A DNA stretch of 64,000 nucleotides, from positions 310,001 to 374,000 of the forward strand of contig JAPJBO010000104.1 in the NCBI GenBank assembly GCA_030068145.1. Reading direction: 5' to 3'. The position numbers were made by a program, and so were the translations under genes. The notes beneath the pieces are model-generated. The model was given only the letters and a program-made list of their open reading frames with translations, was not told the DNA's origin and did not search any database. Each line of letters begins with the position of its first letter. Within the stretch, counting starts at the first letter, position 1. This DNA is from Diplonema papillatum. Taxonomy: Eukaryota > Euglenozoa > Diplonemea > Diplonemida > Diplonemidae. Of this stretch, positions 1-64,000 are shown piece after piece.

Positions 1-1839
1 TAATGTGTCTTGTGCTGCTCGGATACTGGTTTGCGTTTCTGCTGTCTTTGTCTTTTTGCACTTGTCACATCTGTAATCTTTGGGGGTGCTTTTCTTGCAG
101 AAACTGTCCAGACATCCTTGAGCGGTGCTGGCCTGTATTGCGAGGATTGTCATGCTGTAGGGTTGATCTTCTGTTTTGATGTAGCCGCAGTTGTTGCAAT
201 GGATTGTTGTCGTCTGTAGGTGTAATAATTCGTTGAAGGCGTCGCTGCAGTTTGGTTGGCACGTGCGGTGTTCTTCGTTTTCGTTCGCTATCGCAGCGAG
301 TAGTTGAAGTAAGGCTTCTTCTAGGTCGTGTTGTTCTCCGTCGCCGAGGTGTGTGCCCATGTGCTCGAAGAGCCTTTGGACGACGTTTTGGGTTTTCCTG
401 CCGCTTATCCATTCGTTCACGTCTTGTGTGCATGGGCCTGTTTGGTGTTGTGGACAGTCGTTGTACTTGCGTATTTGATTTGACAAGTGTGTCGCTGCTA
501 TGAGGTTTAGCGACGCTTGCAGGAAGCAAGAGTTTCTTGTCGTGTATTTGTGAAGTTGCTGTGGGTGTTTCCGCTTCGTTTTGGCTGCTACTGCTGCGGC
601 GATGGTGATGGTTGCAACGAGGCTGGCTACTCGTTCCGTGACGGTTAATTCGGGTGTGGGTTGTGATGGAGAGTCAACGGAGGATGGTGATTCGCTCGGT
701 AAGTGGGCCGGGAAGAAGTTGGTTGGCCTGTGTTTGCCGGCGAACTCCGGTTCGTTGATGCGTGGTTGGCGTTTTTTGTGCCGGGCTACGCAGAATCCAA
801 GGAACGGCTTGAGCTGGCTGTGGAGTCGTGGCAGGTTGCCGAATTCCTCTGTGAGCCATGCGTTCCAGGGTGCGTATAGTACCCGTGGGTTGTGACCTCT
901 GTCGATCATGGCATATACGCTCCTCTGTATTTCTACACGCAGGTCTTGTAGGTGGTTCGTTTGTCGGATTGCTCGTATCAGCGAGCCCTTGAAAATCCCG
1001 CTCGCTTGCGCCTTGGGAGCCGTTGTTAAATGGTGGGTATAGCGGGTCCCGTAGTTTTTCGGTTGTATTGTGAGGCGGATGTGCGGTGCGTGGGGAGGAT
1101 CCGGACGTTCGACGCGTATCCGGACTCCGAGAAATACTACGTCGTCGTGTGCTGTAGTTGTGTTTTTGTACCGCATGTTGTAAAGGTGCTGCGGTGGTGG
1201 TGTGGTCCCGAAGTTGAGGAAGTCGTCGATGAAGCGGTAGGTGTGTGCGTGTGCCTTCGCTTCTTCGATCTTTCCTTCATCTACGAGGCTGTCTACGTAT
1301 GCTTTCTCGATCCGATAGCAGAAAAGGTTTGCTATATCCGAGCTAGCATTACCGCCCATAGGTATGCCGTCGGTCTGCCTGAGTACTTGATCGCCTTGTG
1401 CTATGTAGCTGTTACCGATAATGATTGCAAGTAGTTCTTTGACTGCTTCTCTGGAGTATGCGCGCTTCGTGTCGTTCGTCTGCCGACTGAAGGTGAAGGT
1501 TTTCTTGCCTTTCTGTTTCGCTCCACGTGTTAGGTTAGGGTTGCCGTTCTGTTCTTCGAATTCGAAAGCTTCTTCGATCGCTTCGCATACTTCTTCCACT
1601 ATCTTGTCCTGAGGTAGCCTTGTGTACATGTCCTCGAAGTCGTGTGTAGTTGGGATTTTGTATCGGAGGCGGGTGAGGTTCTGCTTTATGTGCAGGGTGA
1701 TGTCGTCTGGTCCTTCTGTAAACCATACACGTTTGATTCCTGTACGGCGGAAGTTGAGTTCGTCTTTTCGTTTGAGGGCTTTCATCACGCTTTTCAATAG
1801 GCCTGATAGTTGCCGCAGCCAGCGTGCTCGCGTTTTCCG
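1..1839 (-). CDS. Penelope-like reverse transcriptase fused to a USP-type deubiquitinase domain (partial)
   Basis: An uninterrupted minus-strand frame runs from 1839 (in-frame stop at 1840-1842) to the window edge, 613 codons; the first Met codon is at 1783-1785. RT motifs read in order: motif A DFEDMYTRLP (Asp at 1639-1641), motif B GIPMGGNASSDIANLF (from 1368), motif C YRFIDDF (DD at 1222-1227), then VVFLGVRIRV, followed by a thumb-like region. This pattern and the thumb resemble Penelope-like elements. After a Ser/Pro linker (about 600-720) comes a USP Cys box, NSCFLQASLN (Cys at 526-528), a GEQHDLEEALLQLL segment like the USP QQD box, and a zinc ribbon of two CxxC pairs (187-198 and 58-69). 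The USP His box would lie beyond the left edge. RT motifs before A are not visible, so the copy is probably 5'-truncated or begins in another exon. No GIY-YIG endonuclease is seen. Role inferred: retrotransposition, with possible removal of ubiquitin from host or element proteins. Confidence 0.8.
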
Positions 1840-3530
1840 TCACCTTCTTGCTCTAACCCCGTGGCAAAAAGATAAGAAAGGCAGGGCTGCACTCCGTCCG
1901 TAAGACAAAAAGACACAAAGCTGGTTGTCGTTGGTTAGTAGCACGCCCGCTTTTCGCACACACCGCTTTAACTCCAGCATCTCCAGTCCAACTCCACCGT
2001 GTAGATCTTGCGGGGGAGTGTTGCCTCGCGTTACTTTGGAACGTTTCGGGAGGACAGTGCCTTGTATCCGAAACGTCAGAACGTCGTTTCGCAACGAGCG
2101 AGTAAAGGATTATCGAAGCCACGACAACTGCCAGCCGGCCGTAAGGCTCAGATAGGCCGGCAGAATGCGGCAGGGCTAGACGGGAAAATTTGCGATGGAG
2201 GCGAAAAAAAGACGGGCGGGAGAAAGCAGAACAGTCAGATACGCCGCTAAGGGAAATAGAGATAAACGTCGGTTGACTATGTGTATGTTGGGCGAGCGAA
2301 GCTCCGCATGCACATCTCATGAGGGCTACTAGCCCCGTTTCGGAACAAGAAGGAGAAGTTGGGAGCCGTATGACTTTCAGGTTGACGCTTGCTGGACAGA
2401 TACTAAGGTTGTCAAGGGTGCCACTTTCTCGCGGGGAAACATGCGTTCTACGCGACAACATAAGGCGCACCTGCTTCACGGGCTTTTAGCGAACAGAAAG
2501 CTGGTCGAAAGCTGCCTGGTGGTCTTTCCCGAGTGACCGTGGGCCCCACAGAATTGGTGCACAACAGGTGAGTCGTACCCCCTGCAGAAGCAGCAAACAC
2601 TTCACATGTGATCACCCTTTTTTGCAACAAAAAGTAAAGATCGGCCCTCGAAAGGAGACCGACGCCGGTCTGCGACGGAAACCTCCAACTGGTGCAGCGC
2701 CCAACCCGTCTCCGGTAGTTGATGCGCGAGTCGTTGACGCGGAAAAACAGGCCTAGAACTTTTAGTAAAAGTATCGTAAACGGAGTTCCAGGCTTCTCTC
2801 GCTCTTTTCTCGCACGGCGCATGTGCGAAAAAGTACTCTGCAAAAGCTCGGTAGGAAAGAACGTCTATTCTACTCCCTGGCTGCGGCCCAGGGTGCACGT
2901 TTTACGGAAAACAATCTCGCTCCAGCAAGCTCGCTTTCTATCTTGTAGAACCTTCGGGCACCGTTGTCCACAACGCTTGCTGGCCATTGCGTTGTGCGCG
3001 ACCTTTACCAAACCCCCGGAGGATAATCGGCGAAGGAGAACCCGCTTTGCAGTAGTCTTCAGATGCCGTGACCATTCGACTGTCTGGACCATACCTGCGT
3101 CTCCGGCTCGACATGTCTCGGTGCAGACAGTTTGCCGAACAACTCTAGGCTCCCTCCACATTTCCGTGAACAGGTGTTCCACGGTTTTCCGGACGGGCAC
3201 AAACGGATAACGGGTGCCGCTTCCTTCCTAGGGAAACGGCGGTTCCGTCAGCTTTTGAAAACTCAGGAAGCCTGCCCACGTTGGGAAATTTCTCATCGCA
3301 TCGGGGAGGAAACCTGAAGTTGAGTTTGGCAGAACACTGGGGGGGCGGGAGGGGACCAGTGTCCGCACTTACTTTTAGGGGTCCCGTTCAATCAAACATA
3401 CTCCCCTCCTTTCACGTTTCGGTTGCCTCAGGGGCGGGTCGATTCTGGAGTCAACATCCCTTGCGAAAGTTGTGACAAACCAATCCTTTCCAGTGGTTCT
3501 TGGGGGACACGGTCTTGCAAGAAACAAGCC
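1840..3530. other. Intergenic spacer, no gene recognised
   Basis: Short frames exist on both strands, but none shows a domain, consistent codon usage or similarity to other parts of the window. No dispersed repeat family was recognised with confidence. The sequence next to the truncated RT frame may belong to the same element. Confidence 0.5.
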
Positions 3531-5921
3531 TCATCGAACGCGTTCATCCGAACACTCGTTCGCTCCGTTTGCGGGAGAGCCGGACTGCAGGCGGGAGTAG
3601 TACTTCTTGAAGCACTCGAAGTGGTCGAAGGCGTGCCGGATCCAGTTGAAGTTCGTGCCTCTCTTGCCGAGCTCCGCCCATTCTGAGACAGTGTCCGACA
3701 GCTGCCCATCAAAGCTCGCGTGCACAAAGTTCGAGTACACGTTCAGCATGCAAGCAATCGGCACGAACGTGTAGCAGTCGCACAGAAGGTCGGACACTTC
3801 CTTTTCTCGCTGCGTTTCGTCTATCCCCTCACTCAGCCCACCGGCGGTCTCCAGATACGCCGCAATAACACGCCTCAGGAACACGTCGACCTGCTCCATG
3901 TTGAAATCCACTTCGCCATGCGAAATCTGCAGCTCAAGGCTCGAGATCAGCTTCGCAAAGTCGTAGACCGCAAGACTCGGTCCGCTCCACTCGACGTCAA
4001 TCAACGTCACTTTCGTCGGATTCGCGAGGTTGTCGACGATCGCATTGGACAGGTTCAAGTCGAAGTGCGAGTACACCAGCCGAGTGCTCTGCATTGATCG
4101 CAATCCCGCGTGCACTGTCTTCTTCACCGACTCGATGTCAATGTACTGCAGGAACTCTTTGTAGAATCCCGACCATTGCTCACTGCGTGACAGACCCGAC
4201 TTCTCGGTGAAGATCACCGCACGTCGGCGCCAGGTCTCAAGAACCGTGTAGAGAAGAAGGTCGCTCGATGCGGCGGGGCCGAAGTGGTAGTCTACGAGAC
4301 TCTTTTTGAACGACTCGTTGCGCATGACCGCGTGCAGGTCGGCGAGGCTCCTTCCCACGCAGGAGAACATGGCCTCGCAGTCGGTGTCCACGCTCTGCAT
4401 CGCCTTCAGCAACGTGTAGCCACTCACCCATTCTTCGACTCTGCCGAGGTGCCGCTCGCAGCCGTAGTACGAGGCTGTGATGTTCTTGTATATCATCGGG
4501 CCCAGACCGAGGTCTGATAGCTGCCGAGCCGCGTTTCCGACGAAGTTCGCTTCGTCGTGCAACAGCCGGCTTGGCTTTCTCGGGTTGGAGAAAGTAAGCA
4601 CCACCCGCCTGGCGGATACACGAGGGTATTTGGCGTCGGGAATGCTGAGCTTGGCTGTCTGCGGGTTGACAGTCAGCTTCACGTCGACGTCCGAAGGCGA
4701 GACGCCGCCGCTCGCCCAATCTTCGAAGGTCTCCGCGCAATACCGCTTGAGGCCCTCGGTATCCGACATCAGCCCCGCCACGTCTTCGCGGGCTGTTCTG
4801 CGGCCAGCATGGCTGCTGAAAAGCTCGTTCATCCTGTTCAAGAAGCCGTCGACTCCCTTGTACCCGGGGAACACGTTGCAGTCGACGACGAAGTGCTGCT
4901 TGGTGTCCTTGTGGATCAGCAAGTCAAAGCCAAAGAGCTCGATGTTCCACTCGCTCGCGAAGGCCGTCCGCAGCACCGCGACGACGGCGGGGTCTAGGCA
5001 GTCGTCGATGGCGTCGCCTCCGTGCTCCAGCAGCTCCTGGCACGCAACCACCCCCTTCCGCCGGGTGAGCAAATTCGAGTAAAACACGACGTACCCGGGA
5101 CACGCCCCGCCCTCCATCTCAGGGGTGGAAACCGTGACGTATTCGCCTTCCATTTCGCGGGCGAATTCGCGGAGGGAGTCAGGCGTGGGCCGGTCGACGT
5201 TCGGGAGAGACGGCCGCTTTCCGATGAATACGCGGTCTCCGATTACGTACACTTTGTACACGATCCCGTTGTGCGGCACGTAGTGCTCCACCGAGAAGCC
5301 ATCGTTCGAGTGTTCGCTCGACTCCGTGAAGCGGACGAGGCCTGGCAAGTCGAATACAAGCCCCATTCGCTTGCAGTCCGTCGACTTCGGCTTCACGACG
5401 ACGGGGAAGGGAGGCATGCCTTCGAGCTCCGGCGTCGTTCGGCTGTATATGCACCATTGCGGCGCGGCGCAGGGGGGGCGGCCGACGGTGATGAGGCTGG
5501 TGACCACGCAGGTGCGCTCGAGGATTCGGGTCATGGCCTTGCGCGTAGTCAGCTGGATTTCGCAGGCGAGCGGGATCAGATTTCTCTTCTCGAACTCTTC
5601 CTTGTGCTTCTCCGTGAGCTCGGTGTAGTGCCGCTTGCACGCATCGAGAGCCGGGTCTGTGTCCGTGCCCAGTGCCTGGTGCATTTTCGAGACAACGACA
5701 TCCGGCAGCACATCCAGCGCCTCCCACTGGTCGCACAGGTTGCGATGCACGTCCATCGCAGTTATCTCGACCTTCCCCCCCACTCCGCCTTCGCTCGCTT
5801 GGTCCGCCTCCTTCAGCTTCCCGTTGCGGTCGACGGCAAAAACGGTGCACAGCCGCAAGACCGGGGGGCGTCCGAAGTGCCCGACTGTCCTCGCTCCGCC
5901 ATCGGGTGACGCCGCCTGCAT
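3531..5921 (-). CDS. ITPK (inositol polyphosphate kinase) fused to a choline/ethanolamine-kinase-like domain, copy 1
   Basis: An intronless 796-residue frame starts at ATG 5919-5921. Residues about 20-370 match inositol-tetrakisphosphate 1-kinase: FPVVVKP (Lys177), EHYVPHNGIVYKVYV, GKRPSLP (235-240), FGFD (Asp333) and VVDCNVFPGYKGV (Asp347, Asn349). These keep the Asp/Asp/Asn metal ligands of ITPK ATP-grasp enzymes. Residues about 440-770 resemble choline kinases: EEWVSGYTLL, the Brenner-type HFDLNLSN (His619, Asp621, Asn626) and LIDVEWSG (Asp642). The predicted product is a cytosolic bifunctional enzyme phosphorylating an inositol phosphate and a small alcohol such as choline or ethanolamine; the exact substrates are unknown. 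No signal peptide or membrane segment is seen. Being intronless beside a spliced gene suggests retrogene origin, but no poly(A) relic was found. The long plus-strand frame at 5022-5909 is its antisense shadow. Confidence 0.87.
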   Translation of the reverse strand: MQAASPDGGARTVGHFGRPPVLRLCTVFAVDRNGKLKEADQASEGGVGGKVEITAMDVHRNLCDQWEALDVLPDVVVSKMHQALGTDTDPALDACKRHYTELTEKHKEEFEKRNLIPLACEIQLTTRKAMTRILERTCVVTSLITVGRPPCAAPQWCIYSRTTPELEGMPPFPVVVKPKSTDCKRMGLVFDLPGLVRFTESSEHSNDGFSVEHYVPHNGIVYKVYVIGDRVFIGKRPSLPNVDRPTPDSLREFAREMEGEYVTVSTPEMEGGACPGYVVFYSNLLTRRKGVVACQELLEHGGDAIDDCLDPAVVAVLRTAFASEWNIELFGFDLLIHKDTKQHFVVDCNVFPGYKGVDGFLNRMNELFSSHAGRRTAREDVAGLMSDTEGLKRYCAETFEDWASGGVSPSDVDVKLTVNPQTAKLSIPDAKYPRVSARRVVLTFSNPRKPSRLLHDEANFVGNAARQLSDLGLGPMIYKNITASYYGCERHLGRVEEWVSGYTLLKAMQSVDTDCEAMFSCVGRSLADLHAVMRNESFKKSLVDYHFGPAASSDLLLYTVLETWRRRAVIFTEKSGLSRSEQWSGFYKEFLQYIDIESVKKTVHAGLRSMQSTRLVYSHFDLNLSNAIVDNLANPTKVTLIDVEWSGPSLAVYDFAKLISSLELQISHGEVDFNMEQVDVFLRRVIAAYLETAGGLSEGIDETQREKEVSDLLCDCYTFVPIACMLNVYSNFVHASFDGQLSDTVSEWAELGKRGTNFNWIRHAFDHFECFKKYYSRLQSGSPANGANECSDERVR

Positions 5922-6058
5922 CGCTGCCCTCTTCGCGCGTAGGGGGTCACGCTACGCCTTTTGTTCTTTTGCACCTCCTCGTCGAGCCGCCCCAGAATAA
6001 CTTTTTTGCCGCGCGCCCCCTCCTGTGTCGAGAGGAATTGCGGCTCTTCCGGCGTTTG

Positions 6059-6140
6059 GAGTTCGAGTTCATTTGAGATTCCGGAATCTTAGGGTCTCCG
6101 TGTGACCTTTGCTAAATGGGTTCTCTTAGAGCAAGTAAGG
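6059..6140 (+). repeat. Dispersed repeat S, copy 1
   Basis: Carries GTTCGAGTTCATTTGAG, a TTAGGGTCTCCGTGTGACC segment and GGGTTCTCTTAGAGCAAG. The same order recurs at 56561-56655. Confidence 0.6.
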
Positions 6141-6534
6141 ACTATGTGGGCGCGGTTGATGCCAGCTTTTTGCTACGTGAACGTCACTTTTGCCGCACTT
6201 TCGTTGAAGGTGCAACCCTTGTCGCTCTCAACTGTTGTTGGAAAAACTTTATCGCCCCCTCTCGTGTCTCGTTCTGGCCCTGCGTACGCGCGCCCATGAT
6301 TTTCTTTCGACTACCCTCGCGTTCTATCTGTCGTTTCAACCGTCTCAGGTACATGCGGGCACACTGCTTCGAACGGGAGCTTTTTTGTGTGCGTCAATTT
6401 GCCACGGGGCGATAAACGGTGTTCGCGATCACCAAAGAGGACAGATTTTCCAGTGAAGACGCTCAAGCACTGCTGTCCTGAGGGTGCGACTAACGCTCAG
6501 CTGGAAACGCTGCCTCGCACTCAGGCCTTGCGTT

Positions 6535-6625
6535 CCGCACGGAATTCCGCACGTGAATAAAGTGTGATTTTCCGTACGTACGGAATTCCGTACGTGTTTC
6601 CGCACGTGTCTTCCGCATGTGTGAT
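6535..6625. repeat. Cluster of short palindromic TTCCGYACGTG units
   Basis: At least six variants of TTCCGCACG or TTCCGTACGTG lie within 90 bp, some joined as CGTACGTACGGAATTCC palindromes. Further copies occur near 6760-6775. Confidence 0.6.
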
Positions 6626-6999
6626 GCGGATGTGAGCCCAAACATGGCAAGTTGTGGCAGGCTCTCCCTAACTGGTGCACCCTGGACCCTCTACAGCTTG
6701 TACCACTCCTGCATGAAACTCGGAAAAGTTTTTTTCTCCGCTTTTTGGACCTTTTCCGCACGTTCCGCATGTGAATTAAATTTGAGCCTAAAAGCATCGG
6801 AAGCCATGCTCGCACTCAAACAACCGCATTAGTCGGCTGGCAGCAGGCAACCTGACAGGTAAACGCGTAAAAGACGATGGATCCAGGCGGAGAAGACACA
6901 CAGCAGCAAGGTCAAGGCAGAGAAGCTAGGTGCGTAAAAAATGGCCAGGTGGACACGGCTCGTGGCAGGGTGAAGAGCCGGCGAAACAGAATGAAAAGG

Positions 7000-7309
7000 G
7001 GATTGCAAGAACGTGCTTGGAACGGGTATGTGCTCAACACCGCACTGGTCCCGTCTGCGCCGTGTTTCGGTCCTTTAAGCCACAAACACACAAGGCGGAC
7101 CATCAGCGTGGAACCTGAGTGTCTGCAGACAGGACTGCGGTGTGAGTCTGCTCTGTCAGGCGGCTGTTCATAGCTCGTCACAGCCAGGACCACCCGTGCT
7201 ACTAGAGCACAGGCGAATCCGTCACAGGGAGAAGGCCCCTACAACCGTGTCTGAGCAAACAGTTAAAAAACTCAGGGCACTCGCCCTGATTGTGACTGCG
7301 ACTCGCTAG
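7000..7309 (+). repeat. Dispersed repeat A, copy 1 (longest)
   Basis: A roughly 310-bp unit runs from GATTGCAAGAACGTGCTTGG to GACTGCGACTCGCTA and includes GTTTCGGTCCTTTAAGCCAC and CTGAGTGTCTGCAGACAGGAC. Related copies occur near 10.25, 25.0, 26.5, 33.0, 41.3, 54.7, 56.9 and 63.1 kb, all in the same orientation. No coding potential is conserved between copies, so it is probably a non-autonomous retroposon or MITE; its ends are not certain. Confidence 0.75.
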
Positions 7310-8800
7310 GCAGCACTGACTTCTCTTCTAAACGAAACGAAAGGGGAGGGGGGGGGGGGGTGTTTCCGAGGGGTTTGCCTCGCCCTTCCGAAAACCGGGG
7401 AAAAAAACACCATCACACAAAGCCAGCGTGCCATGTTGAAGGTCTTGACAGAAACGCTGCGAAGCACTGGGACACAGGCTTTTTTTGGGGTCGGCAAAGC
7501 GCGGAAAAAAGCCGTAATTCTACTCACGACCGTGCTTCGTTGTGGGCCACCACTGCTCTCTTCCTGCGTGAGGATCGCGAATCAATGCCTGGGGGGGCCT
7601 GGGGCAGCTTTTCACGGATGAAGCAGCTCGATGGCTGCCTGCTACACTGTTGCGCAAGGTCACTCCCACGTGAGTACGAGACGACCGCAGGCGTGCAAAT
7701 TTGTTGCATTAGTGTGTGGGCCTGTGAAGCGTGAAGATGCCTCTCGCGCTGCTCCCCTTGAGGTTCCTGGCTCATGCCAAAGCGCCGCCGCCCGGGTTAA
7801 GGGACAGGGAGGCTGTTCGGAGGGGTCACCACCCACCGTTCGCGGGCTTCGTTACTTCACTGCCCCCGGCTCTCCCCGGCCTTCGTGTCGAATTTGTTGC
7901 ATTAGTGTGATTGTCAGACCTTCGACTACCCTGAGCAACGAACTACGCACACTCCGTGTCTACGCCACAGCAGATGGAACGCGCTTGTTGCGCCGCCGCG
8001 GGGGCGGCCTACGAGTGGATGTTACGTTGACATGTTGACGACCACAGGCAGTGCAAAGTGCACCGGGTTCCCCCACGGTGCGATCGAGAACGCTGCAAAC
8101 TCAGAGGCTTACGATTCGCCGCAAAACAGAACCCCCCACGGCACTACCCCCCCGATCCGCAGGAAAGAAAAAAGAGAGGACATCGCAGCAGACGAGGGAC
8201 AAAAATGGTTCCGGACAGAAAGGCGGCCTGAACCCGGGGAAAGCTTCTGCATCCCAGGAATTCACGCATCAGCAAACCTTGGCAAGATGTCGGAGGACGT
8301 GGCCACGAACAGGGTGCGGGTGGAGGTGGTGCTAGCCGCGCAGCCAGCGCGACACCTCGTTGCCTGGACTGACGGCTCCGTCGTAGAATGAAACCACACT
8401 ACAAAAGGTGAGTGAAACCACCCTGCTTGCGAGTTGTGCAGACCGTTCTTCCAGGGGGCTGATTCCCGGAGGGTGCGTACGCATTGGCTACACCATTTCG
8501 CCAGTCGGTATTGAGCTGACGAAACTTTGCATTTGCTTCAATGACCCGAGTACGTAAAAGACGCACACGTGCGCATACACAGAGGGGTACTGCACTTCGT
8601 TTCGACGGAACGCTGCCAACCACGCACGCTTTATCCGTCCCACAAAGGGATCCCGCCCCACCCACAGCCTCAGGGGGAAACCTGCGTGTTGTGGGTTGCA
8701 CAACTTTTCCCTTCGTCCTTCGCAAATGGCGGCCGACCGCGAGTGATTTCCAAGGCAGGTGCTCATCATTTGAAGAAATAGGGGGTGGTGAGGAGGGTCA
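7310..8800. other. Spacer without recognised gene
   Basis: Contains a run of G at about 7343-7360 and short frames with no domain. Nothing else can be supported. Confidence 0.4.
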
Positions 8801-8804
8801 CAGA

Positions 8805-8807
8805 AAC

Positions 8808-8849
<42 letters not shown>

Positions 8850-8950
8850 AGAGTGCTTGCGGAAGAGAAAAAGTACTCGGAGGGGCCGCCTGGTACTTAT
8901 TCGGACGGAGGCTAGAGGGGGGAGAAACAGTACAACTAGAAGGTGGGTCC
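8805..8950 (+). repeat. GA microsatellite next to a partial repeat K
   Basis: About 16 GA dinucleotides at 8813-8846 are followed by GTACTCGGAGGGGCCGCC and GGAGGCTAGAGG, the left part of family K. The pairing of a GA tract with this family recurs elsewhere. Confidence 0.6.
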
Positions 8951-8985
8951 GTTCTTTCTTTACTTCTTTTTTGCCCTTCGGTACC

Positions 8986-9236
8986 AGGTAAAGCCTACCA
9001 CACGGGAGTCAAGCTTCACGTGTTCGGCGTACTGCAGAGCCACGGGCCTTCTGGTCAAGTAGCTACCGATTTCCCCAAACTAAAGAATCAAGGGGCTTGG
9101 CGCTTGCGCTGAACACAAGCTCGTCGAGACAGGGCAGAGCGGACGGGGTTGTGGCACTGTGCTGCCTCCGACTCAAGCTTTGCAAGCTATGGTTGACCGT
9201 CACTTTCCTGGACCCGGGGCGGCCTTTTTTTCCTTT
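8986..9236 (+). repeat. Dispersed repeat C, copy 1
   Basis: A roughly 250-bp unit begins ACCAGGTAAAGCCTACC, contains AAGCTTCACGTGTTCGGCG and GAACACAAGCTCGTCGAGAC, and ends at a T-rich tract. It is closely similar to 16366-16660 and 18564-18850. Confidence 0.8.
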
Positions 9237-9423
9237 TTTTCCTTTTTTGCCCAACGCCTACGCTCGGAGCTAAACCCAGAGTCTTTCTTCCTGTGTTTCG
9301 TGCAGGGTTACAGCACATCTCCTTTCAGACTAGCAACGGGTGGCCTCCTCGAGTACTTCCTCACAGCGAGAACACGCTTGTGCCGCCGGGTGCGAACTGG
9401 CTGCACAAGCGTATTCTGGCCGA

Positions 9424-9502
9424 GTCCGCTCGCAATTTTGTTGGATGGTGAGCGGATCTGGTGCCGTAGACCCGGGTTCAATCCCGGCGGCGGGACGTTT
9501 TT
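9424..9502 (+). tRNA. tRNA-like sequence, probably a degenerate tRNA or tRNA-derived SINE head
   Basis: A 73-base stretch (9424-9496) has a consensus B box GGTTCAATCCC with TTCAA exactly at tRNA positions 54-58. Its ends pair at acceptor positions 2-71 to 7-66, with G-U pairs at two of the six. A T5 tract (9498-9502) follows, as in a Pol III terminator. The T stem has two mismatches and the anticodon arm is poor, so this is unlikely to be a working tRNA. Confidence 0.35.
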
Positions 9503-9781
9503 CCGTTTTAGTCAGGTGGATGCACAAGCGTATTCTGGCCAAGATCATGCGTGTGCACCTCGCAAAGTGACAGAACTTTGACGTCTCCGTCCAAATTGTG
9601 ACAGCAGGTACACACTTTCAGATAAACAAGACCACCGACGATTTCCGTTTTCGTCAGGTGGATGCACAAGCGTATTCTGGCCAAGATCATGCGTGTGCAT
9701 CTCGCAAAGTGACAGAACTTTGACGTCCGTCCAAATTGTGACAGCAGGTGCACACTTTCAAAAAAACAAGACCACCGACGG
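9500..9781 (+). repeat. Tandem duplication, 142-bp period, two units
   Basis: Units 9500-9641 and 9642-9781 are nearly identical from TTTCCGTTTT to GACCACCGACG and share GTATTCTGGCCAAGATCATG. A fragment of the unit also lies at 9401-9422. Confidence 0.9.
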
Positions 9782-10224
9782 GTGGACCGGTTTACGTACT
9801 CAAAATATCCCAATACTCGAGAATCCATCAGAAAGCCCGGTGATCTTCCGATAAAAGGCTCCCGAAAAAGCACGACGAGGGGTTGCTTCTTGCTTTTTTG
9901 GGTACGTTGCGCTTCACCATCTACCCCTCTCATGGATAGAACCCTCACCTTGGCGCTTTGCGGAGGAGGACCCTGTAAAGAGGACACGTCATCGCTCGTT
10001 GCAACACAACGCAGCACATGTCCCGCACGGGCAGCAGACACTGGAGCGCCGGAATTGCTGCAGTGCTGGGCAGTGACGCCGACGCCTGAAGGTACTGGTC
10101 CAGGAGGGGGGCTCAGTGGAAATGAGCTACTGTCGGGACAAGACCTCAGCGGGGAAAGGGGCTACTCTTTCCGTCCGAACGACATCTCCTCGCACCTCCC
10201 TCTTCGGCGGTTGCTCGAGTCACG

Positions 10225-10345
10225 GGCGCATTAGGCAGATCCTCGCCACCGTGGAACCTGAGTGTCTGCAGACAGGACGGCGAAAGCCGTCCAGTTCGCC
10301 AGGTGGCTGGTCGCCGCTCATCACACATGCTACGAGGGCACTGAA
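10225..10345 (+). repeat. Dispersed repeat A, partial copy
   Basis: Shares GTGGAACCTGAGTGTCTGCA (10251-10270) and the downstream TGCTACGAGGGCAC part with the copy at 7000-7309. Confidence 0.65.
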
Positions 10346-10364
10346 GGGAGGGTGAAGAAGGGTG

Positions 10365-10535
10365 CACGGTGAAGTCCACCTCAGAAGTTGGAGCAACAAC
10401 TCGAGTTAAAAAATGCGGGCGGCACACGCTCTTTTCGGATGTACGGAGGTACGTCTTCGCGGGATTTGGTCGTGGCATGTGACACACCCGCTTTTGGGTG
10501 TGACCGGCACGTTCTTGAAGTCCACCTTCGCCGCG
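10365..10535. mobile_element. MITE B, copy with both ends
   Basis: The left end CACGGTGAAGTCCACCTCAG and right end CTTGAAGTCCACCTTCG are imperfect inverted repeats. The interior has GAGTTAAAAAATGCGGGCG and a CACACCCGCTTTTGGGTGTG hairpin. No coding region. Confidence 0.65.
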
Positions 10536-10955
10536 CGGGTGGCGCTAGAGTGGAAGACCCCGAGCTGTGTATAAAATTATGTGCGATGCCAACGTCATGT
10601 CGGGAAAAAGGACGGCGGGAAGAAGGGACATTAGTAAGACGAAGTAAAGGCCGGCTGACTGGATGGGAAGTTGTTCACTAAAATTGAAAAGGGTAGGGGA
10701 GGGGGTGGCGGAAGGGGTTGGTGGAACGCTAATGTTACTTATCTCAGACCAACGCTCGGTCGCTAGAAGGTGTCTGTGAGTGGAGTGTGTCACAGGGCGT
10801 TGGTCCGATTCTCGCTGGAGGTTATCGTGGGCAAGTGCCGGCGCCGGCACCCGCCGTCGGCAGCGCGCCTTATAGGAAAATTCTCTGCTTTTTGTGTTTT
10901 TTTTTTCTGTGTTTTTTGTGTTACCGTCGATCCCGAAAGACGACCAGTTTGGTGT

Positions 10956-10980
10956 CTTGCGACCTTTTTTTTTTTTTTTT
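10956..10980. repeat. Left direct repeat (probable target-site duplication) of the LINE
   Basis: CTTGCGACC followed by 16 T is repeated at 15640-15665. Another copy of the surrounding repeat at 61065-61095 has CTTGCGACC without the LINE, so the sequence belongs to the target. Confidence 0.7.
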
Positions 10981-11206
10981 CCCGACGACAACTAGTGTCA
11001 GACTAGCCTACCCGAGGGCAGTTGATTTCTTTAGGCGAGGTTTCTCTACCGGCGGAAGTTGTTTGGGTTAGCGTTTTTTTTTTTTTTTTTTTTCTCCTTC
11101 CGTTGATATCGTTAGTCATTCACTCTCCCTTTTCCCTACCGCTCCGATCCCTTCTCTTTCCACTTCTTCCTCTTCCGTTGCCCCCCACACAAGACGCAGT
11201 GCTGAT

Positions 11207-14200
11207 TTACTCGAGATATCTCAAAACTAGCGAGGACCACCGTGCCGCTAACGGGTCGTCGCACAGGACCTTCACGCGTTTCGCCACGTGCCGGATCGTG
11301 TCTCTTCGTTTCTTTGCAAAGTCCGCGAGCAGTCCCTTCAGTTGTGGCGGGTCGGTGGGGTATGCGTGACGGATGTCGGACACTTCGTTGTGCGTCGCAT
11401 CATCTGCGAGCAGGACGTGTTGCGCGTTGGCCAGCGCCGCGCACCGCTTGCAGGCGATCCGGGTGGCTCGCGGCATCACCGCTCGCCGGATAATCGCTTG
11501 CAAGAGGTCCACGGCGCCGGGCAGTGCTTCGAGGGAGCGGAGCGTACTCCCCTTCGTTGTCTCCGCCGACGCAAGTTCCCGTATGCTCCTCGTCGCCGTC
11601 TTTGTCCGGCTGTACTGCCACACGCGCTTCACGTACCGAATGGGGCTCTCCAGCTGCGGGAAGTCCTCTGCGGCGTAACAGCAAACAGCTCCTACCCCGT
11701 TCTTCCGATACAGGAGCTCAACGTCCAGAACCGGAAGTCTCTCCTGGAGGGCCCGCGTCGCCGCCTCATCTGCGCCGTTGATGTCGGTGTTGTCGGCGTG
11801 TCCCTTACCCCATCGGAGGCACTGCACATACTCGCCGACCACGCCTGCCACGGGGTCACCGGGCTCCTTTCGGCGGATTCGCAGGATGGCCGCTTCGCTG
11901 TCGCTGTACCACGAAACCCTCTCGGGGGCGACATCCCACCGTCTCAGCACGGTTGCCAACAGCATCATTGCCGCCAGTTCGGTCTCCGTGCTCGAGGTCA
12001 CGGTTCCGCTTAGCAGGCAGCCGAAGGACATCGTTCCGAAATTGACTCCGGCGGACCCGCGCGATTCGTCCTCGAGAAAACCCCCATCGCTCGCCACCAC
12101 AACATCATGCGTCAACAAGAATTCCCGGCCCAGCATCACGTCGATCTGCGAGAGTATGTCCTCTCCCACGGCTGTTTGTCGGGGGGGCCTTCGACGGAAG
12201 CCTGCTACAGGGAGGGCGTCCCTTTCTTCGTTGGGTCGGTGAGCCAGGTACGCCCGCGTTCGTTGAAGTGCCGCGTAATGTTCCACGTTCGGGCACGCGA
12301 AGCCGTCCTTGCACCATGCAAATTCCTTAATCCCTCTACTGTGGCGATGCTTCGGGAAGAGACTTGCGTGAGAAGCTACCAGCTTGGGTGCTCTTGGGTC
12401 GAAGCAGGAGGATAGGCAGTGCATGGACAGGGTGGGCAGTACGTGGCTGCGGAAGAAGGCACACTTACGTCTTGTCGAGCGGTAGACGTGGGAGTTGGTG
12501 AAGTCTACCAGGCGTGCCAGCCTTTCCAAGTTCTTCGCGTCATTCTCGCACCCACTCGTTCGTCTGTCCGCGTGCAGGCAGGCACCCAGCAGTTTTGCGC
12601 GGTTCACGGTCTCGCGGTGAGGTTCAGTGCTCCACACGAAGGGAGTCTTCGCCACTACAAGGATCTTGTCTTCAGCCAGCTCCAACCCTTTCGACGCCGA
12701 CCACGATTGGAGCGCCCCAAAAGTAGCTGGGAGGCGTGACCTTGTTGTTCGGGCCACCAGATCATCGACGTACGCCCGGGTCTCTTCCCTCGGGGGGGGC
12801 TCGCAGGTGTACAGTACGAAGAGGAGTACGCTGAGGGGTGAGCCTTGGAGTACGCCTCGCCCCAAGCCGACCGGCGGGGTAAACCCGTCGTAGTGAACAA
12901 TCGTCACCTCCTGGCCCTCGATTACCCTTGCTACTGTCTTCGCCCATTCGGGGCCAAGCAGCCTCTCTACTGTCTGTATCAGCCTTCCGTGCGGAATCGA
13001 GTCGAAGGCGGCCCGGACGTCTACCAGGAGCAGCAAGCGCTCGTCGTCTTCCTCAGAACCCATCTCTGATTCCAGCCACTCCCGTGCATGGAGGACCACC
13101 TGCGCCGCCCCGCTTTGCCTACCGCATCCGAACTGGAACTCGTGCATCAGGACCAATGACTGTACCAACGGTTTCATTTTCAGATACAATGCCGAGTGCT
13201 GCAGTTTTGCAAAGAGAGGCATTATTGCAATTGGCCGGTACCCCCTCGGATCCGACGTTCGCATCGCCTTCCCCTTCCAGAATAAGAAAATCCAAGACAC
13301 TCGCTGTCGCGCCGGTACGCCCTCACGAGTCCATCTGTTGAGCTCAGCTGTCGTTGACTCAAGAGTTCTCTCTGACATTGTTTTTAAAAACTTCGGTGAG
13401 AAGTCAGCTGTTCGAGCAGTGGACCGGATGACAGCTATCGCCGCGCTGACGTCTTCGGCCGACAACGCAATCGGTACGGCGTCGCGGGGCAGGATTATCG
13501 GTGGGTGTAGGGCGTCAGATTGGTATTTGTTCCGGAGGAACGCCGTAAAGACGGCGGGATTCTCCAGCATCGGTGGCTGATAAGGTGATGACAGGTTTGG
13601 AGACTTGTGGTGTTGCCCGGCCGCGTCCAATTTCTTTCGGATCGACCGAATCTCTGCATTTAGGGTCGACTTCAGTTGTGCGCCGGCGCTGCTTCGGAGT
13701 ATAATTCGACGATATAGGGCATCCTGCAGCCTCGCCACCTTCGTGCTTCTGGGTCGAGGGGGTGGGCGAGCACCCGTTTCATCGAGGGCGTCGAGCATCT
13801 GGGAAAAGGTCGCTTGGTCGAGGGTTTGGCGCTTTGTGGGGTACACCATGGCCGGAGGCCTCTTCAGGCTCTTGTCGAAGCGTAGGGACAGAACAGCATG
13901 GTCGCTTCCTCCGGTGAATCGAATGCTGCTCAAGCTCCATCGAGACCTTCTCGGCACGAAAGCTCTGTCCAGCGACGACGTGGCGTTCGACCTCGAAAAA
14001 GTTGTTCGCGACCGCACCAATTCCTGCAGATTCTCCCTCCGCATGCGGCGCTCCACCTGGGGCGTAGTTCGTGGGTTAAAGTCGCCGACAACCGCGAAGT
14101 CGGTCATGCAGTCCCGCGCCCGCTGCGCTATCCAGTCTCCGAGTCGGTCGGTCAGGGAATCGCGTTTGTGGCAAGGGACGTACACACTCACTACCCTTAG

Positions 14201-14740
14201 TGTCTCGCCCGCCACCTGCAGGTCTGCGCTGCACGCACCGTAACCGGTGTAGCACTGAGATACTGTAATCAGGGATTGCTTCTTGATGAGTATCGCCGTC
14301 CGGGCCAGGGGGTGCCCGTCCGCGTAGGGGCAAGTGCCCACCACCACGACAGTCCATCCGGCACGGGTTGCGTATTCGCGGAAGATCGTGGGCTCGCGGC
14401 CAATCTCGTTCACCGCCAGGACATCGGCAGCCGGCAAGCGTGAGAAAAATCTCTCTAAACACATCTTACAGGAGGCATTACACGACAGGAGGATCAAGTG
14501 CCTGTCGAGAGGGAGGAAACGGCGGGCTCTCAGGGGCGGAATGACTAGCGGCGGGTGCGCTTCTTGCGGTCGGAAGGAGTTGGTTGAAGCTGATATCGGG
14601 TGTGTTTGGGAGGAACTGACTGATGATTCGGGAGGTATGGAAAGGGAGGGATTGACTGATGCGGCTGATAAGCAGTTGTTGGGGTTGCTTGTCACTGACT
14701 CGTTCACCGTGGCTAATATGAGCCGTCCTCGGGGTCGACC
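11207..14740 (-). CDS. LINE ORF2: APE-type endonuclease, reverse transcriptase, RNase H
   Basis: The frame is open from the stop at 14741-14743 to 11207. Counting from a GTG at 14705-14707, it encodes 1166 residues. Endonuclease (about 70-275): VNEIG (Glu101), VVGDFN (208-211), SSLDRAF and GGSDH (268-270). RT (about 470-690): RGYRPIAIMP, LLLVDVRAAFDS (Asp563), GVLQGSPLS (618-626), AYVDD (646-649). RNase H (about 868-985): VASDGG (Asp874), ETELAA, YSDSEA (Asp936), NGADEAA. A C-terminal CKRC plus His segment resembles the zinc-knuckle remnant of many LINEs. All catalytic motifs look intact. No ATG precedes the endonuclease, so translation probably follows ORF1 by frameshift or reinitiation. Confidence 0.92.
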   Translation of the reverse strand, partial: GRPRGRLILATVNESVTSNPNNCLSAASVNPSLSIPPESSVSSSQTHPISASTNSFRPQEAHPPLVIPPLRARRFLPLDRHLILLSCNASCKMCLERFFSRLPAADVLAVNEIGREPTIFREYATRAGWTVVVVGTCPYADGHPLARTAILIKKQSLITVSQCYTGYGACSADLQVAGETLRVVSVYVPCHKRDSLTDRLGDWIAQRARDCMTDFAVVGDFNPRTTPQVERRMRRENLQELVRSRTTFSRSNATSSLDRAFVPRRSRWSLSSIRFTGGSDHAVLSLRFDKSLKRPPAMVYPTKRQTLDQATFSQMLDALDETGARPPPRPRSTKVARLQDALYRRIILRSSAGAQLKSTLNAEIRSIRKKLDAAGQHHKSPNLSSPYQPPMLENPAVFTAFLRNKYQSDALHPPIILPRDAVPIALSAEDVSAAIAVIRSTARTADFSPKFLKTMSERTLESTTAELNRWTREGVPARQRVSWIFLFWKGKAMRTSDPRGYRPIAIMPLFAKLQHSALYLKMKPLVQSLVLMHEFQFGCGRQSGAAQVVLHAREWLESEMGSEEDDERLLLLVDVRAAFDSIPHGRLIQTVERLLGPEWAKTVARVIEGQEVTIVHYDGFTPPVGLGRGVLQGSPLSVLLFVLYTCEPPPREETRAYVDDLVARTTRSRLPATFGALQSWSASKGLELAEDKILVVAKTPFVWSTEPHRETVNRAKLLGACLHADRRTSGCENDAKNLERLARLVDFTNSHVYRSTRRKCAFFRSHVLPTLSMHCLSSCFDPRAPKLVASHASLFPKHRHSRGIKEFAWCKDGFACPNVEHYAALQRTRAYLAHRPNEERDALPVAGFRRRPPRQTAVGEDILSQIDVMLGREFLLTHDVVVASDGGFLEDESRGSAGVNFGTMSFGCLLSGTVTSSTETELAAMMLLATVLRRWDVAPERVSWYSDSEAAILRIRRKEPGDPVAGVVGEYVQCLRWGKGHADNTDINGADEAATRALQERLPVLDVELLYRKNGVGAVCCYAAEDFPQLESPIRYVKRVWQYSRTKTATRSIRELASAETTKGSTLRSLEALPGAVDLLQAIIRRAVMPRATRIACKRCAALANAQHVLLADDATHNEVSDIRHAYPTDPPQLKGLLADFAKKRRDTIRHVAKRVKVLCDDPLAARWSSLVLRYLE

Positions 14741-15636
14741 CTAGGACGGGGGGTTCCCGGCGGAGATGTCTCCATCCCGCCTTCCCCACCCCGCTCCCCG
14801 GGCTTACTCTTCGCCGGCGGGGACAATGACCCCTCGCCCTCTCGCGCCAGGCTCCGCTTCGCGCCCACCGTGTACTCCACAGCAGCCGACCTCCCGCCTC
14901 CCTTTGCTTTCTCTCCCTTGCCCATCTTTCCAGCTCCACGCCCTTTCGAAGCCGCTTTGTCGTTGCTCTTTCCATTCACTCCCAGGGGCCTGCTTTCCTG
15001 TCCCTTCCCGCCCAGGAGTCCCTCGTCGGCTTCTTCTCCCGCTGAGCTGGCCTCGCTGCGACTTGCTGCTTGGGCATACGTTCCGGGGGACTGCACGGAC
15101 TCGGCTCCAGCACCCACCATCACCCCGAGCCTTCCAAAACGTATGTCCCTGCCACCGATCTTGATCTGCAGACTTTGTAAAAGCGCCTCCTCCTCGTCGT
15201 CCAATCCCTTCACCACAAATGTCGTTGTCGTCCTCGTCAGCCCGTACGCGGGAACCAGTTCGACGTCAGCTGTCACCCCTGCGTGGTTCAGAGCCAACTG
15301 CACCTCGTAGTCCGCCAGCGTCCTGCTGAGGCCAACAACCCCGTACTCCTCCCTTTGCCGTTCCCTGTAGGCCTCCCTGTCCCTTGCCGCCTGCTCTTTC
15401 GACTTCACGAACACTCCATCCCTTTTGACCGCAATGCCAGCGGCGTCCAACCTCTCAGCGAAGGCGCCAATCAGCCCCTCCGACTCCCGGTCGGCGTATA
15501 CACGATAACCCGTGGCCGAGTAGCGCAGTATCGACGCCTTCATGCCGACCTTCTCCATTGCCTCTATTAAGTCAGAAGGGGGGTTGGAAAAGGGGTCGTC
15601 TCTGGCGGTGCGCCTCTGAAAAGCTTCGAGTTCCAT
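14713..15636 (-). CDS. LINE ORF1 protein
   Basis: A 307-residue frame starts at ATG 15634-15636 and stops at TAG 14713-14715. It has no CCHC knuckle. Residues about 85-175 alternate strand and helix patterns (GLTRTTTTFVVKGLDDEEE, IGGRDIRFGRLG) consistent with an RRM-like fold. The C-terminal third is rich in Gly, Lys, Ser and Pro and is probably disordered and RNA-binding. Its last 28 bases overlap the open ORF2 frame in the -1 register. The presumed role is to coat element RNA. The N terminus may be truncated because the insertion boundary falls 3 bases upstream of the ATG. Confidence 0.75.
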   Translation of the reverse strand: MELEAFQRRTARDDPFSNPPSDLIEAMEKVGMKASILRYSATGYRVYADRESEGLIGAFAERLDAAGIAVKRDGVFVKSKEQAARDREAYRERQREEYGVVGLSRTLADYEVQLALNHAGVTADVELVPAYGLTRTTTTFVVKGLDDEEEALLQSLQIKIGGRDIRFGRLGVMVGAGAESVQSPGTYAQAASRSEASSAGEEADEGLLGGKGQESRPLGVNGKSNDKAASKGRGAGKMGKGEKAKGGGRSAAVEYTVGAKRSLAREGEGSLSPPAKSKPGERGGEGGMETSPPGTPRPRVDPEDGSY

Positions 15637-15639
15637 CCC

Positions 15640-15665
15640 CTTGCGACCTTTTTTTTTTTTTTTTT
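15640..15665. repeat. Right direct repeat (probable target-site duplication) of the LINE
   Basis: CTTGCGACC followed by 17 T; the partner is at 10956-10980. Confidence 0.7.
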
Positions 15666-15785
15666 AGCCACATGCAATGTGTGAGGAAACTGAACCGCTC
15701 AAGTAGGACTCTCTGATCATGATCATTTGCCAAATTTGCCACCTGAAACCACGTCCAGGATTTGGGCTCAGGGTAGTGCGGTCAA
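15666..15785 (+). repeat. Dispersed repeat J, copy 1
   Basis: Runs from AGCCACATGCAATGTGTGAG through TGATCATGATCA to CCACGTCCAGGATTTGGGCT. Copies lie at 16998-17120 (same strand) and at 52771-52880 and 61341-61440 (opposite strand). Confidence 0.8.
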
Positions 15786-15831
15786 CGAAAAAAAACATTA
15801 TGTCGTTCGAACTGATGCGGTCGCCCTCGTA

Positions 15832-16150
15832 AAGAAGGTGACGGGGGTAGACGTTCCATCCGCTTTCTTCTTCGAGAGGAAGAACCCGGCTGCTCAACAG
15901 GTCGTCGATTGGGCGGAACGCGCCACGGGCCTGAAGGAGCAAGCGCTCAGGGCCCTCCTCGAAGCCGGGGGGTTCACCGGCGACAACGCCGTCCCGGAGG
16001 GAACGGCCCTGTGGCGTCTCGCCTGGGTCCACAGGGCCAGCTCGCCGAACACCTCCGAGCAGGTGGTCGGCGCCTTCCTGGCCGGGCGTTTCCCGGAGGA
16101 GACCGCCCGGCAGACCGCGGCCCACCGTGCGAGGGGGGTGCAAGGCGCCG
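15832..16150 (+). CDS. Orphan coding-like exon, unknown function
   Basis: The plus-strand frame is open across 15727-16341, but only the middle looks coding: strong G/C preference at third positions and an amphipathic helical sequence (NPAAQQVVDWAERATGLKEQ and EQVVGAFLAGRFPEETARQ). The frame's first part lies in repeat J and its last part in a repeat R-like sequence, so they are unlikely to be coding. A GTAG just before position 15850 could be a splice acceptor and GGGGGTGCAAG near 16135 a donor. I do not recognise the family. It could be an exon of a plus-strand gene, or a retroposed or captured fragment. Confidence 0.35.
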
Positions 16151-16154
16151 AATT

Positions 16155-16215
16155 CCTGTTGACAACTTGTGTCAGACTAGCCCACCCGGGGGTGGTTGAT
16201 TCCTTCGGGCAGGGT
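16155..16215 (+). repeat. Repeat R fragment
   Basis: GTGTCAGACTAGCCCACCC and GGTTGATTCCTTCGGGCAGG match the LINE 3' tail on the plus strand at about 10985-11040 and a copy at 46725-46810. Confidence 0.6.
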
Positions 16216-16365
16216 CTCCCCCGTCCAGCGTTTGCTTGGGTCCACGGTGATGATCGCCCTTCGGCTCTTTATTTCCTATTTCGCTCTCTTTGTCATTTTC
16301 ATTTTATTGATCTGCGTCCTCCCTCACTCTTAGCGTCCTAACCGGTCCCTTTTATTTTTTTTTTG

Positions 16366-16660
16366 CGAGAACCAGGTACCAGGGAAAGCTTGCTACACGG
16401 GAGCCAAGCTTCACGTGTTCGGCGGTACTGCAGAGCCACGGGCCTACGGGTCAAGTGGCTACCGATTTCCCAAACTAAAGCATCAAGGCGTGGCGCACCT
16501 TGGGGCTTGGCGCTCGCGCTGAACATAAGCTCGTCGAGACGTCAGCCACAGGGCAGAGCGGACGGGGTTGTGGCACTGTGCTGCCTCCGACTCAAGCCTT
16601 GCAAGCTGTGGTTGACCGTCACGTTCCTGGACCCGGAGCGGCCTTTTTCTTTTTCTTTTT
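16366..16660 (+). repeat. Dispersed repeat C, copy 2
   Basis: Closely similar to 18564-18850 over its full length and flanked on both sides by T-rich tracts. It contains a short local duplication around GGCGCACCTTGGGGCTTGG. Confidence 0.85.
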
Positions 16661-16997
16661 CTCTTCTTCTTCTTTTGCGAGCACTGAGAAGTGTATCGGG
16701 TTTGCGGGAAAGCCTGTACACGGGAGCCAAAGAAAAGAAGGGCGGCATGCCTCAGGGGACTGTAGGAAATGTGCCCCACGGGACTAGCGCCCTCGAAGAA
16801 AGTGTTTTCGTCACTTTCTTGCCAGGGAATTGCACTCACAAGACATTTTTTTTTGGGGCCATCAACAATTTTTCATACAATGCATTCCTACGGAACCCGC
16901 GCAGAACCTTTCTTTTTACTCCGACGACTTCACACGGAGGGCCCAGGCGGATTCCGCCGGGGTCCGCGTGGCTGCATAGAATGTAAATACTCAGTAC
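16661..16997. other. Spacer without recognised gene
   Basis: Pyrimidine-rich tract near 16646-16675, then unremarkable sequence. No gene seen. Confidence 0.4.
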
Positions 16998-17120
16998 TTT
17001 TAGCCACATGCAATGTGTGAGGAAGCTGTACTGCCCAAGTAGGACGTTCTGATCATCATCATTTCCCTTTGCCAATTTTCCACCTGAAACCACGTCCAGG
17101 ATTTGGGCTCAGGGTCAACG
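16998..17120 (+). repeat. Dispersed repeat J, copy 2
   Basis: Same order of blocks as 15666-15785, with TGATCATCATCA in place of the palindrome. Confidence 0.8.
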
Positions 17121-17165
17121 ATAACTTGAGTTTCTCTTTTGACTTTCTCCTGCTCTCGCGAAGTA

Positions 17166-17375
17166 CGGGTTTTTAGCGTTTATTGTGGTTTAGAGGTTCG
17201 GTGTTTTAGGGTCTCCGGTTGACCATTGAGGCTGTGAGGCGGGTAGTATGAGGGTAGTAGGTATGCTTATACACTTTTTAGAGTTATAGTTCGCTTGAGA
17301 ATCCGGGATTTTAGAGCCTCCGGGTAACCTTCGTCGAAATAGGTTCTTTTAATGCTATTACGTACTGGGTGGGTT
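17166..17375 (+). repeat. Two adjacent copies of dispersed repeat S
   Basis: The first (17166-17275) has GTGTTTTAGGGTCTCCGG and GGTAGTAGGTATGCT and matches 57238-57340. The second (17278-17375) has AGTTCGCTTGAGAATCCGGG and TACGTACTGGGTGGGTTTGG and matches 47640-47740. Two different subfamilies lie side by side. Confidence 0.7.
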
Positions 17376-18563
17376 TGGGGGGCAATTCTTAGCGAAAACA
17401 TCTACGCGGACCCCAGGCTGCAGATTCCGTGGAGTCCGCGCAGCAGTATTTCTATTTCGTGTGACGGAATCCGTCGGAATGCGATGTATGATCTTTTGTG
17501 AGGCTTTTTAAGTAGTGCTGAACATACAATATTTGTCCTGCAAAAAAGACGTAGACAGCTTGGTTCGTCGGTCGGAACGCCGAACCCATATGAAAGCAAT
17601 GGAAATATGAGGGGGGGAGTCGATCGCAACCGGCACGCACAAACGAAAAAGAAAGCGCCTGTCTGCTTCGCTTTTCTTCTTTTTCAGAGGCGTATGACAG
17701 AGCTTCATGTATCGGAGCGACCAAACCGAATCCCTCCCCTTATCGTGACTTCTTTCCGGAAAGCGGATCGTCATCATCACGCTGATGCCCCGTGCCATCC
17801 GAAAACGGGGCCATCCGCAGCTGGAACAACAGGTGGGCCTGTGACCCGCTTTGAGAACTCTGCAGTCCGGCATGTGTGACGTTTACGGGATACATGTCGG
17901 CTTCCTACTAATGGGGGACCAAGGTAGGCACTCTCACACCTCAAGCATAGGACCAACACCGCGGTTGATACAAACTAATGATGATGGAGAGAGCGTTGTT
18001 TTCGGGATCGTGGGGGGACAACACATCGAAACTGATCCGCAGCATGTTGCGAGCAACAGGTCGGAGCTCACACTGCCGGCAGCAATATGCGGTGTTCGGT
18101 GGGGTCTTGGGTGAACAACCGTTTGGATGTACAAGCCAGCAACCTTTTAGGCCCCCACTAGCACACATCCCCTGAGAACCAACTTTTTTTCGAATGCCTG
18201 TGGTTCCCTGGGTTACCACGAAATCAGTTGTGGTTTGTAGGGTAGCCGTTTGTAGGTAGAAGCTGTATAACGCTCTGCGTGGGCGGTACTTTTCCTGTGA
18301 GCAACGCTTCGTACTGTGGGTGTGCTTAGCCCCCTCTGGGCGCAAGGCACCAGCGCAGCACTACGCTTCAAAAAGCACTCAGATCTACGTCGGTTGGTGT
18401 CCTTTCACTCCTGGTAGACCGTCAGTTGCAAGTCCACGGGAATAGGAGTAGTAGATCAGCTGTATTAAGATCTCGTAAGACCTACTCAATAAAACACGGC
18501 GAAACTCGCCTTCTGTACAGAGGAGGCAGCTTCCTTCTTGTTTTTTGTTTTTGTTTTGTTGTA
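17376..18563. other. Spacer without recognised gene
   Basis: Only short overlapping frames on both strands, none with a motif. No repeat family recognised. Confidence 0.4.
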
Positions 18564-18850
18564 CGTAGGTACCAGGGAAAGCCTGCTACACGGGAGCCAA
18601 GCTTCACGTGTTCGGCGGTACTGCAGAGCCACGAGCCTACGGGTCAAGTGGCTACCGACTTCCCAAACTAAAGCATCAAGGCTTGGCGCACCTTGGGGCT
18701 TGGCGCTCGCGCTGAACACAAGCTCGTCGAGACGGTCAGCCGCAGGGCAGAGCGGACCTGGGTTGTGACACTGTGCTGCCTCCGACTCAAGCTTTGCAAG
18801 TTGTGGTTGAGCGTCACGTTCCTGGACCAGGAGCGGCCTTTTTCTTTTTC
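18564..18850 (+). repeat. Dispersed repeat C, copy 3
   Basis: About 285 bp from GTACCAGGGAAAGCCTGC to GGACCAGGAGCGGCC, between T-rich tracts. High similarity to copy 2 suggests recent spread. Confidence 0.85.
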
Positions 18851-19304
18851 TTCTTTTATCTTTTTTCTTCTTTTTCTTTGTTGTACGTACGTACGCAGTC
18901 AAACGTATATCCGCCTTTTTGCCTAACATGAACTTTTGGGAGGAAATGAGAAATCTCGTCACTCCGCGAACCGTGGCGTTTTTACTTGCGGGTGCTGTAT
19001 TCTTCGGTCTATCACGTCTATCAAGAGGGGATGGACCGTACTTGGGTGGCATACGCAGCTGGGTACACTTCCCTTACTCGTGCTATCTACGTGCCGTGCC
19101 TTCAATGCCGTGTATTGCTCAAGCAAAACACGGTGCGCTACTGTTCAGAACCGCAGGCCTCTCTCGTAAAACGGAATGACACTCATTTTGGTTTCCTCAT
19201 TCCACGTCTTCCCAGGTTTGTATCTCTGCGGATTCCTTCGTATTCCGCATACCCGAATTCCGATGGAAAAATAGGAATGGGAGAAATTGTACTTAATAAT
19301 TGAG

Positions 19305-19370
19305 GCAGAACTGCCAGTCATGCATGTTTGATGCTGGCATCAAGTCTTTTCCAAAAGAAATGCGGGGTTC
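19305..19370 (+). repeat. Dispersed repeat N
   Basis: GGCAGAACTGCC, then TTTGATGCTGGCATCAAGTC and AAATGCGGGG. Relatives lie near 41.55, 45.4, 51.7 and 63.4 kb. Confidence 0.55.
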
Positions 19371-19509
19371 CTTTATTATTATTTTACTTAGAAGCTCTGA
19401 CCTTTCCGAGAGAGAGAGAGAGTGGGTGAGAAAAAAGGGAGCAAGCGGTGCAATATTCCGTAAAGCAAGGATTGAAACCCCATGAGGAACCTCTCAAAAT
19501 TTATTTTTC

Positions 19510-19730
19510 ACACAAGCGCCAGCTTGGAAGGAAAAGCTCGACAATAGCTGCCAGACAAAGCCGAAGGGATCCCAAGTGCTGTAACTACCGAACCACGTGT
19601 TGAACGGACGTGAGGTCATATATGTGCGGGTCTACCCCAACACGACAAATCACACAAACACGACAGGTCATAGTCCTGAGTGAGAAAACAACACACGGTG
19701 GTGTAAGCGAAGAACAAATCAGTGAGAGCT
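19510..19730 (+). repeat. Dispersed repeat D, copy 1
   Basis: Runs from AGCGCCAGCTTGG... through AAGTGCTGTAACTACCGAAC and GAACGGACGTGAGGTCAT to ACAACACACGGTGGTGTAAG. Other copies lie at 25.2, 25.8, 51.4 and 59.9 kb. Confidence 0.8.
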
Positions 19731-19857
19731 TTTGTTGCTTCGCTGCGACGATTTCCTTTATGCTGAGCATTTCTTCACGTTTGAGTGGCGGTACTGTCAG
19801 TCTTTAGTCACCATCCATGGACCTGTAGTAGAGTCGGCTGAACAAGGTGGGGCACGT

Positions 19858-19990
19858 TGTACGGTGGAGTCCAGCCTTAGAAGCTAGAGTTAAAAAACGG
19901 ATGCCACACCCCTGTTCGCGTGTACATTTAGAAGCCTTTGGGGCTCCATCCTCTATAAAACGCAAGCTTCTGAGGCTACTCCGCCGTGCG
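19858..19990. mobile_element. MITE B copy
   Basis: Left end ACGGTGGAGTCCAGCCTTAG and right end GCTTCTGAGGCTACTCCGCC form the family's inverted ends. Confidence 0.65.
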
Positions 19991-21843
19991 TGTTCATGGT
20001 TTGGCTTTTTCAACACGTGACTCTGCCCGACGGGGGAGCTGTTCACGTCCCCCGATCCTCCGACGTCGGCGGCTCTTCCTAATCAACCTAGACAAGCAGA
20101 ATTGTCTCAGGGTTGGATTGTCGGAACAACGAGGCACTCATCGTTGACTACTAGAACAACGACATGTCTATGTGCGGTTTGCATTGTTTACCGTGCGGTG
20201 TTCACGAGACCTACAAAGTTCCTCCAAGAAGCCATATGCAGGACGCGCCAAAAAAAGTAGTAAAAGCCGGGCGTGGACGCAGTTCGCAAAACCAAGCCTC
20301 CAAGCTTGGCTCGTGCGTTTTGCGTCTGACTTCTGCTACTCCTTTTCGCGTGAACTGCTCTGATGGAGAACTCGCTTCCTGAAGGAGCTCGGTCCGTCTC
20401 CCTAAATTCTGCTGTAAAGGCCACGCGGTGAACAAAGCGCCTTCGATTTCGTACGCGGCACTTCTCCGCCGTTCCGCTGCAGGCAATGTCGGCGTCGTGG
20501 GTGAAGTCGGTGCTGCTGTGATGTACAGAGCAGACAATTCGATTGCAGCTCCACGGGAGCGGGGTGGACCGGCTTGGGTCTACGACCACAATAGGTGCCA
20601 ACTCATTTGATGAAGCCAGCCTGTGAAGCCCCCTGAGCTTCCTCACTGTAATGATTGTGGAATCCACGTACTGGGTAATCAGTAGCTGCAAGTTCGTCGG
20701 GAGCCCAACGATCTCTCCGGCCTGTTTCGCATGCGCACGGTGGAGCTAAAGCTGGAGTTAAGGTCAATCGTACGGAGATCGATTCTCGTTGTTTCACTGC
20801 TATCCGCAAAAGCGTGGGTGCAACAGAAGGGACACTCTCGCACCTTCAGACGTGCCCCGTGAGAAGGGCATTGCAGAAAAAGAACAACTATCCAAGCGAA
20901 CACGGTGTCCAGCCTTAGAAGCTGGAATTAACGACATGAAGCAGGCCATACAACCGAAGGTGTGTGAATGGACACCTGAAAGGCGGGCGACACGTAGGCT
21001 AACCCCCGACTTTTGTCTTTAGCCTGGTCATACAGACCAAGACAATCGCTACACAAGCTGCGGCCCGCACACAGACCATTACGGTGTACCACATGGTCAT
21101 TGAGAACAAGATTGCTTTTGACACGCGGGGTCGACTTTCATATTCATATTATCCGCTTATTTTTAGCACAAGCTTTCTTTCCCTGTCTTGCGAAGTACAC
21201 GTATTTTACCACGTATTCTCAGTTGATTGCCGCTTTCGGTGTTTTCGGGACTCTTCAGCAACGTTGGTTGAGCCGGACTGGGTTCGTTCTGGTAGTGCTG
21301 GGCTTTGCTTCGGCCAAAGAGCCAATGGGGGCGGCAGAGAACTTCTCACGATATAGGGAAGGGGGGGGGTTCGGCGTTTGAAGTTGCTTGGTATCCTCAC
21401 GGTCATTCCCTTTGGTGTCCGGGCGTGGGTCGAGCTATCCCCTTCGGTGATTTGGCTCAGCCCACGACGGACACGGAAAGTCTGGCGGGTGGTACAGGGG
21501 AGGGAGCCGTCATTCACTTGTGTTTGAACACTAATACTGCGGGGCGAAAAGGTGCACCGCCACGATGGCTGGTGGTACGAGGCGGTCTCAGCTTAAGCCC
21601 CCGCTTGTTGAGCTGCTTTCCTCTCCTCTTCGGCTGTCGGCGCGCGACCTCGAGAAAAAACGCGGCACGTGATTAGGTGATGGAGGACCTGGCTTTAGCT
21701 GACGCGGGGACGGCCAGAGGGTGCCACACATGGGAGGAGGTGCGCTTTGGTAGGAAACTGCAGCTATCTGGCCAGGCTTTGCTGCATGCCCTCGCCAGGC
21801 ATCTAATTTCTGCACGAGATGCGACGCTTCAAAGCATGACCAA
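19991..21843. other. Spacer with a half MITE B; no gene recognised
   Basis: ACGGTGTCCAGCCTTAGAAG at about 20902-20921 is a solo MITE B end. Several frames of 75-170 codons exist on both strands, but none has domain-like sequence or clear codon bias. Confidence 0.45.
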
Positions 21844-22008
21844 GCGGTGGAGCCAACCTGGAGTTAAAGCTCGAGTTAAAAAGCGGGTGTCACACCCGCT
21901 TTCCGGGTGTGGATCTACACGCGTTTTGGTTGTAGCACACCCACTTTTCGGGGTGTGACGCCGACACACCCTCTTTAACTCCAGCTTCTGAGGCTGGACC
22001 CCACCGTG
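21844..22008. mobile_element. MITE B, best-preserved copy
   Basis: About 165 bp with long inverted ends (GGTGGAGCCAACCTGGAGTT and AGCTTCTGAGGCTGGACCCC) and internal CACACCCGCTTTCCGGGTGTG-type hairpins. No coding region. No clear target duplication could be read. Confidence 0.75.
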
Positions 22009-22297
22009 TATGGCATCAATAGTACACCTCCCAGCTCAGCTGTCCCAGTCGCAGGCGACTGTACTTGCGCGTCTACTCCGAGAGACGTCCGCAACAACGA
22101 ACCGACTGCTCCTCGCGAAGTACTGCCACGCAGTTTTCGCATCATATAGAGTGTGAAACGTCCGGTCAGGCCGGGTGTGGGCCGTTGTTCGCAGTTCGGG
22201 CCAGCGGGATTCCTGCGGCGCACTGAGGTCACGCAGGATTGCCGGCGGCTTCGGAGTACAACAGAAGAGATGTCCAGCTCCCGGGTCGGTTGGGAGA

Positions 22298-24688
22298 TCA
22301 ACTGGATCCGCCCTTGATGCCGTTCAACATGCGCGAGCCGCTGAGATCCGGCGAGAGAGCCTGCAGGCGGGAATAGTACTTCTTGAAGCACGCAAAGTGG
22401 TCGAAGGCGTGCCGGATCCAGTTGAAGTTCGTGCCCCTCTTGCCGAGCTCCGTCCCTTCCGAGACGGTGCCCGACAGCTGCCCGTCGAAATTCGCGTGCA
22501 CAAAGTTCGAGTACACGTTCAGCATGCAAGCAATCGGCACGAACGTGTAGCAGTCGCACAAAAAGTCGGACACTTCCTTCTCCCGCTGCTCTTCGTTGAC
22601 GCCCTCACTAAGCACGCCGGTGGTCTCAAGATACGCCACAATCACACGCCTCAGGAACACATCTACCTGCTCCATGTTGAGGTCTACTTCGCCACGCGAA
22701 ATCTGCAGCTCAAGGCTCGAGATCAGCTTCGCAAAGTCGTAAACTGCAAGACTCGGTCCGCACCACTCGACGTCAATCAGCGTCACTTTCGTCGGATTCG
22801 CGAGGTTGTCGACAATCGCGTTGGACAGGTTCACGTCGAAGTGCGAGTACACGAACCGGGTGCTCTGCTTCGATTGCAACGCAGCGTGCACTGTCTTCTT
22901 CACAGACTCGATGTCGACGTACTGCAGGAATTCTTTGTAGAATCCCGACCATTGGGTACTGCGTGACAGCCCCGACTTCTCGGTGGAGATCACCGCACAC
23001 CGACGCCAGATCTCAAGCAGCGTGTAGCAGAGAGGCGGGCCGTCGGGCATGATCGAGCCGAAGTGGTAGTCGATGATGCTCTTTTTGAACGACTCGTTGT
23101 GCATCAGCGAGTGGAACTTCGCGAGGCTCCGCCCCAAGCACGAGAACATCACGTCGCAGTTCGATTCCGTCTTCTTCAACGCCTTCAGCAGCGTGTAGCC
23201 GGTGACCCATTCTTCGATCCTGCCAAGATACCGCTCGCAGCCGTAGTAAGACGCGTTGATGTCGTTGTATTGGAACGGGCCCAGGCCAACGTCAGACAAT
23301 CGTTTCGACACGTTGCCAATGAAGTTGACTTCGTCGTGGATGGTGCGCTTCGGCTTCTCCCAGTTGTAGAACGCGACAAGCGCCCTGCGGAGGGTTACGT
23401 CCGGTCTCTTGTCCTTGAGGAGCTTCACCTTGAAGATCCGGCTGTCCACCATGCGGGTCACAGCGATGTCCGCCAGGCAGACGTCTTTGTCGGACCACTC
23501 CTTCAGCGACTGCACGCAGAAGTTTTTCACGTTGTCGTCGCTGCTGTTCAACCGCGAGATGTCCTCTTTCAGCCCCCTGCGAATGCCATGGCGGATGAAC
23601 AGCTTGTTGAGATGCACCATGCAGTCGTCGACGCCCTTGTACCCCGGGAAGACGTTGCAGTCGATTATGTAGTGCTGCCGCGTGTCTTTTCGGACGAGAA
23701 CGTCGAACCCAAACAGCTCAACATCCCACTCGTGCTCTATCGCGAGCTTCAGCACCGTCACGATCGAAGAGTCCAGCACGTCGTCGATGGCGCTCGTCTT
23801 CCCTTCCTGCAGCCGCTGGCAGCCGACAACCCCCTCGCGGTTGGTGATGACGTCCGAGTAGAAGACAACGTACCCGTGCCCACTGGAGCCGACCTCGCCC
23901 GCGGGGACGTGCTCCCCCTTCAGCTCGGTCGCGAGGGCGGCGAGGTTTTCGGGGGAAGGGGCGCCGACGTCCGGCAAAGACGGCCGTTTGCCGACGAAAA
24001 TGCGCTGCGCGACGACGTACACTTTGTACACAACGCCGCCGTGGGGGACGTACTGCTCGATGGAGAACTCGTCGTTGGGGTACGCGGCGCTGCTCGTGAG
24101 GTGGAGCAGCCCGGGGAGGTCAAACACGAGGGCCATCCGCCGGCCGGAGACGATATTCGGCTTCACGACGACGGGGAACGGCGGGAGGCGGGCGGTATCC
24201 GGCGACTTCCTGTTGAATGTGCACCACGGGGCGGTCGAGCACGCCGGGGCGCGGACGTTGATGAGGGTCGTGACGGCGGTAATCCGCTCGAGGAACGTCG
24301 TCATGCTGTTTCGGTTCGACAGCTCGAGTTCGCACGCGAACGGGATGATGTTCCGCTCTTGGTACTCGGCGGCGTGCTTGTCCATAAATTCGTGGTACCG
24401 CCGCATCGTCGCTTCGTGCACGGGGTCCTCTGCGGCCGCCAGCGCCTTGTGCAGCAGAGACACGCACACGTCCGGGCACGCGGGCAACGCCTCCCACTGC
24501 TGGGAGAGGTCCTTTTCGACGTCGAACGCCAGGATGTCCACCTTGCCCTCCAGCTTCGTCCCCTCCTGACTGTCCCGGTAGGCCTGCAGCTTCACGCTGC
24601 GCTTGCGGTCGGGCACTGAAAACACCGTGCAGAGGTGCAGGTTGCGCGTCCGCCCAAAGTCAGCCGAAAAGCAACGGTCGGAAGACAT
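22298..24688 (-). CDS. ITPK fused to a choline/ethanolamine-kinase-like domain, copy 2
   Basis: From ATG 24686-24688 the frame gives 796 residues, exactly the length of the paralogue at 3531-5921; a longer reading would need a TTG start at 24748. The ITPK signature is intact: PPFPVVVKP, EQYVPHGGVVYKVYVV, GKRPSLPDVG, LFGFDVLV and IIDCNVFPGYKGVDD. The second domain has EEWVTGYTLL, VYSHFDVNLSN and LIDVEWCG. The ITPK half differs from copy 1 at roughly half of the residues, whereas the last 220 or so residues are about 90% identical, with near-identical DNA. It is intronless. The 518-codon plus-strand frame at 23063-24619 is an antisense shadow produced by strong codon bias. Confidence 0.87.
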   Translation of the reverse strand: MSSDRCFSADFGRTRNLHLCTVFSVPDRKRSVKLQAYRDSQEGTKLEGKVDILAFDVEKDLSQQWEALPACPDVCVSLLHKALAAAEDPVHEATMRRYHEFMDKHAAEYQERNIIPFACELELSNRNSMTTFLERITAVTTLINVRAPACSTAPWCTFNRKSPDTARLPPFPVVVKPNIVSGRRMALVFDLPGLLHLTSSAAYPNDEFSIEQYVPHGGVVYKVYVVAQRIFVGKRPSLPDVGAPSPENLAALATELKGEHVPAGEVGSSGHGYVVFYSDVITNREGVVGCQRLQEGKTSAIDDVLDSSIVTVLKLAIEHEWDVELFGFDVLVRKDTRQHYIIDCNVFPGYKGVDDCMVHLNKLFIRHGIRRGLKEDISRLNSSDDNVKNFCVQSLKEWSDKDVCLADIAVTRMVDSRIFKVKLLKDKRPDVTLRRALVAFYNWEKPKRTIHDEVNFIGNVSKRLSDVGLGPFQYNDINASYYGCERYLGRIEEWVTGYTLLKALKKTESNCDVMFSCLGRSLAKFHSLMHNESFKKSIIDYHFGSIMPDGPPLCYTLLEIWRRCAVISTEKSGLSRSTQWSGFYKEFLQYVDIESVKKTVHAALQSKQSTRFVYSHFDVNLSNAIVDNLANPTKVTLIDVEWCGPSLAVYDFAKLISSLELQISRGEVDLNMEQVDVFLRRVIVAYLETTGVLSEGVNEEQREKEVSDFLCDCYTFVPIACMLNVYSNFVHANFDGQLSGTVSEGTELGKRGTNFNWIRHAFDHFACFKKYYSRLQALSPDLSGSRMLNGIKGGSS

Positions 24689-25204
24689 CGTCGCGTCGGA
24701 CTCGCTGGTCTCTCTTATTATTTTGTGCGTTGCCGGTGCTGACGACAACTAAAAACCCCGACGGGGGAAAAACTTAGTTTAGCGGGGGATGCTGGTTTCA
24801 AGGGGGTGGTCGGTCGGGGACAGCAACAACAGCACCTTTTTATGTTCGGTCTTCCTTGGGGGTAGTGTCTCTCACTTCCTCAAGGAAATGCGAGATGCGG
24901 GCACCCTCTCCACAACGGGGTTGTTCTTTTCTTTTTGTGTTTGCTTTTCTTCGTCTCCTTTCCGAGTTTACTTTCGGTTTCTGCGGGGCAAGTGGCAGAA
25001 GGGGCGCGCGGTGATGAACGTGCTTGGAATGAAATATATGCTCGACACCGTGTCCTATCTGCACCAGGGCTAAAAAGAAGGTCTGTGTGTGTGTGTGTGT
25101 GTGTGTGATGCCTCGTGTGTTGGTTCCTTCCCCTTTTTTCACCCTGTGTGTGTGTAGATTCAGCAGTGAAGGGTGAAAGGTGTTTCCGGCGAAAGGTGTA
25201 AATA
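24689..25204. other. Spacer upstream of ITPK fusion copy 2
   Basis: Contains a fragment of repeat A (25018-25070: GAACGTGCTTGGAATGAAAT) and a GT12 microsatellite (25085-25108). The gene's promoter should be here, but no motif is evident. Confidence 0.5.
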
Positions 25205-25510
25205 CGCTCCGCGATCGGAAATACTCGACGTGGCTGCTTCGACTCCGAATGGAAAGGAGGAAATATAGAGGTAGATGGGGCAGATACAATACAAACGCAA
25301 TCTGATTTCTTCTTCGCTAACACCACCGTGAGTTGTTTTCTCACTCAGGACTTTGACCTGTTGTGTTTGTGTGATAGGCCGTGTAGGGGTAGATCCGCAT
25401 GACCTCACGTCCGTTCAACAAGTGGTTCGGTAGTTGAAACACTTGGGATCCCTTCGGCTTTGTCTGGCAGCATCGTCGAGCATTTCCTTCCAAGCTGGCG
25501 CTTGTGTAAA
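25205..25510 (-). repeat. Dispersed repeat D, copy 2
   Basis: Inverse orientation of 19510-19730, extended by a part with CTGCTTCGACTCCGAATGGA and GGAAATATAGAGG. It forms a head-to-head inverted pair with 25795-26005. Confidence 0.85.
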
Positions 25511-25794
25511 ACTTCTACCTCTCACGTACATACAGTGAGCTCGAGCCACATGTGAGTGAATGAGGAGTGGAAATCGCATCTCGAACATGATACACTAAAG
25601 CTGCTGCATGCGAACCCATTCGGCGAAGTCACCCCGGGCTTTGGCATTTCACTGGGCTTGCCGCTCTTTTCAGAACCTTTTCTGCCCCACCCCGCTCGCA
25701 ACGCAGTCATTATGCGTACTTACACTGCAGAGTCGTCGCTTGATAAGCAAAGAAAACCTCGCAAAGGGCAGTACAGTAGTCGTAGTTCGTTTTT

Positions 25795-26005
25795 TTACAT
25801 AAGCGCCAGCTTGAAAGGAAATGCTCGACGATGCTGCCCGACAAAGAACAGAAGGGATCCCAAGTGCTGTAACTACCGAACCACGTGTTGAACGGACGTG
25901 AGGTCATGCGGGTCTACCCCTACACGACAAATCACACAAACACAACAGGTCAAAGTCCTGAGTGAGAAAACAACACACGGTGGTGTAAGCGAAGAACAAA
26001 TTTTC
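25795..26005 (+). repeat. Dispersed repeat D, copy 3
   Basis: Begins TTACATAAGCGCCAGCTTG and ends ACGGTGGTGTAAGCGAAG. About 285 bp separate it from the inverted copy 2. Confidence 0.85.
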
Positions 26006-28151
26006 TTTTTTGTGCTCAGTAGACTCGTCGTCGAAAGCGACGGTCTAACACATTTGAAGCAATTATTTTCGGTCGTGTCCCAGCGGCCCGTGGCGCTGCT
26101 TGTAGTAGGCGTCCTTCTTTTGGCGTCCTTCTGTAAGGATCTTAGTTTTGGCAACACTCCTACCTAAGCATACAGTACGGACGAGTTGTATTCTTGTCGA
26201 AACTCGTATGTTGGTCTCCTGTGCAAATTCTCGTCAAACGAGTCGTGTTCGAGAATACGATTAGTAAAGTTACCTGCGGAACTCTCGTCCCAAACTCGTA
26301 TGACGAGCGTGGACGAGAATCTGAGACGATATGCACTGTATGCTTGAGGGTGAGATTGATTGTGTGACCCGGCGAAAGGTTTGAGGTCCTTTTCACAAAC
26401 ATTCGTCGGTCAAGCTGGACATAATTGCCATGCAATGGTGGACACAGCGACCGCGTCGTACAGGGTGTGTCGTAGCTGGAATGTAGAATGATACGTGAAG
26501 AACACTGTCTCGGCTAGGTGGAAACGTAAAAACGTGCTTTGGTACATGTGCTCAACACAGCACTTGTCCTATCTTGCGGTCCTTTAAGTTACGGACACGG
26601 ACAGGACAGCGATATGACTCTAGTTTGTCAGGCGACTGTTCTCAACTACGTAGGGGGGAGACGGCCGTGCCCTTCTGGCGAAATCTTGCTTTTGTTTGAT
26701 TGCAGAGACGTTTTTATCTGACACAGACCCTGAGCCCCCTGCGACAACACGCGGCCCACGTCGTTGTAGGGCAACCCACAAGATTGTTAGTCTGGAAACA
26801 ATGAAAGACGCTCAAACAAACACGGCTGCGCTGGGGCCGCTCCTTGCCCGCTCGAGTGCGCATATGTGATCTGCAGAGACAAAACGCACCAAATAAAATG
26901 GCCAGCCACTTTTTCAAACTGGCTGGTTAAAACACGCACAACCAGTCCGTGTTCTGGCGTTATAATGCGCTCCAGACTTTCCAGGATACTGCCTCCAAAG
27001 CCCCTGGCAGGAGAGCTGCTCTTTCTCCTTCAGAAGATGCACGACACGTACGATCGAAGAGGTAGTCACCCAGTGACTATTGCAGGCCATCTACGGATAT
27101 TCTGCATTCTAACCTCAACCTGCCGCTGCCGATCACGGTCAAAGATTTGGCATCCAAACAGCGCTGCTGCTCAAGTCTGACGTGAGGATACCTGTGTGTT
27201 GATACGACATGGTTGACTTCTACCTGGGTACAAGGGTTTCTGAAAAACGAATAGGCTGTTTGTACGTGCCAGCATCCGCCCCTAGCTTCTTGTTCAGGCA
27301 GGACGGAGAGGCTAAGGTGGCGCACCTCGTCGACTGTTCTGGCCGGTGTGTGTGCTCCTTTTTAAGATGGATCGTGTCTGCGTTCTCTCTCCCTCCGATT
27401 GAACCGGCTGTGAGCCGAAACTCGGCGCCGGTCTCTCCGGACTGCACCAGGAGAGAACTTCGCGGCGGATCACAAAGCACCTGCCTGCACGAGGCACGCG
27501 CCCAAGACCCGTGCACGGCTACCGCAGCACCCTCCATGTTTGCTCGGATGCTACGGTCGGGAAGGGGCTTCAAAGTAGTTGGGAAACACGTTCCCCTTCC
27601 CCGCGTTCTGTGTGTGGGGTTGCCGCCGGGCAACTGCCGCAGCAGCTGCAGATACGTCCTTCGCTCACTTTCGGGAGGTGTCGCTGCTCACCTACCAGTG
27701 TGTTCCTGGTTGTTGCCCTACGACTGCTCCGGCCGGTGTGCGATGATGCACGAGGGAAACACGCAGTCAAACTCCCGTCGTCAAACTCCGCGCAGCGCGG
27801 TAGCTTGCAAACGGGCACAGTGCCCCAGTTGACTTCATCCTCGAGGATATCAGTCCGAGTAAGTGCCATCTTTGTTTGTAGGTGCCGGGGGAGGATTAGC
27901 CTAGCTAGTGATCGATAGTGAGTGAATATGATGCCAGCGTTCTCTTTCGTGTTTACAAAGCACTAATTTGGATGCAAACGTTTGACGACACAAAGTCTCG
28001 TCACTGAAACGTCGCCGAGGCTCGACGTGACCAGCCCACGTTTTCGGAATCTATACGGAGGCTGAGAGCCTCGTAGTTCCTCGACGACCCGTGTTGATGC
28101 ACTCCTCGCTTTAGTCGCTCAGCTTGGGAGCTACGGAATGACCGACGAACA
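26006..28151. other. Spacer with repeat fragments, no gene recognised
   Basis: A degraded repeat A lies at 26532-26660 (GTGCTCAACACAGCACTTGT). Repeat Q at 27868-27985 (GTGCCGGGGGAGGATTAGCC, GCCAGCGTTCTCTTTCGTG) recurs at 52872-53010. The plus-strand frame at 27209-27832 is long, but I see no domain in it. Confidence 0.45.
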
Positions 28152-35806
<7,655 letters not shown>

Positions 35807-36009
35807 ATGGGGGGAAGAGGGGGGTTCTCCTTTTCCTGTTCTTCCCACGTGTTCCGCCTGTTTTCTACTTATTTTTTGTGGAACTACTAACCACGCCGTG
35901 TGGGCACGGTCCTTACACACAAAGAAAGCTGACAGCGACGTGGTGCCGTGTAAGATACATAACATAGTCCTTCGTGGGTAGTGCGTCTTTTCGCTAGCTG
36001 CAGGACCCA

Positions 36010-36250
36010 ATTTTCTCCTGCTGCTCGGTGCGCACCTTGAGCAGCGCCGTCTTCAGTGCGAAATCTACTACACTGCCGCCCCTACGCAGGGTTCTGCTGG
36101 CTTCCGGACGCCTCGTAACACACGACGCTCGCCGGCTGCCCGCCGTTCATCTCGAGCACGCCCAGCGGGTGCCGCGCGGTCCGACTCGGCCTCGCCATCG
36201 AAACGGGGCCTCGACGCCGCTGATGGCGGAGAGTCCACCTCCATATGGGG
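36010..36250 (-). pseudogene. Broken duplicate of exon 1 of the coiled-coil gene (copy 2)
   Basis: Keeps the MEVDSPPSAASRPRFDGEAE start (ATG at 36242-36244), but a short deletion near 36175, relative to the intact exon, shifts the frame, and the coiled-coil part is missing. It lies upstream of the working exon, in the same orientation. Confidence 0.8.
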
Positions 36251-36562
36251 GGAAGAGGGGGGTTCTCCTTTTCCTGTTCTTCCCACGTGTTCCGCCTGTT
36301 TTCTAATTACTTTTGGGTAGGTAAAGAAACTTGTTTCTTTGAACCACTTCATGTGGTCAGCAGCAAGAATAGCAGCTTTCTGGCTTCACCTTTTTTACTC
36401 CAACCATACGGCGCGCGGCAAGCAGAGCAGGAGCGGTGGACGAGAGTGGCAGACACAAGCATAGGAGTGAGGATTTTATTATGGAACTACGAACCACGCC
36501 GTGTGGGCATGGTCCTTACACACAAACAAAGTTGACAGCGACGTGGCGCCGGCGTCTTTTCA

Positions 36563-36826
36563 CTAGCTGTCCTGCTGCTCGGTGCGCACTCTGTGCAGCG
36601 CCGTCTTCAGTGCGAAATCTTCTTCACTGCGGCGGCCACCCGCCGACGACTGCACTGCCGCTCCTACGTAGGGTTCTGCTGGCTTCCGAACGCCTCGTAA
36701 CACACGACGCTCGCCGGCTGCCCGCCGTTCATCTCGAGCACGCCCAGCGGGTGCCGCGCGGTCCGACTCGGCCTCGCCATCGAAACGGGGCCTCGACGCC
36801 GCTGATGGCGGAGAGTCCACCTCCAT
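36563..36826 (-). pseudogene. Broken duplicate of exon 1 (copy 3)
   Basis: Has the same start (ATG 36824-36826) and the same short deletion and frameshift as copy 2, so the deletion predates the split of copies 2 and 3. It retains a piece coding for ALHRVRTEQQ. Confidence 0.8.
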
Positions 36827-37009
36827 GTAAGGGAAAGGGGGTTTATCCTTGTCTTCTCTTCCCACGTGTTCCGCCTATTTTCTTATAATCGTTTTGTGGA
36901 ACAACCTACCACGCCGTGTGGGCATTGCTCTTTCAAAACAAAGAAAGCTGACAGCGTTGGTGCCGCGTAAGATACATAACAGTCCTTTGTGTGTTGTGCG
37001 CTGGCTGCC

Positions 37010-37170
37010 TGGAACCAATTTTCTCCTCCTGCTCAGTCCGCGCTCTGTGCAGCGCCATCTTCAGCTCGCGAATCATCTTCACTGCGTTCGCCAACGTCAC
37101 GCCGACGACTACACTGCCACTCGGACCTGGCTCCCGGCACACGACGCTCGCCGGCTGCCCGCCGGCCATC
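37010..37170 (-). pseudogene. Broken duplicate of exon 1 (copy 4, internal part only)
   Basis: Encodes GGQPASVVC, GPSGSVVVGVTLANAVKMIR and HRARTEQEEKI in frame, but lacks the start and the end of the coiled coil. It is the most distant copy. Confidence 0.75.
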
Positions 37171-37211
37171 TCCAGAATGTCAGCGGTTGCCGGACGTTGC
37201 CAGAAGAACTG

Positions 37212-37434
37212 GTACGCACTACCGCCTTGGTCGCTGGCCTTAACACCGAGCGATGAGCACTCCTAAGCTCTAACAACTGCGCAGAATGCGAGCAATTGAC
37301 TCCCCTCGTTTTGCAGTGGTCAGTACGCACTACCGCCTTGGTCGTTGACCTTTACACGGAGCGATGACACTCCTAAGCTTTAACAACTGCGTAAAATGCG
37401 AGCAATGGACCCCTCGTTTTGCAGTGGTCAGTGG
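37212..37434 (+). repeat. Tandem duplication, 111-bp period
   Basis: Two units share GTACGCACTACCGCCTTGGT and CCTCGTTTTGCAGTGGTCAG, with few differences. Confidence 0.9.
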
Positions 37435-37699
37435 TCGATGCGCGGAGCGTTGATGGTACTGGTGTCTAATGAGCTTACGACGGCCCATGAGCACCTCCCA
37501 GCTGCGAGTGTTCGCTTTGCCTGATTCATTGCTTCTGCGAGAATGAAAACGGGGAAAGGGAAAGGTCGCTTCGGAATGGCGAATGGCTGCTTGTTTTTCC
37601 TTCTATCTGCCCCTGCGTTGCGTTTTCCCCCCTTCCTTCTCCCCGAAGCAAAGGTCGTTGCTGTGAAAAAGAGCCGTGGGGTCACCAAAAGCAGCGAAG

Positions 37700-37862
37700 A
37701 TACTCGAGGGGCCCTCGGCGCCTTCGAGAGACGCTAGAGAGTGGGGGAGACATTATACAACTCCAAAATGGGGGATTTTTGTTGAACGCGTACGCTCGGC
37801 ACACAATCCAGATCCACCTGTGCGTTTCGTGTACCGTCTGGCTCCTAATTCACGTGGTTCAT
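37700..37862 (+). repeat. Dispersed repeat K, copy
   Basis: ACTCGAGGGGCC, then GAGACATTATACAACTCC and TTGTTGAACGCGTACGCTCG, in the order of 54363-54592. Confidence 0.65.
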
Positions 37863-37872
37863 AGATGGCCGG

Positions 37873-38310
37873 TTGATAACGTTATATAACGTTATATAAC
37901 GTTATAACGGTGATAACGTTATATAACGTTATATAACGGTCGAAAACGCAAAATTACGGAAAAAATAACGCAAATAACGGTTTTTGGGAATTTTCAGATT
38001 TTGGCCACTTTTTGCCGATTTTTCCAGATTTCGGCCATTTTTACCCTTATTCCAGATTTCTGGTCATATTTGGCGGTTTTTGGTCAAGCTTATAAATTAA
38101 AAATTACATAAAACAAAGGCCTGTAAAACAGAGGCGCGCCACACACTGCATCGTACCGTGGGCCTGCGTGGGGGCAGCTAGCGGCGCCGCCAAAAAGAAA
38201 TTGATTCATTGATCCACAAAGAGTGGGTGCCGAGAAGAATAATTAAGGATTTATAAATTAGCGGCGGATAAATTATAAACCACGCATACCGGTATTATTG
38301 GCCTAGAAAT
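37873..38310. repeat. AT-rich segment headed by ATAACGTTAT palindromes
   Basis: Five or more copies of the palindrome ATAACGTTAT lie within 37876-37940, followed by AT-rich sequence with CCAGATTT and GGCCA(C/T)TTTT repeats to about 38100. No gene. Confidence 0.7.
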
Positions 38311-38402
38311 TAGAGGCTGGACGGTATGCTGCGCACACGCCCCCCCTTTTGAGACTTTGCAACCAGGGGGGGACCTCCTCGAGAATTTCCCACAACAGAA
38401 AA

Positions 38403-38525
38403 CAGGTGCAAAGACGTGTTAGAGTGTGTAGGGACCATCTCTCCCAGGGGAGTATCCGGCGGCCTCGTCACCGCCCCCCGTGGTGCCGCGGGTGGCGGTG
38501 CATGTCGGAGGCCCGGCCTGGCACG
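38403..38525 (+). repeat. Repeat E, copy without a long GA tract
   Basis: GGGACCATCTCTCCCAGGGG, then AGTATCCGGCGGCCTCGTC and a CG-rich inverted segment. Confidence 0.65.
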
Positions 38526-38780
38526 GGCCGCTTGTTTACAAATTCTCACTTGTCATCGAATGACCTAATCCATACAAGTGTGATTTGGACAGCTACTGAG
38601 CGGCACACCCCCCCCCGGACCAGTAATATGCCTTTTTGCTGTATCGGTCGTCGCAGCCCGGAAGGGTGCCAATGGACTTCTGCGGATGCTATGATGTGGA
38701 ACAAGAAGGACAATCAGAAAATGTTACGACGTTCTACCTTTTTGCATTTCCTCCCCCCCCCCCCCCCCCCCTTTTTGTTT

Positions 38781-39161
38781 CAGGGAACTTCAGCACTTTT
38801 TGTCTGACCAAGCAAAAAAAGCCGGTTCCAGCCAAAAAACCCGGTTTTGGGCCTGTGGGTGTCTGAGTGCCTGGAACCGTCGCCCCGCGCACGCAAACAA
38901 GGGAACGGGGGGGGGTGGTGAGATATAGGTTTGCGGTGGCGGCGTGCACGTCTATCAAACTACGGAGATGGTAGGCGACAAGCTTCGAATAGCAGTGACA
39001 CCCCGTGACGCGCCTTGTGACTGCAGTACTGTACAGTACAGGTACAGTACTGCAGGGGCCACTTGAAATCGAGTTTAATACATTATTTTTATTTTTATGA
39101 AAAACCGAAACCGGAAAACCCGGTTTCTGAAACCGGGAAACCGGGTTGCTAAAGTCCCCTG
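38781..39161. mobile_element. hAT-type MITE G2, uninterrupted
   Basis: 381 bp with ends CAGGGAACTTCAG and CTAAAGTCCCCTG. It matches the two halves of G1 on either side of element H. A 35-base near-perfect hairpin (39021-39055, arms CTGCAGTACTGTAC) is expanded relative to G1. Confidence 0.85.
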
Positions 39162-41267
39162 TTTTATTCCCCCCCCCCCCCTTTTTTTTTTGCGCGAGCT
39201 GAAAAGACCCCGGGCTTGCTCGTGAAACTGTTTGTATGTTGTGAGAAAAAAAAAAAAGGAAGAAAGAATTGTCGGAAGAAACAGGGTGAAGAACCTGGGC
39301 GGACGGCTCCTCAATGTTGGACGCGGGTTTAGCGTTGCGATAGCGCACCGTGACACCGCGCTTGCAGGCCTGCGAGACTATCGCGGAACCGCTCCTTATT
39401 CCCATGCGCAGGCTTGAGGACTTTTCGGTGGAGAATCGAAAGTTCAAGGAGAACGGAACGTTTCGAAGAATTAGAGGTAGTCCCAGATGTAAAAAGAAAA
39501 TGCTATTGGTCTGAACGACGGTGGAATGGATCCGAATGGGGGATTTTCTCTGGGGAGGCGAAAGAAAGCGCTCCGCAGCAGGAAGCAAGATTACAACCGC
39601 TGTGAACCAAACTGTGTGTTGACTAGACCGGGCTGGAGCCATTTCAAAAAAAATGGGAAATCCGGACTTGGCCAACCACAAAAAAAAAAGGACTCGCTAC
39701 TACTCTTTTGTACGCCACGATCTTTGCTTTTTTTTAGAGTGAAATTTCGCTTGGAATTCCGGTGTTTTAGGGTCTCCGGTGACTTTCGGAGCGTGTTGAT
39801 GGTGGTTACGCGAGATACCAGTATCGATGTTGGCTTTTTTTGTTGTCGATGGGTGGTATACAGGGATTTATAAGGGGATTTCGGCCTAGAGCAATAGTCC
39901 ATGTAGATGGACGGGTGACCCGCCCATCTAGACCGGCGTATAAATCCCTGGTGGTATAGGCCATGTGTCCACACACCTTACATACGGTAAGCCTTTCTCA
40001 GCTTGGTGTCCTGTACGCTCTGCCTTGCTTGTTTGTTTAGAGATGTACCCCCGCATTAAACCCGGAGTTACCTCTACGTTTAGTGTGGCGCGTCCGCTCC
40101 TTTGTAAACCGAGCTCTTGCACTGAAAATGAGTCGGGCTTGCTAGGATATGGGCATGCTAATGAATCGCACAATAAGCCAGCCTTTTGCTACGTAACTCC
40201 GGAAGGGTCGCGTTTGGCGCGTGAGCCAGCGTTCGTATCTCTACAGGCGGCCACCTAGCGAAGCAGATCACTATATAAAAGAACGACGCTGGAAGAAGCT
40301 GGGGCGACGAAAGTTGAACCGCGAAGTTGGGCTACGGGGTTCCAGCCCCCAGAAGCACGCGCATTCCTCTAGCGGTGCTGGAGAACTCTTCGAACCGGTC
40401 GGCACTCAGCATGTCACCAAGCGTAAGATACGCACGACAAGGCGGTACTCCATCTCCCACAACGTGCGCATACCTTGCGGAACAGGCAACTGAAACGCTT
40501 GAGCTCTTTCAGCCCACCGGCTACTGGGATAAACAAAGCAAAAACCTCGCGCGCCTGCCCCTAAATTGAACGGAAGAGAAACGACAAGCGGAGAGCTACA
40601 GGTGGGGGGACGAGGAGAAGAGCAGCAACGTGTGCTTGAGAGACGCGCACGGCACCTTACAGGCCGGGGTGTGTGCTCAGCATTGCGCTGTCCGTTTGCC
40701 TTCTGGTCTTTCGACAGGGCCTCAGCGACTGTCACGGAGGTTGACAACAGTGTACCTTGGCAGCGGCACAGATTTCGGAAGGTGGACGTGATGTGCATAT
40801 GACAAGCATATATGCCGCGTTCTGAGCTCCTTTTCTAGTTTGCGTTGATGGGCGTATGAGCACATGTTGACGGGAACGGTAGCCAGAGGCAACGTGCGGT
40901 GTCACCGTGCACAACCGCTTTGCGCAAATAAAGAAGGTACCAGACTAAGCATACCAGTTCCACGTCTCTAGACTGGTTCACATGTATGAGAAGCCCGAGG
41001 TCTGAGCCTTCGGTTCGGCTGAGCAGGTTCGGGGGAGGACACAAAGCTGAAACGACTTCCTTTTAGACAAGAGGGTTTTCTCTCTTCGTGCATCTTCGCT
41101 CTCCTTTCAGCTGGAAGGAGAGTCTCTCGAGAAGATTCTTTGGTGTACGCGGCGCATAGAGCTCGGCGAATCGCCATGTGGCGTGACAACGTCGGGTTGC
41201 CGGAAGACGAAGAAAATAATCGGTGTAGTTCGCTGCCACTACGCCCGCTTCCTATAAACAGGGGGGG
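39162..41267. other. Spacer with repeat S and a hairpin; no gene recognised
   Basis: Repeat S lies at 39738-39800 (TTTAGAGTGAAATTTCGCTTGG). A nested inverted repeat lies at about 39860-39955: GGGATTTATA and TATAAATCCC arms enclose a TAGATGGACGGGT/ACCCGCCCATCTA hairpin. Frames here show no domain. Confidence 0.5.
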
Positions 41268-41605
41268 GGATTGCAAGAATGTGCTTCGAATGGCTATGTG
41301 ATCTGGTCCAAGCTGCCACGTGCTTCGGCCCTATAAGCCACGGACACACTAAGGCGGACCAGCATCAGGAGAACCGAGTGTCTGCCGACAGGACAGCGGA
41401 GTCTGTCAGGCGGCTGTCAGTTGCTTCACAGCCAGGTGGCAAATCCGTCTCGGGGGGAGGCCGCTCGTCCGAGCATTCAGTTGAACATCCAGTTGCAACT
41501 CTTTAGAACGCACTGGCTTGAAAATCTTCATTTACTGTTTAGGCAGAATCGTGCCTTTCATGTATGATGCTTCTTCGCGGAAATGCAAGGGTATCTTTTA
41601 TTTTC
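41268..41605 (+). repeat. Dispersed repeat A copy followed by repeat N
   Basis: 41268-41500 matches family A with internal deletions (GTGCTTCGGCCCTATAAGCC). 41535-41605 matches family N (AGGCAGAATCGTGCCTTTCA, TTCTTCGCGGAAATGC). Confidence 0.7.
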
Positions 41606-42516
41606 CTCACTTTTTTTCTCTTGTTGTCGACAAATTTTTTCTTTACCATGGTGACTTTAGACTGTGTGGTACATCGAGTAGTTCTCTCTCTATGCCGCCC
41701 CATGCCGATGTTAGTTTGGGGGGGGTAGACCAAGAACCATACTGATGGAAAAGTGTGGGGGGGGGGGGGTTATAATGTTCAATGTTGAAGTTTCATGTTC
41801 CGGCAGGACCGTGCCTCTCGTGCGCGCGTTGCTACTCTCAGTAACGCGATCTTGTTGAAAAAAGAGAGGGAAGAAGAGGGAGTCCAAATCTGTTGAAAAT
41901 GTTGGATACAATGGACAGAGGACTAGAGCCCTCTGTTTTTTTAGACTATTCGTTCAATGCGGCCGTACGTCGTTCTGTTGTCTGCTGCCAACTTCGTTCT
42001 ATTGCTTGCTTCTTTTCCGTTTGTTACGTTGCGGCCGTAGCTAAATCGTTTTCGTCCCCTATTGACGTGAAGTGCCGTTTAATCAGGGGACTTTCCGATC
42101 AACTGTTTTCGAGATCCAGGGGGTGAACGTTTTCCCCCTTAAATGTTTCGCCGGATTAGAACCTTGTGTGCAGGGTCTTTGAAACCTGAAAATCCCGAGG
42201 GTGCATGCATCCTAAGAATGCGGTGGATGTCAGCAGCCCGCACTGTGAATATCTGCACACACACACCTCTTAGTTTACCCCGCACAGCGGATAAACGAGG
42301 CCGAAAATGTTACAACACCGAAAAGTCCGAGACGTAACTGTGTTCCTTGGTAAGTGACCCTCAGGACAAGGGAAGGATCTCTCTGGTAGGGAACAAGCTG
42401 TTCCGGTCTCGATCTGCCGGCTCAAAAACAGAAAGATCGGCCACATCACATTCAAAAGACGCAACCGACGGTTAAAGGCTTAGGAGAATTATACACACAT
42501 GCCCAGCACAAACTTG
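41606..42516. other. Spacer without recognised gene
   Basis: Contains a G11-type run near 41758 and a second N-like piece at 41795 (GGCAGGACCGTGCCTCTCG). No coding region supported. Confidence 0.4.
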
Positions 42517-44145
<1,629 letters not shown>

Positions 44146-44174
44146 AGCGGAGAGGGAAACGGCCTGGATGTTTG

Positions 44175-44296
44175 CGTAATACTACCCCTGTCCAACCTCT
44201 TAGAGAGTGGAAATAGGAGGCATCGCGTACGTCAAATGGTGGAAACGGAAATGGGATTCCACTAGACGCGCCTTCGGCGCTCAAGCAAGCTTGCTA

Positions 44297-44390
<94 letters not shown>

Positions 44391-44414
44391 TGTGGTTGTG
44401 TGTGTGTGTGTGTG

Positions 44415-44489
<75 letters not shown>

Positions 44490-44730
44490 TGTGGGTGGGT
44501 TTGTGTGTGTGTGTGTGTGTAGAACCCGTTTCTTTGCGTTCCGGGTTATGTGCTTTCTTGTGTCGAGCATCGCTTTTATGGTGAGGCATGGTTCACCAAC
44601 CCAGGAACCCTGTCCAACCGCGTAACGAGTGGAACTAGGATGCATCGCGTATCGTATGTCAACGGCGGAACGAAATGGGATTCTACCAGACGCGCCTTCG
44701 GGCGCTCAAGCAAGTTTGCAAGTATGCGTG
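44175..44730 (+). repeat. Diverged duplication around a third GT microsatellite
   Basis: 44175-44310 and 44608-44730 share CCTGTCCAACC, GCATCGCGTA and GCTCAAGCAAG blocks, with about 85% similarity. The interrupted GT tract at 44299-44520 lies between them. Confidence 0.8.
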
Positions 44731-45059
44731 TGTCTGTGTTGCGGACCCGGTTAAACGGTGGTGCCTCCCTTCACGGAAGTGCGATCACGCTTGTGTGCGT
44801 GTGTGCGTGTGTGCGTGTGTGTGTGTCGGTGGGTATCGGTTGGCTTGCAGCGGGGAAACGTCTGGACGAAAAAAATGCCTCATTCGTGACACAGCCTGCC
44901 TTCAGCTGCCCGACTTGCTGCTGTTGAAATCTGAGCACAAAGGGGAACGGGGGCAGCGATTGGTGAGGGCTCTACATGTCATTCGTTTCTTGTGTTTCCG
45001 GCGATAATCGCGCAGTCAGCCAGTCTCTTTTTTTTTCTTTTGTTTTTTCAGCGTTCTAT

Positions 45060-46170
45060 TTCTTCGGCAGAGACTATTTGCGGTGTTTGCTGCGCGTGGT
45101 TCAGAGGCCTTCCCATCGCCGCAACCGAACGTCGGCAAGCTGCACCCCTCAATTCGATGTAGTGAGTTCGATGTGGACAAGCTGTCACAGCAGGTGCTCG
45201 GACGCTTTTTCGGAATGAATGTCGGGCTGTTTTTTGTTTTTGCACGTGCTTGCACTGAAGAATGGAAGGGGAAAGGTGCATGCATGCTGTCAGGGACCCA
45301 GCGTGGTGGCCGTGCAACGAAATGCAGTGCTGAGTGACGTGACAGGGGGGGAAAATCTTAGTTTCGTGTTCAGGCGCTACTTGCCTCTCATGTGTTTGAT
45401 GCTAGCATCAAGTCTTCTTCGCGGAATGCAGAGGGGCTCTTCTTATGTGCTTCAGCCTGCAACGCCTGCTCCCACTGCAGCGCCGGCCCTCAAGCTCAAA
45501 ACGTTCCCAGCAAAGAACTATTGCCAGGCACTTCTGTTTCGCCAATGTTCTTTTTCCTTTCTAAAGGGCGCCATTGAAGCCTGAGCGTTAGTGTTGCCGA
45601 GTCTTCTTTCGGCGAAGACTGTTGCCGTGTTTTGCTGCGCGGCGGAGGTTCCCCCATCGCTGCAATTGAACGTCTCTTCCAGAACGATAAGCAACCGCGT
45701 ACATATTCGATGTGACAAGCTGTCGCAGCCGGGTGCTCGGACGCTTTTTCGGAATGCCGGAACTTTTGTTGTTGCTTGATTCGTGCCTGCACTGGAGAAT
45801 GAAAGGGGAATGGCGCATGCACTTTGCCAGGGACCCAGCGTGGTGGTCGTGCAACGAAATGCAGTGCTGAGTGACTCGACGGGAGGGGGGGACTCTTTTG
45901 GTGGGAAACCGTAGCCCGCAGCGCCTGCTCCTCACTGCGGCACCGGTTCTCGAACTCAAAACGTTCTCAGCTGAGAAGCATTGCCGGTCACTTCTGCGTT
46001 TGCCGACGTGGCTTGCTCTCGCCAGTGTTCCTTTTATTTTTTTTAGCATGTTTCGAGTTTTCAGGATCCGTGTTTCGTGTCTACGGTCGACAGTCAAGGC
46101 GGGTTGGTGTTCTTCCTTGGGTGTGCGTCGTAGCTTTTTCTTTCCAAGGGCACCATTGGATCCCAGGTGA
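45060..46170 (+). repeat. Diverged tandem duplication, about 545-bp period
   Basis: Both units carry CGGTGCTCGGACGCTTTTTC-like blocks (near 45193 and 45728), GGGACCCAGCGTGGTGG, CAACGAAATGCAGTGCTGAG and CTCAAAACGTTC. The first also contains repeat N (45370-45440). Confidence 0.8.
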
Positions 46171-47639
46171 CCTGCGGCATCGTCAGCGAAGGGTAAGTGT
46201 CGGCGTCTTCGGACAACGTTCTTGCTCCCGCTGGCCTGACGTGGTTGAACGCTCGCATGCTCATGCACACCCGTCTTGAAACACGGACCAGGGAGTCTAA
46301 CAGGCGTGCGAGGCTTAGGGTGTCAAACCCACAAGCCGCACTTAAAGGGAGATCTCGCGGCTGCAACGCGTCGTGGCTGGGTGACGCCGAGTCTTTCCTC
46401 GTGGGACGACTGTTCCTATTCGGCGCCCTCACGCACTCATCACCTGCCATCCAACGCAGAGCAACGCTGAGAATGGCCGAGTGTGGGTGTGCGTTTGTTT
46501 CGTATAGATTTTTTCCCCCCTCGTGTTTCTTTTACCGCTGAACTCGTTTCCTGGAATGGTTTACGCATCGCACGCGCGTCCAGTGCATGTTCCAGCCAGG
46601 GTCAGTCTCCACCGGAGAGAAGACGACATAGCAGCGACTCGTGTGCACCGGCGTGTGCCTCACCTTTTAGTAGTAAAGGCCGGCCATATGGTCGGCGGGC
46701 GTTTTCCCTGAGTTTTCCTCGTTTTTCCCGACGACAGCAAATGTCAGACAAGCCTACCCGAAGGCAGTTGATTCCTTGCAGGCAGGTTTCTTTTGTCGGA
46801 GGAAGTTGTTTGGGTTTCCTGGGCAGTGGTTTTCCGCTTGGCCAACAACATGAAATTGGTTGGCTAAAAATTTTCACGGTTCACAAAAAGAGGCCAAAAA
46901 AATTTCTCTCGACCGATCTTTTTGCATGGTGTTAGGAGGGTCGGCAGCCGGCTTGGTGCAGAACTGTGGCGAAAAAAAGTTTTTTAGCCAACCTCATTTT
47001 CGTGGGAAAAGTTTTTAGGCGAAGAAATATTTTTCAGCCACACCGGAAAAACACTGTACCTGGGTTCTCATTATTATTTTCAGTGGAGATCAAAATCAAT
47101 CCACTCTGCTGACAAATGGGCGGGATGAAGGCGGGCCATAAGCCGTTGGAAAAAGGGCGCGTGATCGTGAGGGTACAATCCGAAGAAATGCGAGCCTTCC
47201 ATGCAAAATGAACGAGCATGGCGACTGGGGGGAGGAATTAACGGGTGGGGAGCGAACTCTTTGCTACAGGAGGCAGACCACGCGGCGCCGGCGTTCGAGT
47301 ATCAGAATCCCAGCGGTGCATATGATAACGATGCCCCGGGATATAAGCAGAAAGAATCTTGCGGAGTACGGTGCTGTGGCAAGTAGGGCATGCGTCGCCG
47401 TGTAGCAAGTTTCAGTGACATTCTGCAGGGATTGAGTTGGGGCCGAATTCTCCTTTTCCAAAACTGGTGGTAACAGGAGAACATTTCTGGCGTTGGGGCT
47501 TGCACTGATAAACGAAGAGGAACGATCAGCAGCACTGACCAATGGTGATGAAATATGATATGCCAAATAGTTTCTGGTTCTTCGCGTGTACAGGATAATA
47601 AACCTTTCTGGGGTGCACTTTTTCAGAGATATATATTTT
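46171..47639. other. Spacer with repeat R; no gene recognised
   Basis: Repeat R at 46725-46810 (GTCAGACAAGCCTACCCG, GGAGGAAGTTGTTTGGGTTT). A piece near 46195-46300 (GTTCTTGCTCCCGCTGG) resembles 53480-53600. No coding region supported. Confidence 0.45.
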
Positions 47640-47740
47640 TCAGAGTAGTTCGCTTGAGAATCCGGGATTGTAGAGTCTCCGGCATCGTCGAATGGGCTCT
47701 TTTAAAGCTAATACGTACTGGGTGGGTTTGGGGGGGCGTG
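47640..47740 (+). repeat. Dispersed repeat S copy
   Basis: AGTTCGCTTGAGAATCCGGG and TACGTACTGGGTGGGTTTGG; same subfamily as 17278-17375. Confidence 0.7.
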
Positions 47741-49899
47741 CATGGCTTCTTTCGTGTACACTTTACTTGCTTGCCCTTTTCGTTGGCTTCATTTTCCTCT
47801 TTCATGTGCAGCTTCCGAAAATGTTCTCGTCAGTACAATTGTACTACCAAGAATGAAAAATAGTGAGATTCGCCCCCAGCCCGGAAGCGGTTGTGCATTT
47901 CACTGTATTGCACCCGTCCACCACTGCACTCAAAAAAGCTGATGGATAGACGAACCTATAACGAACCCATAAAACCGGGAATAGAGCTAAGAAAAAAAGC
48001 TCTAACCCCAACCCTTGCATTCTTTTGTGAGTTCCAGAAAGTCTAAAAAGCTGGAGGGCCCGAGAGAACCGTGGACGCGGACTCTTTTTTTCTCTGTCCT
48101 GTCTTGATGGCTGACTCACTGTGAAATCGGGTGTCCCTGCGGCCTACGACCGAACCCAACGCAAAAGCCGCAACTCGCCTCTTGCAGCCGGAGAAATGCG
48201 TGCTGGGTGCGGCCGAAAAATTAGTACACGCGCTTTCTGTTGTTTGTGCGCACCAGCAGAACTCACCTGCTTTGCCAACTACTAAATATTAGTACTTGGC
48301 AGCGCACCAAGAATGCATTGTCAGCACAAGAAATTACTGGTGCGGTTAAGACCGGTCCGCTGAGCATTGCGGTGCAGAAAACTACTCAGAGATTCGATCC
48401 AGCAAGCAATCAAGCAAACAGACCTGACTGGCAACAGCAAACTGTTGCGGTTCAATGAGCAGTGCGCTGCCGAATCGCGGCCACGAAGTGGCAGGAGGTG
48501 CTCGTCGATGGTCGGCAGAGAACGTGGGTTTGTTTGGTTGGTTTCGATAAGATTTCGCGTGAAATTGGGCGGGCACGTGTTCTCCTGAGAGACGGGAGTT
48601 CCCCCGGACAAGGGGGAAAAGTGCCGATGTCGCACGTAGGTAGGAGGCAGTGCCGGAGTGTCTCAGCAGAGTTATCTTTTTTGGGGGAAGGGGGAGGGTC
48701 TGACCCCCCCCCCCCCCCCCCCCCGGGGGTTTTCCAGGTTTGGGGGGGGTCTGAAGTGAAGATACCTTTGTGAGATCGGGCGCTTGTTACGGTTTCATTA
48801 CCAGTCACAGTCCATTTGCTGTAGGCTGCGGCCTATCGGTCGTTACACGTATGGGTACGGAATGACACCACCAGGCGTGGAGTATGCGGCTTAATTTGAC
48901 TCAACAAGGGAAGTTTTACTGGGCGAAGAAAGTTTTACTGGGCCAAGACGATCTCAAGGACTGATAGATTGAGTGCTCTCTCTCGATGAATTGTGTGGTG
49001 GCGCATGGCTTCTCCTGGTTGGTGGAGTGATTTGTCAGGTTGATTCCGTTACCGAACGACCCTTAAATAGGTGGGCGTGTCGTTGTAGGGGGTGTCTTTT
49101 GGCATCGGCGGCTTGCTGCTTACCCGAGACGCGCAGGGTTCCCTGGCCCGCTGGCTGCCGCATCATGACCCCGCGTCTTTAAGTCGGCATGTCACAGTGC
49201 AGAAACGTTACTTCGGAGCTCAGGTCCTGTCTACCTAGTGCTGTACTAGGATCTGCGCTGGTGAGACTGAGTCTGTAACCACTGACCCCCCCCAGATTGA
49301 AAAAAGGGGCCGAAAAAAAAACCCTGTACGGCAGGCTGTGCCTCAGCTTAAAAAACGGTTGTGCAGGCAAGTGCCCCTCGATTCCTTCCCGTTGCGAGTT
49401 GCTGAGTTGTTGCTGAGTTGACTTGGGTGACGAGCAGACGCAACCGCTAAAAAAAGAAAGGCGCTTCGTTTTTGTTTGTGCGTGCCGGTTGATCGGTTTT
49501 CCCCACTTGGTGTTACCCGCTGTTGTTGATGGTCAGAGTTAGGAAATCCCGATCAACCACCACCAAGACTCGCTGCCGAAGTCAATCTTTTGAACCTCGA
49601 ATACATTGTGCGGGGCAACCCCCGCAAGATTGTTCGTACCACAAAATCAACGCAAAACGGAGACACATGTTCTCCTTTACGCTTACGCTCTGCAAAGAAA
49701 AAGCTTTGCAGCAGCTCCGTGCCCTAGGGTCATATAAGCAAACGGGGAGCCGCAGCAACGAGTGCAATTTTTCCACGCATCGACTGCGTACGAACCGATG
49801 CTAACCAGCTGACACAGCTGACAAAAGAACATGTGTACTCCACAGAAGAGAGTGCAGTTTCAGGAGCCGGAGTCAGAGGGTGCTGCACCAATATCGCGT
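47741..49899. other. Spacer without recognised gene
   Basis: Contains a C run (about 48704-48724) followed by a G-rich stretch. Short frames only, none with recognisable sequence. Confidence 0.4.
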
Positions 49900-49990
49900 G
49901 GAAAAACACACCCGAACGGCGGGCGTGACATCCGCTCTCTCAACTCCAGGTTTTAGCTCCAGCCTTCTGAGTCTGGACTGCCCCGTGTTG
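49900..49990. mobile_element. MITE B, right part
   Basis: CTCCAGCCTTCTGAGTCTGG then GCCCCGTGTTGT, with the CACACCCGAACGGCGGGCGT part. The left end is not preserved. Confidence 0.6.
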
Positions 49991-50785
49991 TCACAATATT
50001 CAATGCCATCCACGCCCCCAGTTCAGCTCTTCCAGAGCAAACCCTGATAATGTCACAGCCCTGGTGCCCTCCAAGAAAAAGAACTCAACAGGAGCATATC
50101 CACACCGGGGAGGCCCCGGGCCGTGCATGGGAGCTGGAGAGCCCCCAAGGGCTTTCGACACATCTATGCACAACAGCAAACATTCTCCAGTTTGACGTGT
50201 CGACTCTACCCTGGAACATTTCCGGAGGTGGGGCTTACACTGAACAAAGTAACCGACGATCAGCATCAACTGACCAAAGGTGATGAAAGTGATAAGCATA
50301 AGTGTCTGTTCTTCGCGTGTGCAGGGTATAAACTCCCGGCGTTACCTTTTGGATCACTATGTTGATGACTTCACTTTCTCGTGCATGTGCAACCGTTGTT
50401 CCGAAAATGTTGTCGTTAATACAAAAATATTATTAAGACAAGACTCGCTTGTGTGAAAAACAAAAAGAGAGAATGCGAGAGGGAGAAAAAACGCATCAAC
50501 ATCTCAAAAGGCGTCGCCACCGTCAGGTGGGCCAGGCTACATCCGGGGCGGTTCCCTGTGGGGAAACAGGAGCGGTAGCAGTGTTGGGACGGAATTCTTG
50601 GCGAATCTCAGATTATCTGATAACAAAAACGAAACCGCCAACACAGTTGCATACATGGTCAATCCTGTACTCTGGGAGTTTCCTCGGGCAAGAAAACTAT
50701 CAAGCAGGTCTTAGGAAGTCTCGGCCGGGAGGACAAGTTGTTTCTCCGGTGTGTGTGGGGTGTGCGAGGCTCTGACAATATATGT
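49991..50785. other. Spacer without recognised gene
   Basis: No domain-bearing frame and no recognised repeat. Confidence 0.4.
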
Positions 50786-50910
50786 GCTGGCCCTATAAGC
50801 AGTAGTATGGAAACATTGCTGGCCATATAAGCAGTACCCGGAAACTTTGCTGGCCATATGAGCAGTTTCTGAAATTTTAGTGGCCATATAAGCAGTTTCT
50901 GATAAGTAGG
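50786..50910 (+). repeat. Four tandem 31-bp units
   Basis: Each unit is a variant of TGCTGGCCATATAAGCAGT plus a variable tail. The third and fourth are the most diverged. Confidence 0.85.
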
Positions 50911-50939
50911 CAAGTCACCGCTACCGCGCGACCCTTCGG

Positions 50940-51030
50940 GAGGAAGAGAGAGAAAGAGAAAGAGAAAGAGAGAGAGAGAGAGAATGCAGGGACCATTCTC
51001 TCCGGGAAGTATCCGGTCACCTCATCTGAA
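50940..51030 (+). repeat. GA-rich tract with repeat E
   Basis: GAGAGAAAGAGAAAGAG tract, then TGCAGGGACCATTCTCTCCG and AGTATCCGGTCACCTCA. Confidence 0.75.
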
Positions 51031-51364
51031 AAAGTTTGCACCCTGTTTTCCGGAGAATGTGACGGCAGAACCGACTGCTTTTTGAAACTGGCCGGCTTGG
51101 ATGTAGGGGCAGGGCGATAGCGTCGGCGTTTCTGGTTAGAACACCAGCCGATTTTTTAGAGTTATAGTTCGCATTTTTGCAAGAAAACCTGGGTGACCCC
51201 AAAAAGAACAGAAGACGGCCTGGGGGGCTGGCTTCGTAGTGCAGTAGTAGTACAGTCGTTGTGCAGTATTATCAATGCAGTAGGTAGGGCAGTGGTACTG
51301 AACCAAGTAACCAGGTATCCGCTCCAGGGTCAAGGTCAGAGCTGGGCTCTGTGTAGAGCGTGAA

Positions 51365-51655
51365 ACTAATCGACGTAGCTGCTTCGACTCCGAATGGAAG
51401 GGAGGAAATATAGAGGTCCAGGGGCAAATACAATGCAAACACCAATCTGATTTGTTCTTCGCTAACACCACCGTGTGTTGCTTTCTCCCTCAGGACTTTG
51501 ACCTGTTGTGTGATTTGTCGTGTAGGGGTAGATCCGCATGACCTCACGTCCGTTCAACACGTGGTTCGGTAGTTACAGCACTTGGGATCCCTTCTGTTCT
51601 TTGTCGGGCAGCATCGTCGAGCATTTCCTTTCAAGCTGGAGCTTATGTAAAACAA
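51365..51655 (-). repeat. Dispersed repeat D, copy 4
   Basis: Full-length inverse copy from GCTGCTTCGACTCCGAATGG to AAGCTGGAGCTTATGTAA. A fragment of repeat N (CAGGCAGAACACTGCCTCTC) follows at 51697. Confidence 0.8.
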
Positions 51656-51789
51656 TGAACTGTCGCCTTGGGGGGGAAATCTTGGTTAAAATGTTCAGGC
51701 AGAACACTGCCTCTCTAGCATCCACTTGGGGGGAAAATGTTTCTTGGGTGGCGGGGGGGGGAAGCTAGCAATCGCTGGAATTAATCTTC

Positions 51790-52640
51790 TTGAAGATCTT
51801 CGATCCCTACCGTCGATTCCTACACAACAAAAATAATTCAAAGAAATTATTGTCTTGGGTTGCCAGCGATCTTCAGCTGCCTGATGATGACGGCGTTGTT
51901 TTTCTTGTTTCATGCTGTGGTTTATCGGGCAATCTCCGCTCGGTCGCTTGATTGACGGCGGTTTTTCGTTTGTGCTGCGGAACAAACAGTTCAAGAGACC
52001 AACTGGGCAGTAGATATCAGGTAAAAGAATCGATGCGTCTGAGGTTCGCATGAAGTAAGGGTTGCTTTCTGTTGCTGGTAATTTTTGGCGGGTCAGTCGC
52101 TTGCCTGTGACGGCATTTCTTTGTGCTGCGGAGCTGACACACAGCATCGAAACCCCCGCTGCCTGTTGTAACAGACAAGGTCTTGTTTCGCAATGAAGGA
52201 AAAGTTGTTTTTGGGTATCGCCGGCGAGCGATCTTGCACGGTCGCTTGCCTGTGAAGATGTTTTTGTGCTGCGGAACTAAAACTGCAAGAAGCAACTGAG
52301 GGGGGGGCGGGGTCATTAGAAAACACGGTGAACAAGACCCGCTGCTTCTCGAAACAGACTAGGGTCTCTATTCGTCGAGAAAGAAAAGGTTGCTTTGCGG
52401 TGCCAGCGATCTTCGCTGGGTCGCTTCGCCTGCGACGACGTTCTTTTTTGTGCTTGCGGAACTATAAGTTCAAGAATCGACGGGGGCAGTAGAAAACACG
52501 ACACGAAGACCCGCTGTTTTTGAACAGACTGGGTCTCGGTTCGTAGTGAAAAAAATGTTGCTTTTTTGTGTCGCCGGAGTCTGTATTCGCTCGGTCCGTA
52601 CTTGCCTGTGACGGCAATCTTTAGCGTTTCTTTCTTTTCT
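51790..52640 (+). repeat. Degenerate tandem array, about 150-bp period, five or more units
   Basis: Recurring blocks in the same order: GTTGCTTT, a CCAGCGATCTTC-like piece, GGTCGCTTGCCTGTGACGGC and TTTGTGCTGCGGAACTAA, then GACCCGCTG. A sixth, weaker unit may lie at 53050-53150. No frame is conserved between units. Confidence 0.7.
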
Positions 52641-52647
52641 TCTCGAG

Positions 52648-52700
52648 TGAAAGTTCGCTGGAGCCTCCGGGGTTTTATACTCTCGGCAAATTGACTGATA
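52648..52700 (+). repeat. Dispersed repeat S, short copy
   Basis: GAGTGAAAGTTCGCTGG, then CCGGGGTTTTATACTCTCGG. Confidence 0.55.
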
Positions 52701-52770
52701 TTCGCAACGTGTTGCTACACGTGGAGAGAGAGAGTCGGTGAGGTACCTTGCCTTACGGTTTCGGCTTTGC

Positions 52771-53010
52771 TGCATTACCCTCAGCCCAAATCCTGGACGT
52801 GGTTTCAGGTGGCAAACTTGCAAATGATCATGATCAGAAGGTCCTACTCGGGCGGTTCAGTTTCCTCACACATTGCATTTGTTTGTACGTGCCGGGGGAG
52901 GATTAGCCTGCTAGCTATGATAGCGAGTGAATATGCTCATTGGGCTAAACTTCTCCCAAACACAAACACGCTGCCAGCGTTCTCTTTCGTGTTTACAACG
53001 CATTGTTACT
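52771..53010. repeat. Repeat J (minus) followed by repeat Q
   Basis: 52771-52880 is the inverse of family J (CCTGGACGTGGTTTCAGGTG, TGATCATGATCA). 52872-53010 matches 27868-27985 (GTGCCGGGGGAGGATTAGCC). Confidence 0.75.
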
Positions 53011-53892
53011 ACAAAAAAAGCACGGGCAAGAAAATAATCGGTGCCTTTTGAAACAGATTGGGCTCCGTTAGTAGTGGGGGGGGGGTTGCTTTGAATTGCT
53101 GCTACTTCCTTGGCTTTGCGAGGACTAGTGTTCAAACAGCAACTGCTACCATTTGGTTCATATCTTCTTCGCGTTTTCTCACGATAGGGCGGGGGGGGTG
53201 TCGGGTTTGCTTTAGGTACGCGAGGTTCACTGACACCCGCAATCGTGTGGGTAGCACGAACTCAAGAGGTCCAGTCAAATATGCCCTGCAGTATTTGCAC
53301 ACTTTTGAGGAGAAATGCGTAGTTGTTGAAAACAACCGGTGCAAAAAAAAACTGATTGGTCTGTTTTGTGAGAGCGGACTACCATTGGTGGTTGATCGTC
53401 GCCGCTGTCGGGTGGCTGGTCGACAACAGTCGACGACAGACGAATCAGGGAATGGGCTGCTGTGTCTAGCCGTCGGCGGCAGCGAACGGTAAGAGTCGGC
53501 CGTGTCGGACACCGTCCTTGCTCCCATCGACTCGACGTGGGTAACACATTGAGGACGCCGGAAGCTGACAACGACGCAGAGCAAATGACTCGTCACGCGG
53601 TTGGTCCGTGTGTCAAGAGCAAACGACGGCGCGAGGGGCTGTCTTCGATGTTGAACGTTTGGGTAAGAATGCAAAGAATCGGTGGCTATAATCTGCATCG
53701 AGGTCATACATGATACACCCCTACTAGTGACTGGGGACTAGCACACGTATGATCTCCCCCAGAGCCCTGTGGCATAGCCCAAAAGGCTAACAGTACGTCT
53801 TTTTAGCCTGCACGATACTCTGAAGGGCAGCCCGCAAGATTGTTTGTACTAAAAAGAGGGAGGCAAATAGTACTAGGTTCTAGCCGAACGTC
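53011..53892. other. Spacer without recognised gene
   Basis: A weak extra unit of the 150-bp array may start it. The plus-strand frame at 53058-53492 and the minus-strand frame at 53132-53707 overlap each other, and neither has a domain. Confidence 0.4.
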
Positions 53893-54655
53893 CCAGTCCA
53901 GCCTCAGAAGCTAGGGTGTGTCCGAGTCGCACGCCTGCAAAGCGGGTGCGCTGGAACCAAAACGCGTGAAAATGCACACTCGAAAAGCGGGTGTGACACC
54001 TCGTTTTTTTAGAGTTGTAGTTCGCTTGAGAAAGAGAGACAGACGAGCTAGAGTGCAGGGACCATCTCTCCGGGGAGTATTCGGTCGCCCCACTACTGAC
54101 TCCCGTACTACTACGGCGGGCGTAAGTCGTTACGTCGTGGGCGGTGCGAGCCGCGGCCCTGTCATAGATGATGATTGCACCGATGGTGGCGCAGCCGGGG
54201 GCGTTGTGACCGACGGGCGAGACCGCCTGGCAGGCGTGTGTCGACACGTTGTGTCGCGGGCTCTCCTTTTGGCAACAGCCCGCCCTATGGCAGCGGCTAG
54301 CATCTTGACGGAGAATCTCACCCACTGAACAAAGGATACTCAGGCACGGCATCGTTCCAGAAGGAAATACTCGAGGGGCTGCCTTGTGCTTACTTCGAAG
54401 GAGGCTAGAGGGGGAGAAACAATACAACTAAAAAATGGGTCTTTTTTGTTGAACGCTTACGCCCGCCACGAAACCCAGATTCACCTGTGCTTCGTGTGGG
54501 CTACAGCACATTTACCTCCTTTGATCTTTTGCAGCTGGCAGACTCCCCAAGTATTTCCTCTCACACAAAGCAGGTGCTTATACAAAAAAATTGTGTGCGT
54601 TTTCTTTGCCACCGGCTTTGATTCCGGCTTCCGAGGCTGGACTCCGCCGTGCATC
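53893..54655. mobile_element. MITE B split by an inserted E/K element
   Basis: The left part (53893-54003) has AGTCCAGCCTCAGAAGCTAG and AAAGCGGGTGTGACACC. The right end (54618-54655) has GCTTCCGAGGCTGGACTCCG. Between them lie a repeat S fragment, repeat E (54030-54130) and repeat K (54363-54592). The insertion is inferred from the order of parts. Confidence 0.6.
54363..54592 (+). repeat. Dispersed repeat K, best copy
   Basis: TACTCGAGGGGCTGCCTTG, GGAGGCTAGAGGGGGAGAAA, TTTTTTGTTGAACGCTTACG and AAGCAGGTGCTTATACAAAA in order. A close copy lies at 62190-62412. Confidence 0.8.
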
Positions 54656-54669
54656 GGGGGAGAAAGGCG

Positions 54670-54752
54670 AGACTGTGCTTGGAGCGTTACGTGCCCAGCA
54701 CCGCCCGCTTATCTGCGCCGCGTTTCGGTCCTTTTAAGTCATGCGTCAACAG
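54670..54752 (+). repeat. Dispersed repeat A fragment
   Basis: GCGTTTCGGTCCTTTTAAG and GTGCCCAGCACCGC, immediately left of the minisatellite. Confidence 0.65.
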
Positions 54753-54763
54753 AGCGGAGCCCG

Positions 54764-55549
54764 CGTAGTACACAGTAGTACACAGTAGTACACAGTAGTA
54801 CACAGTAGTACACAGTAGTACACAGTAGTACACAGTAGTACACAGTAGTACACAGTAGTACACAGTAGTACACAGTAGTACACAGTAGTACACAGTAGTA
54901 CACAGTAGTACACAGTAGTACACAGTAGTACACAGTAGTACACAGTAGTACACAGTAGTACACAGTAGTACACAGTAGTACACAGTAGTACACAGTAGTA
55001 CACAGTAGTACACAGTAGTACACAGTAGTACACAGTAGTACACAGTAGTACACAGTAGTACACAGTAGTACACAGTAGTACACAGTAGTACACAGTAGTA
55101 CACAGTAGTACACAGTAGTACACAGTAGTACACAGTAGTACACAGTAGTACACAGTAGTACACAGTAGTACACAGTAGTACACAGTAGTACACAGTAGTA
55201 CACAGTAGTACACAGTAGTACACAGTAGTACACAGTAGTACACAGTAGTACACAGTAGTACACAGTAGTACACAGTAGTACACAGTAGTACACAGTAGTA
55301 CACAGTAGTACACAGTAGTACACAGTAGTACACAGTAGTACACAGTAGTACACAGTAGTACACAGTAGTACACAGTAGTACACAGTAGTACACAGTAGTA
55401 CACAGTAGTACACAGTAGTACACAGTAGTACACAGTAGTACACAGTAGTACACAGTAGTACACAGTAGTACACAGTAGTACACAGTAGTACACAGTAGTA
55501 CACAGTAGTACACAGTAGTACACAGTAGTACACAGTAGTACACAGTAGT
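54764..55549 (+). repeat. Perfect 10-bp minisatellite, block 1 (about 78 units)
   Basis: The unit CACAGTAGTA repeats without a single visible change over about 780 bp. All three minus frames are open and translate to periodic YYCVLLCTTV, so frames covering it are not genes. Confidence 0.98.
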
Positions 55550-55849
55550 GTCGGCGGTTACACAGTAGTACACCAGTAGTACAACAGTAGTACAGCAGTA
55601 GTACAACAGTAGTACACAGTAGTACAACAGTAATACACAGTAGTACATAAGTAACGTACACAGAGTACAGTCAGTAGACAGCAGTCAGTACACAGTAGCA
55701 CAGTAGTACATCAGTAGTACACAGTATACACATGCCACACAGTATACACATGTGTAGTACAACAGATAGCATACCATCTACCGTCCTACAGCACGTAGAG
55801 GATACTGCTGGTAGTACTGAGTAGTTGGTGGCTGCTGATAGCATACCAT
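55550..55849 (+). repeat. Degenerate minisatellite between the two perfect blocks
   Basis: Units vary from 10 to 13 bp (ACACCAGTAGT, ACAACAGTAGT, ACAGCAGTAGT) and give way to ACACAGTATACACATG and two GATAGCATACCAT copies. Confidence 0.85.
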
Positions 55850-56333
55850 GTAGTACACAGTAGTACACAGTAGTACACAGTAGTACACAGTAGTACACAG
55901 TAGTACACAGTAGTACACAGTAGTACACAGTAGTACACAGTAGTACACAGTAGTACACAGTAGTACACAGTAGTACACAGTAGTACACAGTAGTACACAG
56001 TAGTACACAGTAGTACACAGTAGTACACAGTAGTACACAGTAGTACACAGTAGTACACAGTAGTACACAGTAGTACACAGTAGTACACAGTAGTACACAG
56101 TAGTACACAGTAGTACACAGTAGTACACAGTAGTACACAGTAGTACACAGTAGTACACAGTAGTACACAGTAGTACACAGTAGTACACAGTAGTACACAG
56201 TAGTACACAGTAGTACACAGTAGTACACAGTAGTACACAGTAGTACACAGTAGTACACAGTAGTACACAGTAGTACACAGTAGTACACAGTAGTACACAG
56301 TAGTACACAGTAGTACACAGTAGTACACAGTAG
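55850..56333 (+). repeat. Perfect 10-bp minisatellite, block 2 (about 48 units)
   Basis: Same unit and strand as block 1. Only the last unit carries a change (TAGAACACAG). Confidence 0.98.
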
Positions 56334-56560
56334 AACACAGCGGAACCAGTCGTGTCGGCGGTTCCCGCTTTTGTGGCTTTGGGCTGCCTCTCCTGCCCTG
56401 GAGCGAGCCCATTGCTCTTCGTCAGCCGATTGATTGGTCTAACTCGGGGCCCGCAAAAGTGAGGACTCCCAACATAGACTACTTTTGCCCCTCTACTGGG
56501 CAGTGAAACGAAACAGACTCCGGCCCGCATACATCCGGACAACTGGGCCTCTTAACAGAG

Positions 56561-56655
56561 CGTTGTTTTAGAGTTAAAGTTCGCTTGAAATTCCGGGGTT
56601 TTAGGGTCTCCGTGTGACCGTTCATGAATGGGTTCTCTTAGAGCAAGAAAGGGCT
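56561..56655 (+). repeat. Dispersed repeat S, well-preserved copy
   Basis: TTTTAGAGTTAAAGTTCGC, GAAATTCCGGGGTTTTAGGG, TCTCCGTGTGACC and GGGTTCTCTTAGAGCAAG in order, matching 6059-6140. Confidence 0.8.
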
Positions 56656-56848
56656 ATGTGGCTACGCTCCGTTAAGCCATCTATTCGCCGAACCGTGCGG
56701 AAACGGTGCGTCAACAGGAACGTGATAGCATAACCATTTGAGTGGTGTCTCAGCAGGCAGCCGGTTTCGTAGAGCCGCAGAGCCTTGCTGTTCGTTGGTG
56801 AGTAAACGTTTTCGCCCATTCTGTGGCATTACGGCACACGCTACACAG

Positions 56849-57003
56849 GGTTGCAAGAACGGGCTTCAAAGATATGTGCACAACCCCGCATCTTATCTGT
56901 GCCGTGTTTCGGTCCTTGAAGCTACAAACACATCGGACGGAGCCATCAACAGTGTGTGGAACCCAGTGTCAACGATGTTGTAAGGTAGCTGTTCGTAGCT
57001 CGC
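56849..57003 (+). repeat. Dispersed repeat A copy
   Basis: GGGTTGCAAGAACGGGCTTC, GTGTTTCGGTCCTTGAAGC and GTAGCTGTTCGTAGCTCGC. Confidence 0.75.
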
Positions 57004-57237
57004 TTCTGGGTTGAAGAATAATCGATTCGATCACGACGCAAGTTCAAATTCGACCACCCGGCAAAAATCTTAGTTGTAGGGTGGGGAGCCTGGGGAGGGG
57101 GGGTTGAAAACCTTTTTGTGCCCGGGGGTGCAAGTTTTCTTTCACGAAAGAGTGTCGCCATTCGGCATCGACCCACCAAATACAACAACTGCAAGAGTCG
57201 CCATTCATCTGGTACGACGATACCCTGCGCGGGATTT

Positions 57238-57340
57238 AGCGTTTATTGTGGTTTAGAGGTTCGGTGTTTTAGGGTCTCCGGTTGACCATTGAGGCTGTGA
57301 GGCGGGTGGTATGTGGGTAGTAGGTATGCTTAAATACGGC
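57238..57340 (+). repeat. Dispersed repeat S, second subfamily
   Basis: Nearly identical to 17166-17275 over about 100 bp, including GGTTTAGAGGTTCGGTG and GGTAGTAGGTATGCT. Confidence 0.85.
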
Positions 57341-57678
57341 TAGCCATGTTTGTAAGTGTTGCGACCGACACCAAGAAGAAATTCGCTTTGAATTTAGTCT
57401 TGGGCCCCCCACGCGATTTCATCTATAACTGCATAGGGTGGTGGTTGGTTTTAATCGTCATAATCGTTTTTCGCAACAAGTTGGTTTGGGGGAAAAGGGA
57501 GCTTCTGGAGGTCCCGGTGCCCCGCGTGATACGGGATTCCTCTATAATTGCACAGGGCCCGTTGGTTGTTTCAAGGGGCAAACTACTTCTGCCCCTCGGG
57601 CCGTTGCTTGGGGAGCGCGTGAACTGCAAAAAGCGTAACGGTTGCTTGTTTATGATGCATACCCCCTTTCCCTAGGGC

Positions 57679-58258
57679 TGGCTGCATACGTGCATACGTA
57701 TGCGTATGCAGATTTGAAAATATGCATACGGCTGCATACGTATGCATAGGTGGGGCTGTGTGAGGCCAGCCCTGCCTTCACACGCTGCTGCACGACGGGC
57801 CTACGAGTGTACACGGTGGAGTCCAGCCCCAGAAGCTGGAGTTAAAGCTGGGGAGTTGAAAAAGCGCTTTTCAGGTATGACTCGGGCACCCTCTTCGACT
57901 CGAGACCTCACCGTGTGGGGTAGACTACGAGGTAGAATGCAGGTCGATGAGGATGCGTGCCAGGGTCAATGTCTGCCTCGCTTTTTCCCTGACGACGACG
58001 AACGCCAGCTCGCTCATCGGAGCGCGGCTGGTCGGCTTACGGGAGTGAACACGCTTGCGTGCACCCCGGGTTGCGGCGGACGTAGCCTCCGTCGACACTC
58101 ACGAAGCTCTGCTTCTAAGTCTCCTTTTCGACTCCCCCTTCGACCAGGACGAAGGAGGTGCATTGCCAGAGAAGTCACAGCTGTATGCACACGTATGCAT
58201 AGCCGTATGCAGCGCCGTAGGCGTATGCAGGTTTTGGTGCATGCGCGTATGCAGCCAC
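57679..58258. mobile_element. TIR element with GCATACG-rich ends, carrying a MITE B
   Basis: Both ends begin GGCTGCATACG inward and carry dense GCATACG/CGTATGC units over about 75 bp (57679-57755, 58188-58258). MITE B lies inside at 57812-57915 (CACGGTGGAGTCCAGCC to CTCACCGTG). Subterminal short repeats are usual for hAT or CACTA elements. No target duplication was found. Confidence 0.55.
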
Positions 58259-59024
58259 CATAGCCGGCCTCTCTCGTCCCCTCCTCTTCTTTATACTTCA
58301 CAGTACACCGGCGTAGTCAGCCAGAAATACTCTGGGAGGCGCCGCGCGGTGCTTTATTTTTGACGGAGGCAGAAAATGCAAGATGACGGGAGGGATTCGG
58401 ACCAGACACTGGTCCCTATCCCTCGCAATCAAACTGATGACCAGACTCTTTGGTCCAGTTATAATGACGAAACCCCACAAAAAAACTAACATAAATCGCA
58501 TTAAGTATGCCACGAAGCCACATTCGCCATTCGTGCGTCTTGATATTGTCCTTTGACGGAGCGAGCCGATGACCGCTCTCTCATCTCACCTTTCGGCACT
58601 GTGTCACGCGTCCTTGTCAGACGCTAGCGCCCGGCATTAAGCACAGTCGTTGGGTGGTATTGACAAGGGGGTGTCATCGGACACTCGAAAAGGCTTCGTT
58701 GCTTCGCAAGACTTTGTCTGTGGAAACGCACCACCGGGGTTTTCAAGTCTCCGGATGACCATCGTCGAAAGGATTCTCTTGTCTTGTGTAGTAATATAGT
58801 AAATAGGTATAATTAAAATTAGTGTCAGTGGCAGTGGAAAGTAGGTGTGGGGTGTTTGTAGTCTGTTTGCAGTCTCTCAGGTCTTCGTCGATTGATGATG
58901 TCTGACGACTTGTTTTCTTTTGTGTTTGCCTTTTCTTTTTTTTTAGAGTGAAAGTTTTTTGTGTGTGTGTGTGTGTGTGCGTGTTTGCAGGCGAATATGA
59001 TGCCGGTTGTCGGGGGGTACACCT
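58259..59024 (+). other. Spacer with repeat fragments
   Basis: Partial repeat K near 58325-58378, repeat S near 58730-58790 (GGGGTTTTCAAGTCTCCGG), and a short GT tract at 58961-58979. No gene. Confidence 0.5.
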
Positions 59025-59085
59025 TTTTTTAGAGTTAAAGTTTGCTTGAAATACCGGGGTTTTAGGGTCTCCGTGTGACCGTTTT
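59025..59085 (+). repeat. Dispersed repeat S copy
   Basis: TTTTTTAGAGTTAAAGTTTG, then CCGGGGTTTTAGGGTCTCCG. Confidence 0.75.
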
Positions 59086-59839
59086 TGTGGTTTCTGCGCT
59101 CGCGGGGTGCTCGTTGCTTGTAGGGGTGGAAAGAACACGGCCACTGAGACCGGTGGGCCCGCTCGAGTATTTCGTGATTATGGGCGGACTGGGCTGCCGA
59201 GCCGGTGTCCGTTTCGGCTCGCCGGGGGACTGGGTTCTGATGGGCGATGCCTCTCGATGCTGTGCATCCCTGATACCTGCGAGGTGATGGTACGCCGAGG
59301 TGCTGTGGATACCACCAGCACACCACGATACCACGATAGGTGCTAGTGGGACGGCTGGGTGAATCGGCGCACCAGCGTCCGTTGGACGGGGGTCCCACGC
59401 ACTCAGAATTCAGGGGACAGGGGGGGGCGCCATCGTCCCTGGCGACGTGCGCGGATTGCTCCGCAGAGGCTTTCGCCCCTGAAAGGAAAGTCGAATTCCG
59501 AGTGCGGGAAACCCCTCCAGCCCAACTGCACGGGCTCGAAGGCGCCCAATGCAACGCCGCTTCTCGCGTCCGGAGGGCGGCAGACCCGAGTGTCTCTCTC
59601 TCATCAGAAACGCTGTCTCAAACGATCACGCCTTCGTAAGTTGCAGAGCTTGCTTCCCCAAGACTTGTTTGCCCTGGGGCTGCGATTTTATTATGCTGGA
59701 CGTGTGTCCCTGCTCGATAAGTACAACACGATAAGCTGCCAACCGTCTCTTTTAAGCATGACAACCGCTTTTCTTGCCATGAAAAACGGCAGGAGGCTCG
59801 ACGTTGCAAGCAGTGCAAGAAACGGGATACTCCGCACAG
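59086..59839. other. Spacer without recognised gene
   Basis: GC-rich, with open frames on both strands (plus 59359-59892, minus 58943-59554), but no domain or supporting splice structure. Confidence 0.35.
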
Positions 59840-60155
59840 CAGAAATACTCGACGTTGCTGCTTCGACTCCGAATGGAAGGGAGGAAATATAGAGGTAAGG
59901 GACATTTACAATACACACACAATCTGATTTGTTCGTCATTGTGTGTTGTTTTCTCACTCAGGACTTTGACTTGTTGTGTTTGTGTAACGCAACAAGAAGA
60001 CGTGTTTGTGTGATTTGTCGTGTAGGGGTAGACCCGTGTGACCTCACGTCCGTTAAACACGTGGTTCGGTAGTTATAGCACTTGGGATCCCTTCTGTTCT
60101 TTGTCGGGCAGCATCGTCGAGCATTTCCTTTCAAGCTGGCGCTTATGTAAAACGA
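59840..60155 (-). repeat. Dispersed repeat D, copy 5
   Basis: From AATACTCGACGTTGCTGCTT to AAGCTGGCGCTTATGTAA, with a partly duplicated segment around TTTGTGTGATTTGTCGTG. Confidence 0.8.
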
Positions 60156-61340
60156 GGACAAAGCACAAACCCGCGAGGACCGGTGACCTAAAGCAAGGAG
60201 GCGGACATGACGCCCCTCCTCCTCCAGAGAGCCGGACTAAAAGTCAAGACAGTGCGGAGCACTGCTCTCTGGAGGGCTCACGCACTCAAACTCGCGATTC
60301 ATGAGTGGTGCATTTCGGCCGCACGCTTGGCTCGTGCTATACTCGCCCTGCTTACAATTCCTGATTTGACGAGGCAGAGGACTCATGAAGCGGGCACATC
60401 AGAAGGATTCGCGGACAAACCTGCTTGTCTAAACTCTGTACCTAGTTGAGCGGTCCAGGTTCCTCACACATTGTACGTGGTCTGAAAACGGATCCGGAGC
60501 TTCGTTTTGAGAGTGCAAGTTCGCTTAGGGATCCGGGGTTTTAAAGTCTCCGGGTGACCATTGTCGTAGAGGTTCCTTTAAGGTATAGTATGTTAGTGTG
60601 CGTATCGTATCTGCTGTAGTGGCAGTACGTGTACTTGTGCGTGTATCTTTGCTGCCTATTGCCGACTATTCGACTTGTTTTTGCGCGCACTTCTTGCATC
60701 CTGTGTTCTTGACCTGTCGGAAGTGAGGACAGTACGCTGTCATCGACCGGTTTTCGTTCTGTCAAATTGAAGTTGTTAGAACAGTGGTTGACACAAGAAA
60801 TGTGAGCTCATCATCCGCACCACCGCGGCTGATACAAAGCTGATGGTGATGATGATTGGAACTTTCGTTGAACGCGGTGCCTGATCGTTCTGTATTCAGG
60901 ACGCAAGTGAAAACGCCACAGTTTGCGGCGGCGAGCTATTCATTTCCTCCAGCATTTCGTGTTTGGTTTGACAATATGCCTTCGCTTTTTCGCTATCCTT
61001 ATCAAAACCTTTGCGTTGACGCATCCACATGTGTTTTTAGAGTGCAGGTTTACTTTTTGTGCCACCGTCGATCCCGAGGGACGATCAGTTTGGTGTCTTG
61101 CGACCTCTGTTTGCTTGGGAAGGATTTTCTTTCTTTTAGCAGGCCGCGTTTGGGCTCTCAGGTAGCTTTTTCCCCTTTTCACCTCGTATGCCTTGAGCAA
61201 GGGATCTCCACGTGAAGCAGACATGCAACTGTAACAGTGACATGATCTTCAGCCTCCTCAACTATTTCCTACACATATTGCCTATACACAAAACCGTACA
61301 CCGCGAGAGTAGGAGAAAAAGACGTTTCGTTGACCGCACT
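60156..61340 (+). other. Spacer with repeats S and R
   Basis: Repeat S at 60509-60600 (AGTTCGCTTAGGGATCCGGG). The target part of repeat R lies at 61065-61095 (CGTCGATCCCGAGGGACG, GGTGTCTTGCGACCTC). No gene recognised. Confidence 0.5.
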
Positions 61341-61440
61341 ACTGTGCCCAAATCCTGGACGCGGTTTCAGGTGGCGAATCGGCAAATGATCATGATCAGA
61401 AGAAGGTCCTGCTCGGGCGGTTGAGTTTCCTCAAACGTTG
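61341..61440 (-). repeat. Dispersed repeat J, copy 4
   Basis: Inverse of 15666-15785: CCTGGACGCGGTTTCAGGTG, then AATGATCATGATCAGAAG. Confidence 0.8.
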
Positions 61441-61610
61441 TCAAATATTGAATGTGGCAAAAAAAAAAAAAAAAGAAAGGTGGCTTTCTTTGGACCCCCC
61501 CGGTTGCTTATTCACATTCCAAATAATCCAACTCGGCCCAATCCGAGGCGTTAAAACCGTGCGCTGCAAAGCCGTCCCCACCCTTGGGCAGTCGAACAGC
61601 TCTGCTCAGT

Positions 61611-61825
61611 GAGATCCAGTCTCAGAAGCTGGAAGGTGTGCCGGGGTCACACCCTCGTTAACCGAAATGCGGGTGCGCTACAATGTGACGACCCGCTATG
61701 TGTTTCCGACGATACCGTGTGCCAATGGGCGTACAGATTGGTGTCTTTCGATCTTTTGTGTGCTTGGGAAGCTTTTTTTGAACTCCAGCTTTTAACTCCA
61801 GCTTCTGAGGCTGGACTCCACCGTG
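61611..61825. mobile_element. MITE B, long copy
   Basis: Left end GATCCAGTCTCAGAAGCTGG and right end GCTTCTGAGGCTGGACTCCA. The interior contains an R-like piece (CAGATTGGTGTCTTTCG), perhaps an insertion. Confidence 0.7.
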
Positions 61826-62189
61826 TGCGATTTCCGCCCCCGCGGGCCCCCCCTGTGGGCGGGTAAGAGGTTGGTTCGTGTTCGGCCATCATAGTAAAAA
61901 AAGACTGGGGTGGTGCTCGCATACAACCACCCCAGTCGCCGCAGCCGTCTTTTGTTTGTGACGCCGTAGTACTTTTGCGTCCGCCAGAGTGTCAGGAATG
62001 GCCGCCGCGTGTTTCGTGTGTGCCGGAAGGGGGTGCAATTCACCAAAGCTTTGGTTGGGCTAACTTTGTGCCGCCGCCTGTTGTTGATTGGCAGACTCTT
62101 CATGTTTCGGTGGGGACAGAGCGCGGTAGCTCGCTGCGGGCATTGCATTTCAATACGTGAGTGAGGGTTAGACTAACTTCTTCTGGTCC
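61826..62189. other. Spacer without recognised gene
   Basis: The short plus-strand frame at 61975-62160 has even codon use, but I cannot identify it. Confidence 0.35.
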
Positions 62190-62412
62190 TTTTCCAGGCC
62201 GAAGGATGGAAGTTCGCATCTCGTTGAGGGACTGCCTTGCTCATTTCGAAGGAGGCTAGAGGGGGAGAAAACAATACAACTACAAAGTGGGTATTTTTGT
62301 TGAACGCTTTCGCCCTCCCTACTAAACGCAGATTTACTTCTACCTCCTTTGATCTTTCGCAACTGGCAGTCTCCTCAAGCATTTCCTACAAAGCAGGTGC
62401 TTATACAAAATA
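62190..62412 (+). repeat. Dispersed repeat K copy
   Basis: GGAGGCTAGAGGGGGAGAAA, TTTTTGTTGAACGCTTTCGC and AAGCAGGTGCTTATACAAAA, closely matching 54363-54592. Confidence 0.8.
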
Positions 62413-62790
62413 ATACTTTGCAAATACTGAGCCGAAGGGTAGACTCGTCTGTCGGGATAGCTTCTTCTAATCATTCTTTGAACCGAAACGATAGGCGTTC
62501 ACATCTTTGTTGAAATATACTTTGCATTTACTAAGCCGCATGGTAGACTCATGAGGATAGCTCTTTCTGCTCATGTTCCGAGCAGAAAACGATAGGCGTT
62601 CACAATTTGTTGGATTATACTTTGCATGCTCCGTTTCCGAGCCAAACGGTGGATGTTCACATCTTGTTGGGATATACTTTGCGTGCTCCGTTTCCGAGCC
62701 AAACGATGGATGTTCACATTTGTTGGAATATTATCTTCATTTTCTGAGCCGAACGATGTAGACTCGTGGGATAGCTACTTCTCCGAGCCG
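62413..62790 (+). repeat. Degenerate tandem repeats, about 60-110 bp units
   Basis: Recurring ATACTTTGCAT, CCGAGCCAAACGATGGATG-like and GTTCACATCTTTGTTG blocks, at least five units. The best pair is 62626-62690 and 62691-62745. Confidence 0.75.
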
Positions 62791-63057
62791 AATGACATGT
62801 TTTCAGCAATCGGAAAGGAAATCACCTCTCAAGATTTCTTTTGTCTAGATTGGACCGGGGGATACACTTTTTTTCGGTCGTGGGGATGGAAATTAAAATG
62901 CACGAAGCAAAAATAGGTACGTTTTCCCTTGCGTGCGGGTTGGCTATTATGCAGCGCACCAGTTTCCCGCGGAGGAACCTCCATGGGACCGGCGCGAGAA
63001 AGGGTCAAGACGAGTCAGATAAATGAAAGGGCTGCGAGAGATGCGGGGTGTGCGTGG

Positions 63058-63440
63058 GTAAGAACGTGCTTAAAATGGTTTACTCAACCCGTACCGTGTC
63101 CTATCTGCACGGTGCTTCGGTCCACAGACAAAAGGCGGACCATCGTCAGCGCGGAACCTGAGTGTCCAGACAGGACAGCGGTGCGAGTCTGGTTTGCCAG
63201 GCTGCTGTTCGTAGCTCGTGACAGCCAGGACCACCGATGCTACGAAGGAGCACTGGCGAATGCGTCTCGTCCTACAAACGCGTCTGAGCAAGGCTAAGAA
63301 ACTCAGGGGCGCCCATCCTACTCATGCATGACTGCGACTCGCTAATTATGGTTGGGGGGAATCCTATTTCGGTGGGTTGGGCAATCCTGCCTCTCATGTA
63401 CGCTGGCCTTCTTCGGGGGAATGCAGAGATTTTGTTCATC
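63058..63440 (+). repeat. Dispersed repeat A, near full-length, followed by repeat N
   Basis: 63058-63350 follows 7020-7309 in order, with small deletions (GCGGAACCTGAGTGTCCAGA, CAGCCAGGACCACC, GACTGCGACTCGCTAA). 63385-63440 is family N (CCTGCCTCTCATGTACGCTG). Confidence 0.8.
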
Positions 63441-63750
63441 TTTCTTTTCTTTTCCCACTCTTGTGTTGCCGACAATCAAACGGGGTTGATGTACGGTCCG
63501 GTGTCCTTTTGTTCTTCTCTTTCCCGTTGCTTAACAACTTCGTTTTTTTTATAACCGTCGGTATTTTGGACGGTCGGGCGGGAGGTCGATGGAATAGGAT
63601 GTGGTTCGGGGAAATAGGGGAACGGGAGAAAAGTTAGCGATGTCTCTCCGTCCGGTCGGGTAGTTTCGTTTGTGCCACCTCCGTTACTGTGTTTCCGGCG
63701 AATTTCGCTCACCTCACTCTTTTTCCATTAGTCCGGCTACGAGATGAGGC

Positions 63751-63960
63751 AACTGCAGCCTACTTCCGCACCGGACTTGCGGAGGTATTTCGCAACGTTC
63801 TTGCGGCCGTTGATGAGTGCCAGGGAGAAGGCGGGTGGAGTCGTGGGAGCGGCGAGTGGTCGAGGAAGAGCTTGTTGACGTCGGCACCCCCGCCGATGAG
63901 CCCCCGGCACGCTTCGTAGTATCCGGAGTCGATCGCGCGTCACTCCGTCGGCTGGATAGT
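63751..63960 (-). pseudogene. Ankyrin-repeat-like segment with a frameshift
   Basis: One minus frame reads YYEACRGLIGGGADVNKL and DHSPL, typical of an ankyrin repeat's second helix and loop. The next repeat (LALINGRKNVAKYLRKSGAE) is in another frame, so a small indel or unseen splice separates them. A GTAGGC after SGAE could be a donor. Further repeats, if any, would lie beyond the right edge. This could be an exon of a gene entering from the right, or a relic. Confidence 0.4.
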
Positions 63961-64000
63961 TTATGCCACCTCCGCCAAACCTTTTTTCTTTTTTTTCCAT

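Follow-up and report, generated by a model that had tools for sequence, protein, structure and literature searches.

Can a reverse transcriptase (RT) and a deubiquitinase (DUB) share one protein in a retroelement, and what would the DUB do there? The question arises at the left end of the window, i.e. the 64-kb stretch of Diplonema papillatum DNA analysed here, which is part of the 271-Mb assembly that served as the genome searched. In keeping with a diplonemid source, the spliced-leader exon of diplonemids matched this assembly exactly 517 times and its reversed control never. A preliminary description had proposed that a minus-strand frame at this end joins a Penelope-type RT to a USP deubiquitinase, which might protect the element's RNP or replace a missing GIY-YIG module.

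The open frame at the window edge

The minus-strand frame is 848 aa long from stop to stop. Its in-window part comprises 613 codons (positions 1 to 1839), and it ends about 0.7 kb beyond the left edge. In order, the frame holds the second half of an RT, a linker, a complete USP domain and two zinc fingers. The RT motifs DFEDMYTRLP, GIPMGGNAS and FIDD and the USP landmarks of the preliminary description were all recovered in place in this single frame.

The RT half spans positions 820 to 1811 (minus strand) as judged by alignment with families F1 and F2 and with the full-length copy L036, which are introduced below. Motif A (HDFEDMYTRLP) lies at 1612 to 1644, motif B (GIPMGGNAS) at 1342 to 1368, as placed by motif comparison across families, and motif C (YRFIDDF) at 1219 to 1239. 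The Asp of motif A, both Asp of motif C and the Gly of motif B were identical in all eight rows compared (F1 to F7 and F1b, an F1 relative in L025). Profile matches were weak. RVT_1 gave E-values of 0.018 for the window part and 0.031 for the whole frame, the group II intron RT model matched the element RT weakly, all of these below the cut-off, and searches of the RT profiles A2 and A4 against the PDB matched no RT relative. The domain is identified as an RT, on sequence grounds, by motifs kept across seven families together with the sub-cut-off matches to the group II intron RT model. We take these motifs to be typical of Penelope-like elements (PLEs). The earlier assignment to the Penelope type is thus supported by motifs and by the element anatomy described below, a tree not being its basis.

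The in-window part of the USP domain (UCH, Peptidase C19) covers positions 1 to 552 of the minus strand. Its Cys box NSCFLQ was located at 517 to 534, the QQD-like box GEQHDLEEAL at 310 to 339, and the two CxxC pairs of the zinc ribbon at 184 to 198 (CNNCG) and 58 to 69 (CDKC). On the whole 848-aa frame the UCH profile matched residues 434 to 703 with E = 2.2e-14 over profile positions 6 to 254 of 254, while the in-window part alone gave E = 0.023, below the cut-off. Because of this difference the USP call could not be secured from the window alone. The His box, which had been predicted to appear on leftward extension, was found as ENAGHYTIHK about 220 residues past the Cys box; together with the end of the domain it lies left of the window. 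Of the two profile searches proposed for the halves of the protein, the one for the USP was significant on the whole frame and the one for the RT was not.

Comparison with the genome revealed how the window copy relates to a complete element. Over 3193 bases, from position 1811 to a point about 1.38 kb beyond the left edge, it is 99.97% identical to L036; the in-window part of the copy is therefore 1 to 1811, minus strand. The frame does open at 1839, as the preliminary description had it, but homology to the element starts at 1811. The frame of L036 measures 2210 aa and consists of a long repetitive N-terminal part, a GIY-YIG domain at residues 858 to 947 (E = 2e-5, over the cut-off), the RT, the UCH domain at 1796 to 2065 and two zinc fingers. 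By alignment the window copy is a 5'-truncated fragment that lacks the first half of the RT and the GIY-YIG nuclease, the nuclease having been lost through truncation. Since the copy is merely truncated and the nuclease is present in the full-length frame, the USP is no replacement for a lost endonuclease. This suggestion is ruled out by GIY-YIG occurring in the same frame across families, six others besides F3.

Some other features were noted in passing. By eye, the N-terminal part of the L036 frame (L036 1401 to 3900) contains many imperfect TYEPQPY-like repeats. The window also carries, on the minus strand at 3531 to 5921 and 22298 to 24748, two paralogous genes for an inositol 1,3,4-trisphosphate 5/6-kinase fused to a choline/ethanolamine kinase domain, and at 11207 to 14707, minus strand, a 1166-aa frame with RVT_1 (8.6e-14), a second retroelement that appears LINE-like by eye.

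Families, catalytic residues and selection

A genome-wide search with the 848-aa protein scored the best 53 of 2075 candidate copies. In agreement with the expectation that other copies carry the second domain, 32 of the 53 (window copy included) were free of stops over residues 10 to 848 or more, and in 13 the frame measured exactly 2210 aa. The 149 listed UCH matches, host USPs among them, include at least 13 frames of 1562 aa and at least 12 of 1585 aa. Only the best candidates are scored in these searches; the copy counts are therefore minimum values, and DUB-less families may have been overlooked. Families were picked by GIY-YIG matches and frame length. Eight were sampled, six with RT-USP (F1 to F5, F8) and two with RT-OTU (F6, F7), where the OTU likewise follows the RT. 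F1 (1562 aa), F2 (1585 aa) and F3 (2210 aa, the family of the window copy) were read whole. F4, F5, F6 and F7 came from the genome search for GIY-YIG with frames of 1448, 1513, 1457 and 1544 aa, of which 1380, 1383, 1341 and 1384 aa were read. In F8 (1417 aa) only the last part was read; GIY-YIG and RT were taken from search rows, and the USP with its same boxes was identified by eye.

In the RT frame GIY-YIG scored over the Pfam cut-off in F1, F3, F4, F5, F6 and F7, and F2 reached 22.4 bits against a cut-off of 22.6. UCH E-values, all over the cut-off, were 5.7e-23, 1.5e-20, 8.8e-14, 3.4e-18 and 2.5e-15 for F1 to F5. OTU (PF02338) passed the cut-off in F6 (1.6e-5) and F7 (9.2e-9), and at six of six places with 1544-aa frames the OTU row lay 3069 bases from the GIY-YIG row. 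A zinc finger of the form C-x2-C ... H-x4-C follows the DUB in F1, F2, F3 (two) and F6; in F7 it is degenerate with the H-x4-C end retained, and F4, F5 and F8 stop directly after the USP. Thus the same two neighbours, RT and zinc finger, flank the USP in F1 to F3 and the OTU in F6 and F7. The predicted order within a single protein is GIY-YIG endonuclease, RT, DUB and then, in most families, a zinc finger. The early claim of an in-frame RT-USP fusion is borne out by the UCH match on the extended frame and by the many copies that keep it. OTU domains were also seen in other repeat families of this genome (e.g. G000:C957, C1760, C2450, C1524, C1898) with frames of 1876 to 2130 aa. For those of 1972 and 1876 aa, contig edges put the OTU near the N-terminus, and copies of the former lie about 7.55 kb apart on the same strand.

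The Tyr, Tyr, Arg and Glu of GIY-YIG were identical in all seven rows that extend to the N-terminal region. The Cys, His and QHD-box Asp of the USP were kept in all six element rows (F1, F1b, F2 to F5); the third catalytic residue is Asp, in F3 Asn. F3 shows Asn, Asn where most USPs compared show Asp, Asp, and its Cys box has diverged. Its zinc ribbon has two CxxC pairs, F1 and F2 have the first pair with CDC at the second place, and the CxxC pairs of F4 and F5 are out of register in the alignment. Both OTU frames contain a G-N-C-L-F box, preceded by D in F6 (D-G-N-C) and by N in F7 (N-G-N-C), the usual form being D-G-N-C. We conclude that the domain after the RT is a predicted deubiquitinase whose catalytic residues the compared families possess.

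Selection was estimated as dN/dS by NG86 for three USP family pairs. For F1-F2, F4-F5 and F1-F1b the USP yielded 0.15, 0.14 and 0.19 and the linker 0.50, 0.32 and 0.43, while the RT yielded 0.06 to 0.08 in the same pairs, i.e. evolution is faster in the USP than in the RT. These ratios are to be read with a dS of about 1.2 to 2.5 (saturated) in F1-F2 and F4-F5; only F1-F1b (0.54 to 0.66) is unsaturated. The USP is under purifying selection in sister families of F3. The selection proposed earlier for the Cys-box codon across copies was seen for the domain as a whole and in sister families only. For the OTU of F6-F7 a pN/pS of 0.51 (0.42 to 0.66) was not clearly separate from the linker (0.65) and the tail (0.66), and dS was saturated.

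RT identities were 79% for F1-F2, 78% for F4-F5 and 63% for F6-F7, and 33 to 43% between groups. An unrooted RT tree of eight rows showed three groups with good support, and F3 besides, the OTU being confined to one group and the order between groups unsettled. Compared with eight host USPs, the element USPs fell on one side of a branch with support of 72/87, which is too low to show a single USP capture. Between groups the USPs are 20 to 24% identical, and their best solved relatives differ: USP36 and then USP12 for F1, USP15 (above the SAGA-type Ubp8) for F3 and USP21 for F4. On account of this low identity and the differing relatives, the USPs may have been captured separately. For the F7 OTU the best solved relative was OTUD3 (3.8e-6). 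An RVT_1 search of the same genome did not recover the element families among 150 scored matches, as judged by frame lengths. Searches for relatives gave 2 and 22 pattern matches in viral contigs and 75 in prokaryote genomes, none of which was confirmed.

Element ends and insertion sites

Copies within families are nearly identical. Five F1 copies were 99.76 to 99.97% identical to L010 and four F2 copies 99.83 to 99.93% identical to L015; an older F2-like copy, L022, had 95.7%. Among F1 and F2 copies the matches start at varying 5' places and converge on a common 3' end, which passes into a C tract. One and the same host repeat harbors copies of F1 (L010/L029) and F2 (L019) in its C tract; the 5' junctions of L011 and L013 likewise show C runs, those of L018 and the window copy none. 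Two F3 copies compared had the common end TAACGCTAA and no C run. The F1 copy L029 is preceded by about 400 bases from the 3' end of the element itself, and L030 likewise, with an interruption. In the 5' region, off-diagonal matches revealed repeats of about 220 bases. At C510 three successive F4 frames share one strand with a spacing of 5726 bases, and at C2819 and C61 those of F5 are spaced by 5850 bases on the same strand.

Truncation at varying 5' points, a constant 3' end and copies arranged head to tail fit a Penelope-like retroelement, and the marks of truncation, 3' end, C run and tandem arrangement fit target-primed reverse transcription; PLEs are known to occur in tandem and in partial tandem (PMC11167929). 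The 3' C run of the element and the C-tract target make pairing between tail and target possible. Rfam scans of 14 loci at E up to 0.5 (6 loci) and 1 (8 loci) detected no hammerhead ribozyme, and a scan for the core pattern found unconvincing sites only. A hammerhead may not be present in every PLE clade, and we therefore call the element Penelope-like rather than a settled member.

The Rfam scans also placed pieces of LSU rRNA near elements, at L012 9036 to 9115 and at L034 4375 to 4488 and 4595 to 4714. Scattered 28S pieces, about 3600 in number, are described in the Diplonema papillatum genome paper (PMC10161547).

Role of the deubiquitinase and comparison with known elements

With moderate confidence we favor the view that the copy in the window is truncated and belongs to a young, multi-family Penelope-like lineage with an N-terminal endonuclease, in which the DUB serves the element's complex or its target site. 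In such an element GIY-YIG would nick the target and the RT would copy the element RNA from the nick. The DUB would strip ubiquitin either from the protein-RNA complex of the element itself or from target-site proteins, which would spare the complex degradation or ease integration. Such protection of the RNP, also suggested in the preliminary description, is possible. USP and OTU are unrelated folds, and their presence at the same place suggests that selection keeps ubiquitin removal rather than one fold or cleavage site. A further-reaching version, which we put forward tentatively and at somewhat less than even chances, is that the whole lineage needs deubiquitination for mobility. A DUB would have been gained and later swapped for a non-homologous one while endonuclease, RT and zinc finger stayed, and ubiquitin would be a checkpoint of retrotransposition.

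The DUB might instead act mainly on host proteins off the element complex, e.g. histones or silencing and repair factors, and thereby counter host control. We regard this as unlikely, yet it deserves the most serious consideration among the alternatives. The solved USPs matched include the SAGA-type Ubp8 (F3) and USP21 (F4), both of which act on histones; but USP15 outranks Ubp8, and matches this weak are no predictor of substrates. Retrotransposons elsewhere took up host enzymes, namely DNA methyltransferases (PMC5890265). That the DUB is covalently joined to the element protein argues for a target in the vicinity of the element's complex. This alternative overlaps with the favored explanation, and sequences alone do not part the two.

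A cysteine protease at the C-terminal end of long single proteins (1380 to 2210 aa read) could also be imagined to process the protein into endonuclease, RT and zinc-finger parts. Self-processing appears improbable, however, given that the same position is taken by either of two unrelated DUB folds, that Pfam scans found no ubiquitin-like domain and that none of the eight frames contains an LRGG-like ubiquitin tail, which rules out processing at such sites. In addition, PLEs normally act as one protein (PMC11167929). The faster evolution of the USP relative to the RT and the diverged Cys box of F3 would be expected of a ubiquitin-binding or structural relic that is carried along without catalysis; this is very unlikely in view of the catalytic Cys and His kept in all six element rows and the low dN/dS of the USP. 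The chance that the fusion is an artefact of assembly or annotation, for which we found no supporting point, is negligible. It recurs nearly identically in many copies on different contigs, which rules out a chance frame or an assembly join, and is common to families with RTs as distant as those of the different groups.

If the placement holds, Penelope-like elements are present in a diplonemid. The parts of the Diplonema papillatum genome paper available to us name LINE-1, SLACS, R2 and jockey-like RTs and some DNA transposons, and its main text contains none of the words Penelope, GIY-YIG, deubiquitin or ubiquitin (PMC10161547). In the accessible text of a survey of trypanosomatid elements, Penelope is mentioned a single time, in the introduction (PMC12278014). 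Our literature search found no report of an RT-USP fusion, though an earlier mention in the literature on permuted PLEs or in Repbase is possible. With related retroelement families bearing USP or OTU at one position, and with recent, near-identical open copies, all in one genome, a direct test of the need for deubiquitination in mobility is feasible.

Among known PLEs, Craig et al. (2021) are said to have reported elements with permuted domains. An N-terminal nuclease, as in the element described here, is the arrangement of the Chlamys-type clade. The Chlamys group in Ectocarpus, as far as the available part of its description goes, resembles our families in having GIY-YIG and RT in one frame and partial tandem or tandem copies (PMC12477816). 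The elements here differ by the USP or OTU after the RT, by no hammerhead having been found and by an RT known by motif, not by tree. Canonical Penelope/Poseidon elements share GIY-YIG and RT in one protein and head-to-tail copies forming pLTRs, but have a C-terminal nuclease and a hammerhead ribozyme, and no DUB is mentioned in the portion of that account considered here (PMC11167929).

Outside the PLEs, retrotransposons with DNA methyltransferases are alike in that a host enzyme was gained in the coding region more than once, an enzyme that acts on DNA, however, and not on ubiquitin (PMC5890265, accessible text). The remaining parallels come from PMC2836005. A Trichomonas transposase_11 protein with Peptidase C19 likewise combines C19 with a mobile element, yet encodes a DNA transposase and not an RT. 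Ginger1 DNA transposons, whose C-terminus bears OTU or Ulp1, also carry a ubiquitin-type protease in a mobile-element protein and have two proteases alternating; they differ in having a DNA transposase instead of an RT and in alternating OTU with Ulp1 and not with USP. Ubiquitin-type proteases are known from DNA transposons, and an involvement of the ubiquitin pathway in transposition has been put forward (PMC2836005).
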